Below are positions 1 to 64,000 of a DNA stretch of 64,000 bases, one piece after another. The number at the start of each line of letters is the position of its first letter. Positions within the stretch are counted from its first letter, which is position 1. The DNA is from Pseudomonadota bacterium (GTDB lineage: Bacteria > Pseudomonadota > Gammaproteobacteria > Steroidobacterales > MnTg04): assembly GCA_022572885.1 (NCBI GenBank), contig JACZVC010000009.1, forward strand, positions 1-64,000. The letters run 5' to 3'. The notes under the pieces are model-generated. The model did not search any database. It worked only from the letters and a program-made list of their open reading frames with translations, and was not told the DNA's origin. The position numbers and the translations under genes are program-made.

Positions 1-2
1 AT

Positions 3-200
3 ATTATTTTCACACCGGTTGCGCTGCGATTTGTGACCTATTCGATCCCGATTAGCGACAAGGCACAAGAGTTTGTTGATGCAGTCCAAAGTTCAGATAC
101 CGTACGCCAATGGATCAAGGCAGCCCACGCAGAGTCGGAGTCAATTTCCTTCATCGATGAACTTGTACCTGCCGCGTCCAGCCCGCTTACGTTGGCGTGA
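3..200 (+). CDS. Glutathione S-transferase-like protein, C-terminal fragment
   Basis: An open frame runs in from the left edge without a start and stops with TGA at 198-200, giving the last 65 residues. The sequence (FTPVALRFVTYSI, then a helix ending in QWIKAAHAESES) resembles the C-terminal helical domain of bacterial glutathione S-transferases, where a conserved 'F.PV..R..TY' stretch is followed by a 'W...A..E' helix. The N-terminal thioredoxin-like domain and glutathione site lie outside the window, so substrate and activity cannot be judged. The family call rests on this short pattern only. Confidence 0.6.
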   Translation: MIFTPVALRFVTYSIPISDKAQEFVDAVQSSDTVRQWIKAAHAESESISFIDELVPAASSPLTLA

Positions 201-204
201 TACG

Positions 205-345
205 GAGTTAGAACGTCGGCTCTTGGCCGTTAGCGGACTGTCAAAAATCGGCTTTTGCTCAAATCGAACGTCTGCTATACACCCGAAAGCGGCCGTTGGG
301 ATGGTAGAGTCGTGAGGGGCCGCTAATGACCCGTAGCGGACATTC
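205..345. repeat. Degenerate GC-rich intergenic repeats
   Basis: This gene-free stretch holds several related units built from 'AACGTC.GCT', a GGCC-containing middle and 'AGCGGAC', at about 211-242, 255-290 and 312-342. A further relative starts near 1357. They are imperfect and in both orientations. Similar 'GTCCGCT...AGCGGAC' units are common between genes in environmental gammaproteobacteria, as far as I recall. No coding frame here looks real. Confidence 0.4.
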
Positions 346-477
346 CCAGTATCCAAATATTGCTCATTAGCCTAATTGTGACGCAAGATGACTAATCTTC
401 AACTTTCGTGATGCAGACAACATCGATATAGCCAAACTGGCTGATCTGTCAAAACGAGGCACAAAAGGAAATAACTA

Positions 478-1263
478 ATGAAAAAAATTAGCCTGCTCAT
501 GACTTGCGCATTAGTCGTTGTCCTCACGGGCTGCGGTGGCGCAAAAGTTCTAAAAAAACCTGAGCCATTGAAGACTACGCAGCCGCTTGCTGTGGCATCA
601 GACCCACGTCTGGCCATTACCTTGGACTGGGTAATAGTGCGTGCCGGTCCCGGCACCTGGGCAAAAAATGCAGACTGGGATGAATACCTTCTGCGGTTCA
701 AGAATCTCACGGATTCGCCAATGCAAATTACCAATGTCTGGGTCTATGACTCACTTGGCACCCAGATAAACAGGCAACTCGACAGGCGAGCACTGGTTAA
801 AGGCACGAAAGGCACCAAGCGTCGTTATCGAGATTCAGATATCAAGGTCAAGGCCGGGATGGGTACCGGCAAAATGCTGGCTGCGGGTGCAGCGGTCGGG
901 GTTGTCGGGTATGGACTCGCGGTAGGTTCAGCAGCGGGGGGGGGATTTGGGGCCGGAGCTGCTGCTGGTGGTGGTGCAGGTGCTGCGGGCGCCGTGCTAC
1001 TTGCAGCGCCCGTGATCGCTTTTCTTGGCATCAAAAAAGGCGTAAACAACAGCAAGGTCAATTCGGAAATCATACGTCGACAGTCGATGCTACCTCTGGC
1101 GTTACCTTCATCGGACGAAGTTTCTGCGAAATTGTTCTTCCCGCTGTCTCCTTCACCAACCCACGTGGAGGTTATCTATACGGACACTGAGGGCGAATAC
1201 CGCCTGGTCATCGATACGCAGGAAGCACTCAATGGCCTTCACCTGGTGCCAGAGAAAAAATAG
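478..1263 (+). CDS. Lipoprotein with glycine-zipper segment, function unknown
   Basis: This 261-residue protein begins with a typical lipoprotein signal: positive MKKI, a hydrophobic run and the lipobox LTGC (Cys19). The mature part starts with a beta-rich region of about 100 residues (ITLDWVIVRAGPGTWAKNADWDEYLLRF) that reads like an Ig-like or FxLYD-type domain describing 'locally conserved' side chains. Residues about 122-195 form an Ala/Gly-rich segment (GAGAAAGGGAGAAGAVLLAAPVIAFLGI) of glycine-zipper type that could insert in a membrane. A C-terminal domain of about 70 residues follows. It stands alone, with spacers of over 200 bp on both sides. I do not recognise a named family; outer-membrane or periplasmic anchoring is inferred from the lipobox. 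Confidence 0.75.
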   Translation: MKKISLLMTCALVVVLTGCGGAKVLKKPEPLKTTQPLAVASDPRLAITLDWVIVRAGPGTWAKNADWDEYLLRFKNLTDSPMQITNVWVYDSLGTQINRQLDRRALVKGTKGTKRRYRDSDIKVKAGMGTGKMLAAGAAVGVVGYGLAVGSAAGGGFGAGAAAGGGAGAAGAVLLAAPVIAFLGIKKGVNNSKVNSEIIRRQSMLPLALPSSDEVSAKLFFPLSPSPTHVEVIYTDTEGEYRLVIDTQEALNGLHLVPEKK

Positions 1264-1356
1264 GGACCAGTCATTTTGTCGTGGTCCGAACAATAAAAAG
1301 GGAGTCAGCAAATTTACGCCAACCTCCCATTGTCTATTCGATTAGAAAGGGTTAAC

Positions 1357-1470
1357 AACGTCCGCTTTTGGCCGACTGTTGTCTGTCGCTACTCCGCCTT
1401 TCCAGCCATATGAACGACCGCTATCGATGAAAGCAGACGTTAAGTGGCCCGCCCTAAATGCGCACGTCGG
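1357..1470. repeat. Degenerate intergenic repeat, same family as 205-345
   Basis: The 249-bp gap between the lipoprotein and the oxygenase gene contains 'AACGTCCGCTTTTGGCCGAC', followed by 'GAACGACCGCTATCGATGAA' and 'GCAGACGTTAAGTGGCCCGC'. These repeat the GTC-CGCT / GGCC / GC-GAC vocabulary seen at 205-345. Repeats that mutate while staying palindromic suggest an old mobile or structural element. No gene is visible here. Confidence 0.35.
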
Positions 1471-1512
1471 TCCAGGTGTCGTCATACGAGGCTCGCGTTT
1501 TGCCACGGCCCG

Positions 1513-2109
1513 TTAGCGAAACGGCGGCCCGCCAATCCAGGACACCAGGGACAGGCGCGTTCCCTTGGTCACCGGTCGCACACGATGCGCCAGGTATGAG
1601 GGAAACGCGATCAGCGAACCACGGCTGCGTGGAGCGAGTTCGTCTGTCGCCGAAAGAAATTCGAGCTCGCCGCCTTCATAATCCGCCGGATCGCTCAACT
1701 GCACGCTGAGGCTCAGTTTTCTGCTTGAATAAGTGCCAGGTCCGAGGTCGATATGCCAGTCATAGTGGCCACCCGGCTCGTAGCTTGCCACCTGTATACC
1801 GTCATAGAACCCGTTTAGTTCAAAGCCATATCCGCGGTTCAGTTTCATCAGTGCGTCTTCCAGAAAATCGAAAAGCCAGGCGGATTCCTCCGATGGCCAG
1901 ATAAAGCGCACGGTCGAGTTCCTGCCTTTATCGGTTTTTCGCTCGGCCCCCGTTTTTCCTTCCAGCTTTGGAGAATTCTCCGCGAGCGCGATCGCGCTGT
2001 CGCATATATCGGGGCTCATCAGGCTCTCGACGAACGCAACCTGCGCCGCGGCGTCGTTGGTACGCCGGCTAATATGGCTTTTCAAAAGGCGGGATGATTG
2101 CATGGTCAT
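1513..2109 (-). CDS. Fe(II)/2-oxoglutarate-dependent oxygenase (prolyl 4-hydroxylase-like)
   Basis: The 198-residue protein has the signature of the 2OG-Fe(II) oxygenase superfamily. The metal ligands are visible as His119-x-Asp121 (YDWHID) and a distal His175 (LAHRV), with Arg185 ten residues later to bind the 2-oxoglutarate carboxylate. Such enzymes couple 2OG decarboxylation to hydroxylation of a protein or small-molecule substrate, which cannot be named here. Its ATG overlaps the TGA of the upstream pspF gene in an ATGA arrangement, so the two are translationally coupled. A second in-frame ATG lies two codons in. A link of this oxygenase to the phage shock regulator is inference from context. 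Confidence 0.85.
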   Translation of the reverse strand: MTMQSSRLLKSHISRRTNDAAAQVAFVESLMSPDICDSAIALAENSPKLEGKTGAERKTDKGRNSTVRFIWPSEESAWLFDFLEDALMKLNRGYGFELNGFYDGIQVASYEPGGHYDWHIDLGPGTYSSRKLSLSVQLSDPADYEGGELEFLSATDELAPRSRGSLIAFPSYLAHRVRPVTKGTRLSLVSWIGGPPFR

Positions 2110-3176
2110 CGTCTCTTGCGGCCCAGTTCATCCTGTAAGTCGTGCTTGCGCAGCAAAGCGCGCAGCTGGTGATAGCTCAGACCCAGTAATTTAGCAGCTT
2201 CAGACTGCCTGAATCTCGCTTTTTTCATCGCTTCGCGAACCAGGTGGATTTCCATTTTGCCGATCGCTCCTTTCATGTCCAGCGGAAAGTGGATTTTCCT
2301 CGTTGACGGTTCGAGCATATCAATGGTGCCTGGCGGCACGTGTTTTGCACTGAGAATCCGTCGTCCCGGGATAGGCATTCGGCCCGGAATATAGGGTGAG
2401 TCGAATGGATCGAAGACGATGTTGCTCACTGGTTTGTCGGGTCGTTCTGACCGGTAAACAGAGCGCTCAACCGTGTGTTTCAATTCGCGTACATTGCCGG
2501 GCCACGCATGCCTCAGCAGTAACGATGCGGCGCGGTGTGAGAATCCCGGGAAAAAGTCCCGTTTCAGCTCACCGACAATGTTGATTGCGAAGTGATTCGC
2601 CAGTGGCAGGATGTCCTCTTCCCTGGCGCGCAACGGCGGCACCGCAATGACATCGAAAGCCAGCCTGTCGAGCAGGTCCGGGCGAAACCGGTTTTCCCGC
2701 ACCAGCCTGGGAAGATCCTCGTTACTGGCCCCGACTATGCGGATATCGACATAAATGGTTTCGGTGCCGCCTACTCTCTCAAACTCCCCGTATTCGATAA
2801 CCCGCAATATTTTCTCCTGCATGCGCAGCGATATCGTTGACAATTCGTCCAGAAAAAGCGTTCCTGTATCGGATCGTTCAAAGCAGCCGAAATGGGTGCG
2901 AACCGCGCCGGTGAACGAGCCGGCCTCGTGGCCGAACAATTCACTTTCCAGGATGCTTTCCGTCAGTGCCGCGCAGTTCAGTTTGATCAGCGGTTTCTCC
3001 CAGCGACCAGACAGGTAATGCAGGCGGCTGGCAATCAATTCCTTGCCTGTACCCCGTTCACCGATAACCAGGACCGGCTTGCTCAGGGTTGCGGCGCGCG
3101 ACACATGCTCCTGCATTTCCAGGAAAGCCGGGGCTTCGCCGATAATTGGCGTGGTTTCGGGTCGGTGGACAGGCAT
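2106..3176 (-). CDS. pspF: Phage shock operon activator, sigma-54 enhancer-binding protein
   Basis: This 356-residue AAA+ protein has no N-terminal receiver or sensory domain: the central domain starts almost at once, as in PspF. Walker A is GERGTGKE (39-46), the sigma-54 contact loop is GSFTGA (86-91, the usual GAFTGA with Ser), and Walker B is LFLDE (107-111). A Fis-type helix-turn-helix occupies the last 50 residues (SEAAKLLGLSYHQLRALLRKH). It is divergent from pspA, the classical arrangement, and a -24/-12 promoter precedes pspA. In known systems PspA binds PspF to keep it off until envelope stress. The downstream oxygenase gene overlaps its stop codon. Confidence 0.93.
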   Translation of the reverse strand: MPVHRPETTPIIGEAPAFLEMQEHVSRAATLSKPVLVIGERGTGKELIASRLHYLSGRWEKPLIKLNCAALTESILESELFGHEAGSFTGAVRTHFGCFERSDTGTLFLDELSTISLRMQEKILRVIEYGEFERVGGTETIYVDIRIVGASNEDLPRLVRENRFRPDLLDRLAFDVIAVPPLRAREEDILPLANHFAINIVGELKRDFFPGFSHRAASLLLRHAWPGNVRELKHTVERSVYRSERPDKPVSNIVFDPFDSPYIPGRMPIPGRRILSAKHVPPGTIDMLEPSTRKIHFPLDMKGAIGKMEIHLVREAMKKARFRQSEAAKLLGLSYHQLRALLRKHDLQDELGRKRR

Positions 3177-3208
3177 AATAGTTAAAATAGCTGGAAAACG
3201 AGCAAAAT

Positions 3209-3234
3209 ACTAATGTTTTAGTGAAATACGCTAA
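3209..3234. promoter_or_regulatory. Candidate PspF upstream activating dyads
   Basis: In the AT-rich divergent spacer two nested inverted repeats are visible: ACTAA-N4-TTAGT (3209-3222) and TTAGTG-N5-CGCTAA (3218-3234). They lie about 80-100 bp upstream of the pspA -24 element, the distance expected for an enhancer of a sigma-54 promoter, and close to the pspF start, where they could also serve autoregulation. The assignment to PspF is inference from position. Confidence 0.5.
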
Positions 3235-3309
3235 TATAGATTATTTATTGATGACTATATTTTACTATTTCTATTTAATAAACAGTATGTTGCGGGAATT
3301 CAGGCAATC

Positions 3310-3325
3310 TGGCACGAATTTCGCA
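3310..3325 (+). promoter_or_regulatory. Sigma-54 promoter of the psp operon
   Basis: TGGCACGAATTTCGCA contains GG at 3311-3312 and GC at 3323-3324, exactly ten bases apart, matching the -24/-12 sigma-54 consensus. It lies 57 bp upstream of the pspA ATG and downstream of the candidate PspF sites, with a long AT-rich stretch between that could bend (IHF-like). Confidence 0.9.
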
Positions 3326-3381
3326 ACACTCAATACCAAGAGTAACAAATACGACAATTCGATCTGATTGAGGACGGTTCC

Positions 3382-4056
3382 ATGGGTATTTTTTCGAGAT
3401 TCAGTGACATAGTGAATTCCAACATCAACTCCATCCTGGACAAGGCGGAGGATCCGGAAAAACTGGTTCGCCTGATGGTCCAGGAGATGGAAGACACGCT
3501 GGTCGAAGTTCGCTCCGCCGCCGCGCGGGCCATTGCCGACAAAAAGGGGCTGAATCGTAAATTGGCGGCGTTGGAAAAAGAGGAAAAAGAGTGGCAGGGC
3601 AAGGCGGAACTGGCGGTCAGCAAAAACAGGGACGATCTTGCCAAGGCGGCGCTGGCGGAAAAATCGCGAGCGGCTGAAGCGGTTGCGGATTTACGCCAGC
3701 ACTATGAAATCATCGAGAATGGGCTGGCAAAGCTCAATGACGATATCGCACGCCTTGAAGTAAAGATTGCAGACGCCAAGAACCGGCAAAAATCGCTGTT
3801 GTTGCGACATCGTACGGCCGGAAACCGGCTTGAGCTAAGAAAGAAAATCCATGATTACAAGATCGAGGACGCCCTGGTTCGTTTCGAGCAATTCGAACGG
3901 AAAATGGAAAATCTGGAAGGACAAGTGGACTCATTCGATCTGGGGTTACAAAAGAATCTAAATCGAGAGCTTGCCAACCTGGAGAACTCAGAGGCAGTGG
4001 AAAAGGAATTGGCCGCACTGAAAAAGAAAATACGGCAGGTGGAAAAAACAGCCTGA
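3382..4056 (+). CDS. pspA: Phage shock protein A (PspA/IM30 family)
   Basis: The 224-residue protein starts MGIFSRFSDIVNSNINSILDKAEDPEKLVRLMVQ-type sequence, the canonical PspA amphipathic membrane-binding helix, followed by long coiled-coil helices rich in Glu, Lys and Ala to the end (ELAALKKKIRQVEKTA). PspA is an ESCRT-III-like protein that oligomerises on stressed inner membrane and, when free, inhibits PspF. Length and composition fit the family (about 222 residues). It is the first gene of a sigma-54-driven operon, 31 bp ahead of pspB. Confidence 0.95.
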   Translation: MGIFSRFSDIVNSNINSILDKAEDPEKLVRLMVQEMEDTLVEVRSAAARAIADKKGLNRKLAALEKEEKEWQGKAELAVSKNRDDLAKAALAEKSRAAEAVADLRQHYEIIENGLAKLNDDIARLEVKIADAKNRQKSLLLRHRTAGNRLELRKKIHDYKIEDALVRFEQFERKMENLEGQVDSFDLGLQKNLNRELANLENSEAVEKELAALKKKIRQVEKTA

Positions 4057-4087
4057 AGCGAGTTTCTGGCATTAGGATGAAAAACTG

Positions 4088-4306
4088 ATGGTTGAATTAT
4101 TGGCAATGATAGCCCTGCTGGTGATTGCGCCGCTGGCAATCATTCTGCACTACGTTACCAAGTGGAAGCAGACCGGGGCTCTCAGCGGGGCGGATGAAAA
4201 ACTTTTGCAGGACTTGTGGGATATTTCGCATCGAATGGAGAGCCGCGTCAATGCGCTGGAGACCATTCTGGACGAGGAAATTCCTGACTGGAGGTCAAGA
4301 GCGTGA
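4088..4306 (+). CDS. pspB: Phage shock protein B
   Basis: This 72-residue protein has one N-terminal transmembrane helix (MVELLAMIALLVIAPLAIILHYVTKW) and a cytoplasmic helix with a leucine/heptad pattern (MESRVNALETILDEEIPDWR), as in PspB. PspB works with PspC in the inner membrane to sense stress and draw PspA away from PspF. Its C-terminal 'R...LE.I' helix resembles helices at the ends of three later products of this operon. The stop overlaps a possible GTG start of pspC at 4303, but that start is less likely than the ATG at 4339. Confidence 0.92.
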   Translation: MVELLAMIALLVIAPLAIILHYVTKWKQTGALSGADEKLLQDLWDISHRMESRVNALETILDEEIPDWRSRA

Positions 4307-4338
4307 CAACAGGGCAATGGTTTCGAGGAGGAACACAG

Positions 4339-4584
4339 ATGCTTTACAGGGATCGGGAAAACGGCATGATCCTCGGGGTCTGCGCCGGAATTGCCGAAAG
4401 GTTTGAATTTAACGTACTCGGCGTGCGCATACTCGCGGTGGTCGCAATGGTCTGCCTGGCTTTCTGGCCGGTCGTTGTGGCCTACGTGGCTTTCGGCTTG
4501 TTGCTCCGCGACCGCCCGCTTAATTATTACGGGCCGGACTATGAGCATCGATTCTGGCGTTCCAGCGATCGAGAAACGGAGTGA
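4339..4584 (+). CDS. pspC: Phage shock protein C, short copy
   Basis: The protein has 81 residues from the ATG at 4339, which sits 7 nt behind a strong Shine-Dalgarno (AGGAGG, 4326-4331); a GTG at 4303 is in frame but lacks one. It is a PspC domain: LYRDRENGMILGVCAGIAERF, then a transmembrane helix (AVVAMVCLAFWPVVVAYVAFGLLL). It ends soon after the membrane segment and lacks the long cytosolic or periplasmic tail of standard PspC. The second, longer PspC gene follows at once, so the operon carries tandem PspC domains as separate proteins. Confidence 0.88.
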   Translation: MLYRDRENGMILGVCAGIAERFEFNVLGVRILAVVAMVCLAFWPVVVAYVAFGLLLRDRPLNYYGPDYEHRFWRSSDRETE

Positions 4585-4586
4585 GC

Positions 4587-4982
4587 ATGACTGATTATCA
4601 GGAGTTTCCAACACGCCGGTTTTTTCGTGATCCAAAGCACGGGATTTTTGGCGGGGTCTGCGCAGGTATTGCCAATTACTTCGGCTTTGACGTGACTGCG
4701 GTCAGGTTGGTTACATTCTTCAGCATGTTGTTTTTCCAGATGCTGATCCTGGTGTATATTCTTCTTGTATTCATTGTTCCACGGCAGCCAAACACGCCGG
4801 AAAGAACCGTGGCGGAACGAGCTTTCGATCGGGCAATGAGGCGTGCACCGAAAGCCACGTTTGGGGAGGTGCGCTACCGTTTTCGCGATCTTGAGACGCG
4901 CCTGCAGAAAATGGAGCGCTATGTGACTTCAAAGCGTTTTCAGCTCGATCGGGAATTTGAGAATTTAAAAAACCAGGAGTAA
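4587..4982 (+). CDS. pspC: Phage shock protein C, long copy with coiled-coil tail
   Basis: Starting at ATG 4587 (a GTG two codons earlier is also in frame) this is a 131-residue PspC protein. The PspC core reads FRDPKHGIFGGVCAGIANYFG, with a transmembrane segment (FFSMLFFQMLILVYILLVFIVP) and then a charged helical tail of about 60 residues ending RLQKMERYVTSKRFQLDREF. That tail matches the C-terminal helices of the two small proteins encoded next (pattern R..LE...T.R...LR.EF..L). It resembles E. coli PspC in size better than the preceding copy does. The stop codon is part of a hairpin at 4974-4990. Confidence 0.88.
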   Translation: MTDYQEFPTRRFFRDPKHGIFGGVCAGIANYFGFDVTAVRLVTFFSMLFFQMLILVYILLVFIVPRQPNTPERTVAERAFDRAMRRAPKATFGEVRYRFRDLETRLQKMERYVTSKRFQLDREFENLKNQE

Positions 4983-4990
4983 GACTCCTG
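4974..4990 (+). promoter_or_regulatory. Hairpin covering a stop codon, Shine-Dalgarno and start
   Basis: CAGGAGT-AAG-ACTCCTG is a perfect 7-bp inverted repeat with a 3-nt loop. It contains the AGGAG ribosome-binding sequence, the TAA stop of the long pspC and the first base of the GTG start of the next gene. In mRNA it would hide the binding site until a ribosome finishing pspC opens it, which would couple translation of the next gene to pspC. The role is inferred. Confidence 0.55.
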
Positions 4991-5229
4991 TGGGGGCGTT
5001 TATGATCGGTGATTTATTTCTGATAGCCTTGATCTTGTGTTGTTTTCTTTGCCTTCTTGGGCTGAGGCAGTGGCAAAGACCGGCAGGATCATCCATCGGC
5101 GGGCAAAACAGGGGCAATTCCACCTTGGCGGCGACCGCGGCTGACCTGAAACAACGCGTGGAAGTACTCGAGCGTATTGCCACGGATCGCAAGACGGCGT
5201 TGCGCGAGAAATTCCTCGATCTTGAGTAA
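4990..5229 (+). CDS. Small membrane/coiled-coil protein of the psp operon (PspB-like 1)
   Basis: Seventy-nine residues from GTG 4990, or 75 from ATG 5002 (a GGGGGCG run lies just before the latter). One transmembrane helix (LFLIALILCCFLCLLGL) is followed by a soluble linker and a C-terminal helix with KQRVEVLERIATDRKTALR and ending FLDLE. The layout equals that of PspB, and the end matches both the next protein and the tail of the long PspC. No assigned family is recognised. Its position in the sigma-54 operon suggests a role in stress sensing, perhaps as a variant partner for one of the two PspC proteins. Confidence 0.75.
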   Translation: MGAFMIGDLFLIALILCCFLCLLGLRQWQRPAGSSIGGQNRGNSTLAATAADLKQRVEVLERIATDRKTALREKFLDLE

Positions 5230-5256
5230 AAGACTTCAGGTTGGGGCTGATGCCGC

Positions 5257-5535
5257 ATGAGCAAATACGAATTTATACTGTCTCTCGTATGCATTCTCGC
5301 TGTCGCCTGGGTTTTCAAGGAGTTCATAATCTCGCGGAGGCTGGGAAAAGGTTATCGCAGCAAGGGCCGTCATCGCGGAAACGCTGAGGCTGAGTTGCAG
5401 GCCGAGAACGATGCGGCAGCGGAGAAACTGCAAGCGATGGAAGAGCGTATCAAGGTGCTGGAAAAAATCATTACCGATCGCGAGGCGAATCTGCGCGACG
5501 AGTTTCGGGATTTGGAAAATAACGGCGATCGATAA
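5257..5535 (+). CDS. Small membrane/coiled-coil protein of the psp operon (PspB-like 2)
   Basis: This 92-residue protein repeats the design of its upstream neighbour: a transmembrane helix (FILSLVCILAVAWVFKEFII), a basic linker (RRLGKGYRSKGRHRG) and a long charged helix with MEERIKVLEKIITDREANLR and EFRDLE near the end. The two share the signature R(V/I).VLE.I.TDR...LR..F.DLE and are probably paralogues from a duplication. It is the last gene of the psp operon; the next gene is convergent. Function is unknown, and membrane tethering with coiled-coil contacts is inferred. Confidence 0.78.
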   Translation: MSKYEFILSLVCILAVAWVFKEFIISRRLGKGYRSKGRHRGNAEAELQAENDAAAEKLQAMEERIKVLEKIITDREANLRDEFRDLENNGDR

Positions 5536-5599
5536 GACAGCAACCGCGATGTTTATGACGAGGGAACGTGCGGCACATCGCGACCGGGGGAGTACCGTT

Positions 5600-7450
5600 T
5601 TATTCGCAGACCGGGCCATCTACTGATGGTTTGCACCAGCGTGGCCAGCCGTTCTCATTCCAGTAGTCCGGCAGCTTGATTTCCTCGAGCAAAATTTCGA
5701 AATCCGGCAAAGCCCTGAGATAGGCATACCTTGGGAACCACAGATTGGCGATCATCGCAGGAGCATCGCTGACCAGTGTCTGCATTAATTCGAGGGCCCT
5801 TGGCGACTTGATAATCAACAGCGAACGGACTGGAGCGCGGCCCCCGGCAGTGCCACTGGCGTGCAATGCCCATTCTGTGATCTCGCTTTCGAGCTGAGCG
5901 TCGCCACGCGCGGCGTAGGCAAGACTGGCCGACCGGAAGGGCTCGATTCCGGAAAATCGATGCCAGTCATCGATTATTGCCGCCGCGGATACCAGGTCGC
6001 CGCGCATTTCATAAATTTCGCTCAGCACCGCCGATGCAAACATGTGGTCAAGATCAAGGCCCCGGTTCGCATACCGCTCAGCTTCCTCAATTTCTCCATT
6101 CAGCAACAGTGCCGCCGCTAGCCAGCTATTGTTGACGCCGGTACCCGGCGCCAGGTCCACAGCTTTGCGCAGGGCGCGCTCCGCCTTATCCGGGTAGCCG
6201 ACTTCCAGCAACTGGATGCCTTTCCATAAAAACGCCGAAGGCTCGCCCGGGTTCAGCGCAATCGCCAGATCGAAATATTCCATAGCATCGGACCACCGAT
6301 AATCCTGCGCCGCGACCAAGCCAAGCACGGCGATTGGTTCCGCCTGGCCCGGTTTCAGTTCCAGAGATTTCTCAGCGGCTTCACGGGCGTCGATCAGCGA
6401 CTGCCGCCGATTCATCGGCAAATAGTCCGGGTAGACTACGTACGTGGCAGCCAGGCCGGACCAGGCCGCCGCGTATTCCAGATCGGTTCGAACGACCTTT
6501 TTGAACCGGGCCAATGCCTTCTCCAGGTCCGCACCGCGCTGATTCAAAAAATGCCTCCCCTGCAAATACAACTCATAGGTTTCTACACTGCCTGATGGCG
6601 GCCGGTTGTCGGCGACAGCGGCTGCGGCGTTGCCGACATCTCCGACCGAGAGCGTTTCCTGAATCGCGCGCACGATTTTTTGCGCGATCTCGTCCTGTAC
6701 CGCAAAAATGTCCTCGAGGTTCCGGTCAAAGGTTTCTGACCATAGGTGTGTATCGGTAGCTACATCGATGAGTTGAGCGGTGATACGCACCCGGTCGCCG
6801 GCCTTGCGAACACTGCCTTCCAGAATATGGCTCACGCCCAGTGCCGCGGCAATCTCGGCAATATCCATGTTCCGGCCCTTGAAGGCGAACGAGGACGTCC
6901 GTGACGGGACCCTGAGCCCCTTGATCTGGACCAGGACATTGAGGAGCTCTTCGGATATGCCATCGCTGAAATACTCGTTGTCCCGGTCGCTGCTCATATT
7001 GACAAAGGGAATAACCGCTACCGATACAAGGTCGCTTTTGGCAGGGGGAACTTCGGAAACTGCCTGGATTTCTTCAATGCGCTCCGCCGGGGTCATTGAA
7101 ATTCTGGGCTCGAGAAAGAAATAAACCACCGCAACGAGCAGCAAAGCAATGATGACAAAATCGATCCGCCGGCCGGTCTGGGGCGTAATCGACTGACTAC
7201 GATCAACATCCGCTTCACGTTTCAGCCCGTCCGGGGTCAATTCGAATGCCCACGCGAGAATCAATGCAAAAGGAAAGCCTATCAACAGCAGTATCAGTAC
7301 CATTGAGCCGGCCCATTCGGGGATCTTCAGCAGCGGAAATGCGACATCGATAATCTGGATCGCCAGCCAGCCAACAATCAGGTAGACAGTTGCGACCCTG
7401 ACGACATTGCGCCGGCTCAGTTCGCCATAGAAATTTTTGATCAACGACAC
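5600..7450 (-). CDS. Membrane-anchored TolB-like/TPR protein
   Basis: The likely start is GTG 7450 (preceded by AGGTGG), giving 616 residues; an in-frame ATG at 7507 is further out. The N-terminus has a short cytoplasmic piece (IKNFYGELSRRNVVRVATVYL), two transmembrane helices, and a third near residue 115. Then comes a TolB/FlgO-like alpha/beta domain (SVAVIPFVNMSSDRDNEYFS, later ILEGSVRKAGDRVRITAQLI and LWSETFDRNLEDIFAVQDEI) and several tetratricopeptide repeats to the C-terminus. Such proteins are common in gammaproteobacteria, often attached to DNA-binding or cyclase domains, which are missing here. A role as an envelope scaffold or sensor is plausible but unproven. Confidence 0.8.
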   Translation of the reverse strand: MSLIKNFYGELSRRNVVRVATVYLIVGWLAIQIIDVAFPLLKIPEWAGSMVLILLLIGFPFALILAWAFELTPDGLKREADVDRSQSITPQTGRRIDFVIIALLLVAVVYFFLEPRISMTPAERIEEIQAVSEVPPAKSDLVSVAVIPFVNMSSDRDNEYFSDGISEELLNVLVQIKGLRVPSRTSSFAFKGRNMDIAEIAAALGVSHILEGSVRKAGDRVRITAQLIDVATDTHLWSETFDRNLEDIFAVQDEIAQKIVRAIQETLSVGDVGNAAAAVADNRPPSGSVETYELYLQGRHFLNQRGADLEKALARFKKVVRTDLEYAAAWSGLAATYVVYPDYLPMNRRQSLIDAREAAEKSLELKPGQAEPIAVLGLVAAQDYRWSDAMEYFDLAIALNPGEPSAFLWKGIQLLEVGYPDKAERALRKAVDLAPGTGVNNSWLAAALLLNGEIEEAERYANRGLDLDHMFASAVLSEIYEMRGDLVSAAAIIDDWHRFSGIEPFRSASLAYAARGDAQLESEITEWALHASGTAGGRAPVRSLLIIKSPRALELMQTLVSDAPAMIANLWFPRYAYLRALPDFEILLEEIKLPDYWNENGWPRWCKPSVDGPVCE

Positions 7451-7580
7451 AATGCAAGACCACCTTTGGCTCAGGCAAAGACTAGCACTTGATCCAGCAC
7501 GCTGCACTGCCGTCAGCTATCAAAAAGAGCGCTGTGCGGTATTATCAGCGAAGGGGGCCTGATTTTTCACGGAGTTGGCG

Positions 7581-8045
7581 ATGTCGGCAACGGTCGAAAA
7601 AAAACCGCTCATCGTTCCACCGGTGTATCTGCTGCTGTTTATCCTGGGTCAGATGGCAATTCATCGCTACTGGCCATTGGCGCAGCTTTTCGATGGGCCG
7701 ATTCGTTACGCTGGCCTGATACTCCTGGCTCTCGGCGTCTTGTTCGCGGGCTGGGGAGTGCGCGCCTTTGGCCGGGCCGATACGGCGATCAGGCCGCTGG
7801 AAGAATCGACCGCGATGGTAACCCATGGCTTGTACCGGTTTACGCGGAACCCAATGTACCTGGGCATGATCCAGGTGCTGATGGGCGTCTGCGTGTTGCT
7901 GGGCAGCTTGTCGCCATGGCTGTTGATTCCGGGATTCATTTTGATTATTCGAAATGTTTTTATTCTTCGTGAAGAAGCGATGATGGAAAGAATCTTTGGC
8001 GAACAATATCGAAGCTACAGGTCCAGCGTCCGGCGATGGGTATAA
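7581..8045 (+). CDS. Isoprenylcysteine carboxyl methyltransferase-like membrane protein
   Basis: The start is ATG 7581 behind CGGAG; a TTG two codons upstream is unlikely. The 154-residue protein has four or five transmembrane helices and the ICMT/PEMT motif: a conserved 'THGLYRFTRNPMYLGM' (about residues 90-105), where the HG and NP..LG elements bind S-adenosylmethionine in this superfamily, followed by a C-terminal 'LREEAMMERIFGEQYRSYR' with the E-E pair typical of the family. Bacterial members are mostly of unknown substrate. It opens a same-strand run of small genes up to 11991. Confidence 0.85.
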   Translation: MSATVEKKPLIVPPVYLLLFILGQMAIHRYWPLAQLFDGPIRYAGLILLALGVLFAGWGVRAFGRADTAIRPLEESTAMVTHGLYRFTRNPMYLGMIQVLMGVCVLLGSLSPWLLIPGFILIIRNVFILREEAMMERIFGEQYRSYRSSVRRWV

Positions 8046-8076
8046 ATCCAGTGGACTCAAGTAGCCAGGCTGTGCC

Positions 8077-8397
8077 ATGAGTGGCAAAGCTGATTTCTAC
8101 GTGCTCTACCGCTGGCGATTGAAAACAGGTATGGAACAACAGTTCACCGATGCCTGGGCGAAGATGACTGAGCTGATACGAGCGCAAAGAGGGGGCCTGG
8201 GATCACGCCTCCACTATCGCGACGATGGCTGGTGGGTTGCCTACGCTGCCTGGCCCAGCCGGGGTCACTGGGTGAAGTCCAAAGACCTTGGGCCCGCGGA
8301 CCAGGCGCTCGCGAAGTTGATGAACGACGCCATCGCTGAGCGGCAACCCGCAGAGGAATTATTGCCGGTTAAGGACCTGGTTGCCGGGAAACGATGA
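8077..8397 (+). CDS. Antibiotic biosynthesis monooxygenase-like (ABM, ferredoxin-like fold) protein
   Basis: This 106-residue protein reads as a single dimeric alpha+beta barrel domain: 'FYVLYRWRLKTGMEQQFTDAWAKMTELI' then 'GLGSRLHYRDDGWWVAYAAWPSRGHW'. Opening strand, helix and 'G..gs.l......' strand fit the ABM family, whose members include cofactor-free monooxygenases and heme-degrading enzymes but also many of unknown role. No catalytic residue can be assigned. It sits 31 bp after the methyltransferase-like gene and 32 bp before a DUF924 gene. Confidence 0.65.
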   Translation: MSGKADFYVLYRWRLKTGMEQQFTDAWAKMTELIRAQRGGLGSRLHYRDDGWWVAYAAWPSRGHWVKSKDLGPADQALAKLMNDAIAERQPAEELLPVKDLVAGKR

Positions 8398-8429
8398 GTT
8401 TCCCGAACGCATCAAAAAGATAAAGGACG

Positions 8430-9032
8430 ATGAGCATAAATGTCGACGAAATCTTAGGTTTCTGGTTTGGAGGGCAGGAAGACGATGCCGATGTTGCGAA
8501 AACGCAGCAGTCGTTGTGGTGGTCCAAAAATCCGGCTGTCGACCGGGAGATTTCGGACACCTATCGGGCAACGCTCGAAGCAGCCTGTAGAGGAGATCTG
8601 GCGGATTGGGAAAACTCGGCCCGGGGCATGCTTGCCCTGATTATCCTGGTGGATCAATTCAGCCGGAATATTTATCGTGACCATGCGCGCGCATTTTCAA
8701 ACGATCACCTGGCGCGCGGCTGGTGTCGGCAACTGCTGGCGAGGAGGCTGGATTTGGAGCTCCGGCCCATTGAGCGTTTATTTGCCTATCTGCCCCTGGA
8801 GCACTCGGAAGATATGGCTGATCAGCACCGGTGTGTTGCGCTTTTTGCAGCCCTGGGCGAACAAGTGCCGGACCGTCACCAGGAAGTTTTCGCGGGGTTT
8901 CTTGATTTTGCCCACGCGCACCGAAAAATCATCAGGCAGTTCGGCAGATATCCTCATCGAAACGAAATTCTTTCCCGCGAATCCACTGCTGCTGAAAAAA
9001 CGTTTCTAACCCAGCCCGGATCATCGTTCTAG
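8430..9032 (+). CDS. DUF924 family protein
   Basis: The 200-residue protein matches the DUF924 (TPR-like) family: an N-terminal 'ILGFWFGG', a 'LWWSKNPAVDREISDTYRATLEAA' helix pair, the hallmark 'LALIILVDQFSRNIYRDHARAFSND' and 'RLFAYLPLEHSEDMADQHRC'. The fold is alpha-solenoid, cytosolic, and function in bacteria is unknown. A weak AAAGGA precedes the ATG closely. It lies in a co-directional cluster but the gaps are large enough that co-transcription is only likely. Confidence 0.9.
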   Translation: MSINVDEILGFWFGGQEDDADVAKTQQSLWWSKNPAVDREISDTYRATLEAACRGDLADWENSARGMLALIILVDQFSRNIYRDHARAFSNDHLARGWCRQLLARRLDLELRPIERLFAYLPLEHSEDMADQHRCVALFAALGEQVPDRHQEVFAGFLDFAHAHRKIIRQFGRYPHRNEILSRESTAAEKTFLTQPGSSF

Positions 9033-9092
9033 AACATGCGCCAGCATGGACGGGAAAGGAAGAAAACGTGATGATAGTCACCAGGTGCACCC

Positions 9093-9638
9093 ATGACTGA
9101 TCAAGAACCGGGAAAACTGAATCAGGCCCTGCCGGTCGATCCTCGCGAACTCGAGATCGTGTTTGCCGAATTTGGCGCGACGGTCCATGCGGCGCAGTGC
9201 CTGGAATATGCGTTGGGGCTGCTGATGGCATTGCTGACCAAGTATGAAGATGCAAAATTCAAAGGCAGGCCCGACGAAAGTCTCAGCGCCGTGCTTTCCA
9301 GTCAAACCTTGGGAGAGTTGTTCAGAACTGTGCGCAAACAGGAGTTTTTCACTTCAGCCGAGAGGAAGACCGTCCATAAGGCGATTAAACAACGCAATCA
9401 GCTGGTGCATTCTTACCTGGTGGACAAGGCGGAGTATTTTCTCGGCGCCAAGAGCAGAGCCAAGCTTGTAGAGGATATCCAGAAAAGGCGGGCCAACCTG
9501 CGCAAGGCAAATGCGATTATTGACGGGATGATCGATCACTATCTAAAAGAGCACGGAACCAGTATCGAGGAATTACATAATTTCTGGGAGCCGTTGGTAC
9601 GCTCGGATGAAGAATTGCCGGACCATTTTATCGATTGA
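9093..9638 (+). CDS. All-helical protein with HEPN-like R-x4-H motif
   Basis: A 181-residue, mainly helical, soluble protein with an AGGTG ribosome-binding site 6 nt ahead of the ATG. After two amphipathic helices it carries 'KAIKQRNQLVHSYL' (around residue 105), the R-N-x3-H pattern typical of HEPN domains, whose Arg and His form the RNase centre in toxins. C-terminal helices are rich in Lys/Arg and Glu. No nucleotidyltransferase antitoxin (MNT) or other toxin-antitoxin partner is beside it, so a housekeeping HEPN-like protein is as likely as an RNase. The assignment rests on the motif and predicted helices. Confidence 0.55.
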   Translation: MTDQEPGKLNQALPVDPRELEIVFAEFGATVHAAQCLEYALGLLMALLTKYEDAKFKGRPDESLSAVLSSQTLGELFRTVRKQEFFTSAERKTVHKAIKQRNQLVHSYLVDKAEYFLGAKSRAKLVEDIQKRRANLRKANAIIDGMIDHYLKEHGTSIEELHNFWEPLVRSDEELPDHFID

Positions 9639-9688
9639 GCGGATGCAAAGTAATGGCCGGAAGGCCGCCAAGAAAACTGGAGAAAAAA

Positions 9689-10144
9689 GTGATAATGGCA
9701 AGAGCGGGTCTGCTTATATTGATCGCCTGGATTATTGTTGCCTGTGCCGCGCCCGTCAATCTTCAGGCAGAGCGGAGGTCCTTGCTGGCGGCGGATGTTC
9801 GTTTTGACGAACTTTCCGGGGAGTTCGGGCCGGCTGACGCTTTCTCGAAATATCTTGTTGACGACGCACTGAACTTGCCGCGGAATGGGCCAGCGGTTAC
9901 CGGTCTGAAGAATATCGTAAAATCACTGGCAGGAGAGTATTCGCTCCGATGGATTCCACAGGATGCGGCTGTTTCCGGGAATGCAGACATGGGGTACACA
10001 TGGGGGCGCTGGCTGCTGAGGATTGACACCGACTCGGGGGTAATGGAAAGAAGGGGCAAATACCTCAATGTCTGGGTTAAAAGAAATGGCGAGTGGAAAG
10101 TATTGGTCGACATAGGAAACCAGGCTGACCCCTTACCTGAGTGA
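9689..10144 (+). CDS. Exported lipoprotein with DUF4440/NTF2-like domain
   Basis: GTG 9689 lies 6 nt behind GGAG and is preferred; ATG 9695 is an alternative, and the open frame extends back to 9635. It encodes about 151 residues. The N-terminus (MARAGLLILIAWIIVACAAP) is a lipoprotein signal with IVAC lipobox. The mature part fits the SnoaL/DUF4440 cone fold: 'ADAFSKYLVDDALNLPRNG', a 'LRWIPQDAAVSGNADMGYTWGRW' strand pair, and the family ending 'RGKYLNVWVKRNGEWKVLVD'. Ligand unknown. The next gene also encodes an NTF2-like domain. Confidence 0.8.
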   Translation: MIMARAGLLILIAWIIVACAAPVNLQAERRSLLAADVRFDELSGEFGPADAFSKYLVDDALNLPRNGPAVTGLKNIVKSLAGEYSLRWIPQDAAVSGNADMGYTWGRWLLRIDTDSGVMERRGKYLNVWVKRNGEWKVLVDIGNQADPLPE

Positions 10145-10198
10145 TAATCAGTATCCGTCTATGGCACAGCCACCCTTATACACAACAGGAGTTTGCCG

Positions 10199-10591
10199 AT
10201 GAATGATCTGCCAGAGCGCCGTTCCTACCAGGTATTTGAAAACTGGATTCAGGCGATGGGTGTTGCCTGGGAGGCCAGAGACGCCGATCGCTTCGCGCAA
10301 CTGTTTACCGCGAATGCACATTACTATTGGACGCCATTTCAGGAAGTGCTGGAGGGACGGGCGCAAATTGCAAATGCAGTGGAGAAAGCAGTTGCCCGGC
10401 AGCAGGACGTGAAGTTTCGTTATAACGTTATTGACTGGTCTGACCGTGCAGGTACGGCCCATTGGCAATGCACTTTCAATCGTGAGAACGGCGATCAGGT
10501 AATTATCGACGGTATGTTGCGGGCAATTCTGAACGAAGATGGTCTATGCGAAGAATTCAGAGAATGGTGGCACAGCAACGAATCAAAATGA
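10199..10591 (+). CDS. SnoaL-like (NTF2 fold) protein
   Basis: From ATG 10199 (AGGAG at 10188-10192) this is a 130-residue single NTF2/SnoaL domain: 'FENWIQAMGVAWEARDADRFAQLFTANAHYYWTPF' and a curved sheet ending 'RAILNEDGLCEEFREWWH'. Members bind small ligands or act as isomerases or cyclases; no catalytic set is visible. The TGA overlaps the ATG of the lipase-like gene (ATGA), so the two are translationally coupled. Cytosolic, as no signal is present. Confidence 0.75.
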   Translation: MNDLPERRSYQVFENWIQAMGVAWEARDADRFAQLFTANAHYYWTPFQEVLEGRAQIANAVEKAVARQQDVKFRYNVIDWSDRAGTAHWQCTFNRENGDQVIIDGMLRAILNEDGLCEEFREWWHSNESK

Positions 10592-11991
10592 GGAAGCACC
10601 GCTATTTGCTGGCGACATTATTGGTCCTGGGCGGCCTGAGCGGTTGTGCGCAATTCAATAAGCCGGATCTGGAAAGACTTTACCGTTATCAACAGGGTAA
10701 CCCGAACCAGCCGCCGATAATCCTGATACCAGGCCTATTCGGTTCGCGGTTGAGTGACGCTAATGGCAAAGAGGTTTGGCCCGGGTCCGCTTTCAAACTG
10801 CTGTTGTCCGATTATGACGAACTCAAGTTAAAGGTAAACCCTGACACGCTGGAACCCGAGAAATCTGATCTCCTTTTGACCGGTTTGACCGATACGATCA
10901 TTGGGCAGGATTACTACCGGCGGTTGCGCGACGTGCTTGAAAAGGTCGGTGGTTTCGTCGAGTTTGCACCAGGAACGCGAGCCTGGCGGGGGGAACGGCG
11001 GTATTATGTTCTCGCCTATGACTGGCGGCAGGACAACCTGTTGGCGGTCAGGAAGCTTGATTCGCTGATCGAAGCCATACGGCGCGATTACCAGGAACCC
11101 GATCTAAAAGTCGATCTCATTGCGCACAGTATGGGTGGGATGATAGCGCGCTATTACATTCGCTATGGTACCAGCGATGAATTAACGGACAACGAATTTC
11201 TGGTTAATAACTACGGGGCATCACGAATTCGCCGGGCGATTTTGCTGGGCACCCCGAATCTCGGGTCAACCAGTGCCGTTAAGGCGATCATCAATGGCTT
11301 TAAAATTGGCATTGGGGAGCTTTCTCCACAGTTGATCGCTACCTGGCCAAGTAGCTACCAATTGCTTCCACATCCGATCAGTCAGTGGTTGTTTTCTGTG
11401 GATGGCGAGGCTCTGGATCTGGATCTGTTCAGTGTCGAGATCTGGCGCAGGTTTGAATTCTCGATTTTCGACCCCAAGGTTGAAAAAGAAATTATCTCGC
11501 AATTCGAAAATCCGTCGGAGGGTCGGGAATACTTGCGGGTATTCCAGGCATATTTTGCCGTACATCTCGAAAGGGCAAGGCGTTTTGTCTGGTCGCTTAC
11601 GGTAAAGGCGCCACATCCAGATGTGAAGTTGATTGTTTTTGGCGGCGATTGCCGGCTGACTCCAGCACGGTTGGTGGTGGAAGAAATCAATGGCAAATCG
11701 GTGCTGCGGCATTCACCTCGCGAGATACGTCACCCGAATTCCACGGTAAATTATGACCGCCTGATGATGGAGCCGGGCGACGGAAGGGTTACCAAGGCAT
11801 CATTGCTGGCGAGACAGACCTACGATCCAACCGTCCAGCGACACGAATGGAGGTTCATCGATATCGAATACGCTTTTTTTCTTTGCTCGAAACATACCAG
11901 GCTGACCGGCAACCCCATTTTTCAGAACAATCTGCTACACGCTATTCTTAGCGTCGACGAAGAAACGCATCGAGCTGTGGTGGAAGAGTAA
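10588..11991 (+). CDS. Lecithin:cholesterol acyltransferase-like lipoprotein
   Basis: Start ATG 10588 overlaps the previous stop; 467 residues. A lipoprotein signal ends in LSGC (Cys20). The body is an LCAT/PC-phospholipase alpha/beta hydrolase: oxyanion region 'IILIPGLFGSRL' (45-54), nucleophile 'AHSMGGM' (Ser181), and later acidic and His candidates 'PGDGRVTKASLL' and 'CSKHTRLTGN' completing a triad. LCAT homologues transfer or hydrolyse acyl chains of phospholipids. Anchoring in the envelope by the lipobox would place it on membrane lipids. The true substrate is unknown. Confidence 0.85.
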   Translation: MRKHRYLLATLLVLGGLSGCAQFNKPDLERLYRYQQGNPNQPPIILIPGLFGSRLSDANGKEVWPGSAFKLLLSDYDELKLKVNPDTLEPEKSDLLLTGLTDTIIGQDYYRRLRDVLEKVGGFVEFAPGTRAWRGERRYYVLAYDWRQDNLLAVRKLDSLIEAIRRDYQEPDLKVDLIAHSMGGMIARYYIRYGTSDELTDNEFLVNNYGASRIRRAILLGTPNLGSTSAVKAIINGFKIGIGELSPQLIATWPSSYQLLPHPISQWLFSVDGEALDLDLFSVEIWRRFEFSIFDPKVEKEIISQFENPSEGREYLRVFQAYFAVHLERARRFVWSLTVKAPHPDVKLIVFGGDCRLTPARLVVEEINGKSVLRHSPREIRHPNSTVNYDRLMMEPGDGRVTKASLLARQTYDPTVQRHEWRFIDIEYAFFLCSKHTRLTGNPIFQNNLLHAILSVDEETHRAVVEE

Positions 11992-12002
11992 GGTCGCCGC
12001 TT

Positions 12003-12497
12003 CTACTGTTTTCTGTGGCGCCATGTCCAGGGTGGAATTCGTTGATTCTCCGGAAGACTCCATAAGCCAGCGCTTTTTTCCCGAGCGCTTTTTTCCAGGG
12101 CAATCATTTTTTCATCTTCCGCGTATTTCAAATATACCCATGCCAGCCCATGGCCTACCATCCACGCATTAACGTGTAATCGATCACGAAGACGGTAAAT
12201 ATGGGCGACGAGGCGTCCGTAAGCGTCGACGTCATAAATTTCTATTGCAACCGGCTCGCCATCGATCAATGCCTTTAGCTCGTTTCGTGATCTATCTCCG
12301 AACGGCTGATCTTTCTCGGGCGCATCGATTTCCGCCAGGCGTATTTCAATCGAACGGCCTGGCGCGAGTAATACCATGAGACTGTCGCCATCGAAGACCT
12401 TGCTGACTATCCCGGTATTTTCCGGTGCACTGGAGACCGGGCCGGGTAAAATCAGCAGCAGCAAAAGTGAGTAGCAAGCAAAGCGCCTCATGATCAC
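12003..12497 (-). CDS. Exported thermonuclease-family (SNase-like) protein
   Basis: The GTG at 12497 overlaps the TGA of the upstream dehydrogenase gene (GTGA); an ATG two codons later (12491) is the alternative. Residues 1-24 are a signal peptide (CYSLLLLLILPGPVSSA). The rest is a staphylococcal nuclease OB-fold domain with the expected catalytic set: Arg53 and Asp58-Ala-Pro-Glu61 in 'IRLAEIDAPE' and Arg95 in 'DAYGRLVA', plus 'GLAWVYLKY' near the end. It is likely a periplasmic or secreted calcium-dependent nuclease. Link to the dehydrogenase is by coupling only. Confidence 0.9.
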   Translation of the reverse strand: MIMRRFACYSLLLLLILPGPVSSAPENTGIVSKVFDGDSLMVLLAPGRSIEIRLAEIDAPEKDQPFGDRSRNELKALIDGEPVAIEIYDVDAYGRLVAHIYRLRDRLHVNAWMVGHGLAWVYLKYAEDEKMIALEKSAREKSAGLWSLPENQRIPPWTWRHRKQ

Positions 12498-13531
12498 GGG
12501 ACCAATACGGCGGCGCCGGTTATACCCCCGTGGCGAAGACGATCCAGCGCAATGTTTGCCTCCTCAAGACCGAAAGTGGTGATCCGTGTATGTACCGGTA
12601 CCAGCGGCGCAATTTCAAGAAATTCCCTGGCATCCGCCCGTGTCAGATTGGCGACCGAACGCAGGACCCGCTCGCCCCAAAGTCGCTGATAGGGAAATGA
12701 CGGGATATCGCTCATGTGTATTCCACCGCAGATAACGGTTCCTCCCTTTCGTATTTGCGCCATCGCCCGGGGAACCAGCTCTCCCGCGGGGGCAAAAATA
12801 ATCGCAGCGTCAAGTTTAACGCCTGGATCATCTTCCGAGCCACCTGCCCAGACCGCGCCAAGCGAGCGCGCAAAGTCCTGGGCTGCGGCATCGGCCGCAC
12901 GGGTAAAGGCGAATATGGATCTGCCCTGATGTGCTGCCACCTGGGCGACGATATGCGCCGCCGCACCAAATCCATATATGCCAATATTTTGAGCTTGCCC
13001 CGTCATTCGCAGGCAGCGATACCCGATAAGCCCGGCACAAAGCAATGGAGCTGCTTGTTGGTCATTATAGTTTTCCGGTAACGGGAAACAGTAACGATGG
13101 TCTGCAAGCACATACTCGGCAAACCCACCGTCAATCTGATAGCCAGTGAACCTGGCTTCATCACATAAATTCTCTTTTTGCTCCCGGCAAAACCTGCACC
13201 GGCCACAAGTATAACCAAGCCAGGGTACACCAAGGCGAACGCCTTTTTCCAAGATGACGCCCTCGCCGGTGGCGACTGCGTGACCCACGATTTCATGGCC
13301 CGGAACGATGGGGTACTGAATATTCGGCAACTCGCCATCGACCAGGTGCAAGTCGGTCCTGCAAACGGCACAGGCCGTGACCCGAATCAGGACCTCGCCC
13401 GGGCCGGGAGTGGGTATTGGTCTTTCTTCAAGACGAAGCGGTTGGCCCACCCCCTGCAAAACCATCGCTCGGCCGGGTTTTTCGGTATGGTCGGGCACGA
13501 TCGTCGGACTCCGGTTGAATGCGCTTTGCAA
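12494..13531 (-). CDS. adhA: Zinc-dependent alcohol dehydrogenase
   Basis: A 345-residue medium-chain dehydrogenase. Catalytic zinc ligands are Cys57 (CAVCRTDLH) and the GHE motif (78-80); the structural zinc lobe holds four Cys (109, 112, 115, 123: CGRCRFC...NLC). The Rossmann part reads GIYGFGAAAHIVAQVA. 'RTDLHLVDGEL' and 'GGFAEY' place it with the AdhA-type alcohol dehydrogenases. Expected to oxidise short alcohols or reduce aldehydes with NAD(P). Coupled by a GTGA overlap to the nuclease gene. Gene symbol by resemblance. Confidence 0.88.
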   Translation of the reverse strand: MQSAFNRSPTIVPDHTEKPGRAMVLQGVGQPLRLEERPIPTPGPGEVLIRVTACAVCRTDLHLVDGELPNIQYPIVPGHEIVGHAVATGEGVILEKGVRLGVPWLGYTCGRCRFCREQKENLCDEARFTGYQIDGGFAEYVLADHRYCFPLPENYNDQQAAPLLCAGLIGYRCLRMTGQAQNIGIYGFGAAAHIVAQVAAHQGRSIFAFTRAADAAAQDFARSLGAVWAGGSEDDPGVKLDAAIIFAPAGELVPRAMAQIRKGGTVICGGIHMSDIPSFPYQRLWGERVLRSVANLTRADAREFLEIAPLVPVHTRITTFGLEEANIALDRLRHGGITGAAVLVP

Positions 13532-13548
13532 TAATATGGATTGCCCGT

Positions 13549-15597
13549 TCAGGCAAACAATGCCTGATGTTGCCTGGCGCCCTCATTTTGCGATATCAGT
13601 TGATCGAGTAACTTCTTTGCGCTCATCGCTTCGCCAAACAGATACCCTTGCGCATAGGTACAATTATACTGTCTGAGCAGTTCGAGTTGAGCCTGGTTCT
13701 CAACACCTTCGGCAACCACTTCAAGGTCAAGATTTCTGCCCATCTCTATTATCGTCTTAACCATTGCGGCATCGCTGCTGTTCATGTCAGCGTTACGTAC
13801 AAAGCTCTGATCAATTTTCAGTGTGGAAATCGGGAAGTCTTTCAGAGCGCTCAGCGATGAATAGCCGGTTCCAAAGTCATCGATTGCCAGGTGTATACCC
13901 ATGGCATACAAGTCATCCAGAATGCGAATTGTTCGCCGCGCATCGTGCATCAATGTGGTCTCGGTCAATTCCAGTTCCAACGCCGATGGAGATACCTGGG
14001 TTTCGCGAAAAATTTCCCTGATCCGTTTTGATACGTTGGGACGCATTAGTTGTCGCAGTGAGAGATTTACCGCAATTCGCCCAGGCGAAGGAACATATTC
14101 CTGCCAGTGCTTGTAATCGTTGCAGACTTTCCGCAGCACCCAGTCACCTATTTCCGAGATCATGCTGCCTTCTTCTGCCAGCGGGATGAATTTCGACGGA
14201 GCGATGTCACCGTGTCCCGGTAAACGCCAACGCAACAATGCTTCCGCGCCGGCGATTTTCCCATTACGCAGGTCTATTTTCGGCAGGTATCGGACGATCA
14301 GTTCTTTACGCTCGAGCGCCTTGCGTAACTTACTTTTCAACATCAATCGCTCGACCGCGGCTGCGTTCATTTCCGGAAGGTAAAGCTGACCGGTGTTGCC
14401 GCCATTTTGTTTTGCGTGATACATCGCTGCGTCGGCATTTCGGATGATATCAATGACGTTGTCCGCATCGCGTGGATAGCAGGCAATACCAATAGTCGCC
14501 GTAATGAATATTTCGGAATCCTGAAGATAAAACGCATTATTGATACGATCCAGTATCAGACGAGCGACATCCGATGCCCGGTAACGCGCTTCTTTATCGT
14601 TGGCAAAACCCTCCAGAACGATGCCAAACTCGTCACCCGCCAAGCGCCCTATGACTACATCCTCTCCCAGTACCGCCTGCAACCTCTGTGCAATGACTTC
14701 CAGGCACTGATCGCCGGCGGCATGTCCAAAGGTATCATTGACCTCCTTGAACTGATCCATATCCAGATAAAGCATCGCCAGGTTCAGTTTTCTGCGTTTT
14801 GCACGGGCGATATTGCGCTGAAGCAGATGCTGGAACTGCATCCGGTTGGGAATACGGGTGAGCGCATCATATCGTGCGAGATAACGAATGCGTTTCTCCG
14901 CGCGCTTGCGGTCGCTGATATTTCGCGCGATATAGATGTTCCCCTGGAACCTGGGGTCGGCGGTGCTGACAACCGAGCACGACACAGATACAGGAATTCT
15001 GCTGCCGTCCCGCGAGAGGAGTACGGTATCGGTCGCCTCTGTCGTGGTGGCGTCCAGTGGGAAGGCATTCTTACGATCGGGGCTGACGAGCCTCTGGATC
15101 GGCATCCCCAATAGCTCCTGCTCCTCGTATCCAACGAGATTGCACGCCGCAGAGTTGGCTCTTTTTATCACGCCATCTGTGGTGCTTACGAAAATAGCAT
15201 CATTGACGCTGTCGAGAATCAAGTTCAAATGGTAGGCAGGATCAATCGCCTGGATAAGTTTTCGCCTAAGGCTTTCCGCGTTTTTGCCCAGCATGTGCAT
15301 GTCCGGATCAGCGATGGTCGATAGCTTGTCAGCGGATTCTGCAGCCTCGACAGCTTCCATCGATACCGAGATCGCATCGATGTCCCTGCGCCGGCGTGCA
15401 GCGACCAGCCATGCCCAGATCAGACCAGGAAGGGTGGCGAGAAAGACGACCAGCGTGGCGAGCAGCCAAAATGACTGGATGCCGGTGGTTTCGACTAACC
15501 CGGGATTGGCCTGCAGCCATTCGAACGCAGCGAATGCCAGCAGAGCCGGCAGCACGGCGATCATAACCATATGTTTTATTAGTGACTGTTTTCTCAT
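13549..15597 (-). CDS. Membrane PAS-GGDEF-EAL cyclic-di-GMP protein
   Basis: The 682-residue protein has two N-terminal transmembrane helices (10-70), a PAS domain (about 125-235), a GGDEF domain (about 237-410) and an EAL domain (about 425-670). The GGDEF signature is AGDEF (320-324), Ala in place of the first Gly. The EAL part has 'EALLRW' and 'DDFGTGYSSLSAL', the metal-binding elements of an active phosphodiesterase. It should adjust c-di-GMP in response to a signal sensed by the PAS domain. It stands 17 bp from the start of the dehydrogenase gene, on the same strand. Confidence 0.93.
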   Translation of the reverse strand: MRKQSLIKHMVMIAVLPALLAFAAFEWLQANPGLVETTGIQSFWLLATLVVFLATLPGLIWAWLVAARRRRDIDAISVSMEAVEAAESADKLSTIADPDMHMLGKNAESLRRKLIQAIDPAYHLNLILDSVNDAIFVSTTDGVIKRANSAACNLVGYEEQELLGMPIQRLVSPDRKNAFPLDATTTEATDTVLLSRDGSRIPVSVSCSVVSTADPRFQGNIYIARNISDRKRAEKRIRYLARYDALTRIPNRMQFQHLLQRNIARAKRRKLNLAMLYLDMDQFKEVNDTFGHAAGDQCLEVIAQRLQAVLGEDVVIGRLAGDEFGIVLEGFANDKEARYRASDVARLILDRINNAFYLQDSEIFITATIGIACYPRDADNVIDIIRNADAAMYHAKQNGGNTGQLYLPEMNAAAVERLMLKSKLRKALERKELIVRYLPKIDLRNGKIAGAEALLRWRLPGHGDIAPSKFIPLAEEGSMISEIGDWVLRKVCNDYKHWQEYVPSPGRIAVNLSLRQLMRPNVSKRIREIFRETQVSPSALELELTETTLMHDARRTIRILDDLYAMGIHLAIDDFGTGYSSLSALKDFPISTLKIDQSFVRNADMNSSDAAMVKTIIEMGRNLDLEVVAEGVENQAQLELLRQYNCTYAQGYLFGEAMSAKKLLDQLISQNEGARQHQALFA

Positions 15598-16009
15598 CTT
15601 TATTTCTTTCTGCCCGGGAAAAGCGAACGAAAGACCAGGCCCGCCCGCCAGCGTGATGAGATTTCCAGTGGGCGGGACGCAGATGCTTCTGTGGAGTCCC
15701 TCGGACTGTCGTTATTCTTTTTCTGCTGGCTTGAACAGGCCCGGGCTCCGGCCGCTCTCCGGAATGACATCAGGCGAGGTTCAGGAAACCATTATCCGGC
15801 ATATTGGGTCAATTGAGTATCGGGCTTTGCCCAAAAAGGACCCGGGACGCCCGCCCCTCAACCCTTTCGGACCATAGTATTGCGTTGCAACAACCCTTTT
15901 ACGGAGCCATCGATGGCGTTTTTCCGCAGTTTGTCGCAAAAGCGGGCGATCAGGCGCTTGCCAAATCACGTCCCAGCATTTATCAATAATGAACCACTCA
16001 GCAATCATG
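15598..16009. other. Gene-free stretch upstream of the methyltransferase lipoprotein
   Basis: About 410 bp without a supported gene. Small frames on both strands (for example 15781-16053 minus and 15880-16071 plus) lack ribosome-binding sites and family-like sequence. It contains GGGCGGG-type inverted pieces (15675, 15849) and no clear terminator. The right end runs into the 62-bp palindromic element. Confidence 0.5.
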
Positions 16010-16071
16010 GAAGTTCTGATCTGTTCGCGGGCGCAAGATCCGAGTCCATGCACAGATCAGAGCTTCCTTAG
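16010..16071. repeat. 62-bp palindromic element, copy 1
   Basis: A 62-bp unit whose ends pair: GAAGTTCTGATCTGT at the left against ACAGATCAGAGCTTC at the right (one mismatch), with a trailing CTTAG. The second copy at 61913-61974 has the same length and about 79 percent identity, with substitutions at 13 positions and no gaps. This copy ends 17 bp before the ATG of the methyltransferase lipoprotein gene and would form a hairpin in its 5' leader. It may be a MITE or REP-like element. Confidence 0.75.
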
Positions 16072-16088
16072 CCGGCGGGGAAAACAAA

Positions 16089-16955
16089 ATGAGCAGACAA
16101 TGGTGGATCGTTCTGGCGTCACTTTTTTTAGTGGCTTGCGGTAACGGGGAGCAGGCTGCGCAAGCAACTGGTGAGGTGAGTTCTGCGATCGCCGAAATGG
16201 CGGACGCTGCGATTGCAACTCAGTCTCCTTATGAACTTGCGGTCGCTCATCCGTCCCGGCCGGAGGCGGACCGGCTACGGGACGGCGACAGGAAACCCGC
16301 GGAAATACTGGAATTCTTCAATGTGGCCGAAGGCATGCAGGTGCTCGATATGTTTTCCGGTGGCGGCTATTACACCGAAATTCTGGCTTACCTCGTCGGG
16401 CCAGAGGGAAAAGTGTATGCGCAGAATAACCAGGCGTATCTGGACTTCGCCAAAGACGAGTTGAAAACCAGATTTGCCGATCGAAGGCTTGCGAATGTAG
16501 AGCGGCTGAACATCGCGGTCGCCGATCTGGATTTGCCGGCCGATGCGATCGACGTGGCGTTGCTGATACTTTCATACCATGACCTTTATTATCGGCCCGA
16601 AGACGATTCTTGGCCCGAAATTGACGGGCCGGCGATGTTATCCGACATATATGACTCGCTCAAACCCGGTGGCGTACTCGGCGTCGTAGATCACAGTGCA
16701 AACCCTGGGGCTGACAAAATCGAAACGGCGACCGGCCTGCATCGCATCGCAATGATGGTAGTACGGTGTGAAATTGAAAGGGCTGGTTTCGCGTTTGCCG
16801 GCTCAACGGATTTGTTGCGCAACTCCCAGGACGATCTGAGTGCGCCCATGTTTGCCGAAGGCATACGCGGAAAAACCGACCGCTTTGTGCTGCGCTTTCA
16901 CAAGCCGATCGGCGTTGGCGAGAAAGCTGCGCCAACGGCGCCTTGTGCGACTTGA
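16089..16955 (+). CDS. Predicted S-adenosylmethionine-dependent methyltransferase with lipoprotein signal
   Basis: The 288-residue protein starts with a lipoprotein signal (WWIVLASLFLVAC, lipobox LVAC, Cys17). It continues as a class I methyltransferase: 'HPSRPEADRLRDGDRKPAEILEFF', motif I 'GMQVLDMFSGGGYYTEILAYLVG', an acidic 'VYAQNNQAYLDF', and motif 'LKPGGVLGVVDHS'. The family is a group of 'predicted methyltransferases' common in gammaproteobacteria, usually exported. SAM is not known to be available outside the cytoplasm, so the activity is unclear. It is preceded by the 62-bp palindrome. Confidence 0.85.
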   Translation: MSRQWWIVLASLFLVACGNGEQAAQATGEVSSAIAEMADAAIATQSPYELAVAHPSRPEADRLRDGDRKPAEILEFFNVAEGMQVLDMFSGGGYYTEILAYLVGPEGKVYAQNNQAYLDFAKDELKTRFADRRLANVERLNIAVADLDLPADAIDVALLILSYHDLYYRPEDDSWPEIDGPAMLSDIYDSLKPGGVLGVVDHSANPGADKIETATGLHRIAMMVVRCEIERAGFAFAGSTDLLRNSQDDLSAPMFAEGIRGKTDRFVLRFHKPIGVGEKAAPTAPCAT

Positions 16956-16959
16956 AGGG

Positions 16960-17724
16960 CTAGGCGAGATAGCCGCCATCGACCGGTAAACAGACCCCGG
17001 TCACATATGAAGACGCCGGCGACACCAGGTATAGGACAGCGGTTGCTATTTCTTCCGGTTGCGCTATCCGGTTCATCGGAACCTGCTTCAAAAAGTCTTG
17101 CAGAATTTTTTCGTCCCGGGTCAGGGCGGCGGCGAAACGGGTGTCAGTCAGCCCCGGCAAAACAGCGTTGACGCGGATTCCATCGGCAGCAAATTCCCTG
17201 GCCATCGCCTTTGCCATCGACATCAGTGCGGCCTTGCTGATCGAGTAAATTCCCTGCCAGTGCCCGGCGCGTACGCCGTTCACTGACGAGACCAGGACAA
17301 TATTTCCACCGCCCTTGTGCTGCATTTTCCTGGCGACTTCCCGCGCGAGATAAAAACTGCCGCGCAAATTAACCTCGATTACTTTGTCGACTGCGCTCAT
17401 TTCAACTTCCAGCATCGGCCCGAAATACGGATTGGCGGCCGCGTTACTGAGCAAAATGTCAGGTGCGCCGGGCCCTTCTTCCATTGCCGCCAGCAAACGG
17501 TCTATCGCGTCCGTATCGCCGGCGTGGCTTGCGATGGGCGTGACCTGCCCGCCAGCGGCAAGAATCTTATTCGTGGTCTGTTGCAGGTTTTCCTGTTTAC
17601 GGCTGGTAATGACGACATGTGCGCCATGTTCGGCCAGCAGCACCGCACAGGCCGCGCCGATGCCCCTGCTGGCGCCGGTAATCAACGCCGTCTTACCGGT
17701 CAAATCGAACAATGCAGAGCTCAT
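16960..17724 (-). CDS. SDR-family oxidoreductase
   Basis: ATG 17724 follows a good ribosome-binding site (AAGGAGACC) and gives 254 residues; the frame stays open to 17748. Short-chain dehydrogenase features are TGASRGIG, NAA (LSNAAANPY), the SSVNG Ser and Y-S-I-S-K (Tyr..Lys) active site, and a C-terminal 'GVCLPVDGGYLA'. It resembles 3-oxoacyl-ACP reductase/glucose dehydrogenase-type members. It is divergent from a second SDR, with a 78-bp gap between starts. Substrate not predictable. Confidence 0.9.
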   Translation of the reverse strand: MSSALFDLTGKTALITGASRGIGAACAVLLAEHGAHVVITSRKQENLQQTTNKILAAGGQVTPIASHAGDTDAIDRLLAAMEEGPGAPDILLSNAAANPYFGPMLEVEMSAVDKVIEVNLRGSFYLAREVARKMQHKGGGNIVLVSSVNGVRAGHWQGIYSISKAALMSMAKAMAREFAADGIRVNAVLPGLTDTRFAAALTRDEKILQDFLKQVPMNRIAQPEEIATAVLYLVSPASSYVTGVCLPVDGGYLA

Positions 17725-17802
17725 CAAGGTCTCCTTTATAATGGGCAATGAAGCAACGGCGCAGTAGAATCAGGCGGCCAGTATCAACAGGAGAATAGCA
17801 GG

Positions 17803-18648
17803 ATGTGGAACGGTGGCGCGAGGAGGGCATTGATTACCGGTGCGGCCAGCGGTCTGGGCAAAACGTTGGCCTTGCGTTTCGCTGTGGAGGGCTGGCGGGT
17901 TGCCGTCTGTGACCTGGATGAAAATCGGGTCCGCCAAACGGCGGAAGAAATCGACCACGCAGGCGGTACAGCTATGTCCTTGCGGGCGGATGTTACCAGT
18001 GAGCAGGAGATCGAACACCTTGCGGAGTCTGTTTCCGACCACTGGGGCGGCCTGGATGTGTTGGTGAATAATGCTGGCATTGCGACAGCGGGCCGCACCG
18101 ATGAAACCTCGATGGAGGAATGGCGGCGTATTTTTGAGGTAAATTTTTTTGGTGTTCTGAGGACGACGCAAGCCATGCTTCCGCTGATTGCGCGGGGCGG
18201 ACATATCATCAATGTTGCATCGTTTGCCGGTATCGCTGCGGCGCCGGGTCTGGTCGCCTACAACACGACGAAGGCGGCGGTTATTTCTTTTTCCGAGAGC
18301 CTGCGGGCTGAATTGGTGGAAAGAGATATTGGGGTCAGCGTTACTTGTCCGGCATTTTTCAAGACCCGGCTGATGGAAACTTCCGGCGTGCCGCACGATA
18401 AAGCGCGGGCAATGGTCGAGCGGCTAATGGAGCGCAGCAAGGTCACTGCCGATGACGTAGCGGAGCAGATGTTTGCATCGCTCAGAACCCGGCAGTTCAT
18501 GCTGATCCCCCATATGGACGCTCGCTGGTATTGGCGGTGGAAAAGATTTTTCCCGGAATCCTATTTCAGGGGATTGGAAAGGATGGCCCGGCGCACGAGT
18601 CGCGCGGCTAAACACAAGCAGGCAAGGCAGGGTCAGGATGTCGGGTAA
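17803..18648 (+). CDS. SDR-family NAD(P)-dependent oxidoreductase
   Basis: ATG 17803 follows AGGAG; 281 residues. Motifs: TGAASGLGK, NNAG (LVNNAGIATAG), Ser in NVASFAG, and YNTTK (Tyr-x3-Lys). The extended C-terminus with basic residues (RWKRFFPESYF, ARRTSRAAKHKQARQG) suits classical 'extended' SDRs acting on lipophilic or lipid substrates. Its last codons overlap the start of the receiver gene by 11 bp, so the two are probably co-translated. Confidence 0.9.
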   Translation: MWNGGARRALITGAASGLGKTLALRFAVEGWRVAVCDLDENRVRQTAEEIDHAGGTAMSLRADVTSEQEIEHLAESVSDHWGGLDVLVNNAGIATAGRTDETSMEEWRRIFEVNFFGVLRTTQAMLPLIARGGHIINVASFAGIAAAPGLVAYNTTKAAVISFSESLRAELVERDIGVSVTCPAFFKTRLMETSGVPHDKARAMVERLMERSKVTADDVAEQMFASLRTRQFMLIPHMDARWYWRWKRFFPESYFRGLERMARRTSRAAKHKQARQGQDVG

Positions 18649-19885
18649 AGCGTTGGTTGTCGATGATTCGACCTCGGCACGGGCCGTCCTGACGCAACAG
18701 CTCAGGGATCAACAGATCGAGGTTGACGCTGTCGATTCAGGCGAGGCGGCGCTTCGGTACCTGGAACGGCAACACCCCGATGTTATTTTTATGGACCACC
18801 TTTTGCCCGGCATGGATGGCTTTGAAGCTCTGCGAGCAATAAAAGAGAACCCGGAGACTTGCAACATTCCGGTACTGATGTACACATCGAAGCGTGGCGA
18901 AGTCTATTTGAATCAGGTTCGCGAATTGGGCGCCGCGGGCGTTTTGCCGAAAGGAAACAAGCCGATTCAGGTTTCCAAAGTATTGCGTTCCCTGCGGCTC
19001 GCGTCACCCGGTGGCAGGGCAAGCGGTCCGGATAACGGCGATGTGGAGGCTGGTTGCGGGTCAGGAAATCCTGACTTGGTTTTGCAGGACATATGCGAGG
19101 GACTCCGCCGTCTGCAAGCCAGGCTCGGCGAATCGCAGGCCCTGGATGAAGTGGACGATGATTTTTCTATCCGCAGGCCGCGCGGGTGGGGCACGTGGCA
19201 GTGGGTGGTGGCTGCCCTGGCCATAATCTGCCTCGGTCTAGCTTACCAGTTCTCGAAATCGCGGGACCAGGTGGCGATGCTGCAATCCCAGGTGCAGTTA
19301 CAGGAAACTGCGCTAAGGAGTCTGCGCGATGGCATGGCGCGTGACTTGTCACGGCTTAGCCGTGCGCTGGCCGGCGGCGAGGCTGAACCACCGTTCGCTA
19401 CCGCTGCGGTTGTGGATCTGGAGGCCCTGGAATGGGCTTTGAACCTTGACCAGTGGGTGGACCCGGGTGACCGTCCGCTCGGAGACATCAGGCTGGCCAC
19501 TGTTGAAGGTTTGCTGAAACGCCTGGATAAGCTTGGATTTGAAGGCGTGGTTACGCTGAATGTTCACAGTGGTATATTTTGCCAGAATCGGAAGCTTGGC
19601 CGGTGGGTAATTGCCGGGCCGGGCCAGATCGTCAGTCAGTGTGGTTACCTGGGCACGATGCAGGCGGATGAGCGCTCGCCTGCATTTTCCAGGTTTCTCA
19701 GTTCCAGCCCTATACTTGTCGATGGCCGTATTCGACTGGAAATAATCGCGCATGGCGACAGCAGTCCGCTGATGGCTTACCCGGTTGATGCTGCGTCCAT
19801 AAGCGCCAATACCTGGAACGGCGTCGCGGCGCTGAACAATCGGGTCGAGACCAGGCTCCTGCAAACCAGCCAGGTTCAGCAATAA
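18638..19885 (+). CDS. Response-regulator receiver domain fused to a membrane anchor and periplasmic domain
   Basis: The 415-residue protein opens with a complete receiver domain (1-125): DD near residue 10 (ALVVDDSTSAR), phospho-acceptor Asp in 'VIFMDHLLPGMDG', Thr in 'VLMYTSKRG', and Lys in 'VLPKGNKPI'. After a linker (about 135-175) comes one transmembrane helix (QWVVAALAIICLGLAYQFS) and a periplasmic-side coiled coil, then a globular C-terminal region with two Cys (FCQN, SQCGYLGT). A cytoplasmic phosphorylation input is thus tied directly to an outside domain, which I do not recognise. It overlaps the upstream SDR gene by 11 bp. See also the fusion at 40119-42044. Confidence 0.8.
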   Translation: MSGKALVVDDSTSARAVLTQQLRDQQIEVDAVDSGEAALRYLERQHPDVIFMDHLLPGMDGFEALRAIKENPETCNIPVLMYTSKRGEVYLNQVRELGAAGVLPKGNKPIQVSKVLRSLRLASPGGRASGPDNGDVEAGCGSGNPDLVLQDICEGLRRLQARLGESQALDEVDDDFSIRRPRGWGTWQWVVAALAIICLGLAYQFSKSRDQVAMLQSQVQLQETALRSLRDGMARDLSRLSRALAGGEAEPPFATAAVVDLEALEWALNLDQWVDPGDRPLGDIRLATVEGLLKRLDKLGFEGVVTLNVHSGIFCQNRKLGRWVIAGPGQIVSQCGYLGTMQADERSPAFSRFLSSSPILVDGRIRLEIIAHGDSSPLMAYPVDAASISANTWNGVAALNNRVETRLLQTSQVQQ

Positions 19886-19904
19886 GCAAACGTCGGAGAA
19901 GGAT

Positions 19905-20963
19905 ATGAACAACAGGCAGTGGATGATTTACGGGGCGAACGGCTATACCGGCGAGTTGATTGCCCGCGAGGCGGTCAACCGGGGGAGCAAGCCGGTGCTT
20001 GCCGGGAGGTCGGCCGGGAAAATCGAGCCACTGGCCGCCGAATTGGGTCTGGACAGCCGAATTTTTTCGCTGACCGATCCGCAGGCGACCCGACAGGGCC
20101 TGTCCGGAATCGAATTGCTGGTGCATTGTGCCGGGCCATTTTCCGCGACCGCAAAACCGATGCTGGAAGCGTGCCTGGCCAACCGAACTCATTACCTGGA
20201 TATCACCGGTGAAATCGATGTGTTCGACTATGCACATAGTCTGCATCAAAGAGCGGTCGATGCCGGCACCGTAGTGTGTCCCGGCGCCGGGTTTGATGTA
20301 GTCCCTACCGATTGTCTGGCCGCCGCACTCAGTGAAGCATTGCCCGATGCGACCCATTTGTCGCTGGGATTCGATTCCCGATCGGGCATGAGCCAGGGAA
20401 CCGCCAAGACTTCCATCGAGGGCCTGGCCAAGGGTGGGCGAATCAGGGAGGAGGGTAAACTGCTTACCGTCGGTCTGGGTCACGAAAGCAGGCAAATAGA
20501 TTTTGGCGATGGTGAAAAATGCGCCATGACCATACCCTGGGGAGATGTTGCGACCGCGCACTATTCCACCGGCATACCCAATATAAAAGTGTTTGTGCCC
20601 GCCTCCCCCCGGCTGGTAAAAAGACTGAGGATGATGGACAAAGTGCGGTTTCTTCTGGGGCTCGGCATAGTGCAGAATTTTCTGAAAAAGAAGGTGGAGA
20701 AAGGACATCGCGGACCAAGTGGCGAGCAACGCGACAATATACCCACTTTTGTCTGGGGCGAAGTCAGGAACGCAGCCGGCGACCGCCGAACCGGCAGAAT
20801 CAAAACCGCAAACGGTTACGCATTGACGGTTACCGCAGCGCTTGCCCTGGTTGATATTGTGCTGGATGGCAGTTTTCCGGGGGGTTACTTCACACCATCG
20901 CTACTGGCGGGCAAAGCCCTGGTAGAGAATTTGCCAGGTTCCGGCAAAATAGAAATCACTTGA
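19905..20963 (+). CDS. Saccharopine dehydrogenase-like / trans-acting enoyl reductase-family protein
   Basis: ATG 19905 is preceded by GGAGAAGG; 352 residues. An N-terminal Rossmann domain (YGANGYTGELIAREA, AGRS) is followed by 'LLVHCAGPFSATAKPMLEACLANRTHYLDITGE' and 'VVCPGAGFDVVPTDCL', typical of the saccharopine-dehydrogenase-like/trans-acting enoyl reductase group (COG3268). It probably uses NAD(P)H on an acyl or oxo substrate. It follows the receiver gene by 19 bp on the same strand. The precise substrate is unknown. Confidence 0.82.
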   Translation: MNNRQWMIYGANGYTGELIAREAVNRGSKPVLAGRSAGKIEPLAAELGLDSRIFSLTDPQATRQGLSGIELLVHCAGPFSATAKPMLEACLANRTHYLDITGEIDVFDYAHSLHQRAVDAGTVVCPGAGFDVVPTDCLAAALSEALPDATHLSLGFDSRSGMSQGTAKTSIEGLAKGGRIREEGKLLTVGLGHESRQIDFGDGEKCAMTIPWGDVATAHYSTGIPNIKVFVPASPRLVKRLRMMDKVRFLLGLGIVQNFLKKKVEKGHRGPSGEQRDNIPTFVWGEVRNAAGDRRTGRIKTANGYALTVTAALALVDIVLDGSFPGGYFTPSLLAGKALVENLPGSGKIEIT

Positions 20964-21035
20964 TGTCGGCCGTAGCGCACCCATTTCCGTTCGCGCCGGA
21001 TATCAGGCGCGCTTGACCAAAGGTTGGCAGAAATC

Positions 21036-22019
21036 ATGGCAGAATTCCGGCCGGCAAAATTTTTGCGAAACGGTCATGCGCAATCGATACTTGGCGGCTT
21101 GAATATTCGTCAGCCGGTGGTTCGGTTTCGTGGCCGAAAAATGTTGCAGGCGTCACGGTCCATGTTGCTGGACTGTGGCGAGGGCGTTACCTGGCATGGT
21201 TATTACTCACCCCATCTGGAGGCGAAAAACGGTCCGCGAAGGCTGGCGATCCTGATTCACGGCTGGGAGGGAAGCGCCAATTCCCTGTACCTGATATCCG
21301 CCGCAGACTATTTGTACCGGCAGGGCTACGAGGTTTTCCGTCTCAATATGCGTGACCACGGGCCGACTCATCACCTGAATATCGAATTGTTTCACTCCGG
21401 CCGGATCATAGAGGCGGTCGGCGCGGTATCAAGATTGCAAAGGGTGTTTCCTGACCACGGACTTTACCTTGCCGGATTTTCACTTGGCGGTAATTTTTGT
21501 CTGAGGATCGCCGCAAGAGCGCCGGAGGCAAATATCGATCTAAAAAAAGTAGTCGCGGTCAGTCCGGTCCTTGAGCCGCGCCACACGTTGGAAGCGCTCG
21601 ATAATGGTTTTTTCGGCTACAAAAGATATTTCGTCATCAAATGGCGCCGCTCGCTGAATATCAAGCAGAAACTGTTTCCGGATGTTTACGATTTTTCGAC
21701 CATACCGTGGACGGATGGTCTGATGGAAATGACTGAAAGGTTTGTCGATGCGTACGCACCTTACCCGGATTTGCAAGCATACTTGTCTGATTATGCGATC
21801 ACCGGCGACAAGCTCGATAGCCTGGCGGTTCCATCGACCCTGTTTTTGGCAAAAGATGACCCGATGATTCCGATTGGCGATCTCGATCGGGTAGCCAGGA
21901 GCGAAGCGTTGGACATCGTGGTAACCGATTTCGGCGGTCACTGCGGTTTTCTCGAGCGCCTGGATGGAAGCAGTTGGATCGATGGGCAAATCCACCGCAG
22001 ATTCGCGGAAGTTACTTGA
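21036..22019 (+). CDS. Alpha/beta hydrolase of the YheT family
   Basis: ATG 21036 is the most plausible start (a TTG lies four codons upstream). 327 residues. Features include 'LIHGWEGSANSLYLISAADYLYRQGY', the nucleophile elbow GFSLGGN, Asp in 'FLAKDDPMIP', and His in 'FGGHCGFLERL', giving a Ser-Asp-His triad. YheT members are cytosolic or membrane-associated putative esterases without known physiological substrate. It lies 72 bp after the enoyl reductase-like gene. Confidence 0.87.
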   Translation: MAEFRPAKFLRNGHAQSILGGLNIRQPVVRFRGRKMLQASRSMLLDCGEGVTWHGYYSPHLEAKNGPRRLAILIHGWEGSANSLYLISAADYLYRQGYEVFRLNMRDHGPTHHLNIELFHSGRIIEAVGAVSRLQRVFPDHGLYLAGFSLGGNFCLRIAARAPEANIDLKKVVAVSPVLEPRHTLEALDNGFFGYKRYFVIKWRRSLNIKQKLFPDVYDFSTIPWTDGLMEMTERFVDAYAPYPDLQAYLSDYAITGDKLDSLAVPSTLFLAKDDPMIPIGDLDRVARSEALDIVVTDFGGHCGFLERLDGSSWIDGQIHRRFAEVT

Positions 22020-22021
22020 AA

Positions 22022-22375
22022 ATGGTTGGTCTTGTCGCCCGGATCGCGCTGCTGGCGATCTTTCTCGATGCCGGCGGCAGCCGTGTTTTTGGCACGCAGC
22101 AGCAGGTCATGGAGTTCGTTGTCTATGGTTATCCTGACTGGCTGCGCATTACCACCGGTTTTATTCAGGTGGTTGGCGTCATTTTGCTGTGGTTTCGCCG
22201 AACGCGTTTGATCGGCGCGGTTATTGTTTTCCTGGTTATCATCGGCGCTACCTTCACATACTGGCGCTATGACGACGCGTTGGCCATGTTGTACCCAGCC
22301 GGGTGGCTGGTGTTGCTATTACTTGCGGCTTGGGCTGGCAAGGAAAGCGATGGCCGCACCCGGCCTGTCGAGTGA
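22022..22375 (+). CDS. DoxX-like small membrane protein
   Basis: The frame with ATG 22022 starts two bases after the hydrolase stop and encodes 117 residues with four transmembrane helices (LVARIALLAIFLDAGGSRVF, WLRITTGFIQVVGVILLWF, LIGAVIVFLVIIGATFTYW, AWLVLLLLAAWA). The pattern 'R..LA.IFL..G..KVF' is that of DoxX/DoxD-like proteins. A longer in-frame start at 21974 overlaps the hydrolase gene and is less likely. Probably co-transcribed with the hydrolase. Function unknown. Confidence 0.75.
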   Translation: MVGLVARIALLAIFLDAGGSRVFGTQQQVMEFVVYGYPDWLRITTGFIQVVGVILLWFRRTRLIGAVIVFLVIIGATFTYWRYDDALAMLYPAGWLVLLLLAAWAGKESDGRTRPVE

Positions 22376-22411
22376 GTCGTGTCTTACTGTTCGTGGCGCC
22401 TTCTCGCCAGT

Positions 22412-23047
22412 CTATCCCGCGCCGCTATCTATATCCTTCAGGCCAAGAGTGATCGCTGCGACAATCAGAAGCGATCCTGATACGCGGTTCAGTCGGTTTG
22501 CCTTCTGTTTTCTGAAAAAACCGGAAAGCAATCTTGCGAAACCACCGTATGTCAACAATAAACATCCGTCTATCAGCAGGTATGTAGTGCTGAGGATGAT
22601 AAATTGCTCCGCGATAGGTTGCTGTGGAACCAGAAATTGCGGGAAAAGGGCGGCGAAAAAAATGATCGCTTTCGGATTGGTCGCTGACGTAAAAAAACCC
22701 TGCCAGTACAGCGCTTGGCCGGAGCGTCCGGTGTCGCCAGACTGGTGCGAATTCGTCACCGGTTGGGAATCCAGGAACAACCTAATGCCCAGATAAACGA
22801 GGTAGGTGACGCCGGCCCATTTCACAATCCTGAAAAATGAGTAGGAAGCCTGGATCAGCGTGACCAGGCCGGCGGCGGCGACCCCCATCTGCAGCAGGTT
22901 GGCGGTCAGATCTCCGGCCATCGTTGCCAGGGACTTCCTGAATCCATGGGTCATGCTGTTCGACAGCATCAGGACCTGGCTGGGTCCCGGCGTGCTCATG
23001 AGGATCAATATCGTCGTTACATACGCGATCCACCACTGCAGCTGCAT
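22412..23047 (-). CDS. LysE/RhtB-family amino acid exporter
   Basis: The 211-residue integral membrane protein carries the LysE signature at its start (STPGPSQVLMLSNSMTHGFRKSLATMAGD) with five to six transmembrane helices, and 'NPKAIIFFAALFPQF' in the middle, as in RhtB proteins that export homoserine, threonine or leucine. Threonine synthase lies close by at 23592, which is suggestive but not proof of substrate. It is convergent to the DoxX-like gene. Confidence 0.92.
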   Translation of the reverse strand: MQLQWWIAYVTTILILMSTPGPSQVLMLSNSMTHGFRKSLATMAGDLTANLLQMGVAAAGLVTLIQASYSFFRIVKWAGVTYLVYLGIRLFLDSQPVTNSHQSGDTGRSGQALYWQGFFTSATNPKAIIFFAALFPQFLVPQQPIAEQFIILSTTYLLIDGCLLLTYGGFARLLSGFFRKQKANRLNRVSGSLLIVAAITLGLKDIDSGAG

Positions 23048-23062
23048 TTTAGGTTTTCAGCT

Positions 23063-23461
23063 TTATTCCGGATCAGAGCGTTTTTCGCTGAACGCGATGG
23101 GATCGCTGCGGCCGCTCACATTGACGCCGCCTTCGATAATCGCGCCCTCGGCGATGGCGATCGACGCGCCAGTCAGACTACCGGTAATCCTGGCGCTTGC
23201 AGCGACTTCAAGCTGACCTGAAGCCTGCACCTCGCCATTTACCTGACCGGCAATCACCACATTTTCAGCCCTGATGGTGCCGTTCCAGCGCCCATCGACG
23301 GCAATGGTCAGTGAGCCTTCGATCTTGCAGTCGCCTTCAACCTCTCCGCAAACGACAAAATGACCACGGCCACTAAACTGGCCGACAAAGCGTGTGCCTT
23401 CGCCCAGCAAGGTTGTGGAATCGTCGGCGCTATCCATAAAGCGACGAAATTTACCGGCCAT
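23063..23461 (-). CDS. Bactofilin-family cytoskeletal protein
   Basis: The start at ATG 23461 has AGGGAG 7 nt ahead; two ATGs at 23467 and 23593 are further out in frame. The 132-residue protein has a beta-helix repeat core of the bactofilin/CcmA type: VAVDGRWNGTI, 'AENVVIAGQVNGEVQASGQLEVAASARITGSL' and 'AIAEGAIIEGGVN'. Members polymerise into membrane-associated filaments that place cell-wall enzymes. It is next to the LysE gene, 15 bp apart, same strand. Confidence 0.88.
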   Translation of the reverse strand: MAGKFRRFMDSADDSTTLLGEGTRFVGQFSGRGHFVVCGEVEGDCKIEGSLTIAVDGRWNGTIRAENVVIAGQVNGEVQASGQLEVAASARITGSLTGASIAIAEGAIIEGGVNVSGRSDPIAFSEKRSDPE

Positions 23462-23591
23462 CGTCATACTCCCTGTGTTTGTCTTTCGATCCTGGTTTTG
23501 GGGTTGGCGCCCCGTTGACTCATCGTGGCATTGTGCGCACATTGGGATGTGGAATCCAGTCTCGGCTTCCGCAGCGGTACGAGGAAACAAC

Positions 23592-24845
23592 ATGAGCTAT
23601 GTCACTCACCTGCGTTGCCTGGGATGCGGAAAAGAGTATTCCGCCGACCGGGTCATGAACCTGTGCCCGGAGGACAATCTCCCGGTGCAGATGTGCTTCG
23701 ATCTGGAGGCGCTGCGGAAAAAAGAGGCCAGCGATATAGCGTATCGCCCGGAGTTGAAAAATATGTGGCGTTTTGGCCGTCTGATGGCGCTGGATCCGGG
23801 GGATGCGGAAGACGCGAGTCATATTTTCTCTCTTGGCGAAGGATACACGCCGATTTACCGGTGGTCGGATTACCCCCTCGCAAAAAAGGGTGGCTTTGAA
23901 TTGTGGCTGAAGGATGAGGGGCGTCCGGCACCGGGTTTTGGCGCAAACCCGACGGGTAGTTTCAAGGACCGGGGGATGGCTATGGTGGTTTCCATGGCGC
24001 GAAAGTTCGGGCTTGAAAAGCTTGCAGTCCCTACCCAGGGCAATGCCGGCGACTCGCTGGCGGAATACGCGGCGCAGGCCGGCTTGTCTGCCGCGATCGC
24101 GATGCCCAGTAACACGCCGATGCCGATTTTGGGCAAGGTTGCTGCATATAGTCAGCTCTACCCGGGGATCAGTATCGACGTGGTTGAGGGCACCATACGC
24201 GAGGCCGGGCTGCGGATTGAGGAAAAATACCTGTCCCAGGGGTATTTTTCGGTTGCCACTTTCCAGGAACCCGGTTGGCGTATCGATGGCAAAAAAAGCC
24301 TGGGCCTGGAACTGGCCGAGCCCGCCATACCGTTTAACCAGGGCAGTTGGCGAGTGCCCGATGTCATTGTCTATCCAACGGGTGGCGGTACCGGGATACT
24401 GGGGATGTGGAAAGCGTTCAACGAGTTGCGGGCGCTGGGTCTGACCGACGGTCCAATGCCGCGCATGATCGCTGTGCAGAGCGAGGCAACGGCTCCGCTG
24501 GTTCGGGCATTCGAAGCAGGTCTGGCAGACAGCGAGGTGGTGGAGGCGGGGGATACCATTGCTTACGGGCTCAACGTCCCGGGCGGGGTTGGCCATTTTG
24601 AGGTGTTGCGCATACTTCGGGAAAGTCAGGGTGCCGCGCTGGCTGTACCGGAGGTGGAAATCGGCGCAACCCTGGGCCGGGTTTACAAGAAGACCGGCTG
24701 GTGGATAGGCCCGGAAGGCGCCGCCTGCGTGGTGGCGATTTCGAGGCTGGTGGATCAGCAGCATATCCACCCAGGTGACCGCGTGGTCATCATCAATACC
24801 GGATCCTGGGAGAAATACCTGCCCGACATCCGGCACTTGCTTTAA
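23592..24845 (+). CDS. thrC: Threonine synthase
   Basis: ATG 23592 follows GAGGAAAC; the frame opens earlier, at 23394, over the bactofilin start and is rejected. 417 residues. The N-terminal zinc-ribbon-like CLGCGKEY...NLCPE, the PLP lysine in 'NPTGSFKDRGMAMV', the phosphate-binding 'GNAGDSLAEYAA', and 'PTGGGTGILGMWKAF' identify the threonine synthase type 1/fold-type II PLP family. It converts O-phosphohomoserine to threonine in the cytosol. Nearby LysE may export product. Confident on the family, slightly less on the exact enzyme because cysteate-type relatives exist. Confidence 0.88.
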   Translation: MSYVTHLRCLGCGKEYSADRVMNLCPEDNLPVQMCFDLEALRKKEASDIAYRPELKNMWRFGRLMALDPGDAEDASHIFSLGEGYTPIYRWSDYPLAKKGGFELWLKDEGRPAPGFGANPTGSFKDRGMAMVVSMARKFGLEKLAVPTQGNAGDSLAEYAAQAGLSAAIAMPSNTPMPILGKVAAYSQLYPGISIDVVEGTIREAGLRIEEKYLSQGYFSVATFQEPGWRIDGKKSLGLELAEPAIPFNQGSWRVPDVIVYPTGGGTGILGMWKAFNELRALGLTDGPMPRMIAVQSEATAPLVRAFEAGLADSEVVEAGDTIAYGLNVPGGVGHFEVLRILRESQGAALAVPEVEIGATLGRVYKKTGWWIGPEGAACVVAISRLVDQQHIHPGDRVVIINTGSWEKYLPDIRHLL

Positions 24846-24952
24846 TTATTGGATGCAGGGTACAGCCTGGGCGATAGCAGCGGCGGGGTTTTGGGAAATT
24901 GCTACCTGCAAGTGACGTTGCCCGCGGTCGGGCGGAACTCCATTGTCAGACT

Positions 24953-24969
24953 GTGACAAAAATAGTCAC
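24953..24969. promoter_or_regulatory. Inverted repeat GTGAC-N7-GTCAC upstream of a sigma-54 promoter
   Basis: GTGAC at 24953-24957 and GTCAC at 24965-24969 form a perfect 5-bp dyad 58 bp upstream of the -24 element at 25027. This may be an activator site. It does not match the dyads seen upstream of pspA, so a different enhancer-binding protein is possible. Other parts of the 236-bp gap 24846-25081 hold nothing recognised. Confidence 0.4.
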
Positions 24970-25024
24970 CCAAACAGCCGATCAGAAATCTCTTAAGTTA
25001 TTGTAAATTAACATAAAAGTGTTT

Positions 25025-25041
25025 TTGGCACGATGATTGCA
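25025..25041 (+). promoter_or_regulatory. Sigma-54 promoter ahead of the orphan gene
   Basis: TTGGCACGATGATTGCA is a near-perfect sigma-54 -24/-12 element, with GG at 25027-25028 and GC at 25039-25040, ten bases apart, matching TTGGCACG-N4-TTGCA. It lies 41 bp upstream of the preferred ATG (25082) of the small gene. The upstream sequence is AT-rich. Confidence 0.88.
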
Positions 25042-25081
25042 CATAATCCAGCAGGTTTAGAGACTGATGATGGAGATCGTA

Positions 25082-25333
25082 ATGGGTGCCGAGGTCATAG
25101 GATTGCTGTTAGCAGACACGGATGTCGATTCACCAGACGATGATTTCACCTCAACGGCGACGCTGCTGGTCAGACGGTCAAATGGACGCATTGAGCTCAG
25201 AGAAGTGGAATCGGATGTCGACTACTTGAAACGATGGCCAACCACGGGCTGTTTCAGGAAAGGAAGGCCAATCACCGATCCTGACACCGGCAAAGTACTG
25301 GGTTACGAAATGGAACAAGTGGCTTTTGGCTAA
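25082..25333 (+). CDS. Small protein of unknown function behind a sigma-54 promoter
   Basis: ATG 25082 has GGAG 6 nt ahead, giving 83 residues; an upstream ATG at 25067 is in frame but lacks a site. The sequence is soluble and acidic: 'VIGLLLADTDVDSPDDDFTSTATLLVRRSNGRIELREVES', then 'PITDPDTGKVLGYEME'. No signal, membrane helix or known family is seen. It is bracketed by the sigma-54 promoter and a strong intrinsic terminator, so it is a single-gene unit under an enhancer-binding protein. In E. coli PspF controls one such orphan gene, pspG, but this protein is not PspG-like. Confidence 0.75.
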   Translation: MGAEVIGLLLADTDVDSPDDDFTSTATLLVRRSNGRIELREVESDVDYLKRWPTTGCFRKGRPITDPDTGKVLGYEMEQVAFG

Positions 25334-25370
25334 GTCCGGAAGCGGTTCTTAAACACAGAATTTCGCTCTG

Positions 25371-25410
25371 GCGCCGCGGTCAGCTTCCCCCGCCGCGGCG
25401 TCTTTTTTTT
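25371..25410 (+). terminator. Intrinsic terminator of the sigma-54 orphan gene
   Basis: CGCCGCGG (25372-25379) pairs with CCGCGGCG (25393-25400), loop 13 nt, and is followed by TC and eight T (25403-25410). A strong Rho-independent terminator closing the unit 25082-25333. Confidence 0.85.
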
Positions 25411-25449
25411 CCTTTCCGGTGGGACCAATCGCCAGCCTGCCGCCGTCTA

Positions 25450-25914
25450 TCAACCCAGGCCAACCAGGGTCAGCACGGCCAGGGTCAGGGTCGCCCCGGT
25501 CCACGCCAGCAACGCCAGTTTTTCCTGCCGTATGGAAACTTCCGAGGATACCTGCGCCGCTGCCAGAGCATGCATCAGGAAACTCGCGGCGAGCAAATCG
25601 GTATTTCCACCGGCCGCGAATACCACGATACCGATGACCAGCGCCAACCTGAACAAGGCTTTTCGCCCGCTGCCGGCCAGCAAGATGCCATAAATCCACA
25701 CCAGCGCGCCGGTAAACGAAATAGCCGACAAGAGCTGTGTTTGTTCAGAAAGCGCCCAATTTGTCAGCAATGAAGCGATTACCGCGGTGATAATGCTACC
25801 GACAAGAACGGACCAGATTTCCAGTGCGCCGGGGCACAAACGGGTTGCCGATGTCTTGACGGCCGAAATCAGCCCGCCAATTTCATTCAATTTTTCTGTG
25901 TGCGTGTTATACAT
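25450..25914 (-). CDS. Small multi-span membrane protein next to a TetR regulator
   Basis: ATG 25914 lies behind GGGAGGC; the frame is open to 25926. 154 residues with about four transmembrane helices (LVGSIITAVIASLLTNWAL, LLSAISFTGALVWIYGILL, LFRLALVIGIVVFAAGG, LALLAWTGATLTLAVLTLV). No family recognised. It lies 51 bp downstream of tetR-like 25966-26541 and on the same strand, with a candidate operator between. Probably controlled by that regulator. Confidence 0.7.
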   Translation of the reverse strand: MYNTHTEKLNEIGGLISAVKTSATRLCPGALEIWSVLVGSIITAVIASLLTNWALSEQTQLLSAISFTGALVWIYGILLAGSGRKALFRLALVIGIVVFAAGGNTDLLAASFLMHALAAAQVSSEVSIRQEKLALLAWTGATLTLAVLTLVGLG

Positions 25915-25930
25915 CCTGCCTCCCAACCAT

Positions 25931-25957
25931 ACTAACTAGTAGGTAAGTAAATAAGTC
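25931..25957. promoter_or_regulatory. Candidate TetR operator A
   Basis: The gap between the regulator and the membrane-protein gene contains AACTAGT and AGGTAAGTAAATAAGTC. The 7-mer ATAAGTC (25951-25957) and the GTAAGT block also occur at 26562-26572 upstream of the regulator. This shared vocabulary of ACTTAC/GTAAGT half-sites is typical of TetR-family operators. Confidence 0.5.
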
Positions 25958-25965
25958 AAAAAAAA

Positions 25966-26541
25966 TCAAAGCCCCAGATCGCAGCGGATTTGATCGATAA
26001 CCTGGTCCACAACCTGCGGCCCCATTAGTCTGGCCAACTGCCCTGCGCCTTGTAAGGTGGCTTTTACCGACAACGCTTTTTGCTCAGCCGCGCAGTTAAA
26101 CTGGAATTCTCCCTGTTCCCGCCCAAGTTCCATCACCCGGGTCAGGTATGCGAGAAGTTCGCGAGCGAGCGTAGTGGCTCGCGCCCGGATCTCGTCGGGC
26201 AGGGTATCCATGGCCACCGCAACGTTGGTCAGCGGGCACATGCAGCGTGCATCCAGAATTTCATGGCGAATAAAGGCCAGATAAGCTTCCAGTTGAAATC
26301 TGGCCGAACCGCCGTGCTTCATGAAATTGCTGGTCTCCGACTTGAGCAGGTCTCGGTAGCGCTCGATGACGGCACTGCAAAGATCGGATTTGGTGGAAAA
26401 ATGATAGTGGATGGCCGCGTTCTTGATCCCCATAGGGACGGAAATATCCTTGAAACTAAAGCCGTTATAGCCCCTGCCCTGGAAAAGCATGGTTGCTCTT
26501 TTGAGTATGTGTTCGCGGGTCGAGGTTCGGGGTGTCGCCAT
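25966..26541 (-). CDS. TetR/AcrR-family transcriptional regulator
   Basis: ATG 26541 follows GGAGCG at the right distance; an ATG at 26553 is four codons upstream. 191 residues. N-terminal HTH reads TREHILKRATMLFQGRGYNGFSFKDIS with 'IKNAAIHYHFSTKSDLCSAVIERY', classic TetR. The C-terminal helical domain (ligand/dimer) contains 'CMCPLTNVA'. It likely represses itself and the membrane protein gene downstream. The inducer is unknown. Confidence 0.92.
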   Translation of the reverse strand: MATPRTSTREHILKRATMLFQGRGYNGFSFKDISVPMGIKNAAIHYHFSTKSDLCSAVIERYRDLLKSETSNFMKHGGSARFQLEAYLAFIRHEILDARCMCPLTNVAVAMDTLPDEIRARATTLARELLAYLTRVMELGREQGEFQFNCAAEQKALSVKATLQGAGQLARLMGPQVVDQVIDQIRCDLGL

Positions 26542-26561
26542 TTTTCGCTCCATAGTTACTT

Positions 26562-26572
26562 ACTTATAAGTC
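26562..26572. promoter_or_regulatory. Candidate TetR operator B
   Basis: ACTTATAAGT (26562-26571) is a perfect 10-bp palindrome just upstream of the tetR-like start; with GTAAGT at its left (AGTTACTTACTTATAAGTC on the plus strand) it shares ATAAGTC and TTAC elements with operator A. A site here would give autorepression. Confidence 0.5.
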
Positions 26573-26694
26573 AGTATGGGATTCATGTCAAGTTCTTTGT
26601 CAAAATTGCCTTGTGAACGGGTGACCAACCGGCCAGATCGATACGCTGGAGCGCCGGTCCCGCTACCCGCCTGCGATCGGTGGCTACAGTTGGG

Positions 26695-27627
26695 CTAGAT
26701 ATCCAGCTTGGTGGGGAAAATGCTGTTGAGCCGATGAAATGTGCCGGTCATTTCGTCGAGGTTGACTTTCTGCCCGCTCGCTCTTTGATGGTTTTCCGCC
26801 AGTCCCAGGTACCTGTTCCAGCGTTTCAGCCATCCCGGTATCTGGTCGCCGGGCATGGGCCGGGCAATGAAGAATCCCTGCGCTTCGTCGCAGCCCATCG
26901 CCGACATCATTTCCCACTGGTCCTGGCTTTCGATGCCCTCGGCCACGACATACATCCCCATCTCATGGCCAAGTTCGACGCACATGGCGATGAATTGCCG
27001 GGTCTCTTGATCAATGGTTGCGCTTTGGATATGGCTCTTGTCCAGTTTCATCTCGCTGTATGGCATGCCTTGCAGCTTGGAAAAGTTGGAATGACCGGTG
27101 CCTACGTCGTCCAGCGCCAAGCCAAATCCCTTTGCGCTCAAGCCGTTCAGAATATCAAGCGCCGTGTCGGTGTCCTTGCTTTGCCAGGTTTCGGTAACTT
27201 CCAGCACAATCTTGTCCGCGGGCACATTAAACGCATTGGTGACGTCGTGGATCCGTTCGGGCAGATCCGGAACTTCAAGCGAGGCGCCTGAAATATTTAT
27301 CGACATGCGCAAATCCAGCCCCAGCTCCCGCCACTGGGCGCTTTGCTTGAGGGCCGTTTTCAGCACGATATCGGTAATCCCGTGGATATGCTGGCCTTGC
27401 TCCGCCAGCGGAATAAAAGAGTCCGGCATCACCATGCCAAGTACCGGGTGAATCCAGCGTATCAGCGCTTCCACCGAGACGAACTCCAGCGTTCGAGTAT
27501 CGATTTTCGGCTGGTAATGCATAACGAACTGGTTATCGCGGACGCCGATCGCCAGATCGGCATCGGATATCAACGGTTCAGTGGTATCGTCATTGCCGGT
27601 TATTTCTTGTTGGTCGTTTGCGGACAC
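26695..27627 (-). CDS. EAL-domain cyclic-di-GMP phosphodiesterase
   Basis: The frame extends to 27825, but that part overlaps the DUF962 gene on the other strand. The GTG at 27627 is the preferred start, giving about 310 residues. EAL signatures are 'VSVEALIRWIHP', 'SINISGASLEV', 'VLEVTETW', 'ALDDVGTGHSNF' (DDFGTGY variant with Val and His), and 'VVAEGIES' followed by 'AQGFFIARPMP'. These residues bind Mg and c-di-GMP, so activity is plausible. No GGDEF or transmembrane segment in the part retained. Divergent from the DUF962 gene. Confidence 0.82.
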   Translation of the reverse strand: MSANDQQEITGNDDTTEPLISDADLAIGVRDNQFVMHYQPKIDTRTLEFVSVEALIRWIHPVLGMVMPDSFIPLAEQGQHIHGITDIVLKTALKQSAQWRELGLDLRMSINISGASLEVPDLPERIHDVTNAFNVPADKIVLEVTETWQSKDTDTALDILNGLSAKGFGLALDDVGTGHSNFSKLQGMPYSEMKLDKSHIQSATIDQETRQFIAMCVELGHEMGMYVVAEGIESQDQWEMMSAMGCDEAQGFFIARPMPGDQIPGWLKRWNRYLGLAENHQRASGQKVNLDEMTGTFHRLNSIFPTKLDI

Positions 27628-27799
27628 AAAAAGGCCTGTTTGGCACAAATCCCGCCCAGTGTAGTGTGACCCCACTATATTCAGTGTGTTGCGGTTCACA
27701 GTCTTGGCCTGACAGCTTGTTCCCAGGTCTGGATTTGCGGCTACCGGGCGGTAGAAACTGGGGATACAATGAACCGGAGGAAGTGCAAGGGGCAGGGTT

Positions 27800-28105
27800 A
27801 TGGAAAATAGAATCAGCAATTTCACAGAATTTTACCCGTTTTATCTCGGCCAACACAGCAACAGGACCTGCAGGCGCCTGCATTTTGTCGGCACCAGCCT
27901 GGTCCTGATTATTTTTGTTTACGCTTTGCTTAAAGGCCCTCTTGCGTTGTTGTGGCTGATGCCGGTTTTTGGCTATGGCTTTGCCTGGGTCGGGCATTTT
28001 GTGTTCGAGAAAAACAAGCCGGCGACCTTTAAATATCCGTGGTACAGCCTGCTGGGAGATTTTGTCATGTACAAGGACATACTCACCGGGCGCATTCCGT
28101 TTTGA
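27800..28105 (+). CDS. DUF962/Mpo1-like membrane protein
   Basis: The 101-residue protein has the family pattern: 'FTEFYPFYLGQHSNRTCRRLHFVGTSLVL', two transmembrane helices, and 'FGYGFAWVGHFVFEKNKPATF' with conserved His residues. Yeast Mpo1 of this family is an Fe(II)-dependent dioxygenase in 2-hydroxy fatty acid alpha-oxidation, and bacterial members are mostly uncharacterised. It is followed by gshA with a 40-bp gap. Confidence 0.88.
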   Translation: MENRISNFTEFYPFYLGQHSNRTCRRLHFVGTSLVLIIFVYALLKGPLALLWLMPVFGYGFAWVGHFVFEKNKPATFKYPWYSLLGDFVMYKDILTGRIPF

Positions 28106-28145
28106 TCGGCATTTTGTTCTTGTCAGTGCCGTCGGGGGGTGTGGT

Positions 28146-29729
28146 TTGAACCAGCCGGCGGAGGTACGTCTGCAACGATTGGCAGACGCCGGGCTGGCGG
28201 CAGTCTTGCAACGCTGCCGCAAGGGTGTCGAGAAAGAGGCGCTGCGAGTGCTCCCGGATGGCGCTCTGGCCATGACGCGCCATCCGCCGGCTTTGGGTTC
28301 CGCGCTGACCAACCGGTATATAACGACAGATTTCTCGGAGGCGCTGCTGGAGTTCGTAACGCCAGCCTATACCTCGACCTGGGAGACGCTGCAGTTTCTG
28401 TGTGATATCCACCAGTTTGTGTATCAGCAACTCGACGATGAGTTGTTGTGGGCGGCCAGCATGCCCTGTCTGATCGAAGCTGACGAGGCTATTCCGGTAG
28501 CACGTTACGGCGATTCAAACGTCGGCAAAATGAAGACGGTCTATCGGCTCGGTCTTGGCCACCGGTATGGCCGGATGATGCAGACGATTTCCGGCGTGCA
28601 TTTCAACTTTTCCCTGCCTGAGGATTTCTGGGATCACTATCAGGAACTGGAGAAAGACACCGGCGGAAGCCAGGAATTTCGTTCGTCTTCTTATTTCGGA
28701 TTATTGAGAAATGTCAGGCGAATGGGCTGGCTGGTGCTTTTCCTGTTCGGCAACTCGCCGGCAGTCTGCAGGTGTTTTGCAGACGGCACAAAGGCAGGCC
28801 TCGAGGTATTCGATAAGGGCACTTTTTTTATGCCTTATGCCACCTCGTTGAGAATGAGTGACCTGGGCTATAAAAACACCACCCAGGCCGCGCTGGATAT
28901 TTCGCTGGATAATATCGATGCCTACGTGGAAACATTGCTGAAGGCGGTTACCACGCCCAGCCGCGATTTCCAGAAAATCGGTATCAAGGCCGATGGCGAG
29001 TACAGACAGATCAGCGCAAATATCCTGCAGGTGGAAAACGAATACTACGGATTGATTCGGCCAAAGCGCGTTACCCGATCGGGTGAAATGCCAAGCAGGG
29101 CCTTGAAACGCAGGGGCGTGGAATATGTAGAACTGCGGGCGCTGGATGTCAGCCTGGCAGACCCGACCGGGATAAACCAGAACCAGATGAGATTTTTGGA
29201 AGCATTCCTGATTTATTGCATGATCGAGGACAGTCCCCTGCTGGATGCCCGGGAAATTGCGGAAACGGAAAACAACCAGTTACTGGTGGCCCGCCAGGGA
29301 CGAGAGCCCGGACTGACCTTGACCCGGCATCAGGAGCAGCACCTGCTGACGAACTGGGCGGATGAGATATGCGCCCACCTGGTTGCTATCTGCGATCTGC
29401 TGGACGATGGTACCGGTTCATCTTTGTATCGCGATGCGCTCGAGTTGCAGCGCGAAGCTATCCGTGATCCCGGGCTGACACCGTCGGCGGGCATTCTGGC
29501 GGAGATGAAAAGGTCCGGCGAATCCTTTTTTTCAATTGCCCGGCGAATATCGGAACAGCACCGGGATTACTTTTTGAGCCTGGGGAATGACGATTCTGCA
29601 CGCCTGGAGTTCCTTGCCGCCGAGGCAGCCGCCTCCATCGAGCGACAAAAAGAAGTCGAGGCCAGCGACCGGATCAGCTTCGAAGCGTATTTGCAGAACT
29701 ACTTCAGCCAGGCGGATCAACTCCTGTAA
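28146..29729 (+). CDS. gshA: Glutamate-cysteine ligase (gamma-glutamylcysteine synthetase)
   Basis: The best start is TTG 28146, behind GGGGG, because homology to GshA begins just there; the frame is open back to 27969. 527 residues. Recognised by 'GVEKEALRVLPDGALAMTRHPPALGSALTNRYITTDFSEALLEFVTP' (ATP/glutamate grip), 'QTISGVHFNFSLPEDFW', 'NEYYGLIRPKR' and 'EYVELRALDVS'. It makes gamma-glutamylcysteine, the first step of glutathione synthesis, in the cytosol. Class type is the gammaproteobacterial (GshA type 1) form. Confidence 0.93.
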   Translation: MNQPAEVRLQRLADAGLAAVLQRCRKGVEKEALRVLPDGALAMTRHPPALGSALTNRYITTDFSEALLEFVTPAYTSTWETLQFLCDIHQFVYQQLDDELLWAASMPCLIEADEAIPVARYGDSNVGKMKTVYRLGLGHRYGRMMQTISGVHFNFSLPEDFWDHYQELEKDTGGSQEFRSSSYFGLLRNVRRMGWLVLFLFGNSPAVCRCFADGTKAGLEVFDKGTFFMPYATSLRMSDLGYKNTTQAALDISLDNIDAYVETLLKAVTTPSRDFQKIGIKADGEYRQISANILQVENEYYGLIRPKRVTRSGEMPSRALKRRGVEYVELRALDVSLADPTGINQNQMRFLEAFLIYCMIEDSPLLDAREIAETENNQLLVARQGREPGLTLTRHQEQHLLTNWADEICAHLVAICDLLDDGTGSSLYRDALELQREAIRDPGLTPSAGILAEMKRSGESFFSIARRISEQHRDYFLSLGNDDSARLEFLAAEAAASIERQKEVEASDRISFEAYLQNYFSQADQLL

Positions 29730-29958
29730 CGCAGCTGCCGCCTTGTTTTGAGGCATCGTGCGTATGAATATTGAGGCACTACAAAATATTTGTTGGAACC
29801 TGTATACTCGCGAATTCTGAAAACCCGGGAAATTGGATTTCTGGCCAGGCCTTTTAGGGGCGCTGGCCAAAACTTTTTTGGCAGGAATCTTCGGTCAATT
29901 GCGGCATTTCAGCTATTGCCAATGTCGCCGGGGCAGAGTTTTTTTAAGGAGCAATTCA
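29730..29958. other. Intergenic region ahead of a lipoprotein gene
   Basis: This 229-bp spacer holds a possible -10 TATACT at about 29802 (CCTGTATACTCG), without a good -35, and no terminator after gshA. The frame of the lipoprotein opens back to 29833 but the ATG at 29959 with AAGGAG is clearly the start. Confidence 0.4.
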
Positions 29959-30300
29959 ATGAAAACAAGATATTTACTGGTGGCGTTGGCTGCCGTCGCA
30001 ATCTCCGGCTGCGCCACTGGCGCCAGCCCTGGACCGGCCCCGGTGCAGACGGCCCAGGCAGCGCCCACTTTTACCCAGGATGAAATAGATCAGATGAGCG
30101 CCGAAGAAAAAGTGGCGATCTACAACAGCCAGCAGGAAGAAAAGAATCAGATCATTTGCCGCAAGACGCAGGTTACCGGGTCTCACAGGAAAAGAACGGT
30201 TTGTCGCACTGCCGAACTGATTCGCCTGGAGCAGGAAGAGGCGAGACGGACGTTTGAAAACGTCCAGCGTGGCAATGCCGCAAGTGTCGGTGGTGATTAG
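29959..30300 (+). CDS. Small lipoprotein with conserved Cys pair
   Basis: ATG 29959 lies behind AAGGAG. 113 residues; lipoprotein signal with lipobox ISGC (Cys18). The mature part has a proline/alanine linker and 'FTQDEIDQMSAEEKVAIYNSQQEEKNQIICRKTQVTGSHRKRTVCRTAEL', with two Cys 14 apart that could form a disulfide (ICRKTQVTGS..RTVCRT, the 'CR..' pattern of a small family of periplasmic proteins). No function can be assigned. It ends just before an intrinsic terminator. Confidence 0.75.
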   Translation: MKTRYLLVALAAVAISGCATGASPGPAPVQTAQAAPTFTQDEIDQMSAEEKVAIYNSQQEEKNQIICRKTQVTGSHRKRTVCRTAELIRLEQEEARRTFENVQRGNAASVGGD

Positions 30301-30318
30301 CCGCTGTATTCAGGTCTG

Positions 30319-30346
30319 AAAAAGCCCGCATTGCGGGCTTTTTTTT
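30319..30346 (+). terminator. Intrinsic terminator after the lipoprotein
   Basis: AAAAAGCCCGCA-TTGCGGGCTTTTTTTT: a 7-bp GC stem extended by A-T pairs and followed by a T-tract. It is symmetrical enough to act for the convergent gene at 30371-31279 too. Confidence 0.93.
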
Positions 30347-30370
30347 GGTCGGCAGATATTCTTGATATTT

Positions 30371-31279
30371 TCAGATGAACGGCAATGGCGTGGCGTCTCG
30401 CAATATCCATTGTCGATGAATTTCCTGCAGTTTCCGGGTGAGCGGGCCGGGCACGGTCTCGCCGATCATCCGGCCGTCAATTCGGCGTACCGCGGTTAGT
30501 TCGCCCATGGTTCCGGTCGTGAACGATTCATCGGCCGTATAGAAATCCACCAGCGACAGATTTTTTTCCTCGCAGCGGATGCCTTCATGGGCCGCGATTT
30601 TCAGAATCAGCGCACGGGTAATTCCTGGCAGGCAGGCGTCCGCTAACGGCGTAAACAAGGTGGCTTGGCGAACCATAAATATATTCGTGTCGTTGGTTTC
30701 CGAAACGAAGCCGTTATCATCCAGCATCAGGGCGGCATCGGCGCCCGCGACATTGGCCTGTATTAGGGCAAGAATATTGTTGATCAGGTTGTTGTGGTGA
30801 ATCTTGGAATCGACGAATTGCGGGCTGTTACGTCTGATTGCCGAGGTCACCAGGGACAACGGCTCCGGATATACCGGTGGCTTCCATTCGGCAAGTACGA
30901 TCAGGCATGGCCCGGACTGGTTCAAACGCGGGTTCATGCCCGAAGTGATCTTGTTGCCGCGCGTCAGGGTCAGACGGATGTGAACTCCATCGGTCATCCC
31001 ATTGGCCTCGAGCGTGGCGAATACGGCCGCCGCGATCCAGTCGCGGTCGGGGACCTGGTCGAAAGCCATGGCCCGGGCGGATGCGAAAAGCCGGTCTAGA
31101 TGGGCATCGAATGCGCCAATATGCCCTTGGTATATCCGCAGTCCTTCCCAGACTGCGTCGCCGCCCTGGACCACGCTGTCAAAAACCGAGACCCGGGCTT
31201 GGTCGCGATGCACCAGGCCTTCGCCTACCCAGACCTGGATATCGAGGTTGCGCGGATCGGGCATTGCGGCCTTTTTCAT
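30371..31279 (-). CDS. Class IV aminotransferase (BCAT/aminodeoxychorismate lyase/D-amino acid type)
   Basis: 302 residues with the fold-type IV PLP signature: 'GLVHRDQARVSVFDSVVQGGDAVWEGLRIYQG', the Schiff-base Lys in 'DSKIHHNNLINNILALIQA', 'SETNDTNIFMV' and 'TTGTMGELTAVRRIDGRMIG'. Substrate could be branched-chain or D-amino acids. Its ATG overlaps the TGA of the upstream sulfotransferase-like gene, so the two proteins are made together. Not enough to call ilvE. Confidence 0.87.
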   Translation of the reverse strand: MKKAAMPDPRNLDIQVWVGEGLVHRDQARVSVFDSVVQGGDAVWEGLRIYQGHIGAFDAHLDRLFASARAMAFDQVPDRDWIAAAVFATLEANGMTDGVHIRLTLTRGNKITSGMNPRLNQSGPCLIVLAEWKPPVYPEPLSLVTSAIRRNSPQFVDSKIHHNNLINNILALIQANVAGADAALMLDDNGFVSETNDTNIFMVRQATLFTPLADACLPGITRALILKIAAHEGIRCEEKNLSLVDFYTADESFTTGTMGELTAVRRIDGRMIGETVPGPLTRKLQEIHRQWILRDATPLPFI

Positions 31280-32031
31280 CGACTGTCTCCGTCTGGCTGA
31301 TCCGCTCTCAAGGCGTACTTATACATATGCTGATAATAGGGCCGGCACTGTTCCAGCAGTGGCTCCAGGTGGTCCGGGAACGGTTCGGTTTTCGGCCGGT
31401 ATGGCGAAAATCCGGTCGACTGGTGGACCCGATAATACCAGTGCCGGGCCCATACGCCATCTTCCGTTCGTGGGCCCGGTGGCCAGCTCAGCATGCTTTC
31501 AGCAAACGGTATGGCAAGCTTTTGGCAAACCTTGGCGAGAACCGCACGAGGGTTTTTCAGCAGCTCCCGCGAATCGAGAACAATCGCTTGTTGCCCGAAT
31601 TCGCCGAGACGTTCAAGCAGCTCGCATTGGGTTGCCAGTCCGGTATCGGCGAGACCGGCCTCCGGTAACTGGATAGCCAGCGACGGTAACATCTCGACTG
31701 GATCGCGGATCAACAAGACATTGATGGTTTGCTGGAGAAAAGAAAAGTCCAGGTCGACTAGGTGGTGCGCCATTTGCTTCATAAAAAGGATTGGCCGGTC
31801 ATGCGGTCGCTCGATAAGTCGTTTCATGACCCGATCCCCATCGGTATCCATGGCCGACAACACTGCTTCACGGCCGGGGTGATTTGCGCCAGTTACCCGC
31901 AGGTAATGACCATAAAGTGGTTCGTCCACGATCCGCGTGTCATTCCGCTGCCCGAAACTGTACATCAAGGCGGTCGAAACGTTGCGCGGCCCGGACCAAA
32001 GGCATATGTGTCTGGTCAGTCTGGCCCGCAT
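31276..32031 (-). CDS. Sulfotransferase-like P-loop protein
   Basis: 251 residues; the N-terminal 'ICLWSGPRNVSTALMYSFGQRNDT.I.DEPLYGHYL' is a sulfotransferase-type PAPS phosphate-binding loop, followed by 'VMKRL', 'FMKQMAHHL' and 'VLLIRDPVEMLPSL', a 3'-phosphate-binding motif (RDP..). Translationally coupled to the class IV aminotransferase by ATGA overlap. Plant BCAT-like proteins, as I recall, carry both domains in one chain, which supports a functional link. Exact substrate unknown. Confidence 0.82.
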   Translation of the reverse strand: MRARLTRHICLWSGPRNVSTALMYSFGQRNDTRIVDEPLYGHYLRVTGANHPGREAVLSAMDTDGDRVMKRLIERPHDRPILFMKQMAHHLVDLDFSFLQQTINVLLIRDPVEMLPSLAIQLPEAGLADTGLATQCELLERLGEFGQQAIVLDSRELLKNPRAVLAKVCQKLAIPFAESMLSWPPGPRTEDGVWARHWYYRVHQSTGFSPYRPKTEPFPDHLEPLLEQCRPYYQHMYKYALRADQPDGDSR

Positions 32032-32078
32032 ATTTCACCTGCTTGTTTCTTTTGTGGTCAGCAAATAACCTGCCAAAT

Positions 32079-33227
32079 ATGTCAGAAACCATCATTTCCA
32101 GCCAGCGGCATTTGTTTTCTATTCCCAGGGACCTGGCGTATTTCAACTGTGCCTATCTGTCGCCGCAATTGAACAGCGCGAGCCAGGCCGCGGCTGCAGG
32201 CGCAAAAATCAAACAAAGCCCCTGGAATATTTCGTCTGACGATTTTTTCGATGGCCCGGAAAAAGCGCGGAGCCTGTTTGCCGATATCGTGGGTTGTGCG
32301 GCCGAAAATATTGCCTTGGTTCCATCGGTCAGTTATGGGGTAGCAATCGTTGGAAAAAACCTGCGGCCAGACCCCGGTCAGCGCATCGTCATGCTGGCGG
32401 AGCAGTTTCCCTCGAATGTTTATTCCTGGCTCTCGCTTGCCCGTGAGCGAGACCTGGTCATTGATTTCGTGCAAAAGACGGAGGGCCGCAACTGGTCCGA
32501 GTCCGTCCTGGAATCTCTGGACGAACCCGCCGCCCTGATCGCGTTGCCAAACGTTCACTGGACCGATGGCTCTTTGATCGACCTGGTCCCGATAGCGAAG
32601 CGATGTCGTGAGATGGGCGCGAAGCTGGTTCTCGACCTGACCCAGTCGATCGGCGTCATGCGAGTGGATATTGCGGAGCTTGATCCCGACTTTATTTTTT
32701 GCGCGGCTTACAAATGGTTGTTGTGTCCCTATGGGTCCGGTTTTGTTTATGCAGCTCCCAGGTGGCACCACGCCAGACCCCTGGAGGAAGCATGGATAAA
32801 CCGGGCCGGTAGCGAGAACTTTGCCGGCCTGGTTAATTATCGTGACCATTACCAGGCCGGCGCCCGGCGGTTCGATGCGGGTGGTCGGGGCCAGTTCCAG
32901 CAATGGCCGGTCGTTATCGAGACATTGGGGCAGATACTGGAATGGGGCGTAGACAATATCGCCAGGACCGTGTCACTGACCAGCGCAAAAATCGCCGCCG
33001 GGGCTGCCGGGCTCGGCCTGGAAGTGCCCGAACCGCACGCGCCGCATTTGCTGGGAATACGCCTGGCCGGTGGCCCACCCGCCGATTTGCTCGGGAAACT
33101 GCGCGCCGATGGCGTTTACCTCAGCCAGCGCGGCAGCCGGTTGCGAATCGCATCCTATCTTTACAATGACGATGAAGATGTGGAGCGCTTGCTCGCCGCC
33201 CTGAAAAGACACCTGCAAACGAAATAG
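32079..33227 (+). CDS. Class V PLP-dependent aminotransferase
   Basis: The frame runs back to 31884, but ATG 32079 (382 residues) is where family-like sequence begins. Cysteine-desulfurase/kynureninase type: 'FNCAYLSPQLNSAS', 'IALVPSVSYGVAIVGKNL', 'LDLTQSIGVMRVDI', and 'CAAYKWLLCPYGSGFVY' with the PLP Lys, followed by 'GSENFAGLVNYRDHYQAGARRFDAGGR' typical of class V members. Divergent from the sulfotransferase gene, 47 bp away. Substrate not determinable. Confidence 0.86.
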   Translation: MSETIISSQRHLFSIPRDLAYFNCAYLSPQLNSASQAAAAGAKIKQSPWNISSDDFFDGPEKARSLFADIVGCAAENIALVPSVSYGVAIVGKNLRPDPGQRIVMLAEQFPSNVYSWLSLARERDLVIDFVQKTEGRNWSESVLESLDEPAALIALPNVHWTDGSLIDLVPIAKRCREMGAKLVLDLTQSIGVMRVDIAELDPDFIFCAAYKWLLCPYGSGFVYAAPRWHHARPLEEAWINRAGSENFAGLVNYRDHYQAGARRFDAGGRGQFQQWPVVIETLGQILEWGVDNIARTVSLTSAKIAAGAAGLGLEVPEPHAPHLLGIRLAGGPPADLLGKLRADGVYLSQRGSRLRIASYLYNDDEDVERLLAALKRHLQTK

Positions 33228-33232
33228 CCGGC

Positions 33233-34240
33233 CTAATCGGTCTCCGCCGTTTCGTCGTACAGCAAAATATTGACTTTCCCGGAGGTGTCGATCGATGCCC
33301 GGTACATGCCCACGGTATTGAATGGCATGCTGATATTTCCATGCCGGTCCATCGCGATGACGCCGCCATCGCCTTTCAGCGCAACAAGTTTTTCGAATAT
33401 GACCTCTCGGGCAGCGTCATCTACGGTCATGCCTTTGTACTCGACCAGTGCGCTGATGTCATGAGCCACCGTTCCGCGGATAAAAAACTCGCCGGTGCCG
33501 GTAGCCGAAACGGCAACACTCCGGTTATTCGCATAGGTTCCCGAACCGATGATCGGGCTGTCGCCGATACGGCCGTATCGTTTTCCCGTGGTGCCACCGG
33601 TCGATGTGCCGGCGACGAGGTTTCCTCTGCGATCCAGCGCGACCGCACCGACCGTGCCGATGCCGTATTGCGGCTCGGCGGCTGCCAATTCCCGGTTGTC
33701 CTTGAGATCCTGTAATTGCTGCCAGCGGCGCTCGGTAAAAAAGTATTCATCGGGCACTTTTTCCATGCCCTGCTCGGTGGCAAATTCCACAGCACCATCA
33801 CCGGAAAGAAAAACGTGTTTGGAGTTTTGCATGACCAGCCGCGCCAGCACGATCGGGTTGGCTATGTTGGTAACCCCGGAAATGGCGCCGGCATCCAGCG
33901 ATGCCCCATCCATTAACGCCGCATCCATTTCGTTTTTGCCGTCCCAGGTAAAGACCGATCCTTTGCCGGCGTTAAAGTGCGGCGAATTTTCCAGGATTTT
34001 TATCGCGGAAATTACGGCATCCATGCTGTCGCCGTCATTTTTCAGGACCTGGTAAGCGGCGTTGACGGCCTCGAGGAGGCTTTCCCGAATCGCCTGCTCC
34101 TGTTCCACGGTAACCGTGGCACGGGATATGGTTCCGGCGCCGCCGTGAATTGCTATCGCTATGGGTGAGTCCGCTGTTGCTGTCATGCCTGCAAAAACCA
34201 GTATGGTGGCAGATATCGTCAGAAGGGGGCCTGGCTTCAT
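33233..34240 (-). CDS. Exported isoaspartyl peptidase/L-asparaginase
   Basis: The start at ATG 34240 is preferred over TTG 34255. 335 residues with a signal peptide (LLTISATILVFAGMTATADS). N-terminal nucleophile hydrolase: 'AIAIHGGAGT', 'NAGKGSVFTWDGKNEMDAALMDG', and the autocleavage/nucleophile Thr in 'GIGTVGAVALD' with 'AGTSTGGTTGKRYGRIGDSPIIGSGTYA'. It should hydrolyse isoaspartyl dipeptides or asparagine in the periplasm. Convergent end to the class V gene with 5 bp between. Confidence 0.92.
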   Translation of the reverse strand: MKPGPLLTISATILVFAGMTATADSPIAIAIHGGAGTISRATVTVEQEQAIRESLLEAVNAAYQVLKNDGDSMDAVISAIKILENSPHFNAGKGSVFTWDGKNEMDAALMDGASLDAGAISGVTNIANPIVLARLVMQNSKHVFLSGDGAVEFATEQGMEKVPDEYFFTERRWQQLQDLKDNRELAAAEPQYGIGTVGAVALDRRGNLVAGTSTGGTTGKRYGRIGDSPIIGSGTYANNRSVAVSATGTGEFFIRGTVAHDISALVEYKGMTVDDAAREVIFEKLVALKGDGGVIAMDRHGNISMPFNTVGMYRASIDTSGKVNILLYDETAETD

Positions 34241-34279
34241 ATCCGGGTACCGCAAAACGTCGAAGGTCTTATTATGCCT

Positions 34280-36694
34280 TTATGCGGGCAAGTTTTGCAT
34301 TGCCTGGCGACTTCTGCTTGTGCTCAGCAAAAACAGCAGCCCGAGCAACCAGAGGTCTGGCGACCCGCCGCCACCGCCGGTATTGGTGGGCGCGTTTTGC
34401 AAAGTGAGGGTCTGGCTGACCAGATTATTGCCGGAATCGGTATCAGCATCTCCCACGACGATAGTGCGGGCCGTGGCCGATATCGAAAAACTACCGGCGT
34501 TCAGCGCATTAAAAGACAGGGTAACGGTTTGCGTGCCGGTCAGATCGGTGGCCGTACAGGTCGCTATGCGTTGGGTGAATGTGCAGCTACCGGTATCGGC
34601 AGTCACCGAGTTGAACGATACGCCGGTGCCGCCCGCGACAATTTCGATTTCCGGTTGCGAGGCCGCGTCGGGGCCGAGATTTTCCATGGTGACTGTAAAA
34701 CTGCCGCTTTGCCCGACCTGCACACCGACCGGCAAGGTACCGATTGCGGCTCGCAGATCCACCAGCCGGTTGGCGACCTGGACAGTCGCATTGCCGTTGT
34801 TGTCGCTTAGGTCCGGGTCTGCGAGATCGCTGCTGATCGTCGCGGTGACCGTTGCAGCACCGATCGAGGCTGCCGCATCGACTAGCTGGATTATGCTTTG
34901 TTGCGCACCCGATGCCAGTGTGGCCAAAAGGCAAGTCAGCATTCGACCGTCGGGGGTCATGCACGCCGGGTTGAGTTGGCCCGGCGTCACCGTCAGCAAG
35001 GCGCCGAGGTCGATGAACAGCTGGGTGTCGGTTGCCGCCTGGGGGCCGTTATTCACCGCCGAAACGGTGACAGTGGTGCTTGCGGCGCTGCGGATGAATG
35101 CATCCGCAGCCATGACCGACACCGAAAGATCCGCAGCCGGCAGAATCTCGATGACGCCGCTTTGCATGTTGTTGCCGGGGTCGGGGTCGTTGTCCGAGTT
35201 CACCATCGCGCCGACATTGAACAAAGCCGGTGTTGTGCCGGTGATCGCTACGGTCAGGGTCGCCGAGCCGCCCGCGTCCAGTTGCGGTGCCTGGCAGACG
35301 ACCGGGCTGACCGGGGCCGAGCAACTGAAGCCCGGCATACGAATATTGCCAATACCCAGCCCGGTGTCCACGGTCAGGGTAACCGTCACGTTGCTGGCGG
35401 CGACCTGTCCCAGGTTATCGACCCGGAGCGCATAATCGAAAGCCGGCCCGGCCAGCGCGCTGACATTGGTGTCGGCAATCGAAACCGCCATGTCCGCCGG
35501 ACCCAGCAGGGTCAGGCATGACACGCGCGCCACTTCAGCCAGGATTTCCTGGATGCTGCAGGCGGAAAAGACGGTACTGGCATTGAACTGGGACGCCATC
35601 AGGAACGTATTGTCGGGAGTGCCGCCGCAGGCTTCATTGGTATCGCCGTCGTGGGGCGCGTTGAAATTGTGGCCGATCTCATGGGCGGTGACCAGGTAAT
35701 TGGGGCTGGGGCCGAGGATCGCCTGGGTCAGCGATACGCCGAACCTGGCATCGCACACGCCCGGTCGAAAGGCAATGCCTACCGTGTTGACATCAAGGTT
35801 CACGCCGGTAAACAAATGAACGATGCCCAGCGGCCGCAGTAAGGTATCGCCAAACTTGTAGTCCGAGACATCGTCAATCAGTTGCGAGGCGTCGCTGGTG
35901 GCAGCAAAGGTTGTGCCAAACGGGTCGTTCGCCGCGACATCGAACACTCGCAATTCCGCCAGGTTGATCTGTATGCCGAGCTGGCTGTCGAATATCCCAT
36001 CGACGCTGTTGACCCGGTCGATAAGCCCGCTCTCTGCAATACTGCCGAGCGCGTTGGCGTACTCGAAGTCGCCCAGTGCGGCGATATCCAGCCGAAAGTG
36101 GTCGACGCCGCCATGGAGCATGGTTTTTTCCCTGAGTTCGGCGGTGACAAAGCCCAGTTGTCGCTCGGCGTTCAATTCTTCCAGGCGCGGGTGCGCGCGC
36201 ACGATATCGCGGTAAAGGTTTTCGGTGTCGGCCCAGCGGAATATGACGGGGCCGTAAGTCTGGATTACCGCAGGCGTGGGGCTGGACAAGGCCACTTCGT
36301 ACCCCGGCCCGACCGCAAACATTTCCTGTCCATCCCAGATCAGCCCGCGTATTTCGCCCGCGCTGCGCGTCAGTCGCACCCAGGAGCCGGGTACCTGGTC
36401 CAGGTGGCCGCGAAGGATTTCCATGCCCTGCAGGATTTCGGTGCGCCGGTTTTCCGGCAGGCCGGCCAATAGCCTGTTGTTTTCTTGCAGGCGCAGATTA
36501 AAATCGCGCCCGAGCGCCTGAAAGCGGATCGATCGACCTGCCAGCGCGGCCGGTTCCCGCAGCCCCGGTGAGATTACCGGTTCGTGGTGTAAAACCCGGA
36601 AGCTGCCCTCATCGGCAGCGCGGCCGGCGGCAAAACTGTTCGCTGCAATCAGCAGAATGGCGCCGCACAGGGCGGCCAGTCGAAGTTTGATCAT
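34280..36694 (-). CDS. Secreted metzincin metalloprotease with CARDB/DUF11 repeats and GlyGly-CTERM
   Basis: 804 residues: signal peptide (1-24), a pro-region, and a reprolysin-like metalloprotease domain with the zinc motif HEIGHNFNAPHD (338-349) and Met-turn (NTFLMAS, Met366). Three or more beta-sandwich repeats of DUF11/CARDB type follow (for example 'VDNLGQVAASNVTVTLTVD', 'VNNGPQAATDTQLFI', 'MENLGPDAASQPEIEI'). It ends in a GlyGly-CTERM (TNTGGGGGSPDLWLLGLLFLLSTSRSR): Gly run, hydrophobic helix, basic end. Such tails mark type II secretion substrates processed by a rhombosortase. No rhombosortase lies in the window. Confidence 0.92.
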   Translation of the reverse strand: MIKLRLAALCGAILLIAANSFAAGRAADEGSFRVLHHEPVISPGLREPAALAGRSIRFQALGRDFNLRLQENNRLLAGLPENRRTEILQGMEILRGHLDQVPGSWVRLTRSAGEIRGLIWDGQEMFAVGPGYEVALSSPTPAVIQTYGPVIFRWADTENLYRDIVRAHPRLEELNAERQLGFVTAELREKTMLHGGVDHFRLDIAALGDFEYANALGSIAESGLIDRVNSVDGIFDSQLGIQINLAELRVFDVAANDPFGTTFAATSDASQLIDDVSDYKFGDTLLRPLGIVHLFTGVNLDVNTVGIAFRPGVCDARFGVSLTQAILGPSPNYLVTAHEIGHNFNAPHDGDTNEACGGTPDNTFLMASQFNASTVFSACSIQEILAEVARVSCLTLLGPADMAVSIADTNVSALAGPAFDYALRVDNLGQVAASNVTVTLTVDTGLGIGNIRMPGFSCSAPVSPVVCQAPQLDAGGSATLTVAITGTTPALFNVGAMVNSDNDPDPGNNMQSGVIEILPAADLSVSVMAADAFIRSAASTTVTVSAVNNGPQAATDTQLFIDLGALLTVTPGQLNPACMTPDGRMLTCLLATLASGAQQSIIQLVDAAASIGAATVTATISSDLADPDLSDNNGNATVQVANRLVDLRAAIGTLPVGVQVGQSGSFTVTMENLGPDAASQPEIEIVAGGTGVSFNSVTADTGSCTFTQRIATCTATDLTGTQTVTLSFNALNAGSFSISATARTIVVGDADTDSGNNLVSQTLTLQNAPTNTGGGGGSPDLWLLGLLFLLSTSRSRQAMQNLPA

Positions 36695-37049
36695 CGTATG
36701 TCAGAATCCAAATATAGTTGAACTATCGCCTGAGCCAGGTGAACCAGTAAACCACCGAAGTCACAATTACGGCAAAATTTGGGCCTCGGAAGCTTTCCCG
36801 GCCATCATTGAATATATTCGACCGCGAATCCCGGCGAATTATTCGATTTTTTGGCGTTATTTGGGCCTTATTTCAAGCGGACGATCCACTTTCTGATCAG
36901 CAGCGGCGCCGGGTTCGATGTGGAAACGGCGAGCATCCGGCTGAGAATGCCGTGGGCCGAGGTCGAACGGCTGGCTGGACCGCGCTCCAGTTCGGCAACC
37001 GGGCCGGGGGCGAGTAGCTTGCGGTGACCGCGCGGCGGCCACCACCCAG
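36695..37049. other. Gene-free region between two protease genes
   Basis: About 355 bp with no supported gene. Small frames exist (36808-37017 plus, 36868-37071 minus) but lack ribosome-binding sites. The end near 36860 is AT-rich. No terminator or repeat was identified. Confidence 0.4.
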
Positions 37050-37868
37050 CTAAGCTGCAGGCTGCCTGCACGCCGGGCGGTATCCGGCCCCCCTGGCCTG
37101 TTCATACAGCTTGATGGCTTGCGGCATCCTTTGCCGAAGTTGCCGGATACGGGTCTCGCTGGCCGGGTGGGTCGATAGAAACTCGGGTGGCCTGCTACCG
37201 GCGGTGGCGCCCATGTTTTGCCAAAGCCGGATGCTTTGCCGCGGATCAAAACCGGCCTTCGCCATCAGGTCCAGGCCGATCAGGTCTGCCTCGCTTTCCT
37301 GGGTGCGGCCAAACGGCAACAGAATTCCGACCTGTGTGCCTACGCCCAGCATGGCCATGACGTTGCTCCGGGTCTCCGCCGAGCCGCCGGCCATCGCCGC
37401 AATCAGCTGGCTTCCGCTTTGTGCGAGGTAGCCAGTAGAGACGCGTTCATTGGCGTGACGAGCCTGGACATGGGCGATTTCGTGACCGATGACCGTGGCC
37501 AGCTGGTCCTGGTTTTCTGTCACCTTCAGCAAGCCGGTGAATACGCCAATTTTCCTTCCGGGCAGGGCAAAGGCGTTCGCCTGATCTTGTCTGAAAACTC
37601 GCACCTCCCAGCCAAGGGAATCCGCATTTCCACCCGGTTGCTGCAGCAATGAATCAGCGACGCACTGCACATAGCTGCGGATAACGGGATCCTCTTCGGG
37701 CGGGGTCCGGGTCTGGATTTCCTGGAAGGCCAGCACGCCCATCCGGTTCATTTGCGAATCCGGAAAAAAAACCAGCTGAGTGCGGCCAAGCGGCGAAGTG
37801 GCGCAACCACCCAAAACAATGAGGACTGCACACAAAGTTGCCATGCCATATCGATTCACGCTTTGCAT
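37050..37868 (-). CDS. M48-family metallopeptidase lipoprotein
   Basis: 272 residues: lipoprotein signal with VLGGC (Cys22), then an M48 domain with HEIAH (129-133) and the downstream Glu in 'QESEADLIGLDLMAKAGFDP'. 'FLSTHPASETRIRQLR' is typical of LoiP/YcaL-type proteins (YfgC family). It would act in the periplasm, anchored in the outer or inner membrane, in quality control of outer-membrane proteins. The frame continues past the domain to a proline/arginine-rich tail. Confidence 0.92.
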   Translation of the reverse strand: MQSVNRYGMATLCAVLIVLGGCATSPLGRTQLVFFPDSQMNRMGVLAFQEIQTRTPPEEDPVIRSYVQCVADSLLQQPGGNADSLGWEVRVFRQDQANAFALPGRKIGVFTGLLKVTENQDQLATVIGHEIAHVQARHANERVSTGYLAQSGSQLIAAMAGGSAETRSNVMAMLGVGTQVGILLPFGRTQESEADLIGLDLMAKAGFDPRQSIRLWQNMGATAGSRPPEFLSTHPASETRIRQLRQRMPQAIKLYEQARGAGYRPACRQPAA

Positions 37869-38124
37869 GGCCCATGGTAACCGGCGCAGCTACGCTTTTG
37901 AACAAGGCCCGCTGGAAATGAGCGCGACCGGTTCACCATCGGGTATAAAATGCGAGCATTCACCAGCAATAATGATTTTTGCTGGCAAGTGCGTAAGCAA
38001 GCCGTACAATAAGCGGGTCTGGCAAGACAAGAAGTCGCAGATTCCGGTCAGAATAGTTCTGCACGGATTTTAATCGGCGCGGGAAATGGATTTTAGCTGG
38101 CATTCCTTCTATGGAAATCGACCG

Positions 38125-38724
38125 ATGATAAAAGTGGGCGGATTTATAGTCTTGGCGAGCCTGCTGTGGTTGATGGCTTTGCAGGCACAGGCCGAATATG
38201 TCACCGATGAACTCCAACTGGGCCTGCATCATGCGGAAGATACCAGCGATAGGCCATTTCGGACGCTGGTCAGCGGCACTGAGCTCGAAGTGCTGGAACG
38301 CAATCGTTTCTACGCAAGAGTTCTCACCAGCGCCGGTGAAGAAGGCTGGGTCAAGGCGGGTTACCTGATCAGCAGCAAACCAGCCGCGGCGCGGGTCATG
38401 GAACTGGAAGCGTCGAACGCGAAAGTCAATGCCCGACTGGAACAGGTTTTGGCGCAAACCTCGGATGTCCGCCAGACTATCGCCGACCTCGAGAGCGAAC
38501 TGGCCGCGGCAACCACGGCAGGGGCCGCCGCAGTGGCGAGAGCAACCGAGCTGGAGGCCGAAAACAACGCTTTCAACGAGCGCATGGTTGATTTTCGTGG
38601 CAGCGTACCGGTGCGCTGGGCCTTTCTGGCTGCCGGGCTGATGCTGCTGGTCGGTTTATTTGCGGGCTTTCTGTGGTTCGATCACCGCAGCCGAAAACGC
38701 TATGGTGGTTTCAGGGTCTACTAA
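38125..38724 (+). CDS. SH3-domain envelope protein (TIGR04211/YgiM-like)
   Basis: ATG 38125 gives 199 residues; ATG 38086 is also in frame. A signal peptide (VGGFIVLASLLWLMALQAQAE) precedes a bacterial SH3 domain ('YVTDELQLGLHHAEDTSDRPFRTLVSGTELEVLERNRFYARVLTSAGEEGWVKAGYL'), then a coiled coil (about 90-155) and a C-terminal transmembrane helix (AFLAAGLMLLVGLFAGFLWF). This is the architecture of TIGR04211/YgiM proteins, which are membrane anchored and periplasmic. Function unknown. Confidence 0.88.
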   Translation: MIKVGGFIVLASLLWLMALQAQAEYVTDELQLGLHHAEDTSDRPFRTLVSGTELEVLERNRFYARVLTSAGEEGWVKAGYLISSKPAAARVMELEASNAKVNARLEQVLAQTSDVRQTIADLESELAAATTAGAAAVARATELEAENNAFNERMVDFRGSVPVRWAFLAAGLMLLVGLFAGFLWFDHRSRKRYGGFRVY

Positions 38725-38892
38725 ACCGAGTTGTTCCGTGCGTCGGAAAACCCGCCCAGGGCCCATGTCTCTTTGTTTGCTGGAAACCTCCCGGCCACGG
38801 GCCAGAAGCTGTAGTCGTACAGGCAGGCGGCGATCCTAATTGGGATTGATCAGCGGCAGAACGTGGTATTCGAAAGGTATGGACAAAAATAA

Positions 38893-38923
38893 TTGTCTTG
38901 ACAAATACTTTTGTCGGTTAATA
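38893..38923 (+). promoter_or_regulatory. Promoter and self-operator candidate of the ArsR-type gene
   Basis: TTGTCTTGACAA (38893-38904) is a perfect 12-bp palindrome that contains the -35 hexamer TTGACA (38898-38903). A -10 candidate (TAATAA, near 38919) follows 15-16 bp later. A regulator bound to the palindrome would block the promoter. Confidence 0.55.
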
Positions 38924-38957
38924 ATCAAACCCAGTATATGGACCAGGGTAAGCAGCA

Positions 38958-39527
38958 ATGAGACGGGAATTGATGGTTGTTTCCGATGTCCGGACGATGG
39001 CGTTGCTGGCGGACCCGCTGAAGGCGGAAATTCTGCGAGAAATGGATCAGCCCCGGACGACGGCCGACCTGGCCCTGGCGATGGGCATGCCCAGGCAGAA
39101 GCTCGGCTACCACGTCAGGAAACTCGAGGGCGCAGGGTTGTTGGCAAACGTGGGGGAGAGCCGGCGGGGCAACTGTGTCGCGAGGAAACTCCAGACGGCG
39201 GCCCGGCGGATCATTGTGGTCCAGGCCGACTCGAACGCGGCGACCTTGCAGGATCGATTTACCGTCAGTGGGCTGGTGGAATCGTGCGCCAGGACAATTC
39301 GAGAAGTCGGCGTTTTGTCATCGGCAGCCGGGAACGATGGGGAAAAACAGCCAATGCTGACCTTGGACACGGAAATTGCGTTCGATAATGCGCAGGAACA
39401 ACAAGCATTCGCCCAGGAACTGAACGAATTGATCGCCGCCCTGGTCGACCGCTATGGGTCAACTTCATCCGGCGCTAGGTGTTTCAGACTTGTTGCCGCG
39501 AGCTACCCGAAACCGCCCGACGGTTAG
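38958..39527 (+). CDS. ArsR-type winged-helix regulator
   Basis: 189 residues. N-terminal winged helix of ArsR/HTH_20 type: 'MALLADPLKAEILREMDQPRTTADLALAMGMPRQKLGYHVRKLEGAGLL'. The C-terminal part (about 100-185) is alpha/beta, with one Cys in 'VESCARTIREVG' and 'SGARCFRLVAASYPKPP', probably ligand binding. No target gene is obvious: the next gene is convergent. It probably regulates itself through the palindrome at 38893. Confidence 0.85.
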   Translation: MRRELMVVSDVRTMALLADPLKAEILREMDQPRTTADLALAMGMPRQKLGYHVRKLEGAGLLANVGESRRGNCVARKLQTAARRIIVVQADSNAATLQDRFTVSGLVESCARTIREVGVLSSAAGNDGEKQPMLTLDTEIAFDNAQEQQAFAQELNELIAALVDRYGSTSSGARCFRLVAASYPKPPDG

Positions 39528-39560
39528 CTTGCGGCTACCCGAAGCGCAAACGGCGAATGG

Positions 39561-39980
39561 TCAGTGAGTGGGTGGCAAATCGAAAGGATTCTTGCGCGCT
39601 TTCCTGCGCAGGCCGTTTAGGGTTTGTGAAATCATTGCCTGTTTGATGAGCGCTTGCTCCAGTCGGTATTTGCCCGGGAAATTTACCAGCATCATGCCGA
39701 TCAGGACGGTCAGTAATCCCTGTCCCGGCAAAACCATCATCAGGATTCCCGCAATAATGAACAACAAACCCAGCAGGTTTTTGACCAGGTTGATAATGCC
39801 CATCAACACTGGGTGTCCCCTTTTGCGACCGACAGGCTGGCGTTTTTCGCGGACAAAATAGTCATCCGGCAACTGGAGGACGATCGCTGGCAGCAGGATA
39901 ACGACCAGGATCAGGCTGAGAAAGGACGCCAGCGCCATCCATGGTAAATACGGTGTGAAAAAGGCGAGCCAGTCGAACAT
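39561..39980 (-). CDS. PGPGW-type membrane protein
   Basis: From ATG 39980 this is 139 residues with three transmembrane helices (WMALASFLSLILVVILLPAIVLQL, LVKNLLGLLFIIAGILMMVLPGQGLLTVLIGMML). 'MMVLPGQG' is the PGPGW element (Pfam PGPGW, putative transmembrane). The ATG at 40079 is further out in frame and overlaps nothing, so the start is uncertain. Function unknown. Confidence 0.72.
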   Translation of the reverse strand: MFDWLAFFTPYLPWMALASFLSLILVVILLPAIVLQLPDDYFVREKRQPVGRKRGHPVLMGIINLVKNLLGLLFIIAGILMMVLPGQGLLTVLIGMMLVNFPGKYRLEQALIKQAMISQTLNGLRRKARKNPFDLPPTH

Positions 39981-40118
39981 GGCCCGCAGTATATCCGAAG
40001 CGCTGCTATCCTCAAGAAAGCTGTCAGCGAGATTGTGGGGTGGTCTGGCCAATCCTGAGCCGGAGGGACGGCCAGACATTTTCGCCAGCGTTGCCGATGC
40101 TGACGGAGTGGCGACAGG

Positions 40119-42044
40119 TTACAAATTGAACTGCAGGCGTGCCGATACTCGTTGCTTGTGAGGCTCGCCACGAAATACGTGTGGTTCGAAGCGCCACTGG
40201 GCGACTGCTAGCCGCGTGGTTTTTTCGAAGTAGCCGGCTTTTTTGGCCCCAATGATTTCGATTTCGCTGACTTCACCAGTTGCTGTGACCGTGAACTCGA
40301 CGTCCACCCAGCCCACTATGTTCCGGCGCAAAGCGCGTTTCGGAAAGTCCGGCTCCACAAAATTCGTCATTTTCATCTTCGTCGCCGGGATTGCAATGCT
40401 ACCTTGGTGAGCGGCCCAATCCTGTTCCAGTCCGGAACGTGCCGCTGTCAGCTCTTCGCTATCGCCGCCGAGTTGTTCAGCCTGCTGTAAAAAAGACTCG
40501 GCAGCGGCATACTCCCGCGCCGCGAGGTCTTGCCACATTTGTTCCAGCAGTTTGTTGGTCAGTGCCAATGACCCGGCACTATATTCTTCGCTGGCCGGAT
40601 TCAGTTCCCGCATTTCATTCAGAAAAAAGAGCGCGTTGCCTTTCCGCGGCGACAGCAGACGGTTGTCCGCGATGCTGGCTCGAAATTCCTGGTTCAGGGC
40701 GTTTACCCGGTCGGCTATTTGCTCCTCACGCCTTTTCAGCGCGGCCAGCGCGGCAGCTTCTTCGCCCATTGCCTGCTGAGCCTTCGAAATACGAGCGCGT
40801 GCCTGCCTGATAGAAGATACGCTGGCAACCGGAATTGTTTCGGCCTGTCGCAGCAGGTTCTCGGCAGTACCGAGATTTCCATTATCGGTTTCAGTACGAG
40901 CTTCGCTCATGAGCGTCGAATACTTCTGGCCAAGCTGATCTCCAATTTCGGCAATCCCGCCGTAGAGGGAATTGATTACCTTAACGCGGTCAATCAGGTC
41001 CAGTGCCCGGCCAATTTCACCGCTCGATATCGCGGCCCGTGCGTGTTCCAGGACACCTCCGAGCACGGCCTTTTCCATCGCTGGGAGTGTTGCCGAACCG
41101 CCGGTGGATACTTCGGCCAAGAGACCAAATGCTCGCTCGTATTGGCCGGCGGCGATCGCTCTGCGCGCATTGCTCATGCGCTGTTCCGGTGAGGTGGCGC
41201 CGACCAGCGAGTCAAAAAAAGCCAGGCGCGGGTGATCGGGAAGCACATTTCTGATCATGACCAGCGCCTTCGCTGCTCTGGCGGTCCTGTTCTGAAGCAG
41301 ATCCTGTTCGGTTTGCGCGAGTACTTCGTCGGCTGCAGCCATAATCCCTCGTTGGGCGCCGACATTGTTCGGATCCAGGGTCAGAATCTGATAATAATAA
41401 TAAATCGCATTGTTATTTTTTGGCTCAAAATATCGTTTCTCTCCCATGGCTGACCTGGCCATATCCAGATGCTGCTCGATCAGCGCGCCCTGGCCCGATG
41501 CAAGGTAATCGTCAGGCGCCGCAGTATTATCGCCACCCCAGGGAATGACGAATGCGACCGATACGAGTACGGCTGCCGCACTGCCGACGATCAATGCGGG
41601 TTTTTTCCAGGAGCGCCCGGACGGTTTTTCCACGCTGTGGTCGAAGCCGCGCATCTGCATCGCCTGTTTGATGGCGGCTTCTATATAAAGTCTGGTTTGT
41701 CCCGGCTGGCATGGTTTGGTGAGTACCCGGAAAATCTTGCCGTCATTCATCAATTGTTTCAGCCTGGGCCTGTCATTAGCGGTGCCGGCAACCACCTGAA
41801 CCATGCCTGGCGCACGACGGCTCAAGCGTTCGAGCATAGGTGCGGGCTCGCCGCTCAGCAGTTCGGAGTCGGCAATCAATAGAGCGATCTGGTTTAGGTG
41901 ATCAAACCCGAGGGCCTGTTTCAGATCCTTTGCGTGGAACAGCACATAGCGTTCTTCAACCGCGTCTGTGACCTGGCCCAAAAACTCCTGGTCGCTGGAT
42001 AGCAGCAGAATCATGATTTCCGGTTGTTTGCCTGCTTTTGCCAC
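40119..42044 (-). CDS. Receiver-transmembrane-TPR-TonB fusion protein
   Basis: A 641-residue chain with an unusual domain order: N-terminal receiver-like domain (1-125; Asp in 'LLIADSELL', 'VQVVAGT', and Lys-Pro in 'VLTKPCQPG'), a transmembrane helix (KKPALIVGSAAAVLVSVAFVI), a long periplasmic helical region with TPR-like repeats (about 180-510) and a C-terminal TonB domain of about 90 residues ('EPDFPKRALRRNIVGWVDVEFTVTATGEVSEIEIIGAKKAGYFEKTTRLAVAQWRFEP'). TonB domains contact outer-membrane receptors and normally need ExbB/ExbD, which are not nearby. A cytoplasmic receiver would let a kinase act on the periplasm. Confidence 0.88.
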   Translation of the reverse strand: MAKAGKQPEIMILLLSSDQEFLGQVTDAVEERYVLFHAKDLKQALGFDHLNQIALLIADSELLSGEPAPMLERLSRRAPGMVQVVAGTANDRPRLKQLMNDGKIFRVLTKPCQPGQTRLYIEAAIKQAMQMRGFDHSVEKPSGRSWKKPALIVGSAAAVLVSVAFVIPWGGDNTAAPDDYLASGQGALIEQHLDMARSAMGEKRYFEPKNNNAIYYYYQILTLDPNNVGAQRGIMAAADEVLAQTEQDLLQNRTARAAKALVMIRNVLPDHPRLAFFDSLVGATSPEQRMSNARRAIAAGQYERAFGLLAEVSTGGSATLPAMEKAVLGGVLEHARAAISSGEIGRALDLIDRVKVINSLYGGIAEIGDQLGQKYSTLMSEARTETDNGNLGTAENLLRQAETIPVASVSSIRQARARISKAQQAMGEEAAALAALKRREEQIADRVNALNQEFRASIADNRLLSPRKGNALFFLNEMRELNPASEEYSAGSLALTNKLLEQMWQDLAAREYAAAESFLQQAEQLGGDSEELTAARSGLEQDWAAHQGSIAIPATKMKMTNFVEPDFPKRALRRNIVGWVDVEFTVTATGEVSEIEIIGAKKAGYFEKTTRLAVAQWRFEPHVFRGEPHKQRVSARLQFNL

Positions 42045-42339
42045 TATGTGCTTTGTCCTTTACGGGTTGTCGTCTGCGCCTTCCCCTCGGCGAGGATAAA
42101 ATCAGCGCAGCAGCAGGGCTTCCGCCTGAGACCCTGCCGGAATATGGAAAATACCTTTCGCTGACCCACAAAATCTTGACCCAGTTAACAAAATGCGGAC
42201 TTGGGCCCTAAAAACTGGCTTGTTTGGCCTCGAATCAGCCGATCGGCGCTATTTTGCCCAGGTGGAGCGAGCCCGCACTCTGTTGGCGCGATGGTGGCAT
42301 TGTCCGGGTAATCACCGTCAGGGGCGGGTTTGGAAAAGA

Positions 42340-42416
42340 TGGTGGGCCTGGAAGGACTCGAACCTTCGACCAAAAGATTATGAGTCTTCTGCTCTAACCA
42401 ACTGAGCTACAGGCCC
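42340..42416 (-). tRNA. tRNA with CAU anticodon, probably tRNA-Ile2 (alternatively tRNA-Met)
   Basis: A 77-nt cloverleaf on the minus strand, with encoded CCA (42340-42342). Anticodon loop is CTCATAA (CAT). Acceptor stem begins GGGCCTG and pairs with CAGGCCC. C4-G69 and C5-G68 in the acceptor, and the loop with A37-A38, resemble the lysidine-modified tRNA-Ile2 and not tRNA-Met, which has a U4-A69 pair in E. coli. It follows rpoD by 50 bp on the same strand, as in several gammaproteobacteria. Confidence 0.88.
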
Positions 42417-42465
42417 TTGCGGGATCGTGTTTTCCGCGGAGTTCCGCAAGCCATTAACAGGCCTG

Positions 42466-44352
42466 CTAGTCTTCGGCTAGAAAACTGCGCAAGCGTTCCG
42501 AGCGCGTCGGGTGGCGTAGTTTACGCAGTGCCTTGGCTTCTATCTGACGTATGCGTTCACGCGTGACGTCAAACTGCTTGCCGACTTCTTCGAGTGTGTG
42601 ATCCGTGTTCATGTCTATACCGAAGCGCATGCGCAGGACTTTGGCTTCCCGCGGTGTCAGGCCTCCGAGGATATCGTAAGTTGCCTCACGGAGCCCTTCC
42701 GTCGTTGCCGAATCGACCGGGGAATCCACGGTCGCATCTTCGATGAAATCGCCCAGGTGAGAGTCTTCATCGTCGCCGATGGGCGTTTCCATGGAGATGG
42801 GTTCCTTGGCAATTTTCATAACCTTGCGCACTTTGTCTTCGGGCATTTCCATACGGATCGCAAGCTCTTCGGGAGTGGGTTCGCGGCCTATTTCCTGCAG
42901 CATCTGGCGGGAAATGCGATTGAGCTTGTTGATGGTTTCAATCATGTGCACCGGGATGCGGATCGTGCGAGCCTGGTCGGCGATCGAACGGGTAATCGCC
43001 TGCCGAATCCACCAGGTCGCATAGGTCGAGAACTTGTAACCACGCCGGTATTCGAATTTGTCCACCGCCTTCATCAGCCCGATGTTGCCCTCCTGGATCA
43101 GGTCAAGAAACTGCAAACCGCGGTTGGTGTATTTCTTGGCAATGGAAATCACCAGGCGCAGATTGGCCTCGACCATTTCTTTCTTCGCACGGCGGGCCTT
43201 GGCCTCACCGATGGACATCTGGCGGTTAATTTCCTTGATTTGCGAAATACCCAGGAAGGTCCTGATCTCCAGTGTGATCAGTTTTTTCTGCGCCCGCAGA
43301 ATATCTTCTTTGAGCCGGGACAGGCCGGATGAGTGTTTGCGTTTTGCGCGTATATGTTTTTCCACCCACTGTTGGTTGGTCTCGTTGCTCGGGAAACTGG
43401 CGATGAAATCCTTGCGCGGCATCCCTGCTTCCGCGACGCAATAATGCATAATCTGGCGTTCCTGTGCGCGAATGTTTGCGATGTGGCCGCGCAGGTTCCA
43501 TACCAGCGCATCAAAAAACTTCGGCGCAAGTTTCAGCTCCATCATATCCGCGGCGAGGTCTCGCCGAACCGCCATGGTACGGGAATCTTCCGGACCATAT
43601 TTCCCGATGAATTTCAGGGATCGGGCAAAAAATTTCCTGATTTTTTTCATCCGCGCCTTGACCTCATCGGGGTCCGGGCCGGTGTCAACGGGTTCTTCCT
43701 CTTCGCCCCGCAGTTTCATTTCTTCTTTTCTTTTGGCTTCCGCTTGCAGCTCAGCTGCGGTTGCGGGTTCGTTCGAGGCGTTTGGGTCGATGAATCCGGT
43801 GAGCATATCCTGCAGACGGCCGCTGCCAGCGGTAATATTGTCGTAAACACCCAGTAACATCCGGTAGGTATCCGGGAACATTGCCAGTGCACCGCGAACC
43901 TGGTTCAGGCCTTCCTCGATTCTCTTGGCGATGCGGATTTCGCCTTCGCGCGTCAGCAACTCGACGGTTCCCATCTCACGCATGTACATGCGGACGGGAT
44001 CTGTGGTTCGGCCAAATTCGCTGTCCACCGTGGCGAGAGCGGCCGCCGCTTCAGCGGCATCGTCTTCGTCGGCCGAAACCGCGCTATCCGACATCAGCAA
44101 AGTTTCGGCATCCGGCACCTTCTCGTACACGGTGATACCCATATCGTTGATCATGTTGACAATATCTTCGATATGCTCGGGATCGACGATGTCATTCGGC
44201 AAATGATCGTTGACTTCGCCGTAGGTCAGGTAGCCTTGTTCCTTGCCGCGGGCAATCAGTGCCTTCAACTTTGACTGGCGGTCATCGATGCGTGGTGTAA
44301 CCGCTTCCTGGGTTGCGCTTTTGTTGGTCAAGTCTTTGTTCCTCGTCTTCAT
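42466..44352 (-). CDS. rpoD: RNA polymerase sigma factor RpoD (sigma-70)
   Basis: ATG 44352 with GGAGAG ahead gives 628 residues; ATG 44385 is 11 codons earlier. Regions are clear: sigma 1.1 (start, '[14 protein letters not shown]'), 1.2 ('[22 protein letters not shown]'), the non-conserved region, region 2 ('[65 protein letters not shown]'), region 3 and region 4 ('[27 protein letters not shown]'). It directs housekeeping transcription. Genes rpsU, yqeY, dnaG and rpoD form one unit. Confidence 0.99.
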
Positions 44353-44475
44353 TCCGAACTCTCCGGTGGTGGCCGGGTTTCGCACGCAAAGCTAATCGAA
44401 CAGTATAGCACAAGCGTCAAAATTTCCGGCTCGCAAACCCTGGTTCCGGCCACCGAACAGGGCCCCTTTGACCGC

Positions 44476-46224
44476 TCATCTGTCGACCACGACTTCCACG
44501 GATTGCCGCTTGGCGAGTAAATCCTTTAACTCCTTTTTTTCATCTGCGTTGAGTTCCTTGTGGCGCGCATTGTCCAGCAACGTGTCCAGCCTCATGCCAG
44601 CGGATTGCCGGCTCAATATGCTCAGTGCGTCGCGAAATTCGGCGATCGCTTGCTCCTCATCCACCAGTGATTCCGATGCGGCAAGCTTCATCAGGGCCGC
44701 AGACTGATCATCATCCCGGTGTCTTTCCAGCAACATCGCGGTCGTGATATTGGGACTATTCAAGGCGTCCTCAAGTAACAGACCCAGGATCCGGCATCCT
44801 TCGCCCTCCATCTCCAGCAACCAGCCGGTATCGCCGGCATGAGCTGCCACCGTCGGATAACGAAGCAGGGTTGTCACGGCCTGGCGGACCAGGTCACCGC
44901 GGCCGCTGCTGCGGCTACTCCGGGGAGCTCTTTTCGGTCTGCGCCCATCTTCCGCCAACTGCCTGGCCAGCCTATTGCCAGCGCCTGCAAGCTCCGCGAT
45001 CTCGCCGGCGAGCAATTCCCTGAATGCACCGGGCGGTATTTGCCGCAGCAACGGCCTGGCAAGCTCAGCGAAACGAGCCTTGCCATCCAGTTTGCTCATA
45101 TCCACCTGCTCACTGAGGTGCCGCATCAGGTATTCCGACAGCGTTTCTGACTGGGCCATATAGCTTGCAAATGTGTCGGCGCCGTTTTCGCGAACCACTG
45201 AGTCGGGGTCCTGCCCGTCGGGCAGAAAAAGGAACCTGATCTGGTGGCCCCCGCCGGTCTGAGGCAGCGCATTTTCCAGCGCCCGCCAGGCCGCAGCCCG
45301 ACCGGCCTTGTCGCCATCGAAACAGAAAACGATTTCCTCTGAAGCCTGAAACAGGCGCCTCAAATGTGCGGCGGTCGTTGCGGTGCCCAGTGTCGCCACC
45401 GCATTCGTAATCCCGTGCTGAGCCAGGCCGACGACATCCATATAGCCTTCGACCACAATCAGTCTGGCCAATTCCCGGTTTTGCTGGCGTGCTTCGTACA
45501 GACCATACAACTCACGTCCCTTGTGGAAAAGGCTGGTTTCTGGCGAATTCAGGTACTTGGGCTCACCTTTGTCCAGCACCCGGCCGCCAAATCCTATGCA
45601 ACGACCGCGGCTGTCACGTATGGGAAACATGATCCTGTCGCGGAAACGGTCGTAGACCTTGTTGTGATCTTTTTCGATCACCAGGCCGGCCAGCACCATC
45701 CGCTTCCGTGCCTGGCTGTCGGCCCCCAGTTCCCTGAGCAATTCGTCCCAGGCGTCTGCGGCGTACCCGATCCCGAAGCGGGCCGCCGTTTCGCCGCTGA
45801 GGCCTCTTTTTTTCAGATAAGCGATCGCGCGATCGTCTTTCTTCAAACGCTCGCAAAAAAATTTCTCCGCGTCGGCGAGCAGCGGGTACAGGTTTTGGTC
45901 CTGGCGTGGCGCCGCCGACCCGCCTTCATGCGGTACTTCCATACCCATGGTGGCGGCCAGCGTTTCCACCGCCTCGACAAATTCCAGCCGATCGTATTCC
46001 ATGAGGAAGCCCAGTGCGGTGCCATGCGCGTTGCAGCCAAAGCAGTGGTAAAACTGCTTGGCCTGGCTCACGGTAAAAGACGGTGTTTTCTCATCGTGAA
46101 AGGGACAGCAAGCCTTGTATTCACGACCGGCCTTTTTTAGCTGGATACGGGTACCGATCAGATCGACTATATCGGTCCGGCTGATCAGTTCATCGATGAA
46201 TGCTTTTGGAATGCGGCCTGCCAT
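44476..46224 (-). CDS. dnaG: DNA primase
   Basis: 582 residues with the order of DnaG: CHC2 zinc finger (CPFHDEKTPSF...YHCFGCNAHG), TOPRIM core ('LIVVEGYMDVVGLAQHG', 'FCFDGDKAGRAA'), and a helical C-terminal domain for DnaB binding. It makes RNA primers at the replication fork. It is 99 bp downstream of yqeY, and 124 bp upstream of the rpoD start, in the classical macromolecular synthesis operon. Confidence 0.99.
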   Translation of the reverse strand: MAGRIPKAFIDELISRTDIVDLIGTRIQLKKAGREYKACCPFHDEKTPSFTVSQAKQFYHCFGCNAHGTALGFLMEYDRLEFVEAVETLAATMGMEVPHEGGSAAPRQDQNLYPLLADAEKFFCERLKKDDRAIAYLKKRGLSGETAARFGIGYAADAWDELLRELGADSQARKRMVLAGLVIEKDHNKVYDRFRDRIMFPIRDSRGRCIGFGGRVLDKGEPKYLNSPETSLFHKGRELYGLYEARQQNRELARLIVVEGYMDVVGLAQHGITNAVATLGTATTAAHLRRLFQASEEIVFCFDGDKAGRAAAWRALENALPQTGGGHQIRFLFLPDGQDPDSVVRENGADTFASYMAQSETLSEYLMRHLSEQVDMSKLDGKARFAELARPLLRQIPPGAFRELLAGEIAELAGAGNRLARQLAEDGRRPKRAPRSSRSSGRGDLVRQAVTTLLRYPTVAAHAGDTGWLLEMEGEGCRILGLLLEDALNSPNITTAMLLERHRDDDQSAALMKLAASESLVDEEQAIAEFRDALSILSRQSAGMRLDTLLDNARHKELNADEKKELKDLLAKRQSVEVVVDR

Positions 46225-46322
46225 CTGAATCCCGAATGGAAAAAACTGCGGTCGCCGTGGTGTCCCGCTCCGGCAACTCCATACTGAATATAGTCAACGA
46301 CGGCTGAACTCGCTGTTGCGCT

Positions 46323-46766
46323 TCAGCCGAGACGCGCGCGGACTTGCTGGCTGACTTTCGCCATGTCTGCGCGACCCTGGGCCCGGGCTTTGATTCGCCC
46401 CATTACCTGACCCATGTCCTTGATGCCGCTGGCTCCGGTTTCCCGAATGACCTGATCGATCAAGGTGGCGAGTTCCGCTGCGCCGAGCGGCTCCGGAAGA
46501 TAGGCTTTGAGGATCAGGATTTCCGATTCTTCCTTGGCCGCCAGTTCTTCGCGTTCCGCTTTGCGGTACAGATCGGCCGCCTCGCGGCGCTGTTTGACCA
46601 GTTTCTCGGCGACGCCGATAATCTGCACATCGTTCAGTTCGATGCGCTCGTCCACTTCTTTCTGCTGGATCGCCGCCAGCAACATGCGGATCGTCATCAG
46701 GCGTTCTTTTTCGCCACCCTTGAGGGCGGTCTTCATATCGTGCTCGATATCCGACCGTAATGGCAT
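46323..46766 (-). CDS. yqeY: GatB/YqeY-domain protein
   Basis: 147 residues: 'LRSDIEHDMKTALKGGEKERLMTIRMLLAAIQQKEVD', 'LVKQRREAADLYRKAEREELAAKEESEILILKAYLP', and an ending 'IKARAQGRADMAKVSQQVRARL' of the YqeY type. It resembles the C-terminal part of GatB, which binds tRNA in amidotransferases; the stand-alone role is unknown. It sits between rpsU and dnaG, the usual place in gammaproteobacteria. Confidence 0.95.
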   Translation of the reverse strand: MPLRSDIEHDMKTALKGGEKERLMTIRMLLAAIQQKEVDERIELNDVQIIGVAEKLVKQRREAADLYRKAEREELAAKEESEILILKAYLPEPLGAAELATLIDQVIRETGASGIKDMGQVMGRIKARAQGRADMAKVSQQVRARLG

Positions 46767-46771
46767 GGAGG

Positions 46772-46987
46772 TCAGTAAAGACGTGTGCGGCGGGAGTTAT
46801 CTCTGGACAGTCGCTTCATGTGGCGCTTGATTGCCGCGGCTTTCTTGCGCTTGCGTTCCTGGGTCGGCTTCTCATAATACTCGCGCCTGCGGAGCTCGGT
46901 GAGAATGCCGGCTTTCTCGCAGGCACGCTTGAAACGCCGCAACGCGGCGTCAAAATACTCGTTCTCTTTAACTCGAACGCTGGGCAT
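46772..46987 (-). CDS. rpsU: 30S ribosomal protein S21
   Basis: 71 residues, [27 protein letters not shown], then a basic helix '[25 protein letters not shown]' ending 'RLY', as in standard S21. The start is ATG 46987; three upstream codons also stay open. First gene of the macromolecular synthesis operon, with a promoter at 47063-47091 and a terminator-like hairpin at 47032. Confidence 0.99.
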
Positions 46988-47026
46988 CAAAAACACAACC
47001 TTTACACTAGTCCGGATTGCCGGGTC

Positions 47027-47050
47027 AAAAAATCCGGGCCCGGCCCGGAT
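47027..47050 (-). terminator. Terminator-like hairpin in the rpsU leader
   Basis: On the minus strand ATCCGGGCC-G-GGCCCGGAT (47050-47032), a 9-bp stem around one base (realistically a 7-8-bp stem with a 3-5-nt loop) is followed by six T. It lies between the rpsU promoter and the rpsU start. It may act as an attenuator. Confidence 0.65.
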
Positions 47051-47062
47051 GGAAGACGCGGA

Positions 47063-47091
47063 ATTCTAAACGCGAAAGTGTAGAATTGCAA
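47063..47091 (-). promoter_or_regulatory. Sigma-70 promoter of rpsU operon
   Basis: On the minus strand TTGCAA (47091-47086) and TAGAAT (47068-47063) are 17 bp apart, close to the sigma-70 consensus. Transcription would start near 47056, just ahead of the terminator-like hairpin. Confidence 0.75.
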
Positions 47092-47131
47092 AGTTTCAAT
47101 CACCCGAAAAGGCTTTTTTAAGGAAACCTCA

Positions 47132-48127
47132 ATGCGTGTACTGGGTATAGAAACCTCCTGCGACGAAACCGGGGTAGCGGTTTATGATGGCGACCGGGGT
47201 CTGGTGGCCAATGCCCTCTATTCGCAGGTCGGTCTGCACGCCCGGTATGGCGGCGTGGTGCCGGAGCTGGCATCCCGTGATCATGTGAGAAAATTGACCC
47301 CGATGCTGCGCGAGGTGATCGCGCAGGCGGGTGGCCGGATAGATGGCATTGCCTATACCGCAGGGCCAGGGCTGGTTGGCGCGCTGATGGTCGGCGCCGC
47401 GGTCGCCAAGAGCCTGGCTTACGGATGGGAGGTGCCGGCGCTGGGACTGCATCATATGGAAGGTCACCTGCTCGCGGCTATGCTGGAGTCAGAACCCCCG
47501 CAATTTCCCTTTGTCTCGTTGTTGGTGTCCGGCGGGCATACGCTTTTGGTCGATGTCCAGGGCCTGGGCGTTTATAGCGTGCTTGGGGAAACGCTCGACG
47601 ATGCGGCGGGCGAGGCGTTTGACAAGACCGCCAAGCTGCTCGGACTTCCTTATCCCGGAGGGCCCGCACTGGCGAAACTGGCTGGCGAAGGGCGGTCTGG
47701 CCGCTTCGATTTGCCCAGGCCGATGATGCATCGTCCGGGGCTGGATTTCAGTTTTTCCGGCCTGAAGACCGCGGCTATGCTGGCTTGGGAAAAGTCCGAT
47801 CAGAGCGCTGCATCGCGAGCCGATCTGGCCCGTGCGTTTGAAGACGCTGTTATCGATACCCTGGTCGGCAAATCCCTGCGCGCGTTGCAGCAGACGGGCC
47901 GCAAGACCCTGGTGGTTGCCGGCGGCGTAGGCGCCAACAGGAAGCTGCGCAAGACGCTGACTGATGCGATTGGCGAGCGGGTACATTTCCCGAGACCCGA
48001 ACTTTGTACGGACAACGGGTCGATGATCGCCTATGCGGGGTTCCTGAGGATGAAGGCCGGGGAGTCGGATTCGGGTGGGATATGCGTGCGGACACGCTGG
48101 CCGCTTGACCAGCTCTCGCCACCATGA
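47132..48127 (+). CDS. tsaD: tRNA N6-adenosine threonylcarbamoyltransferase
   Basis: 331 residues with the ASKHA fold: '[22 protein letters not shown]', metal-binding His pair in 'HHMEGHLLA', '[12 protein letters not shown]', '[19 protein letters not shown]' and '[15 protein letters not shown]', the signatures of TsaD/Gcp. It transfers the threonylcarbamoyl group to A37 of ANN-decoding tRNAs, with TsaB, TsaE and TsaC. Divergent from rpsU, as usual in this group, with folB overlapping its end. Confidence 0.98.
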
Positions 48128-48150
48128 AGAATCAGCACGGAGATGCCACA

Positions 48151-48513
48151 GTGGACAAGGTTTTTCTGCATGACCTGAGGGTCCAGACCACGATCGGGAT
48201 ATTCGACTGGGAGCGTCGCATCAGGCAAACCATCGGTATCGATCTGGAAATGGCCTGCGATGTACGCCAGGCGGCGGCAACCGACGAAATAGGCGATGCG
48301 CTGGACTACAAGAAGGTTGCCAAGCGCATAATCGCTTTTGTCGAAGCCGCGGAGTTTCAACTGGTGGAAACGCTGGCCGAGGCAATCGCGAAGATCGTAA
48401 CCGATGAGTTTTCCGTGCCCTGGGTCCGCGTCGCTGTCAACAAGCAAGGGGCGGTCCGGGGTGCCGTCGGCGTCGGTATTATTATCGAGCGTGGAGAAAA
48501 TGCCAGTCGCTGA
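48151..48513 (+). CDS. folB: Dihydroneopterin aldolase
   Basis: The start at GTG 48151 fits GGAG 8 nt ahead and aligns with known FolB N-termini; the ATG at 48124 overlaps the tsaD stop (ATGA) and would add nine residues. 120 residues: 'VFLHDLRVQTTIGIFDWERRIRQTIGIDLEM', 'DALDYKKVAKRII', and 'QLVETLAEAIAKIV' of FolB. It cleaves dihydroneopterin to 6-hydroxymethyl-dihydropterin in folate synthesis. Overlaps folK by 14 bp. Confidence 0.95.
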   Translation: MDKVFLHDLRVQTTIGIFDWERRIRQTIGIDLEMACDVRQAAATDEIGDALDYKKVAKRIIAFVEAAEFQLVETLAEAIAKIVTDEFSVPWVRVAVNKQGAVRGAVGVGIIIERGENASR

Positions 48514-48994
48514 GGCCTTTATCGGCATCGGTAGCAATATCGAACCACGGCGGTTTCTGAGCGCCGGCATCCGTTTGCTGCGCGAGCGATTCGGCCCTCT
48601 GGAATTGTCACCGGTCTATCGAAACTCGGCGGTGGGATTCGATGGCGACGATTTTTTTAACCTGGTGGCTGGCTTTTCCAGCGCCCGGGAACCGCTGGAC
48701 CTGGCGGCCGACCTGCGCATGATCGAAGATCGCTGCCAGCGGGACCGCAACCTTCCCCGCTATGCCCCGAGGACGCTGGATCTCGATTTACTGCTCTATG
48801 GGGATGCCATGTTTAGCGTAGCGGGTCTGAAGATTCCGCGGCCGGAAATTCTGCAACGATCTTATATCCTCAAGCCTATGGCTGATCTGCGGCCGGACAT
48901 GCTGCACCCGGCCGGCAATCTGAGCTTTGCCGAATTGTGGCAACGCTTCGATGCCGCCAGTCATCCACTGCACGAGGTTGCCATGGTGCTGTGA
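48500..48994 (+). CDS. folK: 2-amino-4-hydroxy-6-hydroxymethyldihydropteridine pyrophosphokinase
   Basis: ATG 48500 behind GGAGA gives 164 residues and overlaps folB by 14 bp. HPPK signatures: 'FIGIGSNIEPR', 'SPVYRNSAVGFDGDDFFNLV', 'IEDRCQRDRNLPRYAPRTLDLDLLLYG' with the catalytic Asp pair. It pyrophosphorylates the FolB product. The adjacent genes folB and a pteridine reductase make a small folate cluster. Confidence 0.97.
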   Translation: MPVAEAFIGIGSNIEPRRFLSAGIRLLRERFGPLELSPVYRNSAVGFDGDDFFNLVAGFSSAREPLDLAADLRMIEDRCQRDRNLPRYAPRTLDLDLLLYGDAMFSVAGLKIPRPEILQRSYILKPMADLRPDMLHPAGNLSFAELWQRFDAASHPLHEVAMVL

Positions 48995-49003
48995 GGCATG
49001 CCG

Positions 49004-49762
49004 TTAAGAAGTCAGGCTACGGCCGCCATCCACGGCAATGACCTGACCCGTGATGTAGCCGGCTCGGGTCGCCAGGAAAACTGCGAGACTGGCAATATCG
49101 CCGGCATCGCCGGTTCTGCCCAGCGGTGTCTGCGCCAGAACCGCATCCTTTTGTTCAGCGGTAAGGCCTTGTTCGGGCCACAGAATAGCGCCAGGTGCGA
49201 TGCCGTTGACTCTGACTTCCGGGGCCAGTTCCAGTGCCAGCGAGCGGGTCAGCATCGACAGGCCGGCCTTGGCGACACAGTAAACTGAATACCCCGCCAG
49301 CGGTTTGCCGGCATGAATATCCAGAATGTTGAGGATCAGGCCGCCGGATTTTTTCAGTAAGGGAAGAACCGCCTGGCTGAGGAAAAGCGGAGCGCGGAGA
49401 TTGCTGCTGATCAGGCGATCCCAGTCGTCCTGGCTGACCGAGCCGAATGGGGTGGCAAAAAAATCGGCTGCGTTGTTGACCAGGACATCCAGCCGTCCGC
49501 CATGTTCCCTGACTTTTTTCGCCAGGCCCGCCGCTGCCAGCGGATCCTGCAGATCGGCGTGAATTGCAACGGCGGAGTCCGCGCGGACGGCATTCAGTTC
49601 CTTGGTCAGTTGCTGCGCCGGTACCTCGGAATTGCGGTAATGGACAAATACGCGGGCGCCCGCGCGATGGCATTCACGAACTATAGCTGCGCCGATTCGC
49701 CTGGCGCCGCCGGTAACCAGTACCGTTTTTTTCTCCAGCCCCGCCGGGGTTTTCTTATTCAT
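49004..49762 (-). CDS. Pteridine reductase (SDR family)
   Basis: 252 residues. The dinucleotide-binding motif is TGGARRIG (Arg in place of Gly at the usual third position, as in pteridine reductases of the PTR1/FolM type), with NNAADFF, 'LDIHAGKPLAGYSVYCVAKAGL' (Tyr..Lys) and 'VIAVDGGRSL'. It probably reduces dihydrobiopterin or dihydrofolate, or dihydromonapterin. It ends 9 bp from the convergent folK gene, and this context supports the assignment. Symbol left open because FolM and other types cannot be told apart. Confidence 0.87.
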   Translation of the reverse strand: MNKKTPAGLEKKTVLVTGGARRIGAAIVRECHRAGARVFVHYRNSEVPAQQLTKELNAVRADSAVAIHADLQDPLAAAGLAKKVREHGGRLDVLVNNAADFFATPFGSVSQDDWDRLISSNLRAPLFLSQAVLPLLKKSGGLILNILDIHAGKPLAGYSVYCVAKAGLSMLTRSLALELAPEVRVNGIAPGAILWPEQGLTAEQKDAVLAQTPLGRTGDAGDIASLAVFLATRAGYITGQVIAVDGGRSLTS

Positions 49763-49893
49763 TCATTTTGGCTTGGTCAAAGGTGCAAAGTTATCACTGC
49801 GGAACGATTGCCTGGATGATTACAATACAACTTCCGGTCGTTTGCAGGCTACGCCAGCAAGGCTGGCCCGTCCGACCGCTACAGGATCGTTTT

Positions 49894-51078
49894 ATGAGTG
49901 CTGCAAGACTACCGGTTCCAGCGGCGGACGCACAGGCCGTAAGCCAGGCTCTGTGCGCTGCGCTGCGCAAGGAAATCAGGGCTGTCGGCGAGCTGAGCTT
50001 TGCCCGCTATATGGAGCTCGCGTTGTATGAACCCGGGCTGGGGTATTACAGCGCGGGCAGCAGAAAATTCGGCGAGGGTGGGGATTTTGTCACCGCGCCA
50101 GAGATTTCTCCGCTGTTTTCACGCTGCCTGGCCCGGCAGTGCGCCCAGGTGCTTGCCGCGATCGGCGGCAGCGAGCAGCGAACCATACTCGAACTGGGCG
50201 CTGGCAGCGGCACGATGGCTGCCGATATCCTGGCCGAATTGTCAGCCCTGGATTCCCTGCCGGACCGGTACCTTATTCTGGAAGTCAGCGCCGACCTGCG
50301 CGATCGTCAACAGGCCAGGCTGGCAGCCGATATGCCCGGGTATTTTCCAAACATCGAGTGGCTGGCGGATTTTCCCGCTACCCCAGTGCATGGCTGCATC
50401 ATCGCCAATGAAGTGCTCGATGCCCTGCCGGTCGAGCGTTTTGTTATTGCGGACGGGCGGTTGCAACAAGTCATGGTTGGGCTTGAAGATGAGCTTTTTT
50501 GCTTGCGCACCCGGGAAATGCCGGCGAATCTGGCCAGCCAGTTGCGCGGTCGTCTGGGTCTGCCGCTCGCGAATTATTCACCCGGTTATACGTCCGAGTT
50601 CTGCCCGGCGCTGGGCCCGTGGGTCGCATCGATCGCGGCATGCCTGGCCGAGGGGATGCTGTTGTTTACCGATTACGGCCTCAACCGCGCCGACTACTAT
50701 CACCCGGATCGTGCTGGCGGAACGCTGATGTGCCACTACCGCCATCGTGCGCATGCCGAGGTTTTTTTCTGGCCGGGGTTGCAGGATATCACCGCCTGGG
50801 TCGAGTTTTCCGCAGTGGCCGAAGCCGCTGGCGACAGCGGGCTGGAACTGGCCGGGTTTACGACCCAGGCGCATTGGTTGTTGTCGTTGGGTCTGGACCA
50901 ACTGGTGGAGCAGTCGTTTGCCGGCGACTGGAAAGATAGGCTGGAATTGGCGCAGCAGGTAAAAACCCTTACCCTGCCCGGGGAAATGGGCGAAGTTTTC
51001 AAGGCGATCGCGTTTACCCGCGGGCTGGATATCGCCCTGCTCGGTTTCGCGATGCGCGATTTAAGCGACCGCCTGTGA
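49894..51078 (+). CDS. SAM-dependent methyltransferase, NDUFAF7/MidA-like
   Basis: ATG 49894 (AGGATCG ahead) gives 394 residues; the frame is open to 49768. 'FARYMELALYEPGLGYYSAGSRKFGEGGDFVTAPEISPLF' and the SAM motif 'ILELGAGSGTMAADIL' plus 'HGCIIANEVLDALPVERF' are typical of COG1565, related to mitochondrial NDUFAF7, which methylates an Arg of complex I subunit NDUFS2. The bacterial role is not settled. Divergent from the pteridine reductase gene. Confidence 0.92.
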   Translation: MSAARLPVPAADAQAVSQALCAALRKEIRAVGELSFARYMELALYEPGLGYYSAGSRKFGEGGDFVTAPEISPLFSRCLARQCAQVLAAIGGSEQRTILELGAGSGTMAADILAELSALDSLPDRYLILEVSADLRDRQQARLAADMPGYFPNIEWLADFPATPVHGCIIANEVLDALPVERFVIADGRLQQVMVGLEDELFCLRTREMPANLASQLRGRLGLPLANYSPGYTSEFCPALGPWVASIAACLAEGMLLFTDYGLNRADYYHPDRAGGTLMCHYRHRAHAEVFFWPGLQDITAWVEFSAVAEAAGDSGLELAGFTTQAHWLLSLGLDQLVEQSFAGDWKDRLELAQQVKTLTLPGEMGEVFKAIAFTRGLDIALLGFAMRDLSDRL

Positions 51079-51106
51079 ACAAGGCCGGCAAGAGGTAATT
51101 CAAGGA

Positions 51107-51922
51107 ATGGATTTACTGCACAGCTTTTGGCTGGCCCTGGTCCAGGGGCTGAGCGAATTCCTGCCCATATCGAGTTCCGCCCACCTGATCCTGATGCCCC
51201 GGTTGCTGGGCTGGCCAGACCAGGGCCTTGCTTTCGACGTTGCCCTTCACCTGGGCACTCTGTGCGCGGTGATCTGGTATTTCCATGACGAACTGGGGCG
51301 TATGGCGCGCGCCTGGCTGGCGACGTTTGCCGGCGGGGAATTATCGGCCGATGGCCGCCTGGCGTGGGGTGTTTTGCTCGGCACCATACCGGTCGGGATC
51401 GTGGGTTTTGCGGTCGCCGCTTATGCCGACCAGCTTCGCGACCCGATGATTATTGCGGCAGCAACCGCCGGTTTCGGTTTGCTGTTGTTGCTGGCCGATG
51501 TCGCAAGCAAGCCTCGCCGGGATGAATACGGCATCGGTTTTCGGGCAATCATGTTGATTGGACTGGCCCAGGCGTTAGCCCTGATTCCAGGTGCGTCCAG
51601 GTCGGGGTTAACGATTACCGCCGGGCTGGCGCTTGGCATGACCCGCGAGGCAGCCGCCCGTTTTTCGTTCCTGCTGTCGATTCCGGTTATTGCCTTGGCG
51701 GCCGCACTCGAACTGTGGGTGCTGATGAAGCAGCCCGCGGCGGTCGACTGGTCCGTGTTTGCAATTGGGGCCGTGGTCGCTTTTGTCAGTGCTTACCTGA
51801 CGATCGGCTGGTTCCTGTCGCTGCTCGAACGCATCGGGATGTTGCCTTTTGTCATTTACCGGTTGCTAATGGCCGCCGTTATTGTTGGCGTTTCCTGGCC
51901 CGCCGCCGGCCTGTTTTTTTAA
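51107..51922 (+). CDS. uppP: Undecaprenyl-diphosphate phosphatase
   Basis: 271 residues of a polytopic membrane protein with the BacA/UppP signatures: 'ALVQGLSEFLPISSSAHLILMPRLLGW' and 'GASRSGLTITAGLALGMTREAAARFSFLLSIPVI'. It regenerates undecaprenyl phosphate for cell-wall synthesis at the outer face of the inner membrane. Twenty-eight bp downstream of the methyltransferase gene. Its last 57 bp overlap the 3' end of cca on the other strand. Confidence 0.97.
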   Translation: MDLLHSFWLALVQGLSEFLPISSSAHLILMPRLLGWPDQGLAFDVALHLGTLCAVIWYFHDELGRMARAWLATFAGGELSADGRLAWGVLLGTIPVGIVGFAVAAYADQLRDPMIIAAATAGFGLLLLLADVASKPRRDEYGIGFRAIMLIGLAQALALIPGASRSGLTITAGLALGMTREAAARFSFLLSIPVIALAAALELWVLMKQPAAVDWSVFAIGAVVAFVSAYLTIGWFLSLLERIGMLPFVIYRLLMAAVIVGVSWPAAGLFF

Positions 51923-53131
51923 CGCATCCGCTATGGCCCGGCAACGGGCTGCCGACAGCCGGGCGCCGATTTCCTCTCCCTTCAGGCCATCCAGGTCGAG
52001 GGATTCGGCCGCAATTCCGCCACTCAGTTGCGCCATGTTTCTGACCCGGTCGGCCTGGGGATAGTCGCGTTCGGTGTATCCCTTGCGGCCTCTGTAGTCC
52101 GCTTCACAGGCAGTCAGGAAATCCTCCAGCCTTTGTGGCCGGCGCCAGGCATCGGTTGCTTCGATCAATTTCAGTAGCGTCGCGGGCCTCAATTCCATGG
52201 CTCGATGACAATGCCCGTGCCACTGCGCGACCAGCCGGGCCAGTCCCTGGTATGCATTCGGTATTCGCAGGCGGGCACTCATTTCCAGTATCAGTTCCAC
52301 GCTACGTTTTTCATGGCCGATGTGTCTTGGCAGCTCGTCCTTCGGCGTCGTGCCTTTGCCAAGGTCGTGGACCAGGACAGCGAAGCGAACGACCGGATCA
52401 TCGCTTAGCCTGGCCGCAAGCTGCAGCGCCATCATCATATGCACGCCACAATCAATTTCCGGGTGCCATTTTGGATTTTGGGGAACGCCAAACAGCGCTT
52501 CCAGTTCGGGGAACAAGACCACCAGCGCACCGCAATCCCGCAGGACCTGGAAAAAAACCTGTGGGCGCGGTTCCTGCAAAGCGGTTTGCGTTTCCTGCCA
52601 TATCCGCTCTGCCACCAGTGAATCGGCCTCGCCGTCGGCGACCATGCCGCGCATCAGTTCCATGGTCTCTTCAGCGACCGTGAAGCCGGAATCCGCGAAG
52701 CGAGCTGCGAAGCGCGCAACCCGCAACAGGCGAACCGGGTCTTCCTTGAATGCAGAAGAAACATGCCGAAGTTTCTTTTTTTCCAGGTCTTCGCGTCCGC
52801 CACAGGGATCGATCAATTCTCCCTCGCTATCGACCGCCATCGCATTGATGGTCAGGTCCCTGCGCTGCAAATCCTGCACCAGAGTCACATCGGGTGACGC
52901 GTGAACCGCGAATCCCTTGTACCCTGGCGCGGTTTTTTTTTCCGTTCTGGCCAGCGCGTATTCTTCACCGGTTTCGGGGTGAATAAAAACGGGGAAATCC
53001 CTGCCGACCTGGCGATACCCGAGGCGAAGCATTTCCTCTGGAGTCGCCGCAGTGACAACCCAGTCTTTTTCCCGGACCGGCAGCCCGAGACAGCGATCAC
53101 GGACTGCCCCACCGACCAGATATATTTCCAT
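51866..53131 (-). CDS. cca: Multifunctional CCA-adding tRNA nucleotidyltransferase
   Basis: 421 residues with the class II nucleotidyltransferase head: 'MEIYLVGGAVRDRCLGLPVREKDWVVTAATPEEML' (catalytic Asp pair), 'RRDLTINAMAV' and 'EDPVRLLRVARFAARF', then an HD domain ('LVHDLGKGTTP', 'RHIGHEKRSVELILEMSARL') typical of the long bacterial Cca. It adds or repairs the 3' CCA of tRNAs. Ends convergently inside uppP. Confidence 0.97.
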   Translation of the reverse strand: MEIYLVGGAVRDRCLGLPVREKDWVVTAATPEEMLRLGYRQVGRDFPVFIHPETGEEYALARTEKKTAPGYKGFAVHASPDVTLVQDLQRRDLTINAMAVDSEGELIDPCGGREDLEKKKLRHVSSAFKEDPVRLLRVARFAARFADSGFTVAEETMELMRGMVADGEADSLVAERIWQETQTALQEPRPQVFFQVLRDCGALVVLFPELEALFGVPQNPKWHPEIDCGVHMMMALQLAARLSDDPVVRFAVLVHDLGKGTTPKDELPRHIGHEKRSVELILEMSARLRIPNAYQGLARLVAQWHGHCHRAMELRPATLLKLIEATDAWRRPQRLEDFLTACEADYRGRKGYTERDYPQADRVRNMAQLSGGIAAESLDLDGLKGEEIGARLSAARCRAIADALKKQAGGGPGNANNNGGH

Positions 53132-53227
53132 GCGGGAATATTAACCGAATGTCCGCCTGTCGTTCGGCTGCAGTACAATGTCACATGCATCGTTCGGTGC
53201 GCGGGACGACACTGGCCAGGGAGAGAT

Positions 53228-54409
53228 ATGCGAAAAAGACGGGCCGGAAATTGGTTTTTTAGGTCGCCGGTGCGCCCGCAACGTCTTTTCCCCATGCTCG
53301 TGATTTGCCTGGTTCTGGTTGGCATCAACGGTTGCAGCCTGACTTACTACGCGCAGGCTATCGGCGGGCAGATGCGGGTTCTAGGCCAGAGGGAGTCCAT
53401 CGACAAGTTGCTTCGCGACCCCGATACCGATGCGGAATTGAAGGAACGGCTTCGGCGAGTGCAGGAAATCAGGAATTTTGCCAGCGATACCCTGGGGCTG
53501 CCGGAAAATGGCAGCTATCGTTATTACGCAGATTTGCAAAGACCCTTCGCGGTATGGAATGTATTCGCCGCACCCGAGTTTTCGATCGAGCCGGTGGATT
53601 CTTGCTTCCTGATTATCGGTTGCGTCGCCTATCGCGGGTACTTCAAGGAGGCCGGCGCGCAGCGTTACGCACGGCGGATGGCGAAAAAAGGCAACGATGT
53701 TTACGTTGCCGGGATCACAGCTTACTCAACGCTGGGTCGTTTTAACGACCCCGTTTTCAACACCATGATTTATTGGGACGACTGGCAACTGGCCGGCGTG
53801 ATTTTTCATGAATTGGCTCATCAGTGGCTGTACGTCAAAAGCGATTCGAAGTTCAGCGAGGCGTTTGCCACGGTTGTCGAGGAATACGCCGTCACCAAAT
53901 GGCTGCGGTCGCGCCAATCAAGCAATGATATTGCCGACTATAACGACAGACACGTCAGCCGGGCGATTTTCGCCAGGATTACCGGCGCTGCCCGCGCAAG
54001 CCTGAAAATTCTGTATGCCGCGGACGACTCGGAGGAGCAAAAACGGCAGGGCAAAAGACGGATATTTTTCGAGTTGAAGGAAGAATTTCATCAGCTCAGC
54101 AATGAGCATCCGGACTTTGAGAATTTTGCGGCATTCTTTGATCAGGACCTGAACAACGCACACCTGGTCTCGGTGGCTACGTACTATGACTTACTGCCGG
54201 ATCTGCGGTGCCTGTTGCACCGGGCCGCTGCGGATCGGCTGGATGTTTTCCTGGCGCTGGCGACCGAGCTGGCTGCGGTCAAGGACAAGGAGTCCCGGCG
54301 GCAGCGCTTGCGCGCCCACTGTCAGCGTCCGGCTGTCCGCCGCGCCAAATCGCGCTTGTCCCTGGTCATTGCGGGGCCAAGCCAGCGGGGTATCAGCCTG
54401 GAGAAATGA
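53228..54409 (+). CDS. Zinc aminopeptidase-family lipoprotein
   Basis: ATG 53228 has GAGAGA ahead; the frame is open to 52901 inside cca. 393 residues. A lipoprotein signal ends in INGC (Cys36). The body is the predicted aminopeptidase family (COG4324): 'PFAVWNVFAAPEFSIEP', 'GCVAYRGYFKE', 'VYVAGITAYSTLGRFNDPV' and the zinc motif 'IFHELAHQWLYVKSDSKFSEAFA' (HELAH 194-198, Glu in 'FSEAFA'). Catalysis would be in the periplasm. The last 88 bp overlap the NDUFA9-like gene tail by antisense. Confidence 0.88.
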   Translation: MRKRRAGNWFFRSPVRPQRLFPMLVICLVLVGINGCSLTYYAQAIGGQMRVLGQRESIDKLLRDPDTDAELKERLRRVQEIRNFASDTLGLPENGSYRYYADLQRPFAVWNVFAAPEFSIEPVDSCFLIIGCVAYRGYFKEAGAQRYARRMAKKGNDVYVAGITAYSTLGRFNDPVFNTMIYWDDWQLAGVIFHELAHQWLYVKSDSKFSEAFATVVEEYAVTKWLRSRQSSNDIADYNDRHVSRAIFARITGAARASLKILYAADDSEEQKRQGKRRIFFELKEEFHQLSNEHPDFENFAAFFDQDLNNAHLVSVATYYDLLPDLRCLLHRAAADRLDVFLALATELAAVKDKESRRQRLRAHCQRPAVRRAKSRLSLVIAGPSQRGISLEK

Positions 54410-55278
54410 TGGGGGCTGAGGCCGGTCCTCGCAAAACCGTCCTCGCTGCACAGGCTGTCAACCTTCAGTGAACGATAGTTATCGCGAGAAAAGGGTTTCC
54501 CCGGCCAGTATTCAAACAATGTTGCCTGCAGGCTGGACAAACTGTCCGGCAGGCCGACAACCAGGCGCTTGCATTGCATGGATTTGGCAATGAGCTGCAC
54601 GATTTCCTGCAGCGAGAAAACCTGCGGTCCGCAAAGTTGCAGCGTCTTGCCGTGCAACGCCCGATCGTCCAGGCACAGCGTGATCACGCTGACCACGTCT
54701 TCGACATAAACCGGTGCCATGCGCGCGCGCGGGGCTGCGAGCGGGAACACCGGCAGTATTCGCAGCAAACCGGCGAAGCGATTTGTAAAGGAGTCGCTTG
54801 GTCCAAAAATGACCGAAGGCTGCAGTATCGTAGCGGCCAGTTCCCGCCCGGACCGGCGAATAATTTTCTCCGCTTCGCCCTTGCTGCGCAGGTAATGGCT
54901 GGCTCCTCGTTCGCCGTCCGCGTTGAGGGCGCTGAGATAGACCAGGTGCGGCACCCGGTTGCGCAGGCAGGACTCCACGACTTTCTTGCTGAGTTCTGTG
55001 TGTACCTGCCTGAAGCCACTGCCGTCATGACCTTTTTCATTCAATATCCCGACCAGGTTGATGACCGAGTCGCAGCCTTCGAACAGCGAAACCAGTGTTT
55101 CCTCCCGGTGGATATCGCATTGTCTCAGCTCAAGATCCGGGTAGACCAGCAAATCCTTGTGGTCTTCGCGATAGCGGGTTGGTACGCGAAGATGATGACC
55201 CTGGTTGGCAAGGCGGGCGAGCAAGCGGTGACCGATAAAGCCGGTTCCACCGAGCACGCAGATGACAGATTTTTTCAT
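54322..55278 (-). CDS. NDUFA9-like NAD(P)H-binding atypical SDR
   Basis: ATG 55278 is likely, giving 318 residues (frame open to 55290). 'VICVLGGTGFIGHRLLARLANQGHHLRVPTRYRE' is the Rossmann motif, with 'DSVINLVGILNEKGHDGSGFRQVHTELS', 'YLRSKGEAEKIIRRSG', 'ATILQPSVIFGPSDSFTNRFA' and 'APVYVEDVV'. These match the complex I NDUFA9-like, atypical SDR group. Role in bacteria unknown. The 3' end overlaps the aminopeptidase gene by 88 bp. Confidence 0.88.
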   Translation of the reverse strand: MKKSVICVLGGTGFIGHRLLARLANQGHHLRVPTRYREDHKDLLVYPDLELRQCDIHREETLVSLFEGCDSVINLVGILNEKGHDGSGFRQVHTELSKKVVESCLRNRVPHLVYLSALNADGERGASHYLRSKGEAEKIIRRSGRELAATILQPSVIFGPSDSFTNRFAGLLRILPVFPLAAPRARMAPVYVEDVVSVITLCLDDRALHGKTLQLCGPQVFSLQEIVQLIAKSMQCKRLVVGLPDSLSSLQATLFEYWPGKPFSRDNYRSLKVDSLCSEDGFARTGLSPHHFSRLIPRWLGPAMTRDKRDLARRTAGR

Positions 55279-55371
55279 ATTCCAGTCCACTAACGGCTTT
55301 GACCGCCAGGCAAGGCGGATTTCACTGAGTCCTATTGTGCTTTAATCGGCGCATTATCGACAGGATGAAAG

Positions 55372-56202
55372 TTGGATAAGCAGATTTTTGGCTTGCTCGA
55401 AATTTTTGCCAACCTGCCGGGCTGGTGGATCTTCCCGGCCGCCGGATTGGTTGCCGGTATGCTGGCCGGCTGTTTCGGCATCGGCGGCGGTCTCGTGGTC
55501 GTGCCCGTGCTGGCCTGGGTGTACGCGGGGATGGAGGTCGCAGAGCCGGTGCAGATGCATTTGGCGATCGGTACATCGCTTGCGACGATCGTGCCGACCT
55601 CGCTCGGCTCGATATACGCGCATCATCGGCGCGGCGCTGTTTTGTGGCGGGCTTTCAGGCGTTTGGTGCCGGGCATATTGGCGGGGGGTCTGGCCGGCGC
55701 GGCGCTGGCCAACGCGCTGGATTTTCCACAACTTAAATTCTTGTTCAGTTGCCTTTTGTTGCTGATTGCCCTGCATATCGTTATCGGCAGCAAGCCCGTC
55801 GGGGACCGGGCAATGCCGGGCCGAACCGGAATGGCTCTTGCGGGGATCGGGATCGGCACGGTTGCGGCTTTGGGCGGTATCGGCGGCGGAGTACTGACCA
55901 ACCCATATCTGCTCTGGTGCAGCGTTGACATCCGCCGGTCGGTTGCGACGGCCGCTGCCTGCACGTTGCCGGCCGCTCTCGCCGGCAGCGCGGGATTCAT
56001 CCTGGCGGGCCTCAACGCTGATGGCTTGCCGCAATTTTGCAGCGGCTATGTTTACTGGCCCGCGGTGGCCGGCATCGCGGTGGCCAGCTCGTTCGGTGCG
56101 CCGCTGGGAGCGGCGATCGCGCACAACGCCCCAACCCGAGGGCTGCGGCGGGCACTGGCTATCCTGCTGATGATGGTGGGCCTGAAGATGCTGATTTCAT
56201 GA
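55372..56202 (+). CDS. TauE/SafE-family sulfite/anion exporter
   Basis: The start is TTG 55372, with AGGAT in front. 276 residues; seven to eight transmembrane helices with two TauE/SafE repeats: 'GLVAGMLAGCFGIGGGLVVVPVLAW' with 'AIGTSLATIVPTSLGSIYAHHRRGAV', then 'GIGTVAALGGIGGGVLTNPYLLW' with 'ATAAACTLPAALAGSAGFI'. It should export an anion such as sulfite or sulfoacetate. Substrate not determinable. Divergent from the NDUFA9-like gene. Confidence 0.93.
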   Translation: MDKQIFGLLEIFANLPGWWIFPAAGLVAGMLAGCFGIGGGLVVVPVLAWVYAGMEVAEPVQMHLAIGTSLATIVPTSLGSIYAHHRRGAVLWRAFRRLVPGILAGGLAGAALANALDFPQLKFLFSCLLLLIALHIVIGSKPVGDRAMPGRTGMALAGIGIGTVAALGGIGGGVLTNPYLLWCSVDIRRSVATAAACTLPAALAGSAGFILAGLNADGLPQFCSGYVYWPAVAGIAVASSFGAPLGAAIAHNAPTRGLRRALAILLMMVGLKMLIS

Positions 56203-56219
56203 CAGGCCAGTCCGGGTGC

Positions 56220-57578
56220 CTACTGGATCGGTATCAGAAGACGATTATTTCCCCTCCTGATGGTTAGCAGCAATGCTTCCGCGCCTGCGGACCGTTCGCG
56301 GAATCGCTTGAGATTGTCCACGTCGCGACGATTGACTTCCGTAATGATGTCGCCAGGCCGCAGTCCACGTTTTGCGGCAGGACTGTTTGGCTCAACGCTA
56401 ACTACCCGCACGCCGTCGTGTTTATCTGCCGGGCCGGTGCCGAGCAAACTGGCGCCTTCCAGCCCGTCGTGTACATCGGCGCCGGCCAGGGGAGTGCTTT
56501 GCACCTGCTCGCCCAGGCGCGCGAGGACAGTCCTGGTTTTTCCATCGCGCCAGACCCCGATGCGCACCTGCTCTCCAACGGGCTTCATGCCGATGGTATT
56601 GCGCAGCTCGGCCGAATCCTTAACGATTTTTCCGTCAATCTCGATAATGACGTCGCCGGGCTCAATTCCGGCCTTGGCGGCGGCCGAATCTTCACTGACC
56701 TCAGAGACCAGTGCTCCCAGCGCGTTTTCTTTTGCCATCTCTTTCGCCAGCGCTGGCGTTAGCGAATAGATTTGCACGCCGAGCAGGCCACGACGAACTT
56801 CACCGAATTCGATGATCTGCTTCATGACTGCATTGACCATGTTCGACGGAATGGCAAAACCGATGCCAATATTCCCGCCACCACCGGAAATGATGGCGCT
56901 GTTGATGCCGACCAGCTCTCCATTGAGGTTGATCAGGGCGCCACCGGAGTTGCCGGGGTTGATCGATGCGTCGGTCTGGATGAAGTCCTCATAACCGTCC
57001 GGGTTGATGCCGTGCCTGCCAAGAGCGCTGATGATGCCGGAGGTAACCGTATGCTGCAGGCCGAAGGGGTTGCCGATAGCAACCACAAAGTCACCGACGC
57101 GGACGTCGTCCGAATTCGCCAGTGGGATATCCTGCAGGCCATTGCTTTCGACCTTCAGTACCGCGAGGTCTGAAGCGGGATCCTTGCCAACCACGGTTGC
57201 CTGCAATACCCGGTCGTCAAACATCGTGACGGTGATTTTATCTGCATGTTCGACCACATGATTGTTGGTAATGATGTAACCGTTTTCCGCGTCTACGATG
57301 ACGCCGGAACCGGCGCTTTGAAAGCGATGGGGCTGAGACGGAGCGTTGAAAAACCGGCGGAAGAAGGGGTCGTTCTGGAATGGGTTGTTACGTCGGCCCG
57401 TGGTTTTCACGATACCTGTGGTCGCAATATTGACCACGGCGGGTGCAGCTTTTTCGATCAGCGGCGCCAGCGTGGGCGTACCATTTTCATCGACGATCGG
57501 AAATATGCCCGCGCCGGCCGGCAGGCTGACCAGGATGGATAGTATTGCCGGGACAAGAAATTTTCTGTTGTTTCTCAT
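56220..57578 (-). CDS. Periplasmic Deg-family serine protease (DegQ/DegP-like)
   Basis: 452 residues. Signal peptide (LVPAILSILVSLPAGAG), a trypsin-like domain with triad His in 'ITNNHVVEHADKI', Asp in 'ASDLAVLKV' and Ser in 'INPGNSGGALINLNGELVGINSAI', and two PDZ domains (about residues 255-345 and 365-452: 'GLLGVQIYSL', 'KRGLRPGDIITEVNRRDV'). Acts as a periplasmic chaperone/protease in envelope quality control. A -10-like TATAAT lies 45-50 bp upstream. Convergent to the TauE gene. Confidence 0.95.
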   Translation of the reverse strand: MRNNRKFLVPAILSILVSLPAGAGIFPIVDENGTPTLAPLIEKAAPAVVNIATTGIVKTTGRRNNPFQNDPFFRRFFNAPSQPHRFQSAGSGVIVDAENGYIITNNHVVEHADKITVTMFDDRVLQATVVGKDPASDLAVLKVESNGLQDIPLANSDDVRVGDFVVAIGNPFGLQHTVTSGIISALGRHGINPDGYEDFIQTDASINPGNSGGALINLNGELVGINSAIISGGGGNIGIGFAIPSNMVNAVMKQIIEFGEVRRGLLGVQIYSLTPALAKEMAKENALGALVSEVSEDSAAAKAGIEPGDVIIEIDGKIVKDSAELRNTIGMKPVGEQVRIGVWRDGKTRTVLARLGEQVQSTPLAGADVHDGLEGASLLGTGPADKHDGVRVVSVEPNSPAAKRGLRPGDIITEVNRRDVDNLKRFRERSAGAEALLLTIRRGNNRLLIPIQ

Positions 57579-57622
57579 GCGTGCTCCGATTCTGTCTGGT
57601 CCGGCCGTTCACCGGAACCCCG

Positions 57623-57628
57623 ATTATA
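57623..57628 (-). promoter_or_regulatory. Possible -10 element of the Deg protease gene
   Basis: TATAAT on the minus strand at 57628-57623. The -35 is weak. No extracytoplasmic-function sigma site was recognised. Confidence 0.4.
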
Positions 57629-57649
57629 CAACCGCAAACGGCGGACAGG

Positions 57650-57674
57650 AAAAACGGGTGGAAAGTTCCACCCG
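57650..57674 (-). terminator. Intrinsic terminator of hsp20
   Basis: On the minus strand CGGGTGGAA-CT-TTCCACCCG, a 20-bp perfect inverted repeat, is followed by TTTTT. It lies 29 bp downstream of the hsp20 stop. Confidence 0.85.
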
Positions 57675-57702
57675 ATTTCCATGACCTGTATGCAATGCGG
57701 CC

Positions 57703-58146
57703 TTAATCGACCTGGATATCGATCTTTTTTGGCTGGATTTCAGCATGCTTGGGGATGGTTACCTCGAGTACGCCCAGCTTGCTTTTCGCCGTGATTCGAT
57801 CCGAATCCGCGGTATCGGGCAGACTAAAGCGCCGGTAAAAGCTACCGCTGGCGCGTTCGACGCGCCGGTATGCCTGGTCGTGTTTTTCCGTTTCAGCGTG
57901 GCGTACACCGCTTAAGGCCAGGACACCGTTCTCCATGGTGACATCAATGTCTTTCGGGTCGACGCCGGGGATATCCGCACGCAGAACGAACTGCTGGTCT
58001 TCTTCCTCGATGTCTACGGCCGGCAACCAGTCGCTGACCGGGGAAGTGGTGTCATCTTCGTCCCGCCATTGCCGGTCCAGGATCCGATCCAGGTCATGGT
58101 GGAGCCTGTGCATCAGACCCCACGGTTGATAGCTAATCATGTTCAT
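57703..58146 (-). CDS. Small heat-shock protein (Hsp20/alpha-crystallin family)
   Basis: 147 residues. An N-terminal region of about 50 residues is followed by the alpha-crystallin domain ('DWLPAVDIEEEDQQFVLRADIPGVDPKDIDVTMENGVLALSGVR', 'GSFYRRFSLPDTADSDRITAKSKLGVLEVTIPK') and a short C-terminal tail with the 'IPK' type ending. It is an ATP-independent holdase. Start ATG 58146 has CGGAGGT ahead. A sigma-32-type promoter lies upstream. Confidence 0.97.
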   Translation of the reverse strand: MNMISYQPWGLMHRLHHDLDRILDRQWRDEDDTTSPVSDWLPAVDIEEEDQQFVLRADIPGVDPKDIDVTMENGVLALSGVRHAETEKHDQAYRRVERASGSFYRRFSLPDTADSDRITAKSKLGVLEVTIPKHAEIQPKKIDIQVD

Positions 58147-58188
58147 CGTTGTACCTCCGAGTCATTCAATTTTTTACCTGCCCTTTTT

Positions 58189-58214
58189 GTATGGTCAGTT
58201 GGCGGAATTTCAAG
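58189..58214 (-). promoter_or_regulatory. Sigma-32 (heat-shock) promoter of hsp20
   Basis: On the minus strand the -35 CTTGAAA (58214-58208) is an exact match to the heat-shock consensus, and 13 nt later comes a CCATAC (58194-58189) close to the CCCATnT -10. It lies 43 bp upstream of the hsp20 start. Confidence 0.78.
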
Positions 58215-58280
58215 CCCCCGACTGGCTGCGCGGGGATAAACCTGTTAACCAGCTGTGGAAAACATGTCAGAATCCGGTGA

Positions 58281-58296
58281 ACACAATATCTTGTGG
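58281..58296. promoter_or_regulatory. NrdR box 1
   Basis: ACACAATATCTTGTGG matches the NrdR consensus ACACWATATATWGTGT at 13 of 16 positions. It lies in the shared upstream region of hsp20 and nrdJa. Confidence 0.65.
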
Positions 58297-58370
58297 TGCA
58301 GCAAAACCAGCGCTTTTTTCATACAGACGCCTGTATTTAATAGAGAAATTCATGTTTACTCCATAACTTA

Positions 58371-58433
58371 TTGACACTTATAGAGTTTTCCCCAGATAAA
58401 AATACCTTGACAGCTGCCAGACGGCAGCATAAT
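58371..58433 (+). promoter_or_regulatory. Promoter candidates for nrdJa
   Basis: Two candidates: TTGACA (58371-58376) with GATAAA (58395-58400) 18 nt later, and TTGACA (58407-58412) with CATAAT (58428-58433) 15 nt later. The second spacer contains the perfect hairpin GCTGCC-AGAC-GGCAGC. The strong TTGACA hexamers support a sigma-70 promoter; which is used is unknown. Confidence 0.5.
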
Positions 58434-58445
58434 CTCTCTTCCCCG

Positions 58446-58461
58446 ACACTACATATTGTGT
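58446..58461. promoter_or_regulatory. NrdR box 2
   Basis: ACACTACATATTGTGT matches the NrdR consensus at 14 of 16 positions and lies just downstream of the -10 candidate. NrdR is the repressor of ribonucleotide reductase genes in bacteria, so this supports nrdJ as a NrdR target. Centre spacing to box 1 is 165 bp, unlike the usual 30-33 bp. Confidence 0.7.
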
Positions 58462-58564
58462 TTTCCTGAATTTTTATGGCGATGGCTGAAAAGTCATTCA
58501 GGAACAGGGAAATTGGCACGTAGGCCCCTGAAAAATGGGTAAAACGCGCAAAAAATAACAAGCG

Positions 58565-60751
58565 ATGCCAAGCATTGCATGGAAGGGGGCACCAAGCCGG
58601 GTTATGAAAACAGCTAGAAAAATCGACCCAAAGGACTTGGGAGAGATTACCTTTCAGGCCGCCTCGCTGGACATCTGGGACACCAAATACCGACTCAAAG
58701 CCAAGGACGGAAAAATCATCGACCAAAAACTCGATGATACCTATCTGCGGGTCGCCAATGCGCTGGCCGCAGTTGAAGCACCCGAAAAGCAGGATTACTG
58801 GGCCGAGCGGTTTATCTGGGCTCTCCGCAAAGGCGCTATCCCGGCTGGCCGCATTATATCCAACGCAGGCGCTGCCGAGTACAAACCGGCGACTTCGACC
58901 ATCAACTGCACGGTGTCCGGAACGATTAACGACTCGATGGCGGAAATCCTGGACAAGGTCAAGGAAGCGGGCATGACCTTGAAGGCCGGTTGTGGAATAG
59001 GCTACGAATTTTCGACCTTGAGGCCTCGAGGCGCCTATGTATCCGGTGCAGGGGCCTATACATCCGGACCGTTGTCGTTCATGGATATTTACGACAAAAT
59101 GTGTTTCACGGTGTCGTCGGCGGGCGGACGTCGCGGCGCTCAGATGGGCACCTTCGATGTCGGTCATCCGGACACGCTGGAATTCGTTCGCGCCAAGCGC
59201 GAAGCCGGCCGCCTTCGCCAGTTCAATCTTTCCTTGCTGATTACCGATGAATTTATGCGGGCGGTGAAGGAGGATAAGCCCTGGCATCTTGCTTTTCCGG
59301 TCAGTCGCCGGGAGGTGGTCAAAGAAAATCTCGATTTGCAGAATGCCGATGAGTATATATGGCGCGAGTGGCCGGGCGAGGGAGATTTTGTCCGCAACGA
59401 CGAAGGATTGGTGGCCTGTCGCATCTACAAGACCATGCCGGCTCTGCGGATGTGGGATGTCATCATGACTTCCACTTACGATTTCGCCGAGCCGGGGTTC
59501 ATCCTGATCGACCGGGTCAACGAGCAGAACAACAATTGGTGGGTGGAAAATGTGCGCGCGACCAACCCCTGTGGCGAACAGCCATTGCCGCCGTATGGTT
59601 CGTGCCTGCTGGGTTCGATAAACCTTACCCGGTTCGTCAGCGAACCGTTTACCGCTGACGCGAGCTTTGACTGGGTGGAGTTCCGGAAGGTCGTCAGGGT
59701 GTTCACTCGCTTGCTCGACAACGTCGTGGAAATCAATGGTTTGCCTTTGGGTAAGCAGCGCGACGAGATCGTCAGCAAGAGACGGCATGGCATGGGCTTC
59801 CTGGGTCTGGGTTCTACCCTGACCATGTTGCGCATGATTTACGGCCAGAAGGATTCGATCGTATTTACCGAGAAAGTCGCCAGGGAACTTGCGCTGGCCG
59901 GTTGGGAAACGGGGCTGGAGCTCAGTCGTGAAAAAGGCCCGGCGCCAATCATGAACCAGGAGTTCAAAGTCACGGCGGAAATGCTGCGCAAGCGACCGGA
60001 GATGAAACGTGACGGCTGGCAGGTCGGCGCGCGGATTGCCGGCAAGGTTTTGCATGCCCGCTATAGTCGCTATATGCAGAAAGTCGCCGAAGTAGCGCCG
60101 GATCTCGTCGAAGAGCTGGCGGAAGTGGGTAGCCGGTTTACCCATCACAATTCGATCGCGCCAACCGGGACGATATCGTTATCGCTGGCCAATAACGCCA
60201 GCAATGGAATCGAACCCAGCTTTGCACACCACTATTTCCGCAACGTGATCAGGGAAGGCCGCAAGACCAAGGAAAAAGTCGCTGTTTACTCATTCGAATT
60301 ACTGGCCTATCGGGAGTTGGTGAATGCCAATGCCAGTCCGAACCCGGAAAATGCCGATAACCAGTTGCCGGAATATTTTGTCACCGCCGATGATATCAGT
60401 CCGCGACAACATGTCGATATCCAGGCGGCTGCACAGAAATGGATAGATTCTTCCATTTCCAAGACAGCCAATATCCCGACGGACTTTCCCTACGAAGAAT
60501 TCAAGGACATCTATATCTACGCCTACGAGCAGGGGCTCAAGGGCTGTACTACTTTCCGGTTTAACCCTGAAGCGTTTCAGGGCGTGCTGGTCAAGGAAAA
60601 GGACCTGAAAAACACGACCTATGTGTTCACGCTTGAAGATGGAACTGAAATGGAATTAAAAGGCGACGAAGAGATTGAATACGATGGCGAAGTGCACAGC
60701 GCGGCCAATCTTTTCGATGCATTGAAAGAAGGCTATTACGGCAAATTTTGA
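58565..60751 (+). CDS. nrdJa: Adenosylcobalamin-dependent ribonucleotide reductase, catalytic subunit (class II, NrdJa type)
   Basis: 728 residues; the start is ATG 58565 or ATG 58604, neither with a good Shine-Dalgarno. 'SLDIWDTKYRLKAKDG', 'INCTVSG' (first redox Cys), 'GGRRGAQMGTFDVGHPD', 'NPCGEQPLPPYGSCLLGSINL' (radical Cys, Glu and Asn of the active site) and 'PTGTISLSLANNASNGIEP' identify a class II reductase. It reduces ribonucleotides with a B12-derived radical and works with or without oxygen. The C-terminal TSCPD domain is missing here and encoded by nrdJb, as in Pseudomonas split forms. NrdR boxes lie upstream. Confidence 0.95.
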   Translation: MPSIAWKGAPSRVMKTARKIDPKDLGEITFQAASLDIWDTKYRLKAKDGKIIDQKLDDTYLRVANALAAVEAPEKQDYWAERFIWALRKGAIPAGRIISNAGAAEYKPATSTINCTVSGTINDSMAEILDKVKEAGMTLKAGCGIGYEFSTLRPRGAYVSGAGAYTSGPLSFMDIYDKMCFTVSSAGGRRGAQMGTFDVGHPDTLEFVRAKREAGRLRQFNLSLLITDEFMRAVKEDKPWHLAFPVSRREVVKENLDLQNADEYIWREWPGEGDFVRNDEGLVACRIYKTMPALRMWDVIMTSTYDFAEPGFILIDRVNEQNNNWWVENVRATNPCGEQPLPPYGSCLLGSINLTRFVSEPFTADASFDWVEFRKVVRVFTRLLDNVVEINGLPLGKQRDEIVSKRRHGMGFLGLGSTLTMLRMIYGQKDSIVFTEKVARELALAGWETGLELSREKGPAPIMNQEFKVTAEMLRKRPEMKRDGWQVGARIAGKVLHARYSRYMQKVAEVAPDLVEELAEVGSRFTHHNSIAPTGTISLSLANNASNGIEPSFAHHYFRNVIREGRKTKEKVAVYSFELLAYRELVNANASPNPENADNQLPEYFVTADDISPRQHVDIQAAAQKWIDSSISKTANIPTDFPYEEFKDIYIYAYEQGLKGCTTFRFNPEAFQGVLVKEKDLKNTTYVFTLEDGTEMELKGDEEIEYDGEVHSAANLFDALKEGYYGKF

Positions 60752-60874
60752 CAACGACAGGGAGTCAGCGCTCCTGACCTGGAAGGCGGATCGTTGAACC
60801 GCAACCGATTTAACGGTCCCCATCGTTTTTGGCAGCAGCGGGGATCGATGCCTTGACCGGGCAAGAGGGGAAAA

Positions 60875-61093
60875 GTGGGCGTTTATTTACGAAATTGGAA
60901 AAAACGGAAAGAGCAGACAACTTTCGAAATTTGGGCGGGCCGTCAGAACTGGCTTCGTGCTGGACTGATGGTCAAGGACGACCAGGACATACCCGTAACT
61001 TCCTGGCTGGAGCGGCATGTGGCTGACGGCTCGCCCAAACCTGAAAACATTAGCGACGGGCCAGGTGCGCAGGTCAGGGAGATTGAAGAATGA
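60875..61093 (+). CDS. Small protein between nrdJa and nrdJb
   Basis: GTG 60875 with AGAGGGG 5 nt ahead encodes 72 residues: 'VYLRNWKKRKEQTTFEIWAGRQNWLRAGLMVKDDQDIPVTSWLERHVADG'. Its TGA overlaps the nrdJb ATG (ATGA), so translation is coupled. It is soluble, with a basic start and an acidic end (VREIEE), and Trp-rich. No family is recognised. The place suggests a role in assembling the split reductase, perhaps as an adaptor or chaperone; this is inference. Confidence 0.75.
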   Translation: MGVYLRNWKKRKEQTTFEIWAGRQNWLRAGLMVKDDQDIPVTSWLERHVADGSPKPENISDGPGAQVREIEE

Positions 61094-61800
61094 AGCCCGT
61101 CAAGATCAAGGGGAAAATAGTTGACTATCGGGTTGACAGAGGCGATGCGGCAGGCGCCCGGCAATCAGCCGGCAAAGCGGACCGGGAATCGGAGGCCAAA
61201 CCCAAAGTTGTGCAGATGCACGAAAAACTGGAACGGCCGGAGATGCTGGAAGGGTCTACTTACAAGCTGAAAAGCCCGGGCATGGATCATGCGATGTACA
61301 TTACCATCAACGATATCGTGCTCAATTCCGGCACAGAGCATGAAGGCCGCAGACCGTTCGAGATATTTATCAATACAAAAAATCTGGATAATTTCCAGTG
61401 GATTGTCGCGATGACGCGGATGATGTCCGCGGTGTTTCGAAAAGGGGGCGATGTCACGTTCCTGGTCGAGGAAATGAAAGCTGTTTTCGATCCACGTGGC
61501 GGTTACTGGCTGCCTGGCGGCAGATTCATGCCATCGGTGATCGCGGAACTGGGCTATATCATCGAAAGGCATTTACAGAAAATCGGTTTGCTCGGAAAAA
61601 TCGGCCTGGACGAGCATCAACGCCGGATGGTCAAAGAAAAACGTGCAGAATTTATCGAGCAAAACAGGCAAACCGACGCGTTTGTCAACACTGACTTTCC
61701 CGAGGGCGCTGAATTATGCACCAAGTGCAACACCGCGGCCCTCGTCCGCCTCGATGGGTGCATGACCTGTCTTAATTGCGGGGATTCCAAGTGCGGCTGA
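61090..61800 (+). CDS. nrdJb: Class II ribonucleotide reductase, C-terminal TSCPD subunit (NrdJb)
   Basis: 236 residues: a flexible N-terminal part (1-60), a TSCPD domain ('MYITINDIVLNSGTEHEGRRPFEIFINTKNLDNFQWIVAMTRMMSAVFRKGGDV'), and a Cys-rich tail 'LCTKCNTAALVRLDGCMTCLNCGDSKCG', a zinc ribbon plus a redox Cys pair likely to reduce the active site. It is the C-terminal half of NrdJ made as a separate chain, as in Pseudomonas. ATGA coupling to the 72-residue gene. Terminated at 61831. Confidence 0.93.
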   Translation: MKPVKIKGKIVDYRVDRGDAAGARQSAGKADRESEAKPKVVQMHEKLERPEMLEGSTYKLKSPGMDHAMYITINDIVLNSGTEHEGRRPFEIFINTKNLDNFQWIVAMTRMMSAVFRKGGDVTFLVEEMKAVFDPRGGYWLPGGRFMPSVIAELGYIIERHLQKIGLLGKIGLDEHQRRMVKEKRAEFIEQNRQTDAFVNTDFPEGAELCTKCNTAALVRLDGCMTCLNCGDSKCG

Positions 61801-61830
61801 TGGGCTGCAGGATGCGGCCTGTCTGACTTT

Positions 61831-61857
61831 AAGCGGCCTTCGGGCCGCTTTTTTTTT
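61831..61857 (+). terminator. Intrinsic terminator of the nrdJ operon
   Basis: AAGCGGCC-TTCG-GGCCGCTT followed by a T-tract. UUCG tetraloop hairpin. Ends nrdJa-orf-nrdJb. Confidence 0.95.
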
Positions 61858-61912
61858 GCGAAAAAACAGGGTTTTCCTCCACATACCGGCGCCGGGGCAT
61901 TTGTTAACATCA

Positions 61913-61974
61913 GAAGCCCTGATCTATTCATGGGCAACAGATACGAGTTCATGAATAGATCAGGGCTTCCTTAG
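61913..61974. repeat. 62-bp palindromic element, copy 2
   Basis: The right and left ends pair perfectly over 20 bp (GAAGCCCTGATCTATTCATG with its reverse complement), then TTAG. About 79 percent identical to the copy at 16010-16071, same length. It ends 26 bp upstream of the merR-like ATG. Confidence 0.78.
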
Positions 61975-62000
61975 TCTAAATCAGGAGAGCCAGACGAGAC

Positions 62001-62396
62001 ATGAGTAGAAATCAGCCAACGATCGGAACTATTGCGCGCCAGGTTGGCGTCAATGTTGAAACCATCCGTTATTACCAGCGTATCGGGTTGGTCAAAGAGC
62101 CGCCAAAAAACGGCGGGTTTCGCTTTTACTCGGATAAAGCGGTCACAAGATTGTTATACATTCGCCGCCTGAAGAAACTGGGGTTTACTTTACGCGAAAT
62201 AACCAAGCTGCTGGAAGCCGGCGCCAAAAGCTGTAGCGACGTCGGTGCAATACTGGTAAGCAAGCGGTCGGAAGTACTGCAAAAAATAGAGCAGATGCGC
62301 GCAGCGGCCGAGGAACTCGAACAGATGGAAATTGTCTGCCGGGAGCCATCATCGATTGGGTCTGGCGCCTGCCCGCTTGTTCCCGAATCTGACTAG
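62001..62396 (+). CDS. MerR-family metal-responsive regulator
   Basis: 131 residues; HTH 'IGTIARQVGVNVETIRYYQRIGLVKEP', then a coiled coil. Cysteines at 'KSCSDV', 'IVCREPSS' and 'SGACPLVP' match the mercury-binding Cys82/117/126 layout of MerR. It would bend DNA at a promoter with a long spacer to control metal-resistance genes. No mer gene is beside it: downstream is an exported protein. The 62-bp palindrome is directly upstream. Confidence 0.85.
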   Translation: MSRNQPTIGTIARQVGVNVETIRYYQRIGLVKEPPKNGGFRFYSDKAVTRLLYIRRLKKLGFTLREITKLLEAGAKSCSDVGAILVSKRSEVLQKIEQMRAAAEELEQMEIVCREPSSIGSGACPLVPESD

Positions 62397-62526
62397 TACC
62401 GTGGATCGGCTCAGCCAGCAATCTGGGGGTGACAAACCCGGATTTTTGCGCACAGACTGCTAGCCCGGCGCATTGATGAATAATCTGCGCTAGAGTAGTT
62501 GTACCAACCAACGACCAGGTGCTGCA

Positions 62527-62874
62527 GTGGGCCGATTTGTAAGCAAGTCATGCTTGTTCCTGATTCTGTTATGGTCTTGCTCACCCGTCAGTGCCGAGGC
62601 TTACCTGACGGTGGACGACTACCGGCAACTTGATGCCAGTCATCAACGGGCCTGGATTGCCGGCGTTGTGGATGGCCTGCTCCTGATGTCGCAAGGCAGG
62701 AATTTAAGCGGCCGGCGCTGGTTGCTCGACTGCATCCGCGAACGAACGATGGATCAACTGCACCAGGCGTTTTCGAAATATATCAAGACCAACTCGGACT
62801 ATTGGCAATATGCGGCAGCAGGCGAGTTCGCAATGGCGATGAACGAATCCTGTCCGAAGACACCTTTCTGGTGA
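62527..62874 (+). CDS. Small exported protein of unknown function (Rap1a/Tai-like pattern)
   Basis: GTG 62527 encodes 115 residues with a signal peptide (LFLILLWSCSPVSAEAY). The mature part (about 90 residues) has 'RAWIAGVVDGLLLM', 'RWLLDCIRERTMDQLHQAFSKYIKTNSDYWQYAAAGEFAMAMNESCPKTPFW', which contains two Cys and resembles small periplasmic proteins of the Rap1a/Tai type, though only by pattern. Function unknown. It is 130 bp downstream of the MerR-like gene, on the same strand. Confidence 0.65.
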   Translation: MGRFVSKSCLFLILLWSCSPVSAEAYLTVDDYRQLDASHQRAWIAGVVDGLLLMSQGRNLSGRRWLLDCIRERTMDQLHQAFSKYIKTNSDYWQYAAAGEFAMAMNESCPKTPFW

Positions 62875-62912
62875 TTGTTCGTACCATTCCCCGGGGCGGG
62901 TCTTCAGGCCTG

Positions 62913-63842
62913 TCAGGCCAGGTCTTTTCTCGGATCGAAGCCGAGTTCGTCCCGCATCTGCTGGTAGATGCTGCGGGATTTCGCGCTGTCCGCCGGCGGC
63001 GTAACGATTTTAAGGACGACGAATTGATTGCCCGCGGGTTTTCCCGGCAAGCCTCGACCCTTTAGCCGCAGGCGTGAATCTGTCTGTGAACCCGGCGGAA
63101 TTTTCAGCGATACCTTGCCGCCGAGCGTGGGAACCTCGATCGTGCTCCCCAGCGCGGCCTCCCAGGGCGCAACCGGCAAATCCAGGTAGATGTTTTTCCC
63201 CTCGTCGCGGAAGATTCGATGCGGCATAAACTCAAGTTCCAGAAACAAGTCTCCGTTTGCCCCGCCACCGGCGCCCTTGCCTCCCTGGCCGGCCAGCCGA
63301 ATCTTCTGGCCGTTGCTCACCCCTTTAGGGATTGATACTTGCAGCGTCCGTTTCGCCGATGACCTGCTAGGCGCCCGACTCAGCTCAATGCTGCGGCTGC
63401 TTCCATGATAGGCGTCTTCCAGGCTGATCCTGATTTTGGCCTGGTGGTCCGGGCCGCGGGCGGCGAATCCGTGCCGGAATCCGCGACCTGGAGGTGGCGA
63501 GCGGCCGCCGACTGCGCCACCAAAAAGCGATTCGAAAAAGTCACTGAAGGTGCCAGTGTCGCCACTTTGAGTGAACGAAAAACCGGAGTCCCAGCTTGGC
63601 GGCGGCCTGAATTCCTGACCCTGCTTCCAGTCACTGCCAAACTGATCGTAGGCTGATCTTTTCTCAACATCCTTGAGGACTTCGTAGGCTTCGCCAAGCT
63701 CCTTAAAACGATCTTCGGCGTTCTGCTCCTTGCTGACATCGGGATGATATTTTCTGGCGCTCCGGCGGTAGGCTTTTTTGATCTCATCCTGGCTCGCGTT
63801 TCGGTCCACCCCGAGAATTTTGTAGTAATCCTGATATTTCAT
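62913..63842 (-). CDS. cbpA: DnaJ/CbpA-like co-chaperone
   Basis: ATG 63842 behind GAGG gives 309 residues; the frame is open to 63917. J-domain '[35 protein letters not shown]' with the HPD motif, a Gly/Phe-rich linker, and a C-terminal substrate-binding domain ('[19 protein letters not shown]', '[22 protein letters not shown]', '[55 protein letters not shown]'). No zinc finger, so CbpA type. It stimulates DnaK. Confidence 0.93.
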
Positions 63843-64000
63843 TTCGAGCCTCGTCTGCAGCAAGATCACGGTACACCAGGAACCGGCCATTTTGGCAACC
63901 GGCACATGTCGCTCCATGATGGCCCTTTTTTTGGGGGCTTTGACGCTGAACTCAAGTTTAGCCCTTTGTGCTGATGCTCGGGCCGCAAAAACTGCTACAG

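Follow-up and report, generated by a model that had tools for sequence, protein, structure and literature searches.

It has long been asked, almost only in enterobacteria, how PspB and PspC signal membrane damage to PspA. In E. coli, the leucine zipper of PspC is required for binding PspA and not for binding PspB, and overproduction of PspC40-119 induces psp in the absence of PspB without lowering the proton-motive force (PMC3068692). The PspC protein of Yersinia has a cytoplasmic C-terminal domain to which PspA binds when the system is on (PMC5596341); if PspB is missing, Yersinia PspC is unstable and toxic (PMC3467454). A 2024 paper gives one clause each to "PspB duplicates" and to a "divergent C-terminal PspB fused to PspC" (PMC11237479).

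A psp operon with two additional small genes

We found a classical pspF-pspABC locus in the window, the whole 64,000-nucleotide stretch of DNA that was analyzed. It has a divergent PspF, a sigma-54 promoter motif, and PspA, PspB and PspC2 that score above curated cut-offs (Table 1). A sequence-only reading of this DNA had proposed pspA-pspB-pspC-pspC followed by two small genes. Open reading frames and Pfam and NCBIfam profile matches confirmed this order, with pspF divergent from pspA-pspB-pspC1-pspC2-s1-s2 and all six operon reading frames at the coordinates in Table 1. The genes from pspA to s2 are tightly spaced; after s2 comes a gene of the opposite strand (5600-7507). The promoter motif recurs in the window's order: sites scoring at least 15.9 were present upstream of 70 of 76 pspA genes, and the maximum in shuffled sequence was 15.0.

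Table 1. Features of the psp locus in the window.
Feature	Position	Strand	Description and evidence
pspF	2106..3176	-	sigma-54 activator, divergent; TIGR02974 476 bits (curated cut-off 443.55)
sigma-54 (-24/-12) promoter motif	3309..3325	+	CTGGCACGAATTTCGCA; 73 bases 5' of pspA; score 17.4/18.9
pspA	3382..4056	+	TIGR02977 285.6 bits, above cut-off
pspB	4088..4306	+	canonical; PF06667 80 bits; TIGR02976 73.5 bits (cut-off 51.7)
pspC1	4339..4584	+	short PspC without coiled-coil tail; PF04024 55.8 bits
pspC2	4587..4982	+	full-length PspC; TIGR02978 119.8 bits (cut-off 104)
PspC2 tail motif	4899..4967	+	R105-L127, RLQKMERYVTSKRFQLDREFENL, common to S proteins; hhalign
s1	5002..5229	+	S family, 75 aa, one membrane helix and tail (motif 5155-5223); S profile 63.6 bits; alternative GTG start at 4990
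s2	5257..5535	+	S family, 92 aa, tail motif 5446-5514; S profile 89 bits

The first of the two PspC proteins resembles the tail-less PspC1-68 and, among curated PspC models, passes only Pfam PF04024. PspC1 is a conserved orthologous group with members at 69 of the order's loci, and it carries the C-terminal signature KPL.Y.G...E..FWR.

On the minus strand, a 2OG-Fe(II) oxygenase gene (1513-2109) shares four bases with the end of pspF, and is therefore probably co-expressed with pspF. The oxygenase gene is also beside pspF in two relatives of the same genus (84% identity), and is not beside pspF in six genomes from other genera.

Homology of the small proteins with PspB and with the tail of PspC

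We found that s1 and s2 are genuine genes of one conserved family, here called S, that has no curated name. None of 29 S proteins tested reached the Pfam PspB cut-off. The best of them, s2, scored 24.5 bits in PF06667 (cut-off 25.6), and s1 scored 16.4. With TIGR02976, s1 and s2 scored 21.0 and 20.4 bits, respectively (cut-off 51.7), and no other family claimed S proteins in Pfam and NCBIfam searches. Profiles built for S and PspB sorted all 145 proteins with a margin of at least 31 bits. The S consensus is LEeRi.VLErIvTd...dL..ef..L, with the R, L, E, I, T and L positions invariant in the alignment. Standard annotation thus misses a recurrent Psp component. The suggestion that the small proteins belong to no named family holds at curated cut-offs, but PMC11237479 had earlier made mention of duplicates of PspB and of a divergent PspB located C-terminally in PspC.

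The tail pattern described in the sequence-only reading is present, with one spacing corrected (R...LE rather than R..LE). Copies of the motif are RVEVLERIATDRKTALREKFLDLE in s1, RIKVLEKIITDREANLRDEFRDLE in s2, RLQKMERYVTSKRFQLDREFENL in PspC2 and RVNALETILDEE in PspB. In profile-profile comparisons (hhalign), S matched the entire tail of PspC2 (probability 96.6%, E 5.1e-10, 43 columns). S also matched PspB across the membrane helix and tail (E 6e-9, 65 columns). A direct profile-profile comparison of PspB with the PspC tail gave no significant match. S therefore bridges the two, since it matches both while they do not match each other. The alignment of s2 to the TIGR02978 PspC model covers positions 39-121 of 121. 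PF04024 did not match s1 or s2, and the comparison of S with the PspC domain profile was not significant. By these sequence comparisons, S is a PspB body joined to a PspC-type tail, and the tail motif that in PspC belongs to the PspA-binding region appears in S by homology (E 5e-10). Of the earlier proposal, the profiles and the distribution described below support a conserved membrane/coiled-coil module with kinship to both PspB and the tail of PspC.

The AF2 model of s2 has a membrane helix (3-29) and a long tail helix (43-89), with a mean pLDDT of 77. In PspC2 the modeled helices are 24-32, 36-49, 52-63, 75-86, 88-114 and 116-130, the last two forming the tail. Both single-chain models are simple helices of moderate confidence, and sequence searches found no relatives of PspB or PspC in the PDB. 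The membrane helix has positive charges on its C-terminal side in 76 of 77 S proteins of the order and in 251 of 252 other S proteins, as it does in PspB. Based on this positive-inside signal, the S tail is predicted to be cytoplasmic (N-out/C-in). A single membrane helix with a cytoplasmic C-terminus, as in PspB, is thus predicted for s1 and s2 from hydropathy and charge, and for s2 from the AF2 model as well.

Distribution, linkage to PspA and partners

Of 79 psp loci from the window's order, 68 have a gene homologous to s1 and s2 after their last pspC. The small genes might have been peculiar to this operon, a possibility that the sequence-only reading had raised against itself; they are conserved in related ones. 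Among the 79 loci, the combination of PspB, two PspC and one S was found in 43, two PspC and one S without PspB in 12, and PspB, two PspC and two S in 10. The others had PspB with one PspC and no S (7 loci), PspB with two PspC and no S (4 loci, one of them at a contig end), or PspB with one PspC and one S (3 loci).

S is not confined to this order. A scan of named genomes and operon maps showed that in Sphingomonadales, including Erythrobacter, Qipengyuania, Sphingomonas, Novosphingobium, Sphingobium and other genera, pspA-pspB-pspC is followed by tandem arrays of 2-8 S genes. Among 66 Sphingomonadales loci with one PspC, there were two S copies in 6, three in 6, four in 24, five in 18, six in 9, seven in 2 and eight in 1; these loci were chosen by their S match, so that the counts describe the arrays and not their frequency. 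In the Sphingomonadales arrays L182-L260, S genes lie approximately 300 bases apart behind pspC and the copies within an array have diverged, which suggests distinct roles or an old duplication.

Other arrangements were also found. In Sedimenticola (L248) and in L172 the order is pspA-S-pspB-pspC, and in other gammaproteobacteria, among them Ferrimonas and Alteromonas, S genes are located away from psp. No S matches were found among plasmid records. In 5 of 19 upstream regions of unlinked S genes there was a sigma-54 score of 16.2-16.7 (equaled in 0-5 of 150 shuffles), and others had none; these scores are only suggestive of sigma-54 promoters for unlinked S genes. In the alteromonads L252, L267 and L288, the unlinked S gene lies between tadA and a Kef-type antiporter gene, and some relatives have a sigma-54-like site upstream.

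We found S only in genomes with PspA, which makes it probable that S is a regular component of the phage-shock response that has been overlooked. Of 319 genomes sampled evenly across the phylum, 31 had S and 47 had PspA. Each of the 31 genomes with S had PspA, including those in which S is far from pspA, and 16 genomes had PspA and no S. In a sample of the class, 10 of 369 genomes had S; nine passed the PspA search and the tenth had a PspA fragment at a contig end. Counting only the nine, the association was strong (Fisher p 1.6e-13); tests of S with PspA ignore shared ancestry, and the S genomes span several families in two classes.

S also persists where PspB has been lost. In twelve genomes of one genus, no gene anywhere in the genome exceeded the PspB cut-off and S was kept. 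The retained genes are not relocated pspB genes, as they scored 97-110 bits with the S profile and 15-25 bits with the PspB profile. Among the PspB-less loci (L092, L098, L110, L116, L132 and others), most have an enlarged linker, rich in Arg and Lys, ahead of the PspC2 tail. Mutual rescue of PspB and S was considered and rejected: the two were never both absent (12 of the 79 order loci lacked PspB and 11 lacked S), and this was not significant (p 0.14).

We compared the co-evolution of the Psp proteins using distance matrices from which the PspA signal was removed, the only correction made for these short proteins. The residual correlation was highest for PspB and PspC2, a known pair (0.44 with the PspC2 domain and 0.40 with the tail). 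Values for S came close to those of this pair, at 0.37 with the PspC2 domain, 0.24 with the PspC2 tail and 0.28 with PspB. There was no residual co-evolution of S with PspC1 (r = -0.06).

These results bear on whether S is simply a divergent, spare PspB that binds, stabilizes and silences PspC without contacting PspA, its copies tuning the threshold of the sensor. The PspB-like membrane helix and topology, the residual co-evolution of S with PspC2, and the genus with S and without PspB would all fit. Since Yersinia PspC becomes toxic and unstable when PspB is missing (PMC3467454), something may take the place of PspB in the PspB-less genus. However, the S tail matches the entire PspC tail and PspB stops half-way, ending in P.WR; the S and PspB profiles are well separated; and most loci with S also keep a canonical PspB. 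We regard a spare PspB as a serious possibility that is nevertheless rather doubtful.

A role for S as PspC1's own partner or as the tail that PspC1 lacks, one half of a split second PspC forming a larger or second sensor, is improbable. PspC1 does lack exactly the tail that S carries, and among intact loci of the order S was present in 65 of 68 with PspC1 and in 3 of 10 without it (Fisher p 5e-6, uncorrected for relatedness). However, within the order this association depends on two families, f6 and f15. S is found beside a single PspC in families f6, f82, f141 and f146 and in the Sphingomonadales arrays, which have no PspC1, and PspC1 is found without S in f15 and L177. The single-PspC arrays and the lack of residual correlation of S with PspC1 argue against S having been built for a second PspC. 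The small genes had been tied to tandem pspC and to a sensor enlarged by the second PspC. Neither is supported: S is found with a single PspC and away from psp, some tandem-PspC loci have no S, and S lacks with PspC1 the co-evolution that it has with PspC2 and PspB. We reject S as an obligate companion of tandem pspC.

The two S genes in the window differ in constraint: the conserved orthologue is s2, with s1 an additional, looser copy. Against three relatives, dN/dS was approximately 0.08-0.16 for s2, within or slightly above the range of other psp genes, and approximately 0.27-0.35 for s1. In the closest relative, G009 (C28:9076-9211), s1 is broken by a deletion with a change of frame, and s2 is intact. 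The idea that the small genes are functionless, decaying duplicates draws on the faster evolution and disruption of s1, for which alone it is possible, but it is very improbable overall, being contradicted by the strong purifying selection that s2 is under and by an S family that is conserved in both Alpha- and Gammaproteobacteria, has R, L, E and T positions that do not vary and, in the phylum sample, always occurs with PspA.

A possible docking role and comparison with known Psp components

Our preferred reading, held tentatively and with the balance of evidence near even, is that S supplies the PspB-PspC complex with additional PspC-type, membrane-anchored helices on which PspA can dock. 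During stress, the PspF/sigma-54 operon would produce many copies of S together with PspA, PspB and PspC. The membrane helix of S would bring it into the PspB-PspC2 complex, and the S tails, anchored there, would add docking helices to keep PspA at the membrane. PspA held there would leave PspF free, a positive feedback, and S would concentrate PspA where PspA repairs the membrane. S may also be able to replace PspB as a partner of PspC. We infer PspA binding, membership of the PspB-PspC complex and the direction of regulation from the relationships described above.

This reading draws on the homology, the predicted cytoplasmic tail, the occurrence with PspA even of unlinked S genes, the residual co-evolution with PspC2 and PspB, the twelve genomes that kept S without PspB, and the conserved sigma-54 promoter motif. 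Arrays of 2-8 copies fit a dosage role for S. Because s2 aligns to the stretch of the PspC model that corresponds to PspC40-119, S looks like PspC40-119 made as a separate protein. If S were exactly like PspC40-119, its basal expression might lock the response on, and a gate, probably PspB, must therefore be assumed. Two further points count against the docking model. Psp systems of the enterobacterial type work without S, as in the 16 genomes with PspA and no S, and the S tail has TD or TE where PspC has TS, so that PspA binding may not be conserved. A bolder form, in which S is a natural PspC40-119, a distinct Psp family that docks PspA in trans, with copy number setting the gain and with the potential to make PspB dispensable, is possible, although we lean against it.

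S isolates the PspC tail on its own anchor, reaches eight copies in Sphingomonadales and persists in genomes that have lost PspB. Its variants are a natural separation-of-function set for asking which segment PspA binds and what effect copy number has.

The PspB duplicates and fusion of PMC11237479 very probably represent the same relationship as S. The accessible part of that text does not contain a separate family, arrays, unlinked copies, a co-occurrence test or PspB loss. In the literature searched, we found no description of a separate family, of its arrays and unlinked copies, of its restriction to genomes with PspA, or of S kept after PspB was lost.

PspG and PspD are, like S, small accessory membrane proteins of the Psp response, and neither appeared as a match to S proteins in Pfam and NCBIfam searches. 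In E. coli and Yersinia, pspG is unlinked and under sigma-54 control, and some S genes may be likewise. S resembles PspB (PF06667, TIGR02976) in several features: approximately 70-90 amino acids, an N-terminal membrane helix, N-out/C-in topology, a cytoplasmic helix with R...LE.I, a place in the same operon, and detectable homology. In contrast to PspB, whose tail ends in D.E.P.WR, the S tail runs on as T(D/E/S)...dL..e(f/i)..L, and S genes are placed after pspC or are unlinked, often in several copies. With the PspC tail (TIGR02978 ~39-121; E. coli PspC40-119), S shares the same motif over the entire length; unlike PspC, it consists of a single membrane helix, its own linker and that tail, without the PspC domain.
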